Source: Thuidium tamariscinum (taxonomy: Eukaryota; Streptophyta; Bryopsida; Hypnales; Thuidiaceae). Taken from it: a DNA stretch of 64,000 nt. This document shows, one piece after another, positions 1 through 64,000 of this stretch. Under the pieces are notes generated by a model. The model searched no databases. It saw nothing but the letters and a program-made list of their open reading frames with translations, and was not told where the DNA came from. The position numbers were made by a program, and so were the translations under genes. The stretch is taken from the NCBI GenBank assembly GCA_947034885.2, contig OX344754.2:7075001-7139000 (forward strand), written 5' to 3'. Numbering within the stretch: position 1 is the first letter of the stretch; every line of letters begins with the position of its first letter.

Positions 1-161
1 GACATGGGAAAACAACCTTTTTGAAAATTCTTCCAACTAAGAAAAGTTGGAATATTCAACTAAATTTCATCTCCAAAAATCCGTTTGAGATTTAGAGTTT
101 CCAATAAAAATTTATGGGCAAAAATCAGAGAAGGGTTGGAATGAACAATGTATTTGACACT

Positions 162-1005
162 TTAACCCCTAAGCACTCAAGCGACCATTTTCTGGTCGCT
201 GCTTGACTTCGGGCAGAATTTTCGAGCAAAAAAAAAACTTTTTTCAAATTTTTTTTTTTCAGTTTTGAAAAAATTGGGTTTTCTTTCAACATTGATATTC
301 AAAACTAAGATCAGTACGGTCAAGCAAAAGTTATAGCAAAAAAAAGGAGAAATAGTACAAAGTGTCTAAAATTGCTTAGTGTTGAAAAACTTACTATTTG
401 GGGGAATTACTGATGCTCTCATTAGTAAATACTTTTTATTTTTTTACAAGTCAATAAAAACCATAATTTTGACCAATCAAAAAAATTTCAGATCATAAAA
501 ATAGAAATTGTATTTTTGGTGAATTTTTGAAGTTATATCTTCAAAATTCATTTGAAGAGAATCTATAAATATTTTTAAAATTTTGATCATATGTATACTT
601 TCTACTTTTTGTGCTTTACATTATCTTCTTTGATGCTAACTTCAAAAAAATTGTAAAGCTTATATTTTATAGCACATTTGTATTTTGTCTTAATCCCTTG
701 GGCTTTTAGAGGTTGAATATTTTTCATTTTTCTATAAATCAATAAAAAACACAATTTTGACCAATCAAAAAAAATTTCAAATCCTAAAAATAGAAATTGT
801 ATTTTTGGTGAATTTTTGAAGTTATATCTTCAAAATTCATTTAAAAATAATCTAAAAACATTTTTTTTACTTTGACTGTATGGATACTTTCTACTTGTTG
901 TGCTTTACATTATCTTCTTTGATACTAACTTCAGAAAAGTTGTAATTCTTATACTTTATAGCACATTTGTGTTTTGTCCTAACCCCTTGGGCTTTTAGGG
1001 GTTAA
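162..1005. mobile_element. TTAA-flanked piggyBac-like non-autonomous element
   Basis: Left end reads TTAACCCCTAAGCAC and the right end, reverse complemented, reads TTAACCCCTAAAAGCCC. TTAA on both sides followed by CCCCTAA matches the pattern of the other TTAA elements in this window. No transposase ORF is present. A sub-terminal palindrome (GACCATTTTCTGGTC near 183) is seen. Superfamily assignment rests on target and tip sequence only. Confidence 0.6.
435..1005 (+). repeat. Two-copy ~285-bp tandem duplication inside the element
   Basis: About 435-719 and 722-1005 are diverged direct copies (both hold CAATTTTGACCAATCAAAA, ATTATCTTCTTTGAT and CCTTGGGCTTTTAG). The first copy ends in a decayed version of the element's own right tip (GCTTTTAGAGGTTGAA), so the right end was duplicated in tandem. 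Confidence 0.7.
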
Positions 1006-1143
1006 AAACCCTTCGTTAATTTTTGCCCATAAATTTTTATTGGAAACTCTAAATCTCAAATGGATTCTTGAAGATGAAATTTAGTTGAATATCCCAACTT
1101 TACTTAGTTGAAAGTTTTTTCGAAAAAGTTATTTTTCTTTGTC

Positions 1144-2469
1144 TAAATGGCCACCAAAGGCTGCTAATTTTAAGGAACACTAAATTTTTAATGTACACAC
1201 AATCCTCATTGCTACTTTTAGTTCTTATAAAAATGTAAAAATGTTTGAAATATTCACAAACTCATTTTCACATTTACTCACTAAAAAGGATATCTGTAAA
1301 AAAAAAAAGTGAATTTTTTATAATGATTTACAATTTGTTGTCTTAAGGTGAAAACACATAAGATTAGTATTTCAACACAATTTGAAAAGAAAATATAGCT
1401 TGAAGTTCAGGTTTTGCCAATCTTAAAATGAATCTCCTAATTCAAAAATGGTTTAGAAACTTTTTCAATAGAGAACAAAAAAACATTTCAAACTCCTCTA
1501 AATCAAAATAGGAAATTAATAACTAGAATCTTTTTTTATTGAATGAGGTTGTTCAAATATTAAAATTAACAAAAATACTTGGTAAGCATTTGTAGATTGG
1601 TATTAAATCAACTCAAATTTACAATAAATGTAGTATGTACTTTCAAATAAATTTGACAATTTATTATTAAACTAAACATCATTTTCTAGTAGTATGCATG
1701 TATACACTTTTAGTTTATATAAAAAAAGTTTAGGGTTAAATTTTTTTAAATGTATATATAGGAAAAATTTGTATTTTAATTTAGTTTTAGTGGTGAAAAT
1801 TTTAATAAAATTCAACATATTCTAAAAAATTGACAAGCATTTTGTTAGGGGATGGATAGTCATTACTAGTTTTTCAATAATTTGAGATTTAGAATCCAAA
1901 GTTTTCTTGCATTTTTGGTAATGTGTTTGCAAATGGAATTTAATTCTTATTTTCCTTTGAAATTTTCACACAACATAGAGTCAAATTATATCCTATCGTC
2001 AAATTTATATCAAAAAAGATAAAATTATAAAGATATAAAAAAAACTATAGATAAATAGTTAGCTATAGATGTATATCATTTTATTGTAGTATATCTTGAA
2101 TACATAATTTAATACTTATAAATGGCTATGACATGATTGTCAATATATAATAGAATTAAAATTTTCAGTTTTATAAATTTGAATAATAATATTCAATAGT
2201 TCAATTCAACTTTTAAAATATTCAAATTTTAGTGCTATACAATGTAAAACTTAAACATGATCAAATTATTTGCATGAAATTTGATATAGATTTTGAATTC
2301 CATTAGAATTCTAATGAAATTCAAAATGAAATTTAAAATAGTATTATCTCATATGAAATATTTTAATAAAATTTAGATTTGATGTTCTATTTCTTCGTTT
2401 GTTATAATTAGTTATAATGGACTTCATAAACTTCTAATTATAAATTATTCTTCCAAATTCAAATATATT
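1144..2469. other. AT-rich intergenic DNA, nothing identified
   Basis: Very AT-rich sequence with no ORF of interest, no clear terminal repeats and no recognisable motif. Confidence 0.5.
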
Positions 2470-2860
2470 CTAATAGATGTTTAAGTTGAAGATTCTAATA
2501 GATTTTTAGAAGATGTTAAAAAGATTCCAAAAAGATTTTAAATCAGATTCTTAAAAGATTTTGAATCAAAATTTCAAAAGATTCTAAAAAGATTTACTAA
2601 AAGATTCTTCAAAGATTCCAAATCAAAATTTCAAAAGATTTCAAATCAAATTTTCAAAAAGATTTACTAAAAGATTCTTCAAAGATTCCAAATCAAAATT
2701 TCAAAAGATTTCAAATCAAATTTTCAAAAAGATTTTCAAAAGATTTTCTAAAGGATTCCAAATCAGATTCTCCAAAAGAATTCAAATCAAAATTTTAAAA
2801 AGACTCTCAAAAGATTCCCTAAAAGATTCTAAATCAGATTCTTAAAGATTCTTTAAAAAT
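2470..2860. repeat. Degenerate short tandem repeats (AAAGATT-type)
   Basis: The stretch is built from variants of AAAGATT(T/C) alternating with CAAATCA(A/G). A longer unit of about 68 bp (starting AAAAGATTTACTAAAAGATT) occurs twice back to back near 2590 and 2658. It has no coding character; a simple AT-rich minisatellite. Confidence 0.65.
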
Positions 2861-3545
2861 TCAACATATTTTTGTTGATTTTGTCATTGCACTATTCATC
2901 AACAAAAACAATGATACATTTTTGTTAATCTATACAAAATGAACAAAAACTTGTTGATGTTGTCACTGCTAGTATCCAAATCAACAAAATTTAAGAAAAA
3001 ATTGTTGATGTTTTGCTAATTTGGTCACTATTGTTCTACTAGTGGAGGCCGGTGTAATGGCTTCTAATGTTTATATAGTCTTAGATCAATTGGTTGAGAT
3101 GGTCTTTGAGTCTACCTCCATGAATGTACAAGAAGTCATATACGGGACTTTGTTGATGGACAATTCAACTGCATCTGATTCTAGTTTTTGGAGCCAAAAT
3201 GACTCATCGGTAGGTATTTTCAATATGAGTTATGCGGACATGGCTACAATTGTCTGCCACCAAATGGATATGGAGATGGAAATGGCCTACAAGAATTCCA
3301 TGCTGGCGGTAGCATTTGAGTAATCCACTACTATAGAATGTAGAGTGCTCTTCCTCTAATGACAGCTTGACCATAGCGTTTGCTAATACATTCTATGTCA
3401 TTCTTGAGTCCCTTTTGTTCCAACAAGCCTTGACGGAGGATGAATAGTATTGTGATTTTTGTTGGAACGAGGATAATGAGGCCAAAGATGACGTGGGGAT
3501 GAGTTCTTGGATTTATTAGATAGAATTCCTAGACAGAAAATTAGC
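2861..3545. other. Intergenic; unrecognised 100-codon ORF at 3021-3323 (+)
   Basis: Short motifs containing TTGTTGATGTT recur at 2870-3010. The plus-strand ORF at 3021-3323 has no recognisable domain, no neighbouring exon and lies in repeat-rich DNA. Base composition rises slightly here, so it may be a relic of a mobile-element gene, but I cannot support a gene. Confidence 0.3.
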
Positions 3546-3547
3546 TA

Positions 3548-3878
3548 TACTAAAAAGGATATTTAGTGTTGCATTACATTTAGTGTAATTACCACCCTAC
3601 CCACATCATCATGGTGATGTGGCTACATTCATAGCATTCTTAGCATTTGGGAACTCATAGTCTTCTAAAACGACCAAAAATCTTCTTATGTTGGCTTTTG
3701 TTCCCTTCTCTCATCTCCTATTCTAACACTAAATGTAAATTTCTTCATATTTCAGATTTATCATAGAATATTTTTAGTGTTGAAATTAGATTTAATGTTA
3801 CTTACTTTAGTAGGGTTAATGATATTTAGTGTCATGGTTCGTAAATAGTGTTGCTAACACTAAATATCTTTTTTAGTG
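3548..3878. mobile_element. 331-bp MITE with ~25-bp inverted tips and TA flanks
   Basis: The left tip ACTAAAAAGGATATTTAGTG pairs with the right tip CACTAAATATCTTTTTTAGT. Both sides are flanked by TA (3546-3547, 3879-3880). TA duplication plus short length suggests a Stowaway/Tc1-mariner-type MITE; the CACTA-like tip leaves a CACTA origin possible. Confidence 0.6.
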
Positions 3879-3880
3879 TA

Positions 3881-4669
3881 GTTTATCGCTTTCGAATATG
3901 TATCAAGATATAGAACTAGCTAATAATTGTTGAATAGAAATATTTGTAGTGGGTTCTACCACTTTCGCTCTACGAGAAGCAATCTATATTTCCATGTTTC
4001 TCTTCGTAAAAATTAAGAAATACCTATTCAGTGACAATCTTCTTTACTGGCCTTTTGAATGAGTCACCAATGACTATATGTTGATGTTTATGAAGTGTCA
4101 TTTACGTTGATGAAGTGTTGCTGAAATTTAGGCATGCTTGTGGTGTTCAAATTGTCATGGTAGCCAAATATATGTGGAGTCTTGGTGCTTCCTGATTATT
4201 CATCTCGACTTTCGCCATGTCAACGATAGTAGCACGTGAGTATGAAAGTGTAAACATGTGAGCCTTGAAAATACATATATAAGTGGATATCATGCAACCA
4301 TTGAAGGTATTTATAATAAAAACACTTATAATATTCTTGCTTGATACGGAGTATGATGCTCGTTCCCTTGCACGACATTCAAAAGCAATCCACAGATAAT
4401 CAATTCTCTGAAAATTTTATTGAAGAGTTTCTCCACCCAGCAATCGACGGTCACTTGCAAACAAGTGTGTAGAACCGGTGCTTAGTAGCAGCATACGTTA
4501 CGCTGTGCTACGAGGCTGCTACTATAAAGGAATCTTAAAGCTATCTCCAACATCATTCTATTATCCAAGGAACCGTACCTACTGTGTCTAGGAATTCTCG
4601 AGGAAAACTTGGAGAAACTAGGAGAGCTGAAACTCAAGTAGGGATATCATCTTTCTCTCACTACGGGTC
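3881..4669. other. Intergenic / probable 3' flank of the Lys-rich gene
   Basis: No ORF or repeat is supported. The part from about 4300 on, with lower AT content, may hold the 3' UTR of the minus-strand gene that ends at 4670. Confidence 0.35.
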
Positions 4670-6511
4670 CTATTTCTCAATTTCCATGGCAATAGCTTGT
4701 GCTGCCTTCGCTTTGGTCGTTGCAGAAAGCTTCATCCTCTTCTTACCAACCTTGAAAGCTTTCTTTTTGATTTGCTTGCCCACCTTGCCCACCTTGCCCA
4801 CCTTCCCGGAATCAACCTAACAACAATCAATAAGTATGTCAGTGCATCATAATCAAAACGCAATCTATGCAGCAAAAATACAACGTTCAGTTTGCAGACA
4901 TCGGAACAATATTGAGAAAATTGCGATTACAAAACAATCGAATATGAAATAAATTCGTCAGTTAGCAAACCTGCTCCTATACTGAACCCTGTTACAAATA
5001 GCACCTCATCTATCATATACTTGGTCGGCCTTCAATTAGCGACTGGTGTAAGACTTGGTTAAATGTCTATAAGTATCATGAATGGAGTTGTATACTATCA
5101 CTTCTAGTGGTCTACAACCTTTCAATTCGAAATTGCATAAGAAATTCATGCTAATTACAAAAATCCGATCTCCACAAAAATGTACGAAAACCTCTCACTA
5201 CTCTACATGCCTCTCAATTTTACTCTCCTACATAAGCTAAAATGGTTGAATTGACAGCAAGAGAATTCTCTATTTTCTTGTATGATAATGCATTGAGAAT
5301 TTCGATGCAGGAGAGAACTTCAGAACCCACAAACCCAACACTTATGCGATTAGAGTTCGGAAATTCCATCATACCTTCATACTGTTTTCTAATTTAGCTT
5401 TCTGCTTTTCTGCTTTCTTCGCCTTCTTCTCTTGCTCCTCCTTCTCACCTGCACCAAGGAACAGAAAAGAGCTTTTCAGAAACAACGCAGATTCCAGTTC
5501 ACTTCGAATCCTGTCATTGCCAAGGTGATCCTCATTCTCACACGTACCAATACGATTGATACATACTGATTTCGACAATGGCACCTTAAAATCACAACAC
5601 ATGTTGATTTTAAGTCATCGGCCAGGGAAACTTTGATTCCTTGTAGCTATGCATATGATTTCCAAATAACACATTCTTTGGTGCTTTTAATGCTTTAAAA
5701 TCCTCTCTTCTAGATAAAATCAGACCAATTTAATAATGGTAAACCCTAAACCGATTCTTGGTTTGTTACCTTAACAGTAGAGAAGCAGCAAGCAGCACGT
5801 ATTAAGCAGCAAAGAAGCGTCCCACAAGATACAAATGCACTCTCACGACTGCCATAATTGTCCGAATTACGCACCCATTAAAACCCTAACCCTCTACAGT
5901 AATTCCTTTCAACATAGAAGACCAGATTCCTTGCCCCAAAACTCACGAATTCAGGAAATCTTCGTATCATGCAGGTACCAGATACGAAGAACAAACTACA
6001 CATCAGCCTCTTCAATCCACAAACCACCCAGTACTACCCTAATCCTCTACTGCAGTGCTTTCAATACAAGAAACCATATTCCTTGCAAACGTACTCAAAT
6101 ATTCAAAGGGATCTCCAGTCATAGAGAAAACAGACGCAGAAGACTAATTACAAATTAAGCCTCCTCAGCCCACGGATTTTCAAACCCTAATTCTCAGAAA
6201 TGATACTGTAAGAGTTAATGAGTATAGTCCCTCAATAGCACCCTAATCCTCTACTGCAGTACTTTCAATGTAGGAAACCATACTCCTCGCGAACGAACTC
6301 ACATACTCAAAAGGATCTCAAATCACAGAGGGCCCAGACACAGAAAACAAACTAAAAACTAGTCTCCTCAGCCCACGAGTTTTTCTAATTCCTAATTTCT
6401 CGGCAAATGCCACAGCCAGATCAATCGGTTTCCTCATGTCATGTGGGACTTACGTTTGAGATCGAAGGTGTGCTGCTTCACGCGCGTGCTCAACTTATTC
6501 TTCTTCGACAT
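4670..6511 (-). CDS. Small Lys-rich basic protein, 92 aa, 3 exons
   Basis: Exons on the minus strand are 6511-6454, 5448-5375 and 4816-4670. Each border is GT/AG, the joins are in phase, and the chain gives 92 codons. Translation starts MSKKNKLSTRVKQHTFDLKR, continues with a Lys/Glu helix (about residues 20-44), then three GKV repeats and a Lys-rich tail with KKKAFKVGKKRMK before an Ala-rich end. There is no signal peptide or membrane segment. The composition suggests a nuclear or nucleolar protein, possibly in ribosome assembly; a telo-box in the 5' region (6591-6600) fits that, because telo-boxes are common upstream of plant ribosomal and ribosome-biogenesis genes. I do not recognise the family, so function is inference. 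The gene model itself is well supported by phase and splice sites. Confidence 0.65.
5883..6400. repeat. Three imperfect tandem repeats in intron 1
   Basis: Units begin near 5883, 6038 and 6241, each with CCCTAA(C/T)CCTCTAC(TG)CAGT followed by related sequence and an element like CCTCAGCCCACG. Spacing is about 155 and 203 bp. They lie inside the first intron of the Lys-rich protein gene. A plus-strand ORF crossing them is a by-product. Confidence 0.6.
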
Positions 6512-6590
6512 TTTTCTCGATCGACAACGATGGACGGCGAACTCCGATGAAGTGTGCAAGGGCAACGCTGACGTTCGGAAGATCAAGATT

Positions 6591-6600
6591 TTTAGGGTTT
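6591..6600 (-). promoter_or_regulatory. Telo-box (AAACCCTAAA) near 5' end of Lys-rich gene
   Basis: The minus strand reads AAACCCTAAA about 80 bases upstream of the start codon at 6511. Telo-boxes in plants are known from promoters and leaders of translation-related genes. Further AAACCCTAA-type motifs occur in intron 1 (near 5741, 5879 and 6183). Confidence 0.45.
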
Positions 6601-6950
6601 TGTGACAAGGCCGTTGATGGACGGATGAGAAGCGCCTTCAATACTGAGTAGTTCAATGTATGAACTCTGTGGGTTGCTACAGTATTCATTGATAACTTTT
6701 CATCCGATTTAGAAATCGCTGGTGTAGAGCCCTAATTTCAGGGCCTGCTTTCCTTGCAGTACATTTTTTGTTGCCAATTTATTTTTTGCAACCCCTGATT
6801 TGAAAAGCTTAGTGTAGAAAGAACCATGAGAAAACAAAATTTGTGATTAAAAAATGGAATTACTGTGAAAACCCAAAATCCCAGAATAAGTCGCTTCCAA
6901 TACCATCCTCTTGTTGTGCTAAAGCATGATCTGAAAAATAGATCATGATA

Positions 6951-7179
6951 TTAATCCCTCAAGGATGGGCTATTGACCATGAAAATCATCCCTTTGATTA
7001 TGGTGAGAATCATTGACTTCAAAGAATGAAAAAGTATTCAATGGAAGTCATGTTATTGAAGAAGACCTCTCCTTTTCAGAACAAAACTACAACAATAAGT
7101 AGTTGCACATCTGTCCTACTAGAATAATTCTTTGTTACTTCCATTGGATTTTTTTTTAATGTTAGCATTCAAGGGTTAA
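6951..7179. mobile_element. 229-bp TTAA-flanked piggyBac-like MITE, copy 1
   Basis: Starts TTAATCCCTCAAGGATGG and ends ATTCAAGGGTTAA. A second copy of identical length, 229 bp, lies at 52969-53197 with the same inner sequence (AAGGATGG, then ATGAAA-TCATCC). The shared length of two independent insertions fixes both ends. Confidence 0.65.
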
Positions 7180-7938
7180 AAGTCAAGAAACCCAAATGTT
7201 AACATGAAATTATATCTCATAATAAGGAATGACAAAGCCTCCTTTGGGAGTGGTTAGAATTTAAAAAGTTGTTTAGATGAGGTACCTAATTTGAATTTCT
7301 TAAACTCTAGAAGGACATTTTCATTTGCATTGGTGGGCAATTGCAATCCAAGGAATCTACCATAGTGTTTCTAAGGCAATTAAATAGGAAAACAACTTGC
7401 AACAAACAACTTCACACATGGTGCCACTTTAAACTCCCCCTCTATCTTGAACAACCTCAAAAAGATGCATCCTCACCTAAGCACCTACCGACTCTATACC
7501 AATTTTCCAAAGGCAATGAAATTTCAAAGCAATTTGACCAAATTCAATGTTTGCACATAGAAGGGGGAAAATACAACAATTTTAAAAAAGAGTTGTTGAC
7601 AATTACTTAGTTCGTACAATTCTTTTTATTTCGTAGACAAAAGGCCTAAAGAACAACAAATGTCCTTTAAGGTTTCAAAATATAATGAACTGAATTAATA
7701 TGATTCCTTAGTGGCCTAATGCAAGCCCTCTAATCCAATGCAAATGCTCACCCACATGACATCTCCCTTATAGACTTTTATCTTATTAATTTTGCATCCA
7801 ATCTTCTCCTCAAAGTGCCCTTTCTTTGGCCACTTGCCTTCCCTTCATTATTGGTCTGTTCTATAGATCACCTTTTTTTATACCTAAATTAGCCCTTTAA
7901 GTTGCCTATTCAATTCAATTTTGTTGCTTGCATTGGAT
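7180..7938. other. Intergenic, nothing identified
   Basis: No splice-supported ORF and no terminal repeats. The plus ORF at 7341-7610 shows no domain. Confidence 0.4.
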
Positions 7939-8803
7939 TTAACCCTTTAAGGTCCGCGCATCCAAAAAGTGGATGCGCCTTGGTCAACCCTGATTGTAAC
8001 TTTCAAAATATCCATTATTGGTGTATATTTTAAACTAAGAACATGAAGCTTGACAAGTTTTCCTTCTATTCCATTTTGAAAATTTTGAAAAATGTCAAAA
8101 ATTGAAAGAATTATTGCAACTGAAAGCTCCATATGTTAGAATCCAAATAACACAGTATAGTGTGTTTTTAATTCATATTTTCTCTTTAAAAAATGGAATT
8201 TGAATTTAAATTATAGAATTATATTTTTCATTCTATCCTTGATTTATAGTAAAAATTACAAATTTTTCTAATATATTTTCTAATTGATATAATTTTATTT
8301 CCACCTTTAGCTTAAGAAAATAACAATAATTTTATTTTTCCATCAAAATTATTGAAAAAAACAGAATAAATATAAAATACACTTTTCCACTAGTGAAAAA
8401 TATCAAAATTTTATACATCAATTAAATAAAAGGATAAATTTGGTTTGATAGTTGAATTTGACTTCAAGGTCTTTGTTGTGGTTGTTTTGGATGTAAAAAA
8501 TAAAAGAACCAACTGAAAAATTTTCACACTAATTCCCATTGCTACTTGTACCACTTGTGAAAAATTCAAATAATTTGGATTGTTTTTTCTATTTTTACTT
8601 ATTTATGTTCAATTTTTGCAACAAAAATGATAACAATTATAATTTTTCACAAAACAAATTGAAATTTCTCATAGTGATATATAATTCTTAGTTTCAAGTA
8701 ATAAAAATATAATATTGTTGTTTGAACACAATTTAGAAGGCCAAATTTAGTTTAGACATGATGTTTGACCATTTCACAATGGATCAAGACGTTTAGGGGT
8801 TAA
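7939..8803. mobile_element. 865-bp TTAA-flanked piggyBac-like element
   Basis: Left end TTAACCCTTTAAGGTCCG; right end reverse complement TTAACCCCTAAACGTC. Interior is AT-rich and has no transposase-like ORF. A short palindrome-like motif (GCGCATCC...GGATGCGC) sits just inside the left end at about 7957-7978. Confidence 0.6.
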
Positions 8804-10261
8804 CATAATGACACCTACACTCATGTCTACATTTCTACATTGTGTCAATACTAGCCTATTATTCCAAAGCATCGTCACCTCTACCACCCTTCCTTTTCTA
8901 TTGCTAAGAGGGGTTAGCCGCAATATATATGCCCTAAGACACCTCACTCCATTAGAAACTATTGAATTTAAGAAGAGATTTTGTAAATATCAACAAAGCT
9001 CTATATCAAAGACTAATTCTATATCAATTCATAAGATGAAATTTGAGGTCTCCAAGAGATTGTGAGTTCCTACAGTTTGGAAATGTAGAAAGTATATGAA
9101 TCTAATGTGGTCGCAATTGTGCCACATCATCAAGAAAAATTTGAAAATAAAAATGGATTTTTTTAAAATTTTAGGATCCTCCATTTTTATTTTTTATTTT
9201 TGGGTAAATGCTAGCATGTAGGTAGCTTGCTGTTTTAGAGACTGTTGTAAGAACAGACCTAAAACAACCCTTTGGGGGCCTCAAATTTCATCTAATGTAT
9301 TTGAAATTGAAGATGCACAACGTATCTAAAAGCTCAAAATCGTTTAAAGAACTACAAATATTTCTAAATGTAGTGATATATTAGTCTAAAGTTTTTAGAT
9401 TTACAAATTATCAATTAGTAAAGCACACAATTTGTTTACATTATTTCTTGAAGCTAGACCATCATTAGACATTAGAGGTCAATTCTAAAAAGGAACTTTT
9501 GAAGTTGATTCTAACCCAAAAATTCACCAACCAAGGGTACAAAAGATTTTGAGTTTGCAAACTCAAGAATAGATACTTAGAAATGTTCATATCCATAAAT
9601 TATAACGTTTCAAATTTTTTACTCACAAAATTGTAAGTTAATATGTAAGAATTCTTCAAATTTAGAAATCTTGTGATTTTCAACTCACAAATTTGAGAGT
9701 TGAGAGATTGTAAATTGTACAAACTCAAAAATATATATTGACAATTCTTTCAAGTATTACAAGTCCCTTTGAATTTTTGGTAGTTTCCTAAAATTATAAC
9801 AATAGTCACTTGGTAAAAAATTATTATTATTTTTTAGAATGAATAAAATAAATTTAATCATGTATTACATCAAAATATTACCTCATTCAAATGTTCAAGC
9901 ATCCAAAAGTTTCAAGGTTTACAAGTTATAAGTTTTTGAGATATAAAAACTTTGCTTCTGTTGTCATTCATTAAAAAATGGCAACTAACCTTCTCCAAGT
10001 AGAAGCCACATTCTCTACTTAAGCAAATTAAACTTTGGCAATAAGGGGGATAGAGATTTTAGTCTAAACTTAAAAGTTGTTGTAATGCATTTTGTAAGTA
10101 GACTATTTCAAAACATCCATTAAAATGGTTGTTTACCACAAACAATTCTCAACAATGACATATCATAGTTTGAGCTCAAAACATCTATGTAGTTTTAGGT
10201 GCCTTAGCACTATACAAACTAGCTAATAAGGTCAATGCTACAAATTTGTTTGACAACTTTG
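8804..10261. other. Intergenic, nothing identified
   Basis: AT-rich, with scattered short ORFs lacking domains. No inverted ends were found. Confidence 0.4.
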
Positions 10262-11110
10262 TTAGCCCATTTGCTTTGTCCTTTCTTGCAATGCTTGATT
10301 GTTTTTAGTTGTATCCATCTCTTCAATTTTGAAGTCACTTTCATATAGAGGTTCTTCATTGCTTGTACTAAAAGTAGAACCAACTTCTACATTATAAAGT
10401 GCTCTAGATAGACTTGAAACCAAAGATCCTACTTGGTTTTCTTGATTCAAGCTACATTCCAAAAATGCCTACTTGAAGCCTCCAAAAATGCACTGCAATA
10501 TTTGTATTTTGACAATTTAGAATTTTGAGCTTTATAATAAGGCAACCAAGACCTTTGAAAGTCATTTGTTGTGGGAACATATTTATCTTGGCAAACCAAT
10601 ACATCAAATGCAAAAATGTGAAGTTCATTTGTTGGCACACCTTTCAAATGAAGATGCAATGTGTAAAAAGCATGTACAAATTCATTCAAAGCTTCTACTA
10701 TTTAATCGGTGATGATTAATGTCATGCACAAATCTCTAACAACTTTTGTCTTGTATTCTTGATCTCAAAGACTCCATGCATAGATCTTACATTAATGACT
10801 CCATTTGGGACTTGCCTTGCAAACAAACATTGCAACAAGGTCACACTCATAGTTTGGAGTGTGACCTCATTGCCCAGGTGGTGTACTAAAATTGGATGCA
10901 GTGGATACATTGATTGTACCAAAGCTTCCACCTAATTGTGTTACTCACCCACACTTTGATGGAGCACTAGCATAGGGAGATATAGAATTTTCATTTGATT
11001 TGGAAATTAATTGTCTTTGGCATCCATTTATAAGAATAATATCACCACTTTCCACCACAAGCTTGCACACAGGGCACAACATCTTTTTTGTTATGTAGCC
11101 ATTGGCAAAG
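10262..11110 (-). pseudogene. Decayed unrecognised coding sequence
   Basis: Reading the minus strand from about 11110 to 10262, four open segments follow each other with only short interruptions. The first (about 11110-10955) contains a CPVCK motif; the second (10931-10722) contains PLHPILVHHLGNEV; the third (about 10703-10447) contains HLKGVPTNELHIFAFD; the fourth (10462-10262) is acidic and Ser-rich. The breaks are a TGA, two or more stops over about 30 bases, and a frame change near 10450. The gaps (about 20-35 nt) are too short for plant introns. This looks like one protein broken by frameshifts and stops. A further open segment at 11376-11579 may be an upstream piece. I do not recognise the family. 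Confidence 0.35.
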
Positions 11111-11579
11111 ACAAGACCACCAAAAAAAGAACAAAATGACCATGAAGCTTTATCTTAGGTGAACAACAATATTAGTTTTATTGCTAGAAAATACTAAATA
11201 AAGGAGAAAATAAACAAAATTATTTAAACAAAATAAATAGTAGACTTGATCCTCTTTGGCTAGAAGTTTGCCCAAGCAACCTCCCTTGCAAAAGGAAGGT
11301 CTAAGGTCCACCCAAATAGCCCCTTTTGAATAAGCAAATGTTTATCCATGTTGTTATGGTATAGTGTGAATAGGATTATAGATAAGATTTAGAAACAAAG
11401 ATGTAACACATGTAGTCAATGCCATACTCTCTATCCAAAAAAACAAAACCAACAAATGATTGCATGAAATGAGGATAGAATGTTGTATTGGAACACATCC
11501 TCTCCTCAATTGCTTGGGCACCAACAACCACCTTCTCATCATCCAAACTCACGCAAATCATTGGGTTGCTTTCTTCCAT

Positions 11580-12266
11580 GGATACCTATCTAACAATGGA
11601 TCTAAAATTAATGACCCGAGGAACACCGCAAGCCCACTTCTACTGCAACCTTGCAACCGATGTCAATAATTGGGACACTTGTACTTGTAGGTGTCGCCAT
11701 TGAATGACTAATACCTCTTGTGTTTTTCAACTGACCAGTTACATTCTGCAAGAATCTAAGACTGGATGCAATTCACTCATCTTGCAAGACTTCAATTGAA
11801 AAAAATGCAAAGAGAGATCTTCTTGCCCTCCAAGTAAAACTTCAAATAACACATACCTTGCGAGCTTCATCGTAGCTCAATTGCAGCATAACAGAATTCG
11901 GTAATAGAATGTGCCAAAGAATTACAAGAGATTGAACAAGTTATACGACCCGCTTCAGTGTTCAAATCCACCAGAAATAAGCTCACCCGTCAGCACCGAA
12001 CTGGATTTGATGCAATCACTATTAATTAAAAAATATGTTGCAGACTACAGATTGATGAGTATACTCTTCCTGGTGCCCTTGTCTGTAGTTGGCAAACCGC
12101 ATCCAAAGCCGTGGAACTTTGTCACTTCTAATTTATCTGGTCCTACATGGTAACAAACGTTACCAAGTACCAGAACTCAACCTCACGAGCAATTCTTATC
12201 CTCCATGACAAGCTGATCCTACCAAGCCGCTACTAACTAGTACAAGAACGTATCCCAGAGGGTGGC
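11580..12266. other. Intergenic / 3' flank of biotin carboxylase
   Basis: No gene seen. The last few hundred bases have lower AT content and probably include the 3' UTR of the minus-strand gene that stops at 12267. Confidence 0.4.
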
Positions 12267-15200
12267 TTATGCAGCAGAGTTTACTGTTTCCTTGATTGAC
12301 ATCAGTGAAGGTGGCTGCAAAGAGCAAACAAAGAGGATGAGCAACAAGGCAAAGAGCGGATTCGGATCTCATTTGTACTTCCTTTCAATCAAATATATCA
12401 TGCGTATCAAAGTGCACTTACAGCTTGGAGATCATCTTCATGTTTGGGGATGAAGGCTGTGTCTACATTGCCATCCTTGAAGTCCTGATGTAAATATGAA
12501 AACGTTTCAGTCATACTACAAATCCTAACAGCATAAAAGACGACTCACAACAACACTGGAATTGACCTCAAAGAAATTTACAAGAAATCCAACCATAAAT
12601 TCACATTCCAAAGCAATCGCACAGATAGAAATTTGGAGTACATGACCTGGTCACCCTGGATTAGAAAGGAAATGAAAATAATTTCATTTTCAAGTTGCAA
12701 TTAAAACCTGTATCTATACTGAGACAGTAAAACTTCAAGAAGTGGAACTCACCTGGATGTCTAAGATGAGCTTATGGTAGTCAATGGTGGTCGGAATGCC
12801 TAGCACAAAAGCAAGAAACATTCAGATCAGTCTCAAATCATAAGCCAGATCTAGGAATTATGCTAGGCATGAGACTTCACCGAAATGAAGAATACAAAGA
12901 ATTGCATAAAATACCCAGCAATATTGAAAGTTGCAATTCGGCCATGCTAAACACGACTGAACAGGGGCGGCAATTAACCTGTGATAATAGTGTCATTCAG
13001 AGCTCGTTTCATCCTTTCAATGGCTTTCTCCCTTGTTGGAGCCCAAACAATCAGCTGCACGCACAGATGCATTGTCACTACGAAGTAATTTCCACAACTA
13101 AAAAAGTGAGAATTGAAACACTAGAAGCATATGTAACTCCTCATCGGGCTCGAAAAAATGACCTTTCCAAGCAACGAGTCATAACTAGGAGGCACCACGT
13201 AGTCCGTGTAGATGTGGCTATCCATTCTCACAAATGGGCCACCAGGAGGCAAATAGCCAGTAATACGCCCTGCGCTTAGAACGAGAAACTTGTGAACCGG
13301 TGGACTTTCCTCAAATTCACAAGTCAAAAATTGAAATAAAATGTCCTGTTCAACATACTTAGGTTTCATATCCAACGAGTGTGTAAGTGACTCGAATTCA
13401 AAGCGGCACTCGACATGGATTGGTGTCTACTATTTAATAACTGATCTGACCTGGTCCAGGACGGAAGCCTTGGAAAGCATCCTCTGCATTGATGCGGCAC
13501 TCAATAGAATGTCCCCTTAGCACAATCTCGTCCTGGAAAGCCAAAAGTAAACCACATACAGTGTTAAGAGAAATCAATTGTGGAGGTTCAAACTGAATTT
13601 CAGCAGCCAATGGCCAGTTTGAACCTACGGAAAAATGAGGTGTAAAACAATAATTGCAAGACACTAGTACTTAAAATTCATATCAATCACTTCATTTAGT
13701 CCATGAAAACGAAAGTCACACTACTCACGAACATCCAATCAAGCGTCTACAATTGTTTACTGCACATTCAGTAGTGGTAGCCTTGGTAGGATGGTAGACG
13801 TTCAGTGTTTAGTGTTTAGAGTTACCAACACTACTTATCATTACCCAATCGTGTTACTCACCTTCTTTGAGAACCCGTCAATATTCATGAACATCCAATC
13901 CGACTGTCTTTTAGGTGTCAAGTTAATGCTCTCGTGGACATATAGTGTTACTGTTCCTGTTTAATGTTCCCAGCGAGTATAACAATTATAAGTGTACTTC
14001 ACTGCAACCAAAAGTACTCAACTTTCAATTATGCTAGTCCAGACTATACCTGAGTATACCGAAGTTTTTCTCCCAATGCTACACGAATCTGCTCCTCAAT
14101 CAAATCAACAGCATATATCATTTCAGTCACCGGGTGCTCCACTTGAATACGGGTATTCATCTCCATGAAGAAAAAGTTGCCACTCTCATCAAGTAAGAAT
14201 TCGACTGTGCCAACTCCGACATAGCCTATAGAAGCAGCAGCAGCGACAGCTGCATCACCCATCGCTTTTCGCAATTCGGGAGTCAAGGCCGGAGAAGGGG
14301 CCTCTTCCAAAAGCTTCTGATTCCTTCTCTGTAATTTCAAGAGAAAAACGAATTTTAGTTCACCAGTACGCTATACATCATCGATTACTTGCGAAAAACC
14401 TCAGTCTCTGTACCCCTACAACAGTATTCAGGTAGAGGATAATAATATCGATTACAGACTAATCCTGTTTCCCATTAACAAGAAATTCATATATAGAGAC
14501 CAAAATTTGATCTCATCAGACTTGGTTCTTAACCCTGAGTCATCTCTACCGTCGTCTCCCAAAGTTTCATTGTTACATATACGAAAATGCTTGAAGTGGA
14601 GCAAATTATATACTCTACCTTATATTCCACAAAATGTAAAAGAATTGGTCCGGCAAGGTGCTGGATATCGAAAAAATACCTGAATGCTGCAGTCACGTTC
14701 TCCAAAATGGACTACGTTTCCATACTTGTCGGCTAGCACCTGCAATCCAAATTCAGAGCTGGAAGGTTCATTAAATTTCCTCGAGCACATAATCTCCTAT
14801 GGGTATAAAATAATCCTTTTTCAAAAGGCAACCAACCATTGCTCAAGATTGTCTGATTAACTTTGACTCCCCCTGTGCAATTGTCATAGATTATTCAATA
14901 ATTGAAGTACACCAACCTACCAGAGCTACAATTCTGACACAATGATTCTATGACTAACTCCACAAGCAAGATAGTAAAGATAAACGAGATAGTTGTGACC
15001 GCTAATAACAACCCTCAGATCTAGGGAGACATAATCCTTCATGAAGTTCCACCAAAGAATCATTCGTTCAAATTCTCTCATCACATTCCATGATACCATG
15101 CTTGCTATCAAAAGAATCTGGAACAGTACCGGTAGTTTATAGATTTCAAAACCCATACCTGAAATTCTATGTGCCTAGGATTCTGAATGTATCTCTCTAG

Positions 15201-18200
15201 ATACACACCATCGTTGCCAAAAGCAGCCCCGGCCTCACTCCTAGCTTGCTGCACATGCAAAGCGTCATACACTGGTGAGAACTCTCATTTTACAGACCTC
15301 AACTTACAGGTAATCACAAATTGCGTAGAATGTGCGTTCCTCATCCGCAAGGTACTCTAAAAATACTCAATTTCAAGTACAAGTGACTTTGTAGTTGCAG
15401 GATAAACATAATAAGTTACAACCAGAGTTTTTCAAGAAAAAGATACCTGCAAAAGTTTCACGAACTCTCCAGGTTCAAGTGCAAGCCTCATTCCACGTCC
15501 ACCACCTCCAGCTGTTGCCTGATTCACAACACGTGGAAGGACGATAATAGGGATTAGAGCGCTGGCCAGTGGAAGAAGGTAGTAGCACATAAAATATGCA
15601 AACTTGCTAGAAAGTGAAAGTAACCCCAAATGCCCGAAAATGTAAACTAAAAATTCTGCTTCATAGATTTAACAGATAAGTACAGTAACTCAAAGCATAT
15701 TTCAATCGTTCAAAATACAGGATATCACTTCATCTTCCTACTGATTCATACTGTTACCTGTAAAGCATCCTAAATGATCTAAATCAGCTTCTATAGATGT
15801 GGAAGTGACCAATTTGGTCATTTAGGAACTATACAAAAACTAAGCACAGAAGCACCGATTATAATGCTTATCATGTACCTTGATCATGACTGGGAAGCCA
15901 ATCTCGTGAGCAAGTCGCACTGCTTCCTCCGTTGACTGTTAAAAAACCAAATTTCCGCATTAGTGTAATGGAACACACAATAGCCTGCCTTTCACATGTT
16001 TATAAAACAAATCGAATATTGATCACTGAGGAGCCGCCTCACCTGAATGAGTCCTTCACTGCCGGGCACGGTAGGAACTCCAGCATTCTTCATTGTCTCC
16101 CGAGCTGTTGCCTTATCCCCCATAACGCGAATACTGTCTGACTGCATGCCGCAAAAGTTATAATAGACACTGCTCAAATTTCTGGAGCAAGTTGCCCACT
16201 AAACAGGATCCCCAAAACGCAGAAAACAAAATCTGATACACAGCTTAAGTGCAACTGCTCACGTTCGGGCCAATGAAGTTGAGACCGTGGTCTTTGCAGA
16301 TATCCACAAAAGTAGCATTCTCTGCTAAGAAGCCATAGCCTGGATGCAACATTGTGCACCTGTGACCGACTGCAGCCGCCATTATGTTGGGCACGTTGAG
16401 GTACCTAAATTGTTACAAAAGGGATCCAAAAGTGGCAGACAAAATATTTAGTAAAATCAAATTGTTTCAGGAACTTCTAGAAAAATTCTAGGATTCACGG
16501 GTGGAGGTATTCCCAATGTCAAAGTGATCATATCATATACAAAACCAGCACGTCTTCTTAAGAAGGCTTAATAAAGATGCCTCATAGATAAACGGCATCC
16601 TAAGGAAATGATTTGAATTTTATTATAAATTGAAAAACATTGAATGCCATGAACAAGGTAGGGGATCCAAACTTGTCAAAAAAGGGGACCGAAAAGCAAG
16701 AAACAGAGTCTCTAGTGAAATTAGACTGGAAAGATATTTAAGTTTCTTAAACCTTGGAAAGACATTTAAATTCACTGGAGTTATTTCCAAAGTTAATTTC
16801 AACACTATTTCAGATCCACTATTGAAGCACGAGCAACATTCATTAGATACACTGAAACAAGATCAGCACCCCACTTTGAATGAATTTAAAGAGAACTAAA
16901 GTGAACGCAATAACAAGCTTCCCATAACCTCTTCACACCGTTGCTCATTAGATTCTCCACTCCTTTATCACTAAAACATTTAGTATCCCTTGCAATCTAC
17001 CGGTTGAATATTCTCAATATTTCCTTAAAAAGACACCTTGTTTCAGTTGGAAAAAGTATGGAGTGAACTAATACGATTAAGGCTTGCCTGGTTTGACGAT
17101 TCAATCACAATCCTGAAGTAGAGTCGGATTTAAGGAGATTTAAGAGCAAGGGGGAATTGACTTACAACTGCCTACTACAGGCTTCGCCAATACAACAGCT
17201 TCACCAGCTTGCTAGACTTGTAACTACTGTATACGGAAATCAAATAATGAATACTTTGGTGCGTTGGAATCCTAATAATAAGACCTAAAAATCTGACCAC
17301 TCTAATAGTACCAACTGTGCTCACAGATGTGCTGATCTTAATTCAAGAGAAACAGGGATTGGCTAACTACTGACTATAAGGGGCTTCGCCAATACAAACT
17401 GCTCCATCAACTAACTGGACTACGAATACTTAGGATTTAAGCATACAGTATCCAAATACCGCATTCTTCGGTGGATTAAAAACCTAACAAGAACGTCTAC
17501 AAATCCGAGTATTCTAATAGGACGAACGACTGTGGTTACCTCAATTCAAGAGAAAAGGAGCATAGACTCACGACTGACTGCTGGGAGATTCCCCAATACA
17601 AACCACTTCATCAACTCGCCGGACAGTGAATGCTTAGAACTCTCGCATATGGTATTCAAACACCGCATTCTTTCGTGGATGAAAAAGCTAACAAGAACGC
17701 CTATAAATCTGAGCATACCAATACTACAAACATTCCTGTGCTTCCCTCAATTCAAGAGAACGGGACGACAGACTTACGACTGACTGCTGGGAGCTTCGCC
17801 GATACAAACGGCTTCATCAGCCAATTGGACGTGCAGGGCCTGCCTATCAATCGTAGAATGCACCGCCACGCATTGAATCCCCATCTCATGCGCCGTGCGA
17901 ATAATGCGCACCGCAATCTCCCCGCGATTCGCCACCAAAATCTTCTCGTCCTGGCAAGTCGCAGACAAGCCACCATTATGTGCTTTCCCTTTCCCCTTCC
18001 TCTTCGTCTCCACGGCGCTTTTAAACCCCACGGCTTGCTTCAACGCAACCGACCCCGTTTGAAAGCCACCACTGCTGCATCGCATACTCTTCCTCGTCGC
18101 GCCTAACACAATCGACTTCCGACCCTGGCATTGACGTTGTTGGACCTCTTCCGCAATGCCGCAAGCTCGCTGGGAAAACCAAAAGATTCACAAAAGTGAC

Positions 18201-18451
18201 AAAACCTTAAACCCGGGAGCCAAACTAAACTACACACTCACATCTCACATCAAGGAATACGATGAATCCTAACACGATGAATCTCACAACGATGAATCCT
18301 CTCTTTGCGATAGTGCAAGTGTCAGATATGAAGACTACACAGAATGCAAGGATTGTTTACACCAAACAAAGTTGTCAAGATTGAAAACGGATTGAAAAAA
18401 AATGTGGAAAACGCTTACTGTGGAGAACGTGAGCTGCTGGAGAGTCTCCAT
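12267..18451 (-). CDS. CAC2: Plastid biotin carboxylase subunit of acetyl-CoA carboxylase
   Basis: Fifteen minus-strand exons join in phase: 18451-18419, 18169-17778, 16404-16263, 16141-16043, 15935-15879, 15518-15447, 15248-15159, 14739-14680, 14328-14050, 13532-13451, 13269-13163, 13054-12979, 12799-12753, 12484-12422 and 12314-12267. They give 548 aa, close to known plant CAC2 (about 540). The enzyme carboxylates biotin on BCCP with ATP and bicarbonate, the first half-reaction of malonyl-CoA synthesis in plastids. Residues 1 to ~80 are Ser/Arg/Lys-rich, a likely transit peptide. Then come [11 protein letters not shown] (about 87-97), [12 protein letters not shown], the ATP-grasp loop GGGGRGMR (about 245-252), and the active-site signature [15 protein letters not shown] in exon 9, followed by [12 protein letters not shown]. 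The start has a good context (ACCACCATGG). The upstream region is CT-rich and I see no TATA box. Intron 2 holds tandem copies of the exon 2 end. Confidence 0.95.
17160..17850 (-). repeat. Tandem copies of exon 2 end plus splice donor inside intron 2
   Basis: The end of biotin carboxylase exon 2 (sequence around GCTTCGCCGATACAAACGG, 17793) recurs in diverged form at 17587, 17393 and 17181, spacing 206, 194 and 212 bp. Each unit also carries adjoining intron sequence (CGCATTCTT(T/C)(C/G)GTGGAT; TCAATTCAAGAGAA). On the minus strand at least two copies keep a donor-like site: GTCGTGAGTC near 17566-17575 and TTGTAAGTC near 17159-17167, next to the real donor GTCGTAAGTC at about 17777. Confidence 0.75.
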
Positions 18452-20693
18452 GGTGGTGGTAGAGCGCGAGAGAATGCGCAATGGTGAAAGGGGGCGATGG
18501 CGAAGAGCAGAAGGAGGTTCAAGGGCTGGGAGGGGAAACCAAAGCTGCTGGCGATGTGAACGAGGTTAGTGTGGACGGGGTTATGGGTGGGAAGATACCC
18601 GGGATGATTTGATGGGAAGGATCTGGTCGTTCCGGGTATCAGATTCGGGGCACAGATTCATGAGGGGATTGGAGTTATCCATAACCCTTCAAGGCCGGAG
18701 TCTTTCTTTTTTTTTTAAATTTAGCACATTTTTGGTCGTATAGAGAAATAAATATACTTTAATTATGTCAATTTTTTTCAAATTACTTATTTGAGGATTA
18801 TTATGAAGTGGAAGGAAGGTTGTATTTACCCTTGAAAGGACAAGACTTCCAAGACCTATTATCAAAATACATTGCCAAAAAATGATCCAATTTATCAAAC
18901 AACAAGTGTATTCTTCATTTTCATAATCATTTCTATAATAATCTTGAATGTCATCCATTGGCTTTTTTTTTGCATTAACTGTCTTCCAAGGTTAATGATT
19001 TGAATATTGTTTTGGATGAATGAGAAGTTTTTTGGACAAATCATTGCCTTCAAGTACTTTGTTCATCATTTAAAATATGGATAGCAAAGCATTTAGGCTT
19101 TAGCAACAATTCAACTCAATTCTATCAACTATCATACACTAAAATTTTGCCCTTCATATTATAGTGTTTTATGTTACATGGTCACAATAATAGGTGTGGA
19201 TTTCATGTTAAGTGACAAACACAACATTAAAATGCATACTAAAACAAATCCAAGTCATTTTTTTCTCAAAATTATATTTGCTTTCACTATCTAGTGACAA
19301 ATTTCATTGCATTGCAACTGATATTCAAGTTTATCATACTAGCAAATTAAGATGGTTGAATATTCCTTGATTTACAAACTTGAAATTATACAAGGATACT
19401 CTCCACAGACAAACAAACAAATTCCTCAAACATATGTTGCATAATTATCTACAAAACATCCCTTGTTCTACCGTTCTGATGACAAAAAAATTGTGAATTC
19501 AACAAGTTCATGAACTGAAAGGACATCAGTGGGCTTCCATACCGAAACCTCCTTCTAACCGACAAAAGAATTGCTTGCTGTGAAACTTGCAGGACATAAA
19601 GTGAGGAAGGCCTGTTTTAAAAACGGCTTCATTCGTTAAGGGAGGCCTACTTGCTTCTGCCTTTTGGAACAGAGCAAATTCATTGACGTCAAGGGGTATT
19701 ACAAAACCTAAAGGAAAATACACAACTCTAATGCCCCAACGAAGGTTTGCGATTTCGTTAACAGTAGATACATGTTTCGCTAATTCAAACAGAAATCTAA
19801 TCAAGTAAAACCACATTTTCATAAGAAAACTCCAACTATTGGCTAGGCAGTAACTTAGGCAAGCAGCACCTTCCGATTGTCCTTTGTTTCAAAATTTATA
19901 ATACAAGGGGCGTATGATAAGTACCAGCCTGTGTGACATAAAAATCAGTCCATCACAAGGGGTCTTTCTTTCACTGCCATGTAGGTGCATATCCCAAGCC
20001 GAAGCCTACTGGAAAATCTGAGCAATGAGGTAGCACTTTAGTTGCTGTGTTGCTTCCCAATGCAAAAGAATCTTTGTCAGCTGCTAAACTAACCGTCCGG
20101 CAGATCATATAATACAAGAGAGAATTTATCAGAAGAATTTAAACTGGATTTTGTGTTGGTGTCGCTTTTGGCACCATCTCTCCGTGTGGCACGGATAAGC
20201 TAAGGACATACTTAACCACTCTTCTGTCAATGTTCTGTCGATGTTAGCAAGAACAAAGACGAAAGCAAGTGTCCACACCCTCCTTGGATACTGACATGGC
20301 TTTGAATTCTTTCAGAAATCATGAATCCCATGCCAACGCTCAAATTCGTCAAAGTTTGTCATCCATCAGCCTTCATAAATTACAGCTCCCAAACGCACTC
20401 TCACAGGCAGATACGGCATTGATGTTCATATGAGAAGAACAAGATGGGGTCACCTTAATCGACTTCCCCAAACATAGCTCCTTCTTCCCTGAGAAAAACA
20501 CACCAATATCAAAAAAGTCCACTTAGTAAAAAGGACAACACATAATTTGCAGCCTACGCTAGCTCGTGCCCAAACATTGAGATCACTAGTATTGAATGCA
20601 TCACTATTATACGAACACAATCAGCCACCATATTCTGTTGAACAAATACGCAAAGCTAGAAAGGAAATTAAAACTCAATACATTGCGCTGGGG
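18452..20693. other. Intergenic: biotin carboxylase promoter side and 3' flank of SAM-PH gene
   Basis: 18452-18700 is the promoter and leader side of the biotin carboxylase gene, with no clear TATA. A poly-A run (minus strand) lies at about 18708-18717. 18720-19500 is AT-rich with nothing identified. 19500-20690 has genic base composition and may hold a 3' UTR of the SAM-PH gene; the 98-codon ORF at 19526-19822 (-) has no domain. Confidence 0.4.
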
Positions 20694-23600
20694 TCAGAAG
20701 AACCTTTCAAGAAATTCTGCATCCGATTCAGCAGAATTATGGCCTTTCTCCCCAACTTTTACACGAGGTGAAATGTCTCTCAAAAGGTCCCCGTAGTTAT
20801 ATCCGCCTTTAATAGCTGATAACCAGCAGTCGATCTGCACAACGAGCCCAACACAAACGATTATTCTCAAGCTACTAAAGACGAGCTCACCCTGTAGCAA
20901 CGGGAAGACTCCCCAAAGCACAAATTGCTCGAATCAAACTTGAGAGCTTAAACTGCCTAGAACGATAATGAAACCAACACCTAATTAATAAATACTCCAT
21001 GAAGCGCATGAAATTTAATAAATAAACTCATAGTTCTGATAAATAATTCGACACTTCGACTGCCTTAAATGTAGTAACAAAAGCAAAAAACTGATGTTTG
21101 GAGGGACCCTCATCGCACACCTGAAGGTTAAAGAGTGATGCACACTCCAGACGTAGTCCGTGGCAAGTGGTTATGTGGAATGCTGACCAGCGAGTATCAC
21201 CTTGGTGATGTAAATGATTTGGGATCATGCCAATCTCCACAATTTCACTTCTCATAATTGTGCCTTGCGGTCTTAGATCTACAAAGATGTGCTCCCATTA
21301 GATTCCAGACAACTGTAGTCCCACTTTGACCAAAATCAAAATACAGATTAAGACCAAAGAAATCACTGAAAACGGATAGATGATAGGTCAGTGAATGAAG
21401 ACATTCCTCTATCAAGACTCAACAACAGTCATGAAAATACTTTAGAGACATGCCAACGCATTTCATGACCATGATGATTAGCTTCTAGAATAATCATGGA
21501 TCTAACGTCACAACCGCCTACACATCCTAACTTTTTAAAACACGTGAAAAAAGAGAGCGTCAATAATAGCTACTTAGGCAGATACAAGACACTGATATTC
21601 ACCTGTTGCATGCAGGAAAAAAAATATGGATGATCCTCGAATCACGACAAAGCGTAGCAACCAATCATCAACATCAGTATCGTCCTGAGGTGGCTCCCCT
21701 GACAATGCTGTCCATCTCTGCAAAGCAGTACAGTGTAATTTCAGAAGAATTCATCCAAGGATGTCTAATATCTAGGTCGACCAGCGTTCAATCTCAAAAT
21801 AATTATACCCCTAAACAAGAATATGAGATAGGGAACACATTCAAACCCATATCAAATGAGGATCTAGTGCCACTAACATAATAATCAATTAAAAAAGGTG
21901 AAAACACCATCTATGAGACTGCTGAAAATCCGAAGACACGCCTACATATCGAACTATTGAGCAAATTAACAGGCAGCGCATGCAGGATTACAATCCTTGC
22001 CAACTGAACTCAAACCAGCTGGTCAGTATCAGGAGATATACTTTGAGAATTACCATTTTGATGAATTCATCAATACTTAACCTAAGAAAACTTAAGGAGT
22101 TCACTTACTGTCCGTGTGTGGAGGTAACTAGAAAGCTGAGAAGTTCGTAACACTTCATCAACATGATCCAACCTGCCATAGGAGTATTAAGTCAACAGAG
22201 GTGAAAGTATCCTAAATCAAAGTCCACATCTTGCACGAGCAGATTTGGGCTACAGACACAATCCAATCATATTGATATATTGAACTTTGATTTAAAATAG
22301 ATAAATAAGTGGCATCCCTCTATAGCAGACTTCTGAGCCCAGATTAATACAACTGGAAATGTCGACTACAGCCTTTTATCATACGGAGAAAGATTAATAA
22401 CAGAGAGAGAACAACTTCTACAAGATCGCACAGAAAAATATTGCACTGCTTAATTTCCAAAATTTCCATAGTGATCACCCAAGAATATATGAACGTACTG
22501 CGCAAGATGTAATGTCTCCCGCTCTTCAGCACTCACAATTTCTCCTCGCAAGTGCTGCACTTCTCTCTCAAGAGCCTCTTCCTGTAGTAAACGTATAGAA
22601 GAACAGCTCGCCAGCTTAATTTCGTTGAAAAATACTACGATGATAGCCAAGCTCACCATCGCTAATATGGCGAAAACTAAGAACTTCAAGCCAAGATATT
22701 ATCCTACTCAGTATTACCCAGCTTAGTCACCACAAAAAACACAGGAAAGGTCCATCAGGATTTTCAACCTGGTCATCTTTTCCCCACTGGATTCTTGGCA
22801 TCTTCCAATTCTTTCGAGGAGAAACTGATAAGTCATGATAGTCTCTGAGATATGCACTTTTATCTGACCTGATACCACGAGCACAAATTACTAACAAGTA
22901 TCAGTACAAAATCTTCACTACATTTGATACCCGCACTCGTGAGTAAAGTGTAGGAAGTATTCAAGAAGAATGTGAAGCACTCTTTGGAAAGTCCAGAAGA
23001 GCGATAACAACGGAAAACAGGAAAGCTTTGCGGCTAGAACCAAAGACTTCGCAACCTTTCTATACAGCATTGGAGAATATGTGCTTCAGATACTCCATGT
23101 CCCAGATACATAAATGAGAACATACGCACAGAAGGCCCCAGAAACGCAATGAGGTAGAGAATAAACATGATCAGACGCCACGCAATGGTTTGACTGCAGA
23201 TTATCCAACTACTACTGTAAGCGCAACAAAATTCTAACGCATTCTCAAAAGAAGCCTGTACACAGTACCTCGCGCTCTGCGGTGTACCAGGAGGCGTGGA
23301 GCAGTTAACAGTACTCTTGACCTTCACACGACTTGGCCAAGAAACCAAGGGCCTCTCACCTTGAGTCATTAGCCACCGTCTGGCCACCTGCCACACCGAG
23401 TATTGCTTCCAGTCACAACCAAGTTACCGTATATATTAAACTGCTAACTCGATACACCTGCAGAGTGATTCTTTTCAAGATTTAAACGGATCCATTTAAT
23501 TTTGAAAGACACGCAAAACTTCCAAATTCACAAATGGATTTCAGCAATCGCCAAAAAGGGACTTAACCAGCGAAAGCAATAAAGTTCATTTTTCTGAGAA

Positions 23601-24240
23601 TGACAAAGAAGAATCCATACCTGCGGAAAGATCCACAACAAATACAACTGAAAACTAGTCGCCAAAGAGAGAGTAATATCCCTTCAAATAGCTATTAATC
23701 CCGCCATCAAAGTTTGACGATGCATGAAGAAAACAAACCTTCAATAAGAGCCACTCTTGATCAGTCATGCTAGAACATGCCTGATGACTTCGTTGTAAGG
23801 TTAGCAAGCTCAAACCATCCACTCCCTCGTTAATGAATTTTCTGGAAATTTCTGCTCAAGTACCACGAATCAATTAAAAACTCAACCTGCACACAATAAT
23901 AAGTCTCAAAATCCGTGAAATTCATTCTGATTCTTTGTAGCTAATTGGTTATTTACAATGACCTGAACAAAAACCACAGCAGTTACATACTGACGCGGAA
24001 AAACAAATTAAACACGGCATAAATCTCAACAATACAATGGAGAAACCTACCTTGCAGTCGATCGGGCACTGCCGGCACACTATGCAGAAGCCAATGGTTT
24101 ACTTGCTTAACAGTCCACGAAAGTACGACACTAGTCTGATCAGGAAGTAACGGAGGAGAATGCTCTTTATCCGTATCCAAAGAATCCTCTTGCAGCTTCT
24201 GTTCTTCCACAGACTGCAAGGGATCTACGACGCCAGACAT
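20694..24240 (-). CDS. SAM-like and PH-like domain protein, 360 aa, 9 exons
   Basis: Exons on the minus strand: 24240-24051, 23851-23739, 23387-23269, 22868-22769, 22581-22499, 22172-22109, 21717-21603, 21278-21121, 20834-20694. All borders are GT/AG and all phases agree, giving 360 aa. Residues 1-38 are acidic and probably disordered. Residues ~42-112 resemble a SAM domain: WTVKQVNHWLLHS, then FINEGVDGLSLLTL, then EWLLLKVARRWL. Residues ~118-175 are Ser/Pro/basic, and ~176-222 a predicted coiled coil (EEALEREVQHLRGEIVSAEE). Residues ~224-345 resemble a PH domain: RWTAL, LLRFVVIRGSSIFFF, TRWSAFHITT, and the late Trp in IDCWLSAI. A PH fold would suggest membrane phosphoinositide or protein binding; SAM suggests oligomerisation. 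Exact function is not known to me. Confidence 0.75.
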
Positions 24241-24790
24241 TCCTAAACAACAAGAAAACCAGTCCGACCAAATAAGAACAAGCTTATGAAACCTCGCACT
24301 AACGCAAAGTCTGGTTGCTTACATTATTCCCTACCATGAGTCGCCAGTTTTCAATTAATGCGCAGAGAAAATGGATCTACAACCGACAACATCATCTACA
24401 CCCCGGTTCAATCAACAACAACCGCACCTACGCGAAAACAGAAATAGACACAGGAGCCTCACGACGTCCATTATTCACTGAATTCGAAGACCTAAATAAC
24501 CGATTCCAAAACACTTAGAAACTACTGCGGAAACCCCGAATTGCGCGTGAAAAACACCACTGACCACCATATCCGCCGCAAATTATCACAATCGAATGAG
24601 AAAATTCTTTTCAACATAGAAAGAGCGTCGGCGCGGGTGATGAAGTTGAGTACCTGAGCAAAAGACGAGCGATCGCGCATACTCGGGCAGCCTCGGAGCT
24701 ATTCTTGACCTCGCGCTTCTGTCTCTCTTGCTCGCTTCCAATCCCCCCTGCCTCTGTACTCTGAACCTACGTACTCAATCACTATTCGTT
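24241..24790 (-). promoter_or_regulatory. 5' UTR intron, leader exon and promoter side of SAM-PH gene
   Basis: Directly before the start codon the minus strand reads TTGTTTAG|GAATG, a splice acceptor two bases upstream of the ATG. An upstream donor GCTCAG|GTACTC lies at about 24654. The leader exon would therefore be roughly 24660-24750, followed by an intron of about 410 bp. No TATA box was recognised. Confidence 0.5.
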
Positions 24791-25442
24791 ATTTTACTAT
24801 AAAATAATTATACCGCAGTGAAATACGACATACGGATATTTACCCCTCCGTAATTATCGGCGCACTCGACAGTGTACTCCCAGTTCTTGCTACTCGAACT
24901 ATTTACTATTATTAAACTGGTCAAATTTTCATATTTTCTGATTGACACATATTAAGAGGTTCCAATACACCAGAAATGTAACATTTGAATATTGTATGTA
25001 AAAGTAATGAAGAAACTAAATTTGGGTTTAAAATAGTTTCTTCTACAAAGATGTATAATTGCTTTTAGAGATGTACATACAATAAAGGTGGTAGTTTAGG
25101 GTCAATGGTGCATTTGGGGATTTCCACATTACACAATGTTAAATTTTTAAAAATTTTATGCAAAAAAACAAGTACCAAAGGCAATTTTAATATTTCAGTA
25201 GACTTCAATCAATTGAAAAAACATTGAAATTCTCATTACTTAATCAATGGATATAGACTTTTGTGATTCATTTATTCAAATTTTTGTTTTGGAAGGAAAA
25301 GAGAAGATCTATCATCATGGTATTTTACCAAAACCATCTCATTTTTAGACCAATAGGTGCATTCTTCAATTTCACTATAATCTTGAAAGCCATCCATCAA
25401 CTATTTTTTGTACTTGACTTCTTTCTATGCTTAAAGGAAATC
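24791..25442. other. AT-rich intergenic DNA, nothing identified
   Basis: No supported gene or inverted ends. Confidence 0.4.
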
Positions 25443-26530
25443 TTAACCCCTAAAGGACCAACATGCATTTTTTGGCAACATAGAAATTTTGGGCAGGTAC
25501 GTGTGACTGGAGATTTGCATATTTTGGGCTGAAATTTTAATAGAATGTGGGGACAAGGAATATCTTTTATATGCACAAATTTCATGGCATTTGGAAATAT
25601 GAGTCAAAAGTTATTGCATAATATGTTGTTTGTTTCTCAACTCGGGCAGTCCGGGCAGATCTGAAAAAATCACTTTTTTAAGAAATAAAAAATTTAAATT
25701 TGTTCTTCAAATTTATATATACTCAAAAAGCTTTGAATCATTGCATTTCAATAGTTGAGATGAAAGTTATGAGGCTTTTTAGTTTGCGGGCAGTTATGGA
25801 ATCCCTACACCAAAAAAAACTTTGAAGTCCTTTATTTTACTGAAATTTAAATATTTTTGAAAAAAAATAATGCTATTGGATGTAGATTGTCATAACATTC
25901 AGTAGCAAGGCTAGCATTGCCTTGGCTCTACAGTGATGGTGTGGAATATGCCACACCCAGTAGTGTTCGTAAGTAACTAATTGGTTGGGAGTGGAATATG
26001 CCACACCATCACTGTAGAGGCATGGCTTGCTACTGAATGTTATGGTTTATAACAACAATTCAACCATTTAGATTGAAATTTTTTAATTTTATAACTTATT
26101 TATTAACAATTTAGTATTTTGAATCATTCTCTACTTCTTTCTACTTACTATTTTTTTCCTATATGTTATACAACTCCAAATGATCTGAAAATTTTCATGT
26201 ATGTAGCCAACTTGCCCTGAAGAATGAATCCAAAGAAGCACAACCGTTTTGGACATTTTTTCATAATGATCTGGCTTTGTGAAGTGCAGCTGCCCGGTTT
26301 TTTGCAGGGCCAAAAAATGGATTTTTGTCACTTCAAACGCTAATATCTTGCAATCTACATGGTGGAAATTTCTGAAATTTTTCCCACATATTCTCAAACT
26401 AGAGTACTACAAGATCCTACAGTTACATGTGTCAAAAAACGATATTTTTCAAAAATTTGGTACTTGTACTAGAAATGGCAGTTTTGGAGCATTTTTGGTG
26501 AGAACATAGTCAAAGAACTTTAGGGGTTAA
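25443..26530 (+). mobile_element. TTAA element family A, copy A1 (with nested insert)
   Basis: Starts TTAACCCCTAAAGGACCAA and ends AGAACTTTAGGGGTTAA. Seven copies of the family occur in this window, about 0.92-0.94 kb when intact. A1 is 1088 bp because a 154-bp palindromic element sits inside it (25891-26044). The family carries CTCGGGCAGTCCGGGCAG-like motifs near one end and GCAGCTGC near the other. There is no transposase. Confidence 0.75.
25891..26044. mobile_element. 154-bp palindromic MITE nested in copy A1
   Basis: The tip CATAACATTCAGTAGCAAG is repeated inverted at the right end, and the arms continue with ACAGTGATGGTGTGGAATAT. Sister copies of family A (for example 44017-44938) lack it, so the insertion is younger than A1. 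The target duplication is not clear. Confidence 0.7.
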
Positions 26531-27655
26531 ACGTAAAAGTCCCACTTCATACACAACTTGTACAAATAGTGTTAGTTAATTGTAGAAAGATGATAGTATA
26601 CACTATTTTCTATAAGATTTAAATAAAATGATTGTAGATATGTCATAACGTAAGGATTATTCATATGAGCAAATTTACAGAGAGAGAGAGAGGGAGGGGG
26701 AAGAAGGTAAATATATTAATCCCATCATCTACTAGGAGGCATATTGCATGTTGTAAAAAGTACACTTCACCCATATATATATATACACATTTATATAGAG
26801 AAACACAGACATATATGGAGTTACAAAATTGGTTTAGTAAATTTTTGGAGTGACCTTTGATATTTTTGTACTAAACTACATATATAGGTTTGCTTTGCAC
26901 CTTTTCATACATCATGATTAAAATGGTGATCTCAAGTGAGAACAAAAATCATAAATTGAAGCTAGAAGAGAAATAGCGGAATGAAGTTAAGACAAATAAT
27001 AATCAAATTCAGAGTCACAAAACTAAAATTGAAGTTTACAATAGCTTTTCAATTGAAGATGGCCAAAAGATTTTGAAGGAACCAATGAGAATTGTAGGGT
27101 TTGCTTCATGTATGGAAAAGAAATCAAGAAAAAAATAAATATAAAAAAGAGAGTTAAAAAATTTATGAGCCAATGAATTTCTATATTGACAAATATAGGG
27201 TCCTCTTGGTGACTATGAGGGCTATTTGAAGTCACAATTAAAAAAATGGTGGTATAAAGCCACATCAAAAACAATGGAATTTCAAAATTACATAATCAAA
27301 CTTGAAGCCTATAGAGACTCCACTATCTTTTCAATTGAGGGAGTTGAAAAGTATTTTTTAAGTGTGAATCTTTTAATTTTTGAAAAAAAGGCCATGGATA
27401 TTTGGATTAGAATTTGGATTTGAAAAAAATTTGAGGATTGAGAAAGTTTGCTTTCCATCCTTAGAGTCAAGACCTTTGAAGGATGAATAGTAATGAATAT
27501 AGAGATGAATTTTAGCTATTGGTCAACATACGCTTCTAAAGTCCAATATATTAAATTTACAATTGCCAAGACTTCCATGTCAAATGAGGTCTAAGAAGTT
27601 TAAAACTTAAAGGCCAAGCCTAAAATTATTTTTTCAAATTTCATTTTGCAAGTAA
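26531..27655. other. AT-rich intergenic DNA with microsatellites
   Basis: Holds an (AG)n run at about 26680-26694 and an (AT)n run near 26776. No gene or element ends recognised. Confidence 0.4.
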
Positions 27656-29607
27656 CACTACAAGAAATTGGGGGTATAAATGACTGTCCTAAATGACTGC
27701 AAAACAGTCATTTCGGACCACAATGACAAAAAAATGACTTTGAGTCCCTAAAGCATAGTGGACAAGTCATTCTTTAAATGCTTGTGATTCTATTATCACC
27801 ATCTATTTTTGGCCTTGGATGAAAAAAGATGACAAAGTCTACATGGCAAATGAGGTGGACAAACAAAAAAAATTTAAAGTTGGGGTAGCTACCGTAGTCT
27901 TCCAATGGCCTCAAAAATCTCCTAATGCATTGTACATAGTAAAACACAATCATATTGTAGAAATTTAAGAACAAGTGAACAACCATTAGGAAAATTTTCA
28001 GCCTTTGAAGGAGTTGTAAAGAAAAACAAGGAAACCAAGCCAAAAATAAATAAAATTTTTAAAAAAATAAAATAAAATCTACTTTTTAGGCTATTGAATG
28101 GGAGCGCTTGAAACTACAGGATTACAAGAATAGTAAGAATGAATTGATTTTTAGAATATCAATTTTTTTTTTAAAACTTCATATTAAAAAATTATAGAAA
28201 TTCAGATTTGATGAAGGATCAATGCTACCCCATTAGCATGATATTTTCAAGATTATAAGCTTTAAAATTTAAATTTTATTATTATTATTTTAATTATTTT
28301 AATTAGTATTTTTTTTTAATTGATTTTTTTATAGATCACTAGTCATCATTGATGATGACTAGTAATTATTATTGCTTAAAGGGGCTGCAAGTACCCTTGA
28401 AGAGAACTCTTGGAAGGAAATTAGTCCTTTTGAGGGCTAAAATTTTCCTTGAAATAGTATTGTCCATATTAGCTTAGTGCCCTACTTGTTTTTAGTGTGA
28501 AACATTGTACTATGGTTTAATGAAGACTTTGTAGACATTTTAAAATCATAAAGTAGTAATGTGCAATCAGATTTTAGTAATTCAAAAATGACTATTATTC
28601 ACGTCAATTTAGTGCCCTAACCTTTTTTAGTGCAAAAAATTACACCCCAGCCAATTTGGGACTTTGCAGTTATTTTAAAGTCGCATACTAATAAAACATA
28701 GTCATTGATCAGTAATTAAAAAATGATTACCATCCACGTCAACTTGGTGCCCTAACTTTTTTTAGTGCAAAACATTACACTCTAGCCAATTTGGGACTTT
28801 GCAATCATTTTAGAGTTGCAAACCAGTAAAACACAGTCATTGATTAGTTATTAAAAAATGATTACTATCAACATCAGCTTGGTGCCATAACCTTTTTTAG
28901 TGCAAAAAATTACACTCTAGCCAATTTGGGACTTTGCAGTCATTTTAGAGTCACAAACTAGTATAACACAATCATTGATTAGTAATTAAAAAATGATTAC
29001 TATTGACATTAGTTTGGTGCCCTAACCTTTTTTAGTGCAAAAAATTGCACTCTAAACAATTTGGGACTTTGCAATCATTTTAGAGTCACATACTAGTAAA
29101 TCACATGCATTGATTAGTAATTAAAAAATGACTGCCATCCATGTCAACTTTGTGCTTTAACCTTTTTTAGTACAAAAAATTACACCCTAGCCAATTTGGG
29201 ACTTTGCAGTTATTTTAGAATCGCATATTAGTAAAATATAGTCATTGATTAGTAATTAAAAAATGACTGCCATCCATGTTAGCTTGGTACCCAGTCCATC
29301 TTCTATGCAAAAAATTGCACCATGGCCTATTTGAAACCTTCTAGTCATCTCAAAGTCATTTGATACTAATAAGTAGTTATAGTTTATCACAAGCAATTAG
29401 TCAATGACATTTTAAATGAATTTCTACCAATGAATATCTAGTTTCATCCTTTCTCCATCCTCGAGTCATAAGCATGACTACAAAATGACTTTAAAATTGT
29501 GCAAAGGATAGAGTTGGTGCAATTGTAGAAGCAACAATCATTCTTTAGTGAAACTGGACATGCAGTCATTCTTGCATAGTTATTTATACCCCCAATTTCT
29601 TATAGTG
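27656..29607. mobile_element. CACTA-like non-autonomous element, 1952 bp
   Basis: The left end CACTACAAGAAATTGGGGG pairs with the right end CCCCCAATTTCTTATAGTG, and the pairing extends inward through TATAAATGACT. Both sides are flanked by a 3-bp duplication, TAA (27653-27655 and 29608-29610), as in the CACTA superfamily. The core contains about seven tandem 135-bp repeats and no transposase ORF. Confidence 0.75.
28467..29400 (+). repeat. About seven tandem ~135-bp repeats in the CACTA-like element
   Basis: Units are marked by TTGGTGCCCTAACC(T/A)TTTTTAG, then CCAATTTGGGACTTTGCA, then TAATTAAAAAATGA. They start near 28467, 28601, 28738, 28873, 29008, 29143 and 29279. Identity between neighbours looks like about 85-90%. 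Confidence 0.75.
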
Positions 29608-30137
29608 TAAACATGAGTGTGTTTTTTGGTATTTAATTTTTCACAAATGTGATTACATGCCTTCTTTTAGTTATAAAAATTTCACATTATATTAGAAAAA
29701 AATCAAAAGTACTATGAATTTTTTTAAAAGTCACCTAGATCATATCTAATGCAATTGATGCTAAATTTTTTTGAAATTCTCTCCAAGTCTATATCAATAT
29801 TTCCAAAAGAAATTATATTTTAAATAGAATTATAAATGAATAGAAGAAGAGCTAGTATGAATAAAAAATTGATTTCTAATTAGGATCAAATGCTTTTTGG
29901 GCTCTCGTATCAAGAAAAAGAATAGAATGGAGTTGAAAGAATTGGAGTTGTACTACAAAACAATGATTTAGAAATGAAATAGTTGAATCCATAATGTTAA
30001 TAAATCATTACAAGGGATTCAATCATTATTCTACAATTTTGTGGAGTGTTTTGATCATTATTGCAATGATGTAAGAAACTAATCTCTACATGTTCAACTT
30101 GGATGATAAATGCTTTAAGAAAATGCATTTCATACAA
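29608..30137. other. AT-rich intergenic DNA, nothing identified
   Basis: No gene or repeat ends recognised. Confidence 0.4.
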
Positions 30138-31078
30138 TTAACCCCTAAAGGTTTTTTACTATATTTTCACCAAAAATGCTCCAAAACTGCCATTTCTAAT
30201 ACAAGTGCAATTTTCTTTTTTTTAAAACACATTTTTTACTCATGTAACCATAGGATCTTGTAGTAAGGTGGTTTGTAAACATGTGGAAAAAATTTCAGAA
30301 ATTTCCATCGTGTAGATTGCAAGATATAAGCATTTGAATTGACAAAAATTGTTTTTTTATTCCTGCTAAAATCCGGGCAGCTGCACTTCACAAGGTCACA
30401 TTTGTGTGAAAAAAAAATTCAAAATGGTGGTTACTCTTTGAATTCATACTTCAGTGCAAGTTGGCTACATTCTCAAAAAATTTCAAACCATTTGGAATTG
30501 TACAACATATAGGAAAAAATAAGTAAGTAGAAAGAAGTAAAAAATGAGCCAAAATACTAAATTGTGAACATTTTATTCATGGAATTGAAAATTTTCAATC
30601 CCAATGGTTAAAATGTTGTAATAAACAATCTACACCTTTTGTTTTTATTTTTTTTCAAAAATATGAAAAATTGAATTAAATGAAGAATTTCAAACTTTTT
30701 TTGTACTGTAGAGATTCTGTAACTGGCCACAAACTACCCCGAACTCAAAATCTTCATAACTTTTGACTCATTGATCGGAATGGATTGATTCACAGCTTTC
30801 CATGTCTATATAAACCTAAAGAATCAATTTGAAATTTCACTTTTAAAAAAAAGTTTTTTCAGCTGCCCGGGCTGCCCGCCAAGTAAAGAAAACATCATAT
30901 CCTGCCATAACTTTTAACCGTGAAGTCAAAAGTTATGAAAATTGTCGGTCCTTAAAGTTACTCCTTGGACACACATTGTATCAAATTTTCAAAGAAAAAA
31001 AATAAAAACTCTATCCGTAGTGAGCTGCCCAAAAAATTTATAATTTCAAAAAACGATGTTCAGGGCTTTACGGGTTAA
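30138..31078 (-). mobile_element. TTAA element family A, copy A2
   Basis: Starts TTAACCCCTAAAGGTTTTTT and ends GGGCTTTACGGGTTAA; 941 bp including both TTAAs. Orientation is opposite to A1. The inner block GCAGCTGCACTTCA and the end-proximal CTGCCCG motifs are shared with the other copies. Confidence 0.72.
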
Positions 31079-31803
31079 AATTGGTTGCAAAAGCTATAAG
31101 AAACATCATTTCATAGATAGAAAGAGGAAGATTTTCAATTATTTATTATAAATTCTCAAAACCAATTATATTGTCTTTACAATCTCTAACATCTATAAAG
31201 ACAAGAATGGTTCCTATTTAGTCCACAATGGAAAGTTACCAATAATAAATCTTTCTTTTTATCTCTCTAAGATGAGTTGACCAAAATACGTATAAAATTT
31301 AATATATTGTTCATTAACCATTCCTAGGAGGTGAATCCAAAAAATCTATACAAGTACAATGACCAAACAAATGATTGTGGATATTAAAATTCGTATGTCT
31401 ACCTTATGTTAATTATGTTAATAGGTCATTGTATTTAAGGCAATCACTTCATTGTTAGGAGTTTTGATAAAAACAACCCTGGTTTGTTGCATTGGATTGA
31501 TTTTTTTTGTTTGCTTGTTTTTGTAGAATTCTTAACAACAAAGATATTGCTCAATATAAGCACAAGCACCTATCCAAAAATTGAGCCAAAAGGAGACTCA
31601 TAGGTTGGAAAATATGTGATGGATGAAAGAAAAAATATGTAATCACTAGTTACATGAGTTTCACACATTAGGGAGGATATTATGGGAAATAATTTGCCTT
31701 GCTTTTAAACACAAGATTTTCTAGTGGAGATTTTGGTCTTGTGCTAGAAAAGATTATTCCCTTTGTTCAAATAAAAATCCTCCAAAATCTTCTTCGTGAA
31801 GGA
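31079..31803. other. AT-rich intergenic DNA, nothing identified
   Basis: No gene or repeat ends recognised. Confidence 0.4.
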
Positions 31804-32738
31804 TTAACCCCTAAAGTTCTTTGACTATATTTTCACCAAAAAACCTTCAAAACTACCATTTCTGACACAAGTACCAAATAATTGGAAATTATTGTTTTTA
31901 GACACATATAATTGTAGGATCTTGTAGTATGCTGGTTTGAGAAGATAAGGAAAAAAATTCAGAAATTTCTACCGTGTAGATTACAAGATATTAGTGTTCA
32001 AAGTTACAAAAATCCTTTTTTTACCACTACGAAAATCTGGGCAGCTGCACTTTACAAGCTCACATTTGCATGAAAAAAAGTCCAAAATGGTAGTGCTACT
32101 TTGGATTCATTCTTCAAGTCAAGTTGGTTACATGCTTGAAAATTTTCAAATCATTTGGAATTGTACAACATATAGGAAAAAAATAGTAACTAGAAAGAAG
32201 TAGAGAATGATTCAAAATACTAAATTGTTAAGAATTTATTTATGAAATTGAAACTTGCCAATCCCAAAGGTTCAAATGCTGTAATAAACAACCTACCCCC
32301 AATGTTTTGTTTTGTTTTTCAAAAATATTGAAAATTGAGTAAAATAAAGGATTTCAAAGTTTATTTTAGAGTAGAGAATCCATAACTACCCGCAAACTAA
32401 AACTCTTTATAACTTTTGACTCATTAGTCCAAATGGAATGATTCAAAGCTTTCCATGTATATACAAATCTATAAAACCAATTCAAAAATTTTGTTTTCAA
32501 AAAAAGTTATTTTTTCTGATTTGCCCGAACTGCCCGAGTTTGAGAAATAAACAACATATTATGCAATAACTTTTTAACCATGCAGTCAAAAGTCACAAAA
32601 ATTGTCTAGCTTTAAAGATATTCCTTGTCCACACTTTCTATTAAAGTTTGGTCCCAAAATATGAAAATCTCTAGTCACACGTACTTGCCCAAAATAGTTA
32701 TGTTGTGAAAAAAGGCATGTTGGTCCTTTAAGGGTTAA
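31804..32738 (-). mobile_element. TTAA element family A, copy A3
   Basis: Starts TTAACCCCTAAAGTTCTTTG and ends GGTCCTTTAAGGGTTAA; 935 bp. A 69-codon ORF at 31994-32203 is also found in A1 (26131-26397, minus) at about 75% identity, so it is a shared piece of the element rather than a host gene. Confidence 0.75.
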
Positions 32739-33428
32739 TTAAATTTTTAGTCATTGTACTAGCAATACATGCATTTAAGAACCAGTAACTCATCCCTCAT
32801 ATCTATGCAAAGTCTCCAACTTAAGCACTAGCTATTGTTGACACACCCAAAATCCATATAGAAAATATCATATTTAAGTATAGTTTGCAAATGTTCCTAG
32901 CTTCATCATTCTAGATGTTTTGAAGGTTAGTAGCAACAATGTTATTCTAGAAATATATTCACCAACTTGAATATTTGTAACAAAGATCCTTAGCTCACTT
33001 CATGAACAAATCTTCATAGTAGTCAAGTAGTCCCTAAATCTATAGTCAACACTACTATTTAAAGAAGGAATAAGTACAAGGTGCTTCATATGGACAAGTT
33101 CAACTTGCTAGGTTAGAAGAATATTTCCATATCATTTCATTTGTCCCCAAGACGTCATTCAATAGGGCAAATACTTATTCAACAACTAAAATCAGTTTAA
33201 ATGTAGCTTTTTAGTAGGACAAAAATTGTACTTGACTTTGAGGTTTTTGTAGGAGAGAAGGAGAACTTGTTATTACAAAAAGTTTTTTTAATATTTTTTA
33301 ATTAATTTTTTTTAATTGTATAAGATAGAAAAACTTCACTTTACCTCAAAATGAATAGGAAAAAATGAAGCTTTCACCCAGTTGGAAATACTTTGAAGGA
33401 AATCTTCAAAGTTCTTGGTTGTGTAGTA
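32739..33428. other. AT-rich intergenic DNA, nothing identified
   Basis: No gene or repeat ends recognised. Confidence 0.4.
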
Positions 33429-34007
33429 AGGTAGACCAGCCTAATTCCATTTGCAACCTATTTCTATCCCCATGTATGTGGCCCTATTCCCACCCATTAC
33501 ACTACCCAAATTTGTTCAGAAACGAGCCAATTATGTCTAAAAATCCAACAAAATTAGTGCATTTATGTCATTTAGGGTAACGTAGCTATAGCTGATTGGT
33601 GCATATGTAGATGTTTATAGGGACATAAAAAGGTGGTTATGGGTTGTTATTGGGGCATTCATGACCTTAGGGGCATTTCACACTATAGCCGTCCAAGTCA
33701 AGAGGCCGTCGATTCCACCAATTAGATTTGGGAAACCATGATTTTCACCAATCAGATTTGAGAAAACCATGGCCTCTCGACTTGGACAGCCATAGTGTGA
33801 AACACCCCTTAGTCATGGGTACGTTTGTGATTTAAGGCTGAACACTTCAAAAAATCACAAAAATTACAATTTTGATCAAAAAATTATAATTCCACTTAGG
33901 TTAGATTGGTGAAACATGCGCACACCTCTGAAAAATATGTGTCCCTCCTGAAATTGGTCCCAAGATAGTCAGATTGCAAATCAGGGTCGTAATAAGTTGG
34001 TCTACCT
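33429..34007. mobile_element. TA-flanked MITE with nested insert
   Basis: The left tip AGGTAGACCAGCCTAATTCC pairs with the right tip AGTTGGTCTACCT, TA on both sides. Length is 579 bp; removing the nested 139-bp element and its 3-bp duplication leaves 437 bp, close to the 428-bp sister copy at 38822-39249, which is inverted relative to it and shares inner sequence. Confidence 0.65.
33670..33808. mobile_element. 139-bp Tourist/Harbinger-like palindromic MITE
   Basis: Ends GGGGCATTTCACACTATAGC and its near-complement (reverse complement of the right end starts GGGGTGTTTCACACTATGGC). Arms of about 45 bp nearly fill the element. The 3-bp flank TTA appears on both sides (33667-33669, 33809-33811), as expected for PIF/Harbinger. 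It is inserted in the MITE at 33429-34007. Confidence 0.7.
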
Positions 34008-34250
34008 TATGATCTGATTATGATTTCATCACAATTTCATTTGTGACTTCAGGAAATCCTGGTATCACATGGAACCTATGGTCGGTAGTTTCAGACGAGT
34101 TGGACTTTCTCTGAAACTAGAGTAGTTAACCACTTAATCCTTCAGCTGGACATTTTGTGCCCCTTGGGTCTTCTGCCTAAGGAATAATGAGAATTGTGGA
34201 AACTGCCATGAACAATTCTTTTCGGAAAATGTCATGCATTTTCCCTCCTA

Positions 34251-34470
34251 AGGGAGAGGCACCCAATGGCATCCCTCTACCCAATGCCGTCCATTTCTAC
34301 AGCACACAATCATTTCAGGCTATAAATGTAGGTAGGCAGGACATGGCTTATTTCTTTTGACCTAAAACAATAAGCAATTTACAGTCCCGCTACATTTCTG
34401 TTCTAGAATGAATGACTGACTTAGAAACGGATGGCATTGGGTACAAGGATGCCATTGGGTGCCTCTCCCT
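34251..34470. mobile_element. 220-bp TA-flanked MITE with ~45-bp inverted ends
   Basis: The left end AGGGAGAGGCACCCAATGGC is mirrored at the right end as GCCATTGGGTGCCTCTCCCT, and the pairing continues through TACCCAATGCC. TA flanks both ends (34249-34250, 34471-34472), suggesting a Stowaway/mariner-type MITE. Confidence 0.7.
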
Positions 34471-35002
34471 TATTTGTACGCATCAAATGCCATTGCATTG
34501 TTTTGATATTTTCATAGTCACAATGAGAGGTGTTGTAAATTTGGGGGTGCTTAAGTTAGAGGAAACTTCCTTGCAAGGGTGCCCAAGATGAGAGAGACAT
34601 TCAACTTAGAGCAAATTGTTTGCAAAGCCATTTGTCATTTGCTTACAAATCTAGATTTACATACTTGATTGACCTATAATTGTTGTGGTGGACCTTTCGG
34701 GTTGCCTTCCTCCCTCCCAAGAATGAAAATGTCTTTTGCGGGTTGATTACAAACAAGTCAAATTGCATTTGAGGTGAAGTGAAATCTTTGAGCATTGTTT
34801 GCCCACCTAGTATATTGGCCCTTGAATTGTATTTCAAATTATATATGACTTGAAATTTGTATCACTGGAAGCACAATGTATTCATTAGGGACTTAATTTC
34901 AATAAACTAGTATTGACTATTCAAGATCAAATGTCTATTTATTATCTTAGATGTATAAAGCCATGCTTTAGAGTACATGGGTGAATATATGTTTTGATTT
35001 GA

Positions 35003-35934
35003 TTAACCCCTAAAGGTTTTAGACTATGTTTTCACCAAAATTGCTCTAAAACTGTCATTTTTAGGATAACTATCAAATTTTAGATAAAAAAACATTTTTA
35101 GAATAATGTAACAGTAGGATCTTAGAGTGAACTAGTTTGAGAGAATGTACAAAAAAATTCAGAAAATTCCACCATGTAGATTGCAAGATAATAGTGTTTG
35201 AAGTTACAAAAATCCCTTTTTTATCACTGCGGAAATCCGGGCAGCTGCACTTCAGAAGGCCACATTTGTATGAAAAAATATTCAAAATGGTTGTTACTCT
35301 TTAGATTCATTCTTCAATTTAGGTTGGATACATGCTCAAAAAATTTCAAATCATTTCGAATTGTACAACATGTACAAAAAAAATAGTAAGTAGAGAGATG
35401 TAGAGAATGATTCAAAACACTAAATCTTTAACAATTTATTTATTGAATTGAAAAATGCCAATCTCAATGGTTCAAATGTTGTAATAAGCATTCTACACCC
35501 AATGTTTTTTGTTTTTTTCAAAAATATTGAAAATTGAGTAAAATAAAGGACTTCAAAGTTTATTTTAGAGTAGAGAATCCATAACTACCCGCAAACTAAA
35601 ATTCTTCATAACTTTTGACTCATTAATCCAAATGGAATGATTCAAAGATTTCCACATATATATAAATCTATAAAACCAATTTCAAATTTTGGTTTCCAAA
35701 AAAAGTGATTTTTTTTATCTGCCCGAACTGCCCAAGTTGAGAAACAAACAACATATTATGCGATAACTTTTCAACCATATAGTCAAAAGTCATGAAAATT
35801 GTTGGGCTTGAAAGATAATCCTCATCCACACCTTCTATTAAATTTTGGTTCCAAAATATAGAAATCTCTAGTCACACGTACCTGCCCAAAATTGCTATGT
35901 TGCCAAAAAAGCACTTTGGTCCTTTAGGGGTTAA
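35003..35934 (-). mobile_element. TTAA element family A, copy A4
   Basis: Starts TTAACCCCTAAAGGTTTTAG and ends GGTCCTTTAGGGGTTAA; 932 bp, opposite to A1. Inner landmarks (GCAGCTGCACTTCA; CTGCCCGAACTGCCC) match A2 and A3. Confidence 0.75.
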
Positions 35935-36327
35935 GAGGTGTTGTTAGCAAGGAGTTTTGGAGCAAATTTAAGTATACTAATAAGGTTTGCCAAAGTTTCT
36001 ATTTCAAAAAATTGTCCCAAATTGCTCCCTCCCAATTCCAAAAATATTTGACAACACATTTGAGTTATTCGTAAAGTCCCCCTACTTTGGATGGAACTTT
36101 TCTGAAACTTGAAAAGGTAACTCCGGTCAAAGTGTCAAGCTTTTTTTTGCAAGAAAGCCATTAATTCATGACCTCAAAAGTAGGGTTCAATTTTTTTGAG
36201 GCACCATTTATATGCAAAATTCAGATTCATACTCACTTTTATTTAGACCATGTGTGACTTTTTGTACAAAACCTGCTTTATCACATAACTAACCTTGGTT
36301 TAGCCTACTTAACGAATAACTCAATGA

Positions 36328-36715
36328 AGGGAGAATCACCCATTCCAATCCATGTACCTTGCAGTAGACTGTGGAGTCACTCAAATATGTCCCTAGAGTG
36401 CAGTTAATGTATTTGCCACATGTGTGATTGTAATTTGCTAACACAATTGAAGGACACATAGGAAAATCTGATTGGTTGAGTGCTGTTTTTTGTAGGGTTC
36501 AGTTTTGGGTGCACCTACTGCACACTTTCAGTGGTCTAGGGAGCCATCACTTCAAAAAAAAACATAGAAATTACATACAATGTCTGAAAATTCTGTTTCT
36601 TTTTTTGAATATTCATGATTTTCACTCGCTAACGCTAGAAAAATATCAGTTTTAGGAAAATCTCCCTCCAACTATGCTGAATTCCTTATTTGGACGGTTT
36701 TGGGTGCTTCCACCG
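36328..36715 (-). mobile_element. MITE related to the insert at 48593-48969
   Basis: About 388 bp that match, inverted, the 377-bp segment at 48593-48969 (shared landmarks: TTGGGTGCTTCCACCG at one end, ATCACCCATTCC at the other, TCATGATTTTCACTCGC inside). TA follows the right end at 36716-36717; the left flank is altered. Confidence 0.55.
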
Positions 36716-37200
36716 TATCCTTCCTTAGCAGACGAAATTGTTACCTTGCTACAAAACTAAGTCTTACCTTGCTACAAACTTCCCGAGGTGGGGGAACAGG
36801 CAATCACCGACCATGTGGCTACGTAGTACTCGTAGTAAGTTAGACTTTCTTAAATTATATTATATTATATTTGACTGACTGAGAGTTGCAGCCTGATCCA
36901 TGGGCTGACGGAAAGCCGGAGCTTCCCACACTGACACGTGTCCCTGGCAGCCAAGGAACTTAAATTACAATTAGTGTGGGTCCGAGGCATGACCAAAAGG
37001 CTCATCAGCCTCCACTAAGGGAAGGGAAGGTTCGGAGTGCGAAGCATTGCTGGTGGCTATGGGCCCCCGTCCCCCACTCACCTCTGACGGACACCTTCAG
37101 CCGACCACGTCTTCACCCGCTGTAGCCATCTCTCCTAAATTGATTTATTGATTTTTTCATTTTTTAAAGCCCTCCAAAATTTTTATCAGGTAAGAGAATA
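36716..37200. other. Intergenic with a GC-richer patch
   Basis: 36880-37130 is clearly richer in GC than its surroundings (GGCCCCCGTCCCCCACTC and similar). No ORF, RNA gene or inverted ends were recognised, so its origin is open. Confidence 0.35.
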
Positions 37201-37837
37201 AGGTAGGTACACCCAAAAGCACCACTTATTCATACTGTGCCTAGTTCCTGTTATTAACTAGTTCAGATTTTTATGCAGTCTTGTTGGCAAGTGAAAGCAT
37301 GTTCCAACGCACCAAAGAACGCAGGATTTGGATACTGTATGCAGAAGTTGTTAATCCCTAAACGACGGGCGGGTCACCGTGGGAGGCAGCGGCCCGGTGA
37401 ATAGTATTGATTTCTGTGCAGACCGCTCAAGCTAGTTCAATCGCAGATGTGAAATGGAACACAAATCAACAAAGGATGTAGGCCAGCAGGCAATTTACAA
37501 GAGGGGCAGTGTAAATCCGACACCCTCTTCTGAGAATTTGGGCTCCTGTAAATATATGAGTTCATTGATTGAGGATTTCCAGTGCATTGCATGATGGCAC
37601 ACAATTGTAACTTTGCTACCAGAAAAAATTCGATGAAAAACTTTGTTTTCTCCATACGGCAGACTGTTTGGAAGTCATTCAAAACCAAAAACTGGCGTGC
37701 GCGTCATTTAAGGGTTAATGGTCAAAGTCTGTTTCTGAAAGCGCCATCTACACCTTGCAAAAATGACTGATTTTGGAAATGTATGTGCACTATAGATGGC
37801 GCTTTTAGGAACAGGGCACTTTTGGGTGTACCTACCT
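37201..37837 (-). mobile_element. TA-flanked MITE (273-bp family) carrying a nested TTAA insertion
   Basis: Tips are AGGTAGGTACACCCAAAAGC and the mirror GTGTACCTACCT, flanked by TA. Total 637 bp; the nested element (360 bp) plus one TTAA copy (4 bp) accounts for 364 bp, leaving 273 bp. That is exactly the length of the sister copies at 46435-46707 and 42348-42620. Confidence 0.8.
37351..37718. mobile_element. 360-bp TTAA element nested in a MITE, with proof of TTAA duplication
   Basis: TTAA at 37351-37354 and 37715-37718 bracket a 360-bp element with ends TCCCTAAACGACG and (reverse complement) CCCTTAAATGACG. In the sister copy at 42348-42620 the same site is empty and has one TTAA (42468-42471, minus strand GTTATTAACGGTC). 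The interior is GC-richer than the host MITE and its 83-codon ORF has no domain. Confidence 0.8.
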
Positions 37838-37840
37838 TAA

Positions 37841-37990
37841 GGCCCTGTTTACACCAAGAAACTTTGGGTTGGGGCCTAAAAGAATGGAGTATTTTGATTG
37901 GAAGATAGCTATGGTACCAATCCAAAGTTCTAATCAGAAGATTCCATTCCTCTGGGCCCCAACCCAAAGTTTTTTGGTGTACACAGGCCC
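37841..37990. mobile_element. 150-bp Tourist/Harbinger-like palindromic MITE
   Basis: Ends GGCCCTGTTTACACC and, reverse complemented, GGGCCTGTGTACACC; the arms continue through CAACCCAAAG. TAA flanks both sides (37838-37840, 37991-37993). GGCC-TGT tips and TAA duplications are typical of PIF/Harbinger MITEs. It abuts the end of the preceding MITE. Confidence 0.75.
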
Positions 37991-38008
37991 TAAGGTAAGA
38001 GGTCCTAT

Positions 38009-38427
38009 GAGGTAGAACCACCCATAACCAATCATTTAAGGTGTTTTAGACATGATTTGGTGTAGTGCAAGGCAAAGAAAATATTTTTAGGGGTGTGATG
38101 ATAGAAATAATGCAAATTGCAAAAACTTTGATAATTTTATTGTATGAATTGAAATTACTATGAATTTTGAAAGGCAAAAGTGGGGCTTGACCTATGGCCA
38201 ACATATAGAGCCATCTAATTCTGATCATTGAAGAATTACTTTCCCACTCATTGCTTCATACTTTCTTGCTCACTTACATGTCATTAAGTTATTGGTCCAA
38301 ACCTTGAAAAAGTACAAAACACACACTCCAAGGAAGAAATCAAAATCCATTTTAATCTTGGTCAAAAATATGGAACCCTATTGATTGGTTATTGGGTGGT
38401 GATAAAAAAAAATAGGTGGTTCTACCT
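38009..38427. mobile_element. MITE with AGGTAGAACCACC ends
   Basis: AGGTAGAACCACCCATAACC near 38010 pairs with the right end (reverse complement AGGTAGAACCACCTA), TA follows at 38428-38429. Tips resemble the other AGGTAG-type TA elements nearby. The left border is approximate. Confidence 0.5.
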
Positions 38428-38429
38428 TA

Positions 38430-38739
38430 ATGGACCATCTAAGAGCTGAAAGTGAATTTTAGGGAGGTAAAACTTCTAGAAATATTTTTCAATAAACTTC
38501 CCTTGAAAGATAAGTAGAATTGACATCTAATCCAAGTTGTTTCATATTTTTTTGAACTTTGTAAAATTAGTTATAAAATTTTGAAGTTGAAGTGGCATAG
38601 GGCTCTAAAATGGGGCAACTCCGAAAATGTACACAATTTGTACATTGTTGAAGGCTATGAAAAAGCAACATGTACAAATTGTGTACATATAAGGAGGTGC
38701 TCTATTTTAATGCCCGCTCCATTTATGAACCTTCTACCT
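38430..38739 (-). mobile_element. MITE family with copies at 40150 and 41456 (copy 1)
   Basis: Homologous, inverted, to 41456-41771: shared GGGCTCTAAAATGGGG/TGGTTTTGGAGCCC region and ATGTACA-palindromes near the middle. It ends AACCTTCTACCT with TA after it. About 310 bp. Confidence 0.5.
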
Positions 38740-38821
38740 TAATTTTAGGCTCCTTCCTTTTCTACCACTTCATTCCAATCAAGGGAGAGAAGCCAGTTAC
38801 TAGCCTCATTAGCAATAACTA

Positions 38822-39249
38822 AGGTGGACCAACCTATTACCACTGGGATTTTCAATTTGACTATTTTGGAGCCAATTTCAAGGAAGGTACTTACTTTTTA
38901 GTGGTGCATGCTTGTTTCATGAATCAAACCCAAGTGATATTATAAATTTCTGATTGAATTTGTAGTTTTTGTAAATTTTTGAAATGTTCAATCTAAAATT
39001 ACAAAAGCACCCCTAAACTTTGGTCTTGAATGCCCTAACAACAACTCATAACCACCTTCTTATATACCTATTAGCATCTAAGTATTCACCAATCACATTA
39101 GCCTTATTGACATTAATACACTAATTTTGTTAGATTTTAAAATAGATTTGGCATATTTCTTGATAGATTTGGATATTTGAATGGATGGATATGGAGCCAA
39201 ATATAGGATGATGGAAATGGATTGGAGATGGAATTAGGTTGGTTCACCT
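38822..39249. mobile_element. 428-bp TA-flanked MITE, sister of 33429-34007
   Basis: Tips AGGTGGACCAACCTATTACC and (reverse complement) AGGTGAACCAACCTAATTCC, TA both sides. The inner sequence matches the MITE at 33429-34007 in inverted order and lacks its Tourist-like insert. Confidence 0.65.
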
Positions 39250-41455
39250 TATGACTTTGGTTTTTCAAACAAACGTACTTATTCCACAAATCAAACAAAT
39301 TAGAATCATATTTTTTTAATGAAAAATTATTATTTAATTTCTTTGAATTTCTAAAGTGGTATGCCTTGAAATAACAAAAATACTAATAGAGTAGCACTAT
39401 GAACATCCTAAAAACAATTAATAACTTCTCTCTTGTGGATCCAATGGTACTTGAGTATTTACCATTAGATGATTGGTATGTTACCCTTTGTTAACATTCC
39501 TCCACTAATTTGTCAAAACATGAACAAATTTGGATGAAACTTGGGCCAAAATTAGGATGATAGAATTAGGTGATTGCAAGGAATGGGTTGGCTTACCTTA
39601 CAACTACATTGATTTGTCCTATTATATAAGATATATGCACCTACAAATTGGTAGTAACTCCACCTCACAAATTTCATTTTAACAACTATAAAATATGAGT
39701 TTTTGAAAAATTGGATCAAATTGGCAAGGAAAAAGGATTCCACACATTGCTTAACTTTAGCTTGCATTATTTGGACATTGTTTGCATAAATTATATTGTT
39801 TGTAGATTGAAAAGTACAATTTTAAAGTATTGGTTGTAGATGTACAAAGAATGGACACTAGGCTATCCCTAGGATTTCATCTTATTGTGTCATCAATTTT
39901 TAGGTTATACTAATGTTTTGGGATCCAATTGTAGGTGTTGCATTTTGGACATTGCCAATGATGATGGGTACACATACTGTAACTTAACCTTGGAATGCCA
40001 AGTAGGTCATTGTAGAAGTCATCCTTTTGGATACCTTGAAAAATTGTTTGCTCAAACTAAAAGCATTAATTGGAGGTCAAAATATTATTCAAGACTTCAC
40101 TATTTCACACCAAATTTTAAAAGTGAATATATACATTTTTGTTTAACTTAGAAGGATTTTCTATCATCCTACCATGAAAATCATGAAAATCAATTTTGGA
40201 AAGCTAAACTTCTTAAAATATTATTCAATAAATTTTCCTTGAAAGACAAATGAAATTGGCATTTAACCTTAATCATCTTATATTTCTTTTAGAACTTTAT
40301 AGAATCAGCTATGAGTTTTTAAAGTTAAAATGTAGTGGTCCCTAAAAATGTCCACTTCTTGAAATGTACACCCAATTTGTATATTGTTGGTGCAAATGAA
40401 AAATGTAAATATGTAAAAGTGGACACTTGTAGAGCTTGAGTGCTTTATGGACCTACTACCTAAAGGTATATAACTTTTTTTTTTGACTAGGCTCCATTGC
40501 ATAAGATAAGATGACCTTCTTTTTATGAATGAGGGGAATATAATATTGCATAGAAACTTCATTGGTGTGTAATGAATAACAAATTCACACCTAATGAAGT
40601 TACTGAGACCATTTTAAAATTTTTTGCTTCTCAAAAATAGGTTTGCTTTTACTTTAAGAGCAAGTTGGATTGTAATTTACACTTCTTCAATGTTTACAAA
40701 TTCCAAACTTGATGAAAAATTAGCAAAAAATAGTGCAATTTATTTTCATTATTTCTATTTTTGAATGAAAAAAATGATCTCCCCTATCGTTGCTCAATGA
40801 GACATATGTTAAAACAATTGATATTGTTGAAATGAGGTTATATACTTTAGAGGTAGTAAGCCCTTCACAAGTGATGATATTGCACATATTGTTTCAATTC
40901 AATCAATGACTAAGAGTGTCATCAACAGCAACCTGGTTTTGCAAGTTGTAAGCTCAAGATAGAAGGTAGGGTACTCAAACAATGACAATGACCTATTCAA
41001 ATAGCTACGACTAACATAGAGGTACATTTTGTTTTCTTCAATGTACCAACATTGTAGGAAGGGGTCACATTTAGTGACCACTGCATTTCAACTTAAAAGA
41101 TTCTTAACTAACTCTACAAAGGTCCAAAATATATGAAATGACTTGAATCAAATGTTAATTCCATTTCTCTTTCTAAAAAACTTATTAAATTCTTTTTCAA
41201 GGAATTCAACTTCTGTCCAATGCAATAATCTCGTAAAAAGTTTCTTTAACCCCGGCCCTAAGTGCCAAGTTTGACTTCCTTCCAAAGGACATTTGACCAT
41301 TATAATCCTATAAGCCCTAGAAAAAAAAACTTTCTCAATTTTTCCAAAAGCTACCTTCTCTAATTTAGTAACCCTGTTGCAATCTCAACATCAAAGTTTC
41401 TTGGATCTTATTTGTGTTGGGTGCTCAAGGATTAAGAGTAAACTAAGGTAGGAGG
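39250..41455. other. AT-rich DNA with a partial MITE copy at about 40150-40461
   Basis: 40150-40461 is a decayed copy of the family at 38430-38739 and 41456-41771 (ATGTACACCCAATTTGTA region). A possible right tip of another AGGTRAGCCAACC element lies at about 39585-39600. The 88-codon ORF at 39885-40151 has no domain. No gene is supported. Confidence 0.45.
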
Positions 41456-41771
41456 CTCAAAAACCGCTTAGGCTCCAAAATCACTCACCTTCTCAAATTT
41501 ACATCGTTGATACATATTGCTTTTTGATCTTTACAATGATGTACAAACAATATACATTTTAGGGGGTGGGTGGTTTTGGAGCCCTATACCATATTGACTT
41601 CAAAAATTCATAACTGATTCTACAAAGCTCCAAAAAATATGAAACCACTTGGGTTCTTTGCCTATTCTAATTGTCTTTCAAGGAAAATTCACTGAAAAAT
41701 ATTTCAAGATGTTGTACCTCCCCAAAATTCAGTACCAGTCCTTAGATGGTTGGTTTATGGACCTCGTACCT
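41456..41771 (+). mobile_element. 316-bp TA-flanked MITE (copy 3 of its family)
   Basis: Starts AGGTAGGAGGCTCAAAAACC and ends TGGACCTCGTACCT, TA on both sides. Inner ATGTACA motifs and TTTGGAGCCC match the copies at 38430 and 40150. Confidence 0.6.
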
Positions 41772-42068
41772 TACCTTACCCTAGTCTCATACTCAAGTCG
41801 CGCCAAAAACCCTTGTGATATCATTACACAATTCAATTAGCAGTACTCAACTTGTGGCAAACTCCTCATAAAATCATTTCACTTTCAAGCAAGTTGTAGC
41901 AAACATCACAACACCATTATTTCAAATGAACGTGATCGATTGATGATTGTAACTGGGCATGTAATGACAAGGGTACCCAAGAAACAGACTTAGAGTTGAC
42001 CTTGTAGTTCGTAGTTTGAAACAATTCAATGATGGTAAAATGAATTAAGATCTGAAGTTGAAGCTATA

Positions 42069-42347
42069 AGGTAGGTACCAGCCCTTTTTTTTACTTTTTG
42101 AGGAAAAGCCAAGATGGTGATCACTTCAATTTTGGTGAAGCATTGTATTTCTACATTCATCCATCTTTTGGACTTAAAAACACTTTTTTCGTCATATTCA
42201 TACACTTTTTCATCCACATTTGGTAACTTCATCCATATTTTAAAGAGAACTGGAAAATTTCAGGCAAAAAAAGATTATTTTTATCTAATAAAAAAAGACA
42301 TTTTTTTGAAATAGTGCAATCTGGCCACACAGTGCCAAAAAAAGGGA
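42069..42347 (+). mobile_element. MITE with copies at 52686 and 56275 (copy 1)
   Basis: Marked by CTTTTTGAGGAAAAGCCA, ATTTCTACATTCATCCATC and GTGCAATCTGG near the right end. The same ordered blocks recur at 52686-52962 and, inverted, at 56275-56562. It begins AGGTAGGTACCAGCCC and abuts the next MITE, so the exact right border is uncertain. Confidence 0.55.
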
Positions 42348-42620
42348 CTGGTAGGTACACCCCAAATGGCACTTGACCTAAAAGTGCCATCTACAATGTG
42401 CATACATTTCCAAAATCAGTTAGGTACCCAGACTATAAATGGCGCTTTCAGAAACAGACTTTGACCGTTAATAACTTTTGCATATAGTATCCAAATTCTC
42501 TATTCTTTGGTGCATTGGAACATGCTTTCACTCACCAACAAGACTTTATAAAAATGTGAACAACATGATAACATCAACTAGGCACAGTAAGAATAAGTAG
42601 CACTTTTGGGTAACCATCCT
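42348..42620 (+). mobile_element. 273-bp MITE family, copy with the empty TTAA site
   Basis: Same family as 37201-37837 and 46435-46707. It holds a single TTAA at 42468-42471, at the exact point where the copy at 37201 carries the 360-bp TTAA element. Confidence 0.7.
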
Positions 42621-42650
42621 TAGTCAGGGAGGCAACTCATTTCTAATCAC

Positions 42651-43484
42651 TTAACCCCAAAATTTCTTTATCTATGTTTTCACCAAATCCAATCCAAAAC
42701 TACCATTTTCTAACACAAGTTCCAAATTTTTGGAAAAAATTATTTTTAGACACATGTAACCATAGGATCTTGTAGTATGTTAGTTTGAGAAGATGGGAAA
42801 AAAAATTCAGAAATTTCTACCATGTCGACTACAAGATATTAGTGTTTATATTGACCAAAATCCTTTTCTTGGCCCTGCAAAAATAGGGTAGTTGTAGTTT
42901 TCAAGCTCACATTTGTATGAAAAATGTTCAAAATGGTAATGCTTCTTTGGATTCATTCTTGAAAGCAAGTTGACTATATGCTTGAAAATTTTCAAATCAT
43001 TTCAAATTGTAGAGCACATAGAAAAAAATAGTAAGTAGAAAGAAACAGAGAATGATTCAAAAAACTAAATTGTTGAGAATTTATTTGTGAAATTGAAAAT
43101 TGCCTATTCCAATTGTTTAAATGTTGTAATAAACAGTCTACATCCAATGTTTTTATTTTTTTCCAGAAATATTGAAAATTGATTTAAATAAAGAAATTCA
43201 AAGTTTATTTTTAAGTAAAAAATCCATAACTGCCAAAATAGAATGATTCAAAGCTTTCCATATATATATATATATATATCTACCCAAATTCCTCAAGTTG
43301 AGAAAGAAACAATGTATCATACAATATGTAGTCAAAAGTTATGAAAATTGTTGGGTCTTGAAGATATTCCTCATCCTGATCTTCTATTAAATTTTGGCCC
43401 CAAAACATGAAAATCTCTAGTCACATGTACCTACTCAAAATTTCTGTGTTGCCAAAAAAGGCACCTTGGTCTATTAGAGATTAA
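42651..43484 (-). mobile_element. TTAA element family A, copy A5 (deleted)
   Basis: Starts TTAACCCCAAAATTTCTTT and ends TCTATTAGAGATTAA; 834 bp, the most diverged copy, with lost sequence around 43230-43300 where an (AT)n run has grown. Opposite to A1. Confidence 0.65.
43259..43279. repeat. (AT)n microsatellite
   Basis: About ten AT dinucleotides within copy A5, at the place where other copies read TATATATAAATCTA. Likely grown from that seed. Confidence 0.7.
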
Positions 43485-44016
43485 TCAATTGAACATACTT
43501 GGAGTAAGAATATGTTGATAATAAAAAGGTTGAAAAAGATATTATATTTTTTAAGAATTTTATCCTCCAAAATAAGTTATTGTAAATTTTTTAGGTGAAG
43601 ATTTTGTTCATCCCATATAAGACATATAAGTCATCTAATTTCTAATCAAGTAATGGCTATAAAACTGAAAGTGATTCATTACTAAGGTAGAAACATCAAT
43701 AACTACTCAAATAAGCTAATTTGGAGCAAATGCTGAAGAATAAGAGCTAGTGGAAATTTTTCTTATGTCAAAAGATGGGGAAAATAGGATAGAGAATTTT
43801 CAGAATTTTTCTCTAGAAATTGAAATTATTGTGAATTTTCAAAGCCAAAAAGTATGTTGACCAATAACCAATGTCTAGAGTCTCTTCATTCTAATTAGTC
43901 TACAACTACTTTCATGCTTACTTTTTTTGGACATGCATCATAACTCTGTTAGTCCCAATTTTGAAAATGACCAAAAAAAAAACAAAAAAACCAACATTCC
44001 AAGCTTGATTTCTACC
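43485..44016. other. AT-rich intergenic DNA, nothing identified
   Basis: No gene or repeat ends recognised. Confidence 0.4.
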
Positions 44017-44938
44017 TTAACCCCTAAAGGACCAACGTGCCTTTTTGGCAACATAACTATTTTGGGCAAGTACGTGTGACTAGATATTTCCATATTTTGG
44101 GACCAAATTTTAATAGAAGGTGTGGGCGAGGAATATCTTTAAAGCCCAACAATTTTCGTGACTTTTGACTGCATGGTTTAAAAGTAATGGCATGATATGT
44201 TGTTTATTTCCCAACTCGGGCAGTTTGGGCAGATAAAAAAAATCACTTTTTTAGAAAATAAAAATTTGAAATTGGTTCAATAGATTTACATATACGTGGA
44301 AAGCTTTGAATCATTCCATTTGGACTAATGAGCCAAAAGTTATGAAGAGTTTTAGTTTGTGGGTAGTTATAGATTCCCTACTCTAAAATAAAATTTGAAG
44401 TCCTTTATTTTACTCAATTTTCAATATTTTTGGAAAAAACATTGGGCATAGGTTGTTTATTACAACATTTGAACCATTGGGATTGGCAAGTTTCAATTTC
44501 ACAAATAAATTTTTAACAATTTAGTATTTTTAATCATTCTCTACTTCTTTTTAATTCCGATTTTTTCTATATATTGTGTAATTCCAAATGATTTGAAATT
44601 TTTTGAGCATCTAGCCAACTTGCCTTGGAGAATGAATCCAAAGAAGCACTACCATTTTGGACTCTTTTTCATGCAAATGTGAGCTTGTAAAGTGCAGCTG
44701 CCCGGATTTTCGTAGTGATAAAAAAAGGATTTTTGTAACTTCAAACACTAATATCTTGTAATCCACACGGTAAAAATTTCTGAAATTTTTTCTTCATCTT
44801 CTCAAACCTGAATACTACAAGATCCTACGGTTATATGTGGCCAAAAACAATATTTTCCAAATGTTTGGTACTTGTGTTAGAAATGGCAGTTTTGGAGGGT
44901 TTTTGGTGAAAACATAGTCAAAGAACTTTAAGGGTTAA
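44017..44938 (+). mobile_element. TTAA element family A, copy A6
   Basis: Starts TTAACCCCTAAAGGACCAA and ends AGAACTTTAAGGGTTAA; 922 bp, same orientation as A1. It serves as the empty-site comparison for the insert at 25891-26044. Confidence 0.75.
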
Positions 44939-44995
44939 AGTTGGAAACAATGTACCCCATAGATTGTTGATTGAATATGCTTAATTGAATTGGTA

Positions 44996-46393
44996 TAGTT
45001 GGGTACCAAACAAAATGTCGTTTTTGACTTCACAGTGAGAAATTTTTTTGTACTGCCAACTTCGAAAGCCTCCCGAGAGCTCAAAAATTGATATTTTACC
45101 ACAAAATTTTTACCACAACATCATCTTCAAGTTAATTATATGTATGCCAAATTTCAAGGCCAAAAAATTCACCAAAAAAAAGTTATTCAAAATCTACCAA
45201 CATGGGTAGTGGTGAGAAACATTTCACTACTTTCAACTTTGACACCTTCCTTAGGATTGAGTTTTTTTGTTTTTTTTTTCCTTGAAATTTTTGTCATGAA
45301 ACAATCTCTATATTTTTAATATGTATAAAAAATTTCAGGGTAAAAATAATTTTTTATAAGAAGATATTTGAAATCTCCCAACAAGTGTAGTTTTGAGAAA
45401 ATTTTCACAATTGCCAACTTTGACACCCTCCCAAGGCCTGAAAAATTTGTTTCTTGCCATGAGTTTTTTTTGGTGAAGTCATCTTTACGTTGATAATATG
45501 TGCTCCAAATTTCAAGTTAAAATAAAGTACCAAAGAAGAGATATACAAAATCTCCAAATATGTGTAGTTGTGAGGAGGAGTTTTTGAGCCCTTAGAGTAG
45601 TGTTATTTTGTGGAGTAAAGTTTGACACAAATGTAAAAACTCAACCTCACAACTACACATGTTGAGAGATTTTGAATATCTTTTTTTGGGAAAGTGTTTT
45701 GAATTTGAAATTTAGAACATATATTATCAACATAAATTTGGTCTTATTGTAAAAACTTCATGTTAAATAGACAAATTTTCAGCCCTTGGGAGGGTGTCAA
45801 AGTCGGAAATAGTGAAAAAAATTTCATAACTACTAATGTTGGGAGATTTTGTATATCTTATTTTTAGTAATTTATTTGAACTTGAAATTTGGAGTACATA
45901 TTATCAACATAAAGATGACTTTACAAAAAAAAACTCATGGTAAGAAACAAATTTTTCAGGCCTTGGGAGGGTGTCAAAGTTGGCAATTGTGAAAATTTTC
46001 TCAAAACTACACTTGTTGGGAGATTTCAAATATCTTCTTATAAAAAATTATTTTTATCCTAAAATTTTTTATACATATTAAAAACATAGAGATTGTGTCA
46101 TGACAAAAATTTCATGGAAAAAAAAAACTCAATCCTAAGGAAGGTGTCAAAGTTGAAAGTAGTGAAATGTTTCTCACCACTACCCATGTTGGTAGATTTT
46201 GAATAACTTTTTTTTGGTGAATTTTTTGGCCTTGAAATTTGGGATACATATAATTAACTTAAAGATGATGCTGTGGTAAAAATTTTGTGGTAAAATATCA
46301 ATTTTTGAGCTCTCGGGAGGCTTTCAAAGTTGGCAGTACAAAAAAATTTCTCACTGTGAAATCAAAAACGACATTTTGATTGGTACCCCACTG
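44996..46393. mobile_element. 1.4-kb foldback element with TA flanks
   Basis: Nearly the whole element is one inverted repeat. Left tip TAGTTGGGTACCAAACAAAA; right tip reverse complement CAGTGGGGTACCAATCAAAA. Arms of about 590-600 bp flank a short loop at about 45590-45645. Each arm is made of about four diverged ~155-bp units marked by TTGGGAGATTTTG and GGGAGGGTGTCAAAG. TA flanks both ends (44994-44995, 46394-46395). The CAGT-GGG tips with TA suggest a Tc1/mariner-type foldback element. Confidence 0.75.
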
Positions 46394-46434
46394 TACTTCT
46401 ATCTTATTAATATGATAGGGAAACTGTAGTACTA

Positions 46435-46707
46435 AGGTAGGTACACCCAAAAGCGCCCTGTTTCTTAAACCGCCATCTACAGTGCACATACATTTTCAAA
46501 ATCAGTCATGTTCGCAGGCTGTAGATGGCGGTTTCAGAAACACACTTTGACTGTGAATAACTTTTGCATACGGTGTCCAAATCCTGCGTTCTTTGGTGCG
46601 TTGGAACACGCTTTCACTTGGCCACAAGACTGTATAAAAATCTGAACTAGCTAATAACAGGAACTAGGCACAGTATGAAAAACTGGCGCTTTTGGGTGTA
46701 CCCACCT
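46435..46707 (+). mobile_element. 273-bp TA-flanked MITE, intact copy
   Basis: Tips AGGTAGGTACACCCAAAAGC and (reverse complement) AGGTGGGTACACCCAAAAGC; TA both sides. An internal palindrome CGCCATCTACAG...CTGTAGATGGCG lies near the left end. It is the best preserved of the three copies. Confidence 0.8.
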
Positions 46708-48426
46708 TAATGAAGAGTGCATTACAAAATTTCTGGATCTTTAGAAGACCATGACTTCCCAAATTTTAGAAACTATGAGAAACTTTGCCACATAAGTAGT
46801 ATAACATGGGCAAGGGATTGCCATGTCAAATAATTGTTTTTGATTAATTTTTAAATATTGTTTTAAAAAAAAAATTGAATTTTAAAAATAATTTAAAAAT
46901 AAAAATTTAACTATTTAATTTTTTTTAGTTTGAGCAATAGTGAGTGGTTCACAATGTAGAAAGTAGGCTTGAAACAATATCTCAATGCACTAAATCTCCA
47001 CTAACACTTCATTGCCATATACCACCTTGTGAAGGGTGAATATTGTTTCCAATAAAAAAAGCATCTTAACTATTAACTAATAAAAAATAGACCAATAGAT
47101 CCTAGCATAATGGGGGGGATCATGAATGAATTGCCTTCTATATAGTTATTTATAAAGTGAACCCCAATTCATGAGACACGTGCTAGAAGAAGTTTTTGCT
47201 ATGAATTTGGACTAAGTTAATTCAATACAAAAAAATATGATACCATACTCTTTAAGACCAACTAAGTTTGGATGCTCAAGGAATTATGTCTTGTATTTTT
47301 TTCCTCAAACTCTAACTCTTGGTCCCTCATTGCACACACTTTACAATTTACTTTGATGCATGTGGTTAACAATGCTCAAATATTTTTAATACTCTAGACT
47401 TGTAATTTTTCAAAATAATGTGCTAAATTTTTAAACAAATTTTGATTTTTAATTGATTTTCTAATGGATTAGATACCTTCCACTACTACTTTTGTAGCCA
47501 AATGCATGGATGGTAATCAAATTGTATAGAAGTTATTCCTTTCCCTTTTGGTTGGTGTAAGGTAAAAACATCCAGATTAGGAGGGATTTGAAAGCTCCCG
47601 AAGGCTGTTTCAAGGTCTGTTCCCGAAACTATTTAGGAAACTACTAGCTACTGTCAACCAACAATTATCTAAAAACGTAAATAAATAAATTTTAGATCCT
47701 GAAATATAAAATTTTTTTTTTAAGAATTTTTTTTTTAATGACTTGGTATGGTCTCAACACGCTGGAATCTTGTGTTATTAGGTTCTTGCAACAGTTCCTG
47801 CACTATAAGAAACAAGTGTTTTTTGGTACGTTAGAAAAAATAGGAAAATACGTCACTATTGATAGGATTTTGATCATTGTTGATGGCACCTAAAATTTGT
47901 TATAAAAGACAAGCAAAAAACGTGCCAAAATTTGAAATGACGCTTTTGAATTTGGCTTCTTTTATTTTTGACATAAAATAAAACAAGGTCTTGTAAGCTT
48001 TGCAAAAGGCTACATGTAGAAGGGTCTTAAGTGCCACACAAGCTCTTTTGGGGATGGGCAGTGCCACATGGGACAATTTTTCATCCAACACCATTTTGAC
48101 CAAGGTTGTGACGTGGATTTGGAAAAAAAGTGACGTGGACCCCAAATTAAGTTGACGTTTGTGGGTAGGCCAAATTGTCTAGATTTGCCTCCTGAAATGT
48201 ACACTGTCAACACATTGAAGAAAACAAAATATATGGGCGTTAGTGGTGGCTTTTAGACCATTAATAGTGGTCACATTTAAAACACATTACCTTTTGGAAT
48301 ACAATATGAAAAATGTGTATGATAAGACGGTGTTTGTCTAATTAAAAAAATATTAATAAAACTTGGAAATTTAAAGTTCATCACTTGAAAATCATCTTTT
48401 TTGGTACAATATGAATTCTTTGTTTA
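46708..48426. other. AT-rich intergenic DNA; possible lone CACTA-type tip
   Basis: At 47797 a CACTATAAGAAACAAGTG tip resembles CACTA ends, but no matching right end was found. 47570-47800 shares weak similarity with the MITE at 51966-52242. No gene supported. Confidence 0.35.
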
Positions 48427-48563
48427 AGGTAGTTTGCTCTAAAAGCGATTGGGTTCTAAATGCGACCTCTATTTAGGAACCAGTGACATGTTATTTGAAA
48501 TGTGTACTTTTGTCTATGATGAGTTAGTTAGGCTTGATGGGTTGCTTTTAGAGCAAACTGACT
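48427..48563. mobile_element. 137-bp TA-flanked MITE
   Basis: The left end AGGTAGTTTGCTCTAAAAGC pairs with GCTTTTAGAGCAAACTGACT, TA on both sides. Its right TA lies within the TTAA that starts the next element, so that TTAA element inserted right at its border. Confidence 0.6.
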
Positions 48564-49734
48564 TAACCCCTAACTGTTCAATCGACCATATACGGTGGAA
48601 ACACCCAAAACCATGCAAATAAGGAATTCAACATAGTTCGAGGCAATGTTTTCTAATAATGATATTTTTCTAGTATTAGCGAGTGAAAATCATGAATATT
48701 CAAAAAAAAAATCCGATACAGTATGTAATTTCTACAAATTTTCAAAGTGTTGGCTCCCTAGACCTGTGAAACCATTTGCTAGGTGCCCCCCAAACTGAAC
48801 CCTACAAAAATCAGCACTCAGCCAACTAGATTCTCCTATATGTCCTTCAACTGTGTCAGCTAATTATAATTACACATGTGGTGAACACATTAAGGAAAGT
48901 CTACTGACACAATTGAGTGAATCTATAGTCCATTCCAAGGAACAAGTGCGGGAATGGGTGTTTTGCCCTTATGGTTGATCTGAAATTTCAAGCCATTTTT
49001 GAATGGGCAGTTAAATTTTTGTGACCATTTAAAAAAAAGTTCAAGCAATTTTAAGGATTAACTATTGAAAACTTTCATTTTTCACTGAAAAAAGTACATA
49101 TTTGATTATTGAGATGTCTTCAAAGGCATACATGTACCATAAGTGAAGTGTAAAGCTTGCCAATTTTATTTTATTTCCTAGCTTTATGCAATTTCACTTA
49201 ATTTGATATCTAAAAAATTGTATATATCCATTTGCTTTGAAAATGGTCCTAATGGAAAGAGGAAAGTGTTTTCATGATATTCACCATTGAAAATTTAAAC
49301 ATACAACTATTAATTTGGAGTTATTTGCAATATCTCCTTATAAAAATAATTGCATTTCAAGAATTGCAAGGTGGATTGTGTAATGAATTTAATAGCTTTT
49401 CATGTGAAATTAAGTTTTTTAAAAGTGCATATTAGTGTGATAATACTTTTTGTAGTTGTTCATGTCACCTCCAATCTCAAAAAGAATTTATATGCAAATT
49501 TGAGAAACATTGTGGGAAAAGGCAACATACTAAATATAGAAAATGTAATCTTCTCTTGTTATAATCTCACAACTTCAATGCAATTTTGTGCTCACTAATA
49601 AATAAGCTTTTTAAACATCTATGCGGTTAGATTTTGTAAAGAAATCAATTTGCTTCACTAGGGATGACTACAAGTCCATGCACTTTATTCATTGTCAAAA
49701 CACGCTTGAAAAGGCTTGGGCATTTAGGGGTTAA
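48563..49734 (+). mobile_element. TTAA element with nested MITE, 1172 bp
   Basis: Starts TTAACCCCTAACTGTTC and ends GGGCATTTAGGGGTTAA. A separate MITE (48593-48969) sits inside near the left end. The right part (about 49005-49733) recurs as a direct copy at 49790-50554. Confidence 0.6.
48593..48969 (+). mobile_element. 377-bp TA-flanked MITE nested in the TTAA element
   Basis: Ends CGGTGGAAACACCCA and (reverse complement) AGGGCAAAACACCCA; TA at 48591-48592 and 48970-48971. The inverted sister copy is at 36328-36715. Confidence 0.6.
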
Positions 49735-49789
49735 TGCCTAACTGCATGAGTAGTTATATTTGGTCACTCTAAAATTTTAGACTCAAATC

Positions 49790-50554
49790 TAAAAAGGTAG
49801 TTTAATTCTTTTGACCGTTTCAAACCTTTTTTCAAGCAATTTTTAGGGTTATCTATTGAAATCTTTCATTTTCACATAAAACAACAAATATTTGATTATT
49901 GAGGGGTCTTCAAAGGCATGTATATAACATTAGTGGAGGGTAAAGCTTGCCAATTTTACTTCATTTTCTTATTTTGTGCACAACTTACCAATTTCATTTG
50001 ATTTGAGATTTAATAATTTGTACTTATCCAAATGCTTTGAAAATGGTCCCTGGCCAATAGAAAGAATAAAGGGTTTTCATGCTTTCCACCATTGAAAATT
50101 TAAACATGCAAATGTTGATTTGAAGATGTTTATGATTTCTAGTTATAGAAAAAATTTGTATTTCAATAATTGCAAGGTAGATTGTATAATGAATTTGATA
50201 GCTTTTCAAGTGAAAGAAAGTTTTTTGAAAGTACATTTTAGTGTGCTAACACTATTTGTAGATGTTCATGTCACCAGTAGCCTCAAAAAACTTTAACATA
50301 CAAATTCTAAAACATTATAGAGAGGGGCAATATACTAAAAATAGAAAACACACATTTCTCTTGTTATAATCTCACAACTCCTTTGCAATTTTGCACTCAA
50401 AATTGGTTTACATACTAATATGCAAGCTCTTAAAACATCTATGCAGTTGGATTTTGAATTTTTTTTTTGCTTCATTAGAGATTACTAGAAGCCAAGTTTG
50501 TTTGTTTTTATAAAAAAAAAAACACTTGCTGAGGCTTAAGCACTTAGAGCTTAA
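49790..50554 (+). repeat. Direct duplicate of the right part of the TTAA element
   Basis: Parallel to 49005-49733 (TTGATTATTGAG, CTTCAAAGGCAT, TAAAGCTTGCCAATTTTA, ATTGCAAGGT in the same order) and ending in a decayed tip, GCACTTAGAGCTTAAG. It repeats the pattern seen at 435-1005: a TTAA element whose right part occurs twice in tandem. Confidence 0.65.
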
Positions 50555-50702
50555 GAATAAACCCAAGAGCAATAATTGAAGGTCAAACTATTGAACAAAA
50601 CCTCCCCTTTTAATACAAAATTCCAAAGATGAACATCTATCCTTCATAAAAGGATTCTTTGTCATCCATTGAATACTTAGGGTTTGCAACAATAATACAA
50701 GA

Positions 50703-51642
50703 TTAACCCCTAAAGGACCAAAGTGCATTTTTTGGCAACATAGCGATTTTGGGCAAGTACCTGTGACTAGAGATTTCAATGTTTTGGAATACAAACTTTA
50801 ATAGAAGGTGTGGACAAAGAATATCTTCAAAGCCCAACAATTTTTGTGACTTTTGACTACATGATTGAAAAGTTATTGTATAATATGTTGTTTGTTTTTC
50901 AACTTGGGCAGTTTGGGCAAATTAAAAAAATCAATTTTTTTGGAAATAAAAATTTGAAATTGGTTTTATAGATTTATATATACGCGGAAAGCTTTGAATC
51001 ATTCCATTTGGATTAATGAGTCAAAAGTTATGAAGAATTTTAGTTTCTAGGTAGTTATGGATTCTCTACACTAAAAAAAAACTTTGAAGTCCTTTAGTTT
51101 ACTCAATTTTCAATATTTCTGAAAAAGAATAAAAAAATTGGGTGTTGATTGTTTACTACAACATTTGAAGCATTGCAATTGGCATTTTTCAATTCAAGAA
51201 ATAAATTGTTAACATTTTAGTATTTTGATTAATTTTCTATGTACTTCTTTCTAAATACTATTTTTTTTGTATATGTTGTACAATTCCAAATGATTTAAGA
51301 ATTTTCAATCATGTATCGAGCTTGAATTGAAGAATGAATCCAAAGAGTAACAACCATTTTCAAAAAAATTTCATACAAATGTGACCTTCTAAATTGCAAC
51401 TGCTCGGATTTTCGTTGTGGTAAAAAAAGGACTTTTGCAACTTCAAACACTAATATCTTGCAATCTACATAGTGAAACTTTCTGAAATTTTTCCTACATC
51501 TTCTCAAACTAGTGCACTAAAAGATCCTATGGTTATATTATTCCAAACATGTTTTCTTTTTCTAAAATTTGGTAGTTGTCCTAGAAATGATAGTTTTGGA
51601 ATAGTTTTGGTGAAAACATAGTCAAAAACCTTTAGGAGTTAA
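50703..51642 (+). mobile_element. TTAA element family A, copy A7
   Basis: Starts TTAACCCCTAAAGGACCAA and ends AAACCTTTAGGAGTTAA; 940 bp, same orientation as A1 and A6. Confidence 0.75.
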
Positions 51643-51965
51643 GGTGTCTCTGTAGATTATTTTAACATTATAGCCAAATTCAATAGAGGCCATTAAACCT
51701 ATACCACAAAGTAGGATTAGTGGGCTTGATTTATCCCAGGGATAATCCTTTTTAAAAAAAAAATTTGCACAAATTTTTGTTTGCAAATTCTAAATTCATA
51801 CTTGCAATTAGAGACCTCAAATTAGCATGATGGGGTCAAGACATACCAAAAACATGGTACAAAATACATTTTTTTTAATAATTTTTATCCCCCAATAAAT
51901 AACACAAGTTTTACCCTGTTGGGACCACTTCATGAGGCAGGTTTAATGTCCTGCAAATTCAACAC

Positions 51966-52242
51966 ATTAGAAGAAATTTGAGGTTTCTAACGGTCCGTTT
52001 TGGGACTGTTCTTGAAATAGTTCCCAAAACGGCTGGGAGCTATCAGGCCAGTATTTTTTTGGGGAAAAAAAAAAGTGTTTTTTTGGGTCCTGAAATACAA
52101 AAAAAAGTTCATTTTTTTTCAAAAAAATAAAATAACGTGGCACTGCCCCTGCCACATCGGATTCTTGTGTATTTTTGCAGTTTACTACGTTCCCAGACTG
52201 CGGGAACTCACAGTCTCTTACAGGGCTCAGATTTCTTCTAAT
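51966..52242. mobile_element. 277-bp MITE with ATTAGAAGAAAT ends
   Basis: The left end ATTAGAAGAAATTTGAG pairs with CTCAGATTTCTTCTAAT at the right end. The inner part holds poly-A/T runs. A 101-codon minus ORF over it is incidental. Confidence 0.6.
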
Positions 52243-52685
52243 GCCCAATAAGCCCCTTCCTAAGATTGACATTGAAGATCAACTCCATGTGAGCTCCTTC
52301 ACCACAACCGCATGTTGTAAAGTCGGGGAGCAACAATTGGCAGAAAAAACTCATCATGAAAGAGCCTCCCACCACAAAACCTGGAGCCCGTAAGTTACTG
52401 TAAATTCCAATGGAGGAAGAACATCCAACAGACCATGATGTTCCCAATGGGAGCGTTGAAATGAGCAGATGGACTGCTTTAGTAACTTAGGTCAATTTTG
52501 GATGTTGGAGACCCACGAACAAGCATTTTCAAGTAAGGTTGCTACTCAAACTTCCTCAAGGTAGCTTCTGTCAATGCAAAGTCTCCACTCCCCTTTGCTC
52601 TGGTGTCAATAGAACTCTTGATTCGGATTGGTCCCTACAAAAGACTGGACTTCTTCTTTGACTGACCTTCTTCTTTTGAGCATGT

Positions 52686-52962
52686 GCACCAGGGTTTTTT
52701 TTTTTCATTTTTGAAGAAGTGCCATAATGGCAATATAAAATGTTATAGTGGTGCTCCAAATTGTAACATTCATCCACTTACTGGATGTATAGTACGATTT
52801 TCATCCACAATTTCATCTAATATTTTTTTTGAATTTCAAAGTTATTTGGTGATTTCATCCAAATTTTTTGGCATTTTTTATAACCTTTTTTAGCTAGATT
52901 TTTTTTTCTGGTGCAATCTGGCACCAGAAAGTAAAAAAAAAAAGCCTTGATGTACACCCCAA
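52686..52962 (+). mobile_element. MITE, copy 2 of the 42069 family
   Basis: Same block order as 42069-42347: TGAAGAAGTGCCATAATGGC, ACATTCATCCA, CTGGTGCAATCTGG, GTACACCCC. Borders approximate. Confidence 0.5.
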
Positions 52963-52968
52963 TCCTTA

Positions 52969-53197
52969 TTAACTCTTAAAGGATGGATTTGTGACAATGA
53001 AAGTCATCCATTTTGCTATGGAATAAACCATCTACTTTAAAAAATAAAAAAAATACTCATTAGAAGTCAATTTATTGTGGGAAGCCACAACTTTTCACAC
53101 AAAATTTCTAGGATGAATAGTTGCACTTTTGTCCCAAGTAGAAGGATTTTCTTGTCATCCCTTAAAAAAAACATCAAGTGTAGTGTTTATGGGTTAA
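52969..53197. mobile_element. 229-bp TTAA-flanked piggyBac-like MITE, copy 2
   Basis: Starts TTAACTCTTAAAGGATGG and ends GTGTTTATGGGTTAA; same length and inner order as 6951-7179. Confidence 0.65.
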
Positions 53198-53504
53198 GTT
53201 TGGCTTTATTGCTTTTTACAAATATGTGTAATGTTTTGCATGTGAAGGACACACAAATGTTTGTTTTGAATTCTAAAAGTGTATCAGTGAATGAGTTTAC
53301 TAATTAGAAATCTTTAAAAATCTCTAGATTCATACTGTTGTGATTGAAATAAACTTTGAGCCTTGTAATTTTGTCAAAGACCCATGCAAGCCAACACTAA
53401 TTAAGTATGTGGAAAGAGATGATCTAGCAAATTCAGAATAGCTTGTTGAATGAACAACACCCAAAGTGTTCTCCAAATTGTAAAAAATAAGAAAAATAAA
53501 TTCA

Positions 53505-53986
53505 AGAAAATCTCAAAATTGACCATTTTAGAAGACTTTTTGGTGATGAGATTTGAACAAAAACCCCACCAAAATAATGTTTCATATGTTTCAAAAGCAA
53601 GCAGTACAAAGGCAACAAAAAAGTCTATTTGTGGACTTCTACACCATATAAAATTAACTATTTTTAAATTTCCTTTAGTTAATACCTATAAGTATATTAA
53701 GAGGCCATCCTCTCTAAATTTCACCTCAAAATTCATTTTTGGGGGTTCAAAATAGTACTAAAAATCCCTAAATTGGAATTTGTGGCAAATTAACAAAATT
53801 GACTTTTAAATATGAAATGAATTTTAAATTTTTTAGAAAAATGAGGGTATCAATTGCAATGAAGATATCTAAAAACAGAATTTTTGTTTTTTTATTGAAT
53901 TTATAATAAAAAAATTATAGCCTTTAGTAAAGAGGTAAAAAAAACACAACAAATAGTACAAGTGTTTCTTATAATTACCCTAAATC
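53505..53986 (+). mobile_element. Single-arm relative of the 1.1-kb foldback element
   Basis: Same order of blocks as the right arm of 54390-55484: CTTTTTGGTGATGAG, CACCAAAATAATGTTT, TGTGGACTTCTACA, AGGCCATCCTC, and a tip GTGTTTCTTATAATTACCC. Only one arm is present here, so it is a solo or truncated copy. Confidence 0.6.
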
Positions 53987-54389
53987 AATTTGGTGCACAT
54001 TAAAAATAGGTATTGAACAATAAATTTGTTTCTTGAAGAGTTAGCTCAAAAATTGCATATGCACCATATATATAGTGGTGATTAAAGAGTGATTTCAAGA
54101 TCTAGATGCTCCAATGACTTTTGAAAATAGTTGCAATTTAGTTTAGTGCATAATATACATACATTGAAATATTTTTATTTAAATGATCATTTTCAAAAAA
54201 TTAAGTAATAAAGTCTTATAGAAATATAATTACTAGTAAATTTATAAATTCACACATCACATTTTTTGTTAATAGAAAATCTATTATCATCAAATTTTTT
54301 TAGGAAATAATGTATATTTAAGAATTAATATGCCTTCACATTGCATATACAAATATTAGGTTAGTATAATGATGTGATACATATAAAAA

Positions 54390-55484
54390 GGGTGATTGCA
54401 AGAAACACTTGTACTATTTGTTACGTTTTGTTACACCCTAGTTTTTGATTTTTTGGAGGTCATAACTTTTGTGTTTTAGCTCCAAATGACTCAAAATTTA
54501 TAGGGAAGCTACTCATAGCTATTATGTATCTATAATGAATTTTAGAGATTTTTCAAATTAATTTATTATTTTTAAATAGCCCCGAAAATTTCTCACAATA
54601 CTTCATTTAGGGGTTTGTACCATCATTTATCTCAAAAAAAAACATTTTGACCTAAAATTTGAAGAGTATTGTTCCTTAGTAGACTTATAGCTATTGTCCA
54701 AAGTAATTCTAAAAATATTTATTTTTATGTATTATAGAAGTCTACAAAGAGAGTTTCATTTTGCATTTTTTTCGAAAGGTATAAAACATTATTTTGATAA
54801 GTTTTTTGGTCAAATCTCATCACCAAAAAGTTTTTTCAAATATTTTATTTTTATGTGCTTTTAAAAATAAAATACTTTTGTTTACAAATTAAAATGTCAC
54901 AAGTTGTATTTTCTTCACCGGAATTCTATGAGAATTCTATGTCCAAAGTTCCGGTAAAGAAAATACAACTTGTGACATTTTAGTTTGTAAAAAAAAGTAT
55001 TTTCTTTTTAAGAAATTAAATAAAAATAAAATATTTGAAAAAACTTTTTGGTGATGAGGTTTGACCAAAAAACTCACCAAAATAATGTTTTATACCTTTG
55101 GAAAAAAATATAGAATAAAGCTCTCTTTGTGGACTTCTACAATACATGAAAATAAGTGTTTTTAGAATTACTTTAGACAATAGTTACAAGTCTTCTAAGA
55201 GACCATCTTCTTCAAATTTTAGATCAAAATTCGTTTTTTTGGAGATAAATGATGGTACAAACCCCTAAATGAAGTATTGTGTGAAATTTTTGGGGCTATT
55301 TAAAAATAATAAATTATTTTGAAAAATCTCCAAAATTCATTATAGATATATAATAGCTATGAGTAGCTTCCCTATAAATTTTGAGTCATTTAGAGCTAAA
55401 ACACAAAAGTTATGGCCCAAAAAAACAAAACAAAAAACTAAGGTGTGACAAAAGGCTTTATTTAAGTGTTTCTTGCAATCACCC
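54390..55484. mobile_element. 1.1-kb near-perfect foldback element
   Basis: Tips GGGTGATTGCAAGAAACAC and the mirror GTGTTTCTTGCAATCACCC. The arms pair over about 530 bp each; the loop, near 54925-54950, is only about 28 nt between ACCGG and CCGGT. The target duplication is unclear. A transcript would fold into a hairpin of more than 500 bp. Confidence 0.8.
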
Positions 55485-56274
55485 GAAAGTTTCATTTTTG
55501 AAGTTAATTTATTTTAATAATTTCCAAATTTTGGATGGAAATCATGTAATTATTGGAAGCTACTATCTAAATATAAAATCTAAAAGAAATGAAACTTTTT
55601 ATTTGTATAAAGCCTAAATTCATTTAATTTATTTTTTAGATTACAATTAAAATTCATTATGAACTTTTTTATTGGAAAGTGTACTCTTGGATTCTTGAAG
55701 TACCTATAGTGTAAGAACATCTTCACTTTTGATGGTACAAATGGACACTAAACCAAAGGTTTGAGAAATTTAATTTAATTCAATTGTGGTTACTATTATA
55801 TGGTGATTTTAAAGGATTTGGCATACAAGGACAATCAATTGAAGTATATTGGAGTAGCAAAAGTTTGTTCCCATGATAAACTATATTAGATGATACATAG
55901 TACTCCCAATTTCCCAATCAAGTGCTAATTATTTATATAGGTTCAAATCATTCAATGATACATGACATTAATACATAACACTCCTCATTTGGTGCATCCC
56001 CAAAGTCTCAATCCAAATTCCATGACACATGGCATGCCCAATCTAGATCATTTTTACATTTTCCTTAGGCTTCACATTGTAGAATTAACAAAGTGGGTAA
56101 AAGTTCAAAACATGTTTTTGGATCATTATTGCATTTTTTTGAGGCTTTATGTCATAAAATTAACAAAAGTGGTAAAAACTTCTAATATGTCTTTGAATCA
56201 AGTTACAACATATATGATTCAAAGACATATTAGAAGGAACCAAGTTACAACATATATGATTCTCTATAGATCAA
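55485..56274. other. AT-rich intergenic DNA with a short duplication
   Basis: CAAGTTACAACATATATGAT occurs twice near 56200-56260. No gene supported; the 127-codon ORF at 55962-56345 has no domain and runs into a MITE. Confidence 0.4.
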
Positions 56275-56562
56275 CCTTTTTTTTTCTGGCACTTTGGAGC
56301 CAAATTACACCATTTCAAAATAAATGTCTTTTTTTTGCCAAATAAAAGTAATCTTTTTTGTCACAAATTTTCTAGTTTTCTTTAAAATATGGATTCATGA
56401 AGTTGCCAAATTTGGATGAAAAAGAGTATGGATATGATGGAAAAATGTTTTTAAGTCCAAGAGATGGATGAATGTAGAAATACAATGCTGTACCAAATTT
56501 GAAGTCATCACCATCTTGGCACTTTCTCAAAAAGTAAAAAAAAGGGCTGCTATAGACTGGCC
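56275..56562 (-). mobile_element. MITE, copy 3 of the 42069 family (inverted)
   Basis: Reverse complement shows the same blocks as 42069-42347: TTTTTGAGAAAGTGCCAAG, ATTTCTACATTCATCCATC, CATTTTTCATCCAAATTTGG-like sequence. It lies only about 310 bases downstream of the BTB gene stop. Confidence 0.5.
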
Positions 56563-56872
56563 TTCTATTAAGAAAAGCTTTGCCTTCAGCCGATCCTACA
56601 TACAGGATATTAATCCTCGTTCTTACAGTCAGTTTTCTACAATTGATTGTCATAGCTTAAGGTTTTGAAATTCGCCATAATTTTCACAAATAGAACCATG
56701 TATATTACAGTTCTTCACGCGAAGTCCACCTGCAAAATTCAGATCTTTCCTTTGAGCTTGAAATCCAGACTCCACAACCCATTGCTCTGGCCCAATGTAA
56801 CTGAATCCGTAGAATTGCACGAAGTCAAGAATGAACTGAAATTCGTTGAAAAACTCGGTCTCATGAATACGC

Positions 56873-58267
56873 TCATGCCGTTTCCATAGAATCGGATACA
56901 CCCCCCTCCACTTCCCAGTCGTCATCTTGCAGCGCTGCATCGCGATCAGATTCAGCTGGCCAGTTTCTTTTCATCAAAGTTACAAGCGAACTTGTGCTGA
57001 TGAACGAGTGGGAGAAGTTATTGTTCCGCTGCAAGAACTCCATCTGCAGCTCCAATGGCAAAGTGAGGAAGACACCTTCGAGAGCTTGGCGAAAGCCCCA
57101 CCTTACAAGGATGTCATTCTCCGTGTCATCGTAAATGCAGTCGATCCACTGCCAATCTTCGATCAGTAAAACTCGATCAGGAATTCCGAACAGCAGATGT
57201 CCGGCAACCACCTCTTGGAAAATGAGGATCACAAGCTTACAAAATCGCAGTGCAACCTGTTTTGAAGCTGGTTGACTTTGAGAGTCCATAGCATGGGCTG
57301 CAATAATTATTTGGAAAAACAACTCCAAATGTAGCCAGCACTCGACCACTTCTTCAGCCATTTGGGCCTCCAGTAAGAGCTCCAATGCCCAACAAAGTGC
57401 CTTGAGTTTTCGTTTGAAGCCAGAAACTCTCTGAACCTTGAAGCTCATCATAGTTTCTCCACAAACGTTGTGGGAGCTGGCATGCTTACGAAAGTCTTCA
57501 TGGAAACTCTGGAGCATTTCCTTCACCTCCTTGCTGACAACCGTGACCACGTCGTTCTCAATAGCAGTTTCAGTGTCGCTTTGTCGAATGCTACTGAACA
57601 AGTCCTGGAACAAAGATTGAGCACTACGGACGGTCTCTATATGTCCGCTTCCGTCTTGATGCAAAGCAACACGTATGCTGCGCGCAATCTGGTCGCATAG
57701 CAATTTCCGACGATCATCCTCGTGACCATGTTGGCCGATCCGCAACCGAGCCACCAGATCCTTGGCCTGGCTTTGGGGGAAATCTGGCGATGATGAGAAT
57801 TGTCGAATCCTGAGTTCATCCTCCTCAGACCAAAGTATGGTTGACAAATATCGACAAATGGAGTTCATCAGTTCGAGAAACTCGATCTGAGACGCGATTC
57901 GGAGAAGCTCCAGACAAGATTTGATGTCCTTGAAATTTTTGTGGAGAGGCCTGTACATGCGGAAAAAGCAGGCGGCGTAAGATGCAACTTGCAGCCCGTG
58001 GATGAGCTCCAGACTGAATTCCATGGAAGGTGACCGTGCATCTGGATTCGTCCATCTTTTGCTCAAGCATGCTTGGAAGTACTTGCTGTGTTTCTTCAAG
58101 CGAGTCGAATGCACCTTCAAGACTGCCAACGGCTCTTGGGTGCGAAAGTTGGTCACTCGCTGCTGGTCGATATCGATTCCGTTGGGGACGAGGCGAATGG
58201 AAACATCCTGATTTGCGTTTATGCCGCCACACCATATTGTCCTCGGCGCTTGCTGCTCAGGCTCCAT
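56873..58267 (-). CDS. BTB/POZ protein, At3g05675-like, 464 aa
   Basis: A single intronless ORF of 464 codons. I chose the ATG at 58267: an in-frame ATG at 58303 lies before a consensus acceptor (TGTGTCCAG|GTTC, about 58276), so that part is probably intron in the 5' UTR. The N-terminal part has WCGGINANQDVSIRL (about residues 12-26), then the BTB core VHSTRLKKHSKYFQACLSKRW region (about 52-72) and helical LELIHGLQVASYAACFF. The C-terminal part is helical, with LKALCWALELLLEAQMAEE and DWQWIDCIYDD, as in the plant BTB/POZ group typified by At3g05675. These are thought to act as substrate adaptors for CUL3 ubiquitin ligases; that is family knowledge, not shown here. The end is acidic. The upstream promoter is duplicated. 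Confidence 0.85.
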   Translation of the reverse strand: MEPEQQAPRTIWCGGINANQDVSIRLVPNGIDIDQQRVTNFRTQEPLAVLKVHSTRLKKHSKYFQACLSKRWTNPDARSPSMEFSLELIHGLQVASYAACFFRMYRPLHKNFKDIKSCLELLRIASQIEFLELMNSICRYLSTILWSEEDELRIRQFSSSPDFPQSQAKDLVARLRIGQHGHEDDRRKLLCDQIARSIRVALHQDGSGHIETVRSAQSLFQDLFSSIRQSDTETAIENDVVTVVSKEVKEMLQSFHEDFRKHASSHNVCGETMMSFKVQRVSGFKRKLKALCWALELLLEAQMAEEVVECWLHLELFFQIIIAAHAMDSQSQPASKQVALRFCKLVILIFQEVVAGHLLFGIPDRVLLIEDWQWIDCIYDDTENDILVRWGFRQALEGVFLTLPLELQMEFLQRNNNFSHSFISTSSLVTLMKRNWPAESDRDAALQDDDWEVEGGVSDSMETA

Positions 58268-58886
58268 CCGGACAGAACCTGGACACATGAACCATCGATA
58301 CATGTGTGATCATTCGCAAAGTTTATACAATGAACTCGAATAAGCGGTAAATTCATTGAGGACTATGTGGGTAAATTCAAACGGTGTATTCAATCGTTTT
58401 ATTTTTTGGCCAAACTGAGAAAATGAAATTGAACCACAGCTATTCTAGGTTTGCAGGATCGATACTTACTAGCACAGTGAGTAATTAACAAAACACTAGC
58501 TACGTCTCCACATTAAGCCCCGACCTTCAGCTTTTCATCGATCCTACTCAGTCAAACGTCTAACCTTCGAGAGAGTTGCAGTTTTTCACAGAGAACCTAA
58601 ATTGCGGACGAGGCATAATCTTTGCAACTAGCTCTGATCTATGCAACTGACTCACACAATTGAGGACGTAATACTGACCCTCTGAAACCCACACCCTGTT
58701 GGATTTGATGATAATGTAGGACCACGAACTTATCATCGATCAGGACATGGCCCGGACTAGCTAGCTAATGAAGGTCAATCGATCTCACCAATTAATACAG
58801 TACAACCTTCGTGTTCTAGTTTGTACTCTCTTCAGACCGTCATCTTAATTAATCAAGCACAAGGAGGAAGGAGGAATAGTACGTAC
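58268..58886 (-). other. 5' UTR intron of BTB gene
   Basis: Acceptor at about 58276-58277 (TGTGTCCAG) and a donor-like GTACGT at about 58880-58886 on the minus strand (CCTTGTG|GTACGTAC). The intron is about 600 bp, otherwise without features. Confidence 0.5.
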
Positions 58887-59089
58887 CACAAGGTAACAAG
58901 CTTCTGTGCCCGCTTCTGTGGTGCTGAGCCAAAGATCAGTTGAAGATCGACGTACTAGATGCGTTTGAGTACCGATCGAGGGAGGGAGAGCTGGCAGGGG
59001 AATTGAAGGGAGAGAGATGGACTCAGCAGAGAGACTTGTGACGGAGAGAAGAACACTCAGTGAAATGAAATGGAACGATGGAGCTTCCG

Positions 59090-59097
59090 CTTTTATA
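59090..59097 (-). promoter_or_regulatory. TATA box (proximal) of BTB gene
   Basis: TATAAAAG on the minus strand, followed downstream by a leader with GA-rich sequence. The distal twin is at 59258-59265. Which one is used cannot be read from the sequence. Confidence 0.6.
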
Positions 59098-59257
59098 GTC
59101 TGAAGCCAATTACCGAGGCAACGAGTGCTCTTACAGCTAGTCTAAACTGGACGGAGGGAGAGCTGGGGAATTGAAGGATGAGAGATGGTCTCAGCAGACA
59201 GACTTGCAACGGAGAGAACAACAATGAAATGAAATGGCCGGATCGATGGAGCTTCTG

Positions 59258-59265
59258 CTTTTATA
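59258..59265 (-). promoter_or_regulatory. TATA box (distal duplicate) of BTB gene
   Basis: TATAAAAG on the minus strand in the second copy of the duplicated promoter. Use of this site would give a leader about 168 bases longer, running through the proximal promoter copy. Confidence 0.5.
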
Positions 59266-59330
59266 GTCTGAAACCAATTACCGAGGCAACAAGTGCTCGT
59301 ATGTCCAGCTAGTCTAAACTGTGGATAACT

Positions 59331-60132
59331 GCCGAGGCTTGAACAAGACAGTGCTGTTAATTGTTGTCTCGAGTGGATTACGATCGAGGCAGCAAGTGCT
59401 ACTCTGAGACTGATATTGGCAAACGAATTAGCTTGTCAAGTTTGTGGATGTTGGAAGCCGGGTCACTCAACCTTGTAACTACTCTTTTTTGCTTGGAAAG
59501 TCTCGGTGATCGATCGAATGATTGAAACCGGAGTTTCAACATGCAAAGATCGACACCATTCAGCAAGATGTACAGGATGTCCCAATTGGGAAATATATCT
59601 CACGGATGTCTTTACCACAATTAAAGTTGGAATATGTATCCATTTGTTTGAGACTCGATGTATATATATCAGTCACTTATCGTTACTTCATATACTGGAG
59701 TGGAGTGCTCTGGATACTGGACGTATTGTGCCTTGTTTCAAAAAAATGCAAAATACTCATTGAAAGTCAAAGGACTCTCTTGTTCAGCGACCAAAATATG
59801 GTCGGGGTGAACTGGCCTCCTCGCTCGGCCACACCAAGTCATTTCAGGGATGCAAGTAAAAATAAAAGCCCCCTATGTACACCAAGTCATTTCAGGGGTG
59901 CAAGTACAAAATAAAAGCCCCCTATGTGGGGCTTGATTAATTTACCTCATACACCTCTCCTAACAAATTTGGGGTCTCTGTTTGCAAATATGAATTCAGA
60001 ATTTGCAAATTTTATCATGCGTGGAAAATGAAAAATTTCAGCGTTTTCCCAAGTGATTCTCTCTCATTCAACGACCAGAAAATGGCCTCTGCATCATTTA
60101 TCGGTTAAAAAATAAATTCACAAGTGCATTGT
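59331..60132. other. Intergenic with a 48-bp tandem duplication
   Basis: 59831-59878 and 59879-59927 are direct copies (ACACCAAGTCATTTCAGGG...AAAAGCCCCCTATGT). At 60085-60106 a GACCAGAAAATGGC...TTATCGGTTAA motif recalls the tip and inner palindrome of the TTAA element at 162-1005, but no left end was found. Confidence 0.45.
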
Positions 60133-63100
60133 TTACGTGGTCAAAATGTCAGGGAGGGCTAAGGTGGAGCTCCCCAACACCTTCGCCTTGGTATCCGTTA
60201 TAAACTCGGAGCCTGGCACTTCTGTCAAGGATCCATCCAAGCCCACACTGAACGGGTACGTCAAGAGATGGCCCGGGAGATCCACCACGGTGTCTTGACT
60301 GAAGAGCGCCCGAAGCTCGTCGGCTCGCTTGTTGACTGTGTGGATGCACTCGAGGCTCCAGGGCTGCAGAAAGGAGTTGTGGAGGAAGCCGGTGTGCTCG
60401 AACCACAAGGCCATCCGGAAGCCATGGATCTGGCCAGAGGCAGGATGGTGGGTGGCCAGGTGGTGAGGCTGGTAGGCGCCCATGGCGATCTCGGAGTCGC
60501 GAGCGCCGTCCATGGATCTCTCGTTGATGTTGGCGGAGCCCACGATGATGTACTCGTCGTCCACTGAAAAAACAAGGCAAACGATACAGGCTCTTGAGAT
60601 CTCCGTCTTTGAAAAGCAAAACAAAAGAAAACAAACACCGAACAAGTAGACAGTTTTCTAACACCAGTTCACAACATTCTGTAGAAACGTTGATGATGGC
60701 GGAGTCCACTATTATGTACTCATCGTCCACTGAAAAACAAGGCAAACGATACATGGTCTTGAGGTCTCCGTCTTTGAAAAGCAAAACAAACACCAAACAA
60801 AATAGATAGTTTTCTAACACTAGTTCACAACATTCTATGGCCACTTGTAGAAACGTTGATGTTGGTGGAGACCACTATTATGAACTTGTCGTCCACTGAA
60901 TACTGTATGAAGCAAACAATCCATGCTCTTGAAATCTCCATCTTTGAAAAGCAAAAGAAAAGAAAACAAACACCAAACAAATAGACAGTTTTCTAACAAC
61001 AGTTCACAACATTCTATGGCCACTTGTAGAAACGTTGATGTTGGCGGAGACCACTATTATGTACTTGTCGTTCACTGAATACGAGAAACAATCCATGCTC
61101 TTGAGATCTCCGTCTTTGAAAAGCAAAAGCAAAACCGAAACCAAACGAAAACAAAATGAAATGAGAAAACACCAAGGAAATAGATAGTTTTCTGACACCA
61201 ATTCCCAACATCGAATGCCTATTGATTCTGCAATTTTTTTTAGCTTACCACAAGATTGACATGAGCAGACTTTTAGATAATTCAAACTTTCGAGGTTGTT
61301 GTAGTAGGAGAAGGTTCAAAGCAGTGAATGGAAAGAGTATAACCAAAATTTTGTTAAAATGACAGTATCCCACAAACTTGACACTTTTGCGTTTTAACCG
61401 TTCGTTCTGAAATTTATACCAGTCCTGGACTTAGTTAGAGCTAAAGAAGAAAACGAAGGGAAAAATGGCAAATGGGATACTGCCATTTTAACAAAATTCC
61501 CATTGAATGGAGACGTTCCATTAGCTTTTTATAATCTTCCAAATTGATACCCCCTCCAAGTAACCAAAATTGCAAACGAGAGTAGTTGGAGAACAACAAC
61601 AAAAGCATCAACGTACCGATCATCATCTTCGAGTGCACATAAATCATCAACCGTCTATGCTCCTGCGCAGCTTTGTAATACGCATCCACCGGTTCTTTCG
61701 TGGGCAACGTCTCTCCCGGCCACTTCGTTTCCCTGTTCCCCAAGCAAAACACCGACAGATACTCCCTGGGATGCTGGTCGTAGATCCTCTTGGCCCGGAA
61801 CGCGTTCGCAATCTCTCGGTACATCATCTTGAACGTCCTTCTCTGCCAGGCCAGAATCTCTTGCACGGGCACACTGTCGGGGATGCCCTCGGGGTACAAC
61901 GGGATGACGATGTACACGGTGAACCGTTCCCCGGCTTCGATCTTGCTCACGATCTTGCGAGCTAGCTCCATGGGGATGAGGTTGTAAGCTCCGGATTCCT
62001 GTTTGTCGTCCCAGGCGAAGGCGGAGCCGATGAAGTACTGGTTCTCGATGTAGATGAAGTTGCGGGCGCGGCGGATGGCGTCGATGTATGCGTGCTGGAT
62101 GCTGCGGTCGATGGTGTTGTCTTTGCCGCTGATCAAGCCCTGGAGAGCGGCTTGTTCGGGAGTATCTGGGAAGCCAAAGGCAGCGCCTACAGGTGCACAA
62201 CCAAGGGAACCAACAAAGAAAGGGACTCGGCTTTAGGAACATTTTTTGAGTACCCAAATGGGACAAATTGGTCGATTTCATACCTTTAGGAATTGAAATA
62301 AAGCATTTATCAATAAAACCAACACAGAGCCTCAAATTCAGGAACAGTTTAACTGCCCCAAAGGTCCAAATTGGTTTCTTTTATACCTTTAGAAATTGAA
62401 AGAAAGCATTTACCAACAGGACCAACACAGACACTTAGATTTGAGAACACTTTCAGTGCCCAAATGGTCCAAAATAGGTCCCTCCAGTCTATTAGGAATT
62501 GAAATAAATCATTTACCGACAGAATTAACAAAGAGCCTCAAATTCAGGAACCGGGTAAGTGCCCCCATGGTCAAAAGTAGTTCCTTCCATATCTTTAGGA
62601 ATTGAAAAAAAGCATTTAGGAAGGAAGCTTAAAGGAGGGTACAACTAGGGGTGCCAAAGTGCAGGAATTCACTACGAGATTTTCTTCATAAAAAGTACTA
62701 ACCCTCACATGGCGAGGAATTCCCATGTGACGGGTTTGTTTGTTCAAGGTCCCACTACAGTACCCACCACACAAAGAGAGCGACACAGAAACTACACGCT
62801 TTCCAACCTCTATCAATAACTATCAGGAACCGGCAGGGACATTTCAGTCATCGACAACTCACATCCACCGACTGGGATCAGAGCTCTTTTCTTATCTACC
62901 GTATTCCTCACATAAAGTTTTCAAATCTCCTTGGAGAATTGCATCTGATTGAGGGAGCGAAATCAAGCACACTCTTAACACATTCCTAATAGAAAGAAGA
63001 AATCAAGTCTTACGTTGTGAACGATAAAAATTCGTTTTAAAGGTTTACACAATCGACTATCAGCTTCCCAAAATGAATTTCCTATGTTTGGGTTGGAGTT

Positions 63101-63848
63101 CAGCAAAAAGATAATTGCAAAAAGTCTCTTATCTCATCGTTTCAGCCCTGTGCCAAATCATTTAAGGAGCTAGAACCAACCATACCTGCATCGATGGAAC
63201 GAAACAGCTGCACATTCCAAGTCTCCGGATCATCTTCAAGAGTGGCAGTGACAGGCCCAAGACCATTCCGCACAATATCCAACAGTGCACCATCCCGACT
63301 CCTCCCCGCTTGTTTCCGCCACCTCTGCTCAAAGTTATACAAAACGTCCCAAGCAATAGGCCCTTCCAACTTGGAATGAATATCATGCCAGGGCTCACGA
63401 GGTCCCCCACATTCCAGAGAGCTTTCAGCAAACACCGCATGCAAGTCCTGTTGATGTGCCCCATTGAGAGTCCGAAACAGCGAGTGGTACTGCGTGTCGT
63501 AGCGGCCATCGCAAAGGTCCAGGCCTCCCACGAAGCTCACAATCCTGCGCTGATGGGTATTCCCTGGTGATGGAGCGTCCACAATCACCGATTTCTGGTG
63601 GTGGGTGAAGAGGTTCCCGATTTGAGCTTGTTGGAGGTAAGTTAAGCTGCTCGTGGGATTTCGTGGACAGAGGAAGCAATTGACTGCGGTCTTTTGGAAG
63701 TAGAGGGCGGTCTCTTCGTCATGGGTTCTCATCTGACCTTGTTGGCGCAACCAAAAGGAGGATCTGTCGTCCCAGACCATGATGTTCACGCGCACTCCCT
63801 GGTCGGCCTTTCGCTTCAGAAGCTCTCCGAGTGTCAAGCCCTCGTCAC
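60133..63848 (-). CDS. Phospholipase D alpha-type, 3' three exons (partial)
   Basis: Minus-strand exons 63848-63186, 62186-61617 and 60563-60133 join in phase and encode about 553 aa; the C2 domain and N-terminus lie beyond the right edge. The enzyme hydrolyses phosphatidylcholine to phosphatidic acid and choline. Exon 1 here carries HKD motif 1 (HHQKSVIVD), [14 protein letters not shown] and [17 protein letters not shown]. Exon 2 has [23 protein letters not shown], the [11 protein letters not shown] motif and most of HKD motif 2 (HSKMMI). The last exon supplies its Asp ([20 protein letters not shown]), GQIHGFR and LPGHLL, and ends in ILTT as plant PLD alpha proteins do. An intron thus splits HKD motif 2 between Ile and Val. 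That intron carries tandem copies of the last exon's edge. Confidence 0.93.
60521..61213 (-). repeat. Four tandem copies of the last PLD exon edge
   Basis: The real acceptor (exon starts 60563) and first ~42 nt of the exon are repeated, with the adjoining intron, at acceptor positions 60729, 60895 and 61074 (spacing 166, 166, 179). Each copy keeps a TTCAG acceptor followed by TG(G/A)ACGA. Copy 60729 still reads [14 protein letters not shown] and copy 61074 reads [13 protein letters not shown]. No good splice donor follows the partial exons. Confidence 0.8.
62230..62615. repeat. Tandem ~105-bp repeats in PLD intron
   Basis: Three and a half units with TTTAGGAATTGAAATAAAGC, CCAACACAGA and CTCAAATTCAGGAAC in order, in the intron between the two HKD-bearing exons. 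Confidence 0.65.
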
Positions 63849-64000
63849 CTGCAGGGAAATGTAGTTTGCGCAAAGTTTAGCTATATGGCAAGAAGATTCA
63901 ATTAGAGTTGAATTTCCCTGCGGTTTTATTTTAGTTTACCCAAAATTTTAGGACGTATTACCAAAAGAAACATGAAAAGGAGCCAAAAATGTGTTCAATG

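Follow-up and report, generated by a model that had tools for sequence, protein, structure and literature searches.

A TTAA-flanked miniature element, most probably of the piggyBac superfamily, nested in an older MITE of a plant genome

Description of the locus

The window, that is, the whole stretch of 64,000 nucleotides that was analysed, belongs to a genome of 363 Mb in 19 contigs. Encoded in it are a biotin carboxylase domain and a phospholipase D; among solved structures, the latter is closest to phospholipase D alpha 1 (6kz8, E 1.5e-69), presumably the Arabidopsis enzyme. Six contig ends were read; three carried long TTTAGGG arrays, one a short run, one none, and one was N. These telomere arrays, together with the phospholipase D alpha, make a green plant the likely source of the DNA.

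At positions 37201-37837 the window holds a MITE that is interrupted by a second, TTAA-bordered insert. The features of this locus, with the evidence for each in brackets, are as follows.

37201..37837, minus strand: host MITE, 273 bp long once the insert is removed, member of a TA-flanked family with tips AGGTAGGTACACCC (sister alignment, family search)
37351..37354, no strand: TTAA target site, left copy (read in the window, sister alignment, copy comparison)
37355..37714, plus strand: 360-bp non-autonomous MITE, most probably of piggyBac type (42 genomic matches; 32 full-length copies aligned)
37355..37370, plus strand: terminal inverted repeat of the left end (majority of 32 copies, CCCCTAAACGACGGGC; similar to the traced transposase elements at their 3' ends)
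37699..37714, minus strand: terminal inverted repeat of the right end (majority of 32 copies, in inward reading, CCCTTAAACGACGCGC; similar to the traced transposase elements at their 5' ends)
37715..37718, no strand: TTAA target site, right copy (read in the window, sister alignment, copy comparison)
42348..42620, plus strand: sister of the host MITE in which the site is empty, a single TTAA at 42468-42471 (alignment)
46435..46707, plus strand: sister of the host MITE without the insert, TGAA at 46554-46557 (alignment)

The original prediction had read the 637-bp MITE as a 273-bp element enlarged by 364 bp, a 360-bp insert plus four bases, and its coordinates proved exact. When 364 bp were removed from 37201-37837, the remaining 273 bp aligned end to end with both sisters, in reverse orientation, and positions 37351-37718 consist of TTAA, the 360-bp insert and TTAA, nested in the host MITE. 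The empty site claimed for the sister at 42348 was likewise seen, with its single TTAA at the homologous point. Alignment of the three copies additionally showed TGAA in the sister at 46435, which was absent from that prediction.

Sisters that cover the insertion point in three further loci (L004, L107 and L078) all read TTAA there; two degenerate sister fragments in L094 do not, and a fragment in L058 stops short of the point. A genome search with the outer MITE returned 4,325 loose candidates, indicating a very large family. Forty of these were scored and 12 loci were returned, one of them being the window copy (L108). In the other 11 loci the first-listed match reads TTAA in nine and CTAA in two (L110 and L118), while two extra matches in those loci read TTAA in one case and not in the other. 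Of the 13 matches besides L108, 12 display TA on either side, the right flank of the 13th not being displayed. The TA flanks and the tips AGGTAGGTACACCC suggest that the outer element is a MITE of the Tc1/mariner type.

Copies, borders and ends of the insert

The 368-bp query composed of the insert and both TTAAs gave 42 matches in the genome. Copies were read at 40 loci (L001-L040), of which 32 are full length; the other eight (L013, L014, L018, L021, L030, L035, L036 and L040), each with one end absent, broken or interrupted, are not part of the counts. TTAA stands on both sides of 29 of the 32 full-length copies, the exceptions being L006 (TTAA/CTAA), L007 (TTGA/TCAA) and L020 (CTAA/TTAA). 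The six bases outside the TTAA, on either side, have nothing in common, any base being found in at most 16 of the 32 copies. The duplication of TTAA on insertion, which had been claimed from the window, is borne out by these borders and by the empty sites described above.

In place of transposition, the 364-bp difference could be ascribed to gene conversion or to a simple deletion from the sisters, as the insert is present in one of the three window MITE copies. Such an origin is extremely improbable, considering that the 32 full-length insert copies have the same borders and unrelated flanks, and that most other sisters read are uninterrupted sequence with TTAA.

In the full-length copy L007, the flanks TTGA and TCAA are reverse complements of each other and not a direct repeat.

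The 32 copies differ from their majority sequence by 0.033 to 0.225 substitutions per site (0.079 for the window copy), and the family has thus spread over a long time. Both tips of the majority sequence are CCCYTAAACGACG; the inverted repeats are short and start with CCC, unlike the left tip of the window copy, which starts with TCCC. Past its inverted repeat the insert sequence is asymmetric. The 24-bp left end, with up to two mismatches, was found at 179 places in the genome and the reversed control pattern at none, which excludes chance. These 179 places include related MITE families: when 20 further end sites were read, a right end was present within 600 bp in 13, giving a group of related MITE families of 230-426 bp with TTAA at both ends, and none was present within that distance in seven.

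Transposase genes of the genome

A search of the genome with the profile PF13843 gave 659 loose candidates, 116 of which were scored. All 116 are above the curated cut-off of Pfam (E 5.7e-80 to 1.4e-70), and they are placed on C1 to C10, whereas none of the 14 control genomes had a PF13843 match. Thirty transposase loci form 14 groups at 80%, eight at 60% and three at 45% amino-acid identity (single linkage), the three clades among these 30 loci being 36-45% identical to one another. The window was compared with 10 of the transposases and no match was obtained.

The protein P0001, from L053, matched only PF13843 in Pfam (5.5e-79; E up to 0.001). Among solved structures it matched piggyBat (9c0f, E 3e-27) and Trichoplusia ni piggyBac (6x67, E 9.5e-23). 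In the alignment with 6x67, its residues D643, D748 and D864 fall opposite the catalytic aspartates of the T. ni protein, which are D268, D346 and D447 according to the accessible part of PMC7351741. Inspection by eye suggests a Cys-rich tail in P0001, and likewise among the longest frames of the loci (21 of 30); Pfam gave no zinc-binding family for P0001.

One transposase family is represented by 11 copies (L052-L062) at 11 different sites. Compared with L053, two substitutions were detected over 11 x 3,984 bp, one in L052 and one in L055. The copies end in GTTTCAGGG followed by TTAA and then by an individual flank each; the opposite end, read in L052 and L053, is TTAA followed by CCCCTAAACGCC. 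These two copies differ at two sites over the full 5,096 bp, and the stop-to-stop frame of the family has 1,023 amino acids. Near identity at scattered sites points to recent transposition, and this 5.1-kb family is thus judged, from the identity of its copies, to have transposed recently.

Relationship between the insert and the transposase elements

Six elements of one clade, clade A, were traced to both ends (L041, L043, L045, L051, L053 and L066). They are 4,896-5,152 bp long, and each has CCC...GGG tips directly between two TTAAs. An initial scan for element ends in 1.5-kb flanks of the transposases found none because the elements are longer. Using the majority ends of the 32 insert copies as query, the right end of the insert scored 21-22 of 30 bases against the 5' ends of the six elements. 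The left end scored 19-24 of 30 against their 3' ends, the weakest left-end scores (19) being those of L041 and L043. The clade-A elements are, moreover, asymmetric in the same sense as the insert.

As a yardstick, 926 TTAA positions of the window (both strands, every site counted twice) were scored with the insert's own ends excluded; the best left score was 18 and the best right score 22. The latter belongs to position 60108, which resembles an old piggyBac end, and several other top scorers are tips of the second TTAA-flanked family described below. Against a background of 18, left-end scores of 19 alone prove little; as far as sequence comparison goes, the strength of the link is that both ends of six elements agree in the same sense.

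The original prediction had proposed a search for a DDD piggyBac transposase with matching ends. Elements with PF13843 transposases and similar ends were found; no element combining identical ends with a transposase was found among the end sites and transposases listed. By eye, none of the 100 end sites listed (of 179) lies within 6 kb of any of the 116 transposase matches listed. Four of the seven end sites in which a right end was absent within 600 bp were extended by 4.5-4.6 kb; they had no match to P0001, and a nearby right end appeared in two of them.

Given this lack of an identical-ended partner, it deserves to be weighed whether the mobilising piggyBac transposase came from outside clade A, either from one of the genome's other clades or from an element now extinct. 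L063 and L069, elements of the two other clades, also bear in common the tips CCCCTAAACGCC and CCCCTCAACGCC. On the other hand, the 3' ends of these two elements agree with the left end of the insert in 15 of 30 bases, against 19-24 in the six clade-A elements, and we consider a source outside clade A unlikely, though well within consideration.

The TTAA duplication had originally been offered as direct proof of piggyBac. TTAA alone does not carry the assignment, since elements of the Kolobok superfamily duplicate TTAA too, according to the accessible text of PMC9587614. The assignment to piggyBac itself was upheld, because the insert has CCC...GGG tips and the same genome contains transposase elements with both ends similar. 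Kolobok tips are described in the same text as 5'-RR...YY-3', a pattern not found in the insert, and the elements with ends similar to those of the insert carry a PF13843 piggyBac transposase. A Kolobok MITE is therefore very improbable and was set aside.

The insert is thus interpreted, with a probability of roughly 95%, as a non-coding miniature element belonging to the piggyBac superfamily and mobilised by a transposase encoded elsewhere in the genome. A piggyBac transposase from elsewhere in the genome would bind its two ends, excise it and join it to a TTAA, which would then stand on both sides; the TTAA used here would have lain within the older TA-flanked MITE. The likeliest source of the transposase would be the clade-A elements of about 5 kb, acting in trans. 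By analogy with insect piggyBac, a hairpin intermediate and seamless excision may be expected; seamless excision through a TTAA hairpin is described for T. ni piggyBac in the accessible part of PMC7351741.

Comparison with known systems

The elements of this genome resemble T. ni piggyBac and piggyBat in having CCC tips between two TTAAs, the DDD set of catalytic residues and PF13843; the Cys-rich C-terminal tail of those two systems may have a counterpart in the tail seen by eye in P0001. They differ from them in the plant host and in the presence of three clades that are 36-45% identical. Insect TTAA MITEs are short, non-coding, flanked by TTAA and present in many copies, like the insert. 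The same is true of the PiggyBac MITE class listed for angiosperms in the available part of PMC10004981. In contrast to both groups of MITEs, transposase elements with similar ends were found here in the same genome. For beetle piggyBac elements, the accessible text of PMC12732532 reports prevailing CCCT-type tips and sizes of 2,074-3,465 bp and 500-725 amino acids, as compared with 4.9-5.15 kb in the six traced elements and a frame of 1,023 amino acids in the 11-copy family.

The original statement that reports of piggyBac in land plants are few is fair but incomplete. As far as their accessible portions go, PMC4438587 includes piggyBac among the superfamilies found in all groups, land plants among them, PMC6890710 lists it in a fern and PMC10004981 as a MITE class in angiosperms, while PMC12732532 mentions occasional occurrences in plants and limited study there. 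In the accessible portions of the open-licence literature searched, no account was found of a native piggyBac, be it intact or active, in mosses or any other land plants. The kind of element is already known, piggyBac in land plants having been published; what stands out is its number, diversity and freshness in one plant genome.

We would give even odds to a broader proposal, namely that this is a plant genome in which native piggyBac is mobile now, with several deep transposase clades, a fresh burst of one full-length family or more, and TTAA MITEs mobilised in trans in swarms, and in which piggyBac is a main shaper of the genome. PiggyBac is widely used as a genetic tool, and its natural history is drawn mostly from animals. 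With at least 116 transposase matches, 30 loci read that fall into three deep clades, and near-identical full-length copies, the life and control of piggyBac in plants could be studied here, and such a genome would supply transposases accustomed to plant cells.

Other TTAA-flanked elements

A second TTAA-flanked family, with tips CCCCTAAAGGACC...CTTTAGGGG (also given as CCCCTAAAGGACCAA...CTTTAGGGG), has seven copies in the window, at the following positions.

25443-26530
30138-31078
31804-32738
35003-35934
42651-43484
44017-44938
50703-51642

The copies are 834-1,088 bp long, 73-89% identical to the copy at 44017, and occupy about one tenth of the window. TTAA is present at both ends in six of them; 42651-43484 was looked at on one end. 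This is probably another non-autonomous family of piggyBac type. Four TTAA-flanked pairs of inverted repeats were detected in the window, compared with none in nine and one in the tenth of 10 Markov-shuffled controls. The pair 42651-44938 was rejected as a single element, as it joins the ends of two different elements.

A sequence of 1,172 bp at 48563-49734 lies between a TTAA followed by CCCCTAACTGTTCA and a tip CCCCTAAATGCCCA, and is perhaps an older element of piggyBac type. TTAA followed by CC, like decayed piggyBac tips, was also observed at 162 and 39984 (plus strand) and at 7179, 8803 and 60108 (minus strand).

The right inverted repeat of the insert contains a TTAA, and at this TTAA it is broken in L014 and L018 by a nested TTAA-flanked element of 221 and 211 bp, respectively, in opposite orientations. 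The element of L018 has one tip 10 bp shorter than that of L014, yet TTAA directly adjoins it, and one of its borders is thus not a clean CCC end. L006 and L008 adjoin an element of yet another kind, which has the tips CCCTTGAA and likewise lies between TTAAs.

The uniform end TTAACCCCTAAACGACGAGCCGGT accounts for 32 of the 100 end sites listed (of 179). Where such sites were read (L085-L088), the elements are 230-242 bp long; they are perhaps a young MITE burst. The same MITE end occurs four times on C3, at 40728793, 40750088, 40771383 and 40792678, in steps of exactly 21,295 bp, which suggests that a 21-kb segment is repeated in tandem, or else that the assembly has produced the pattern.
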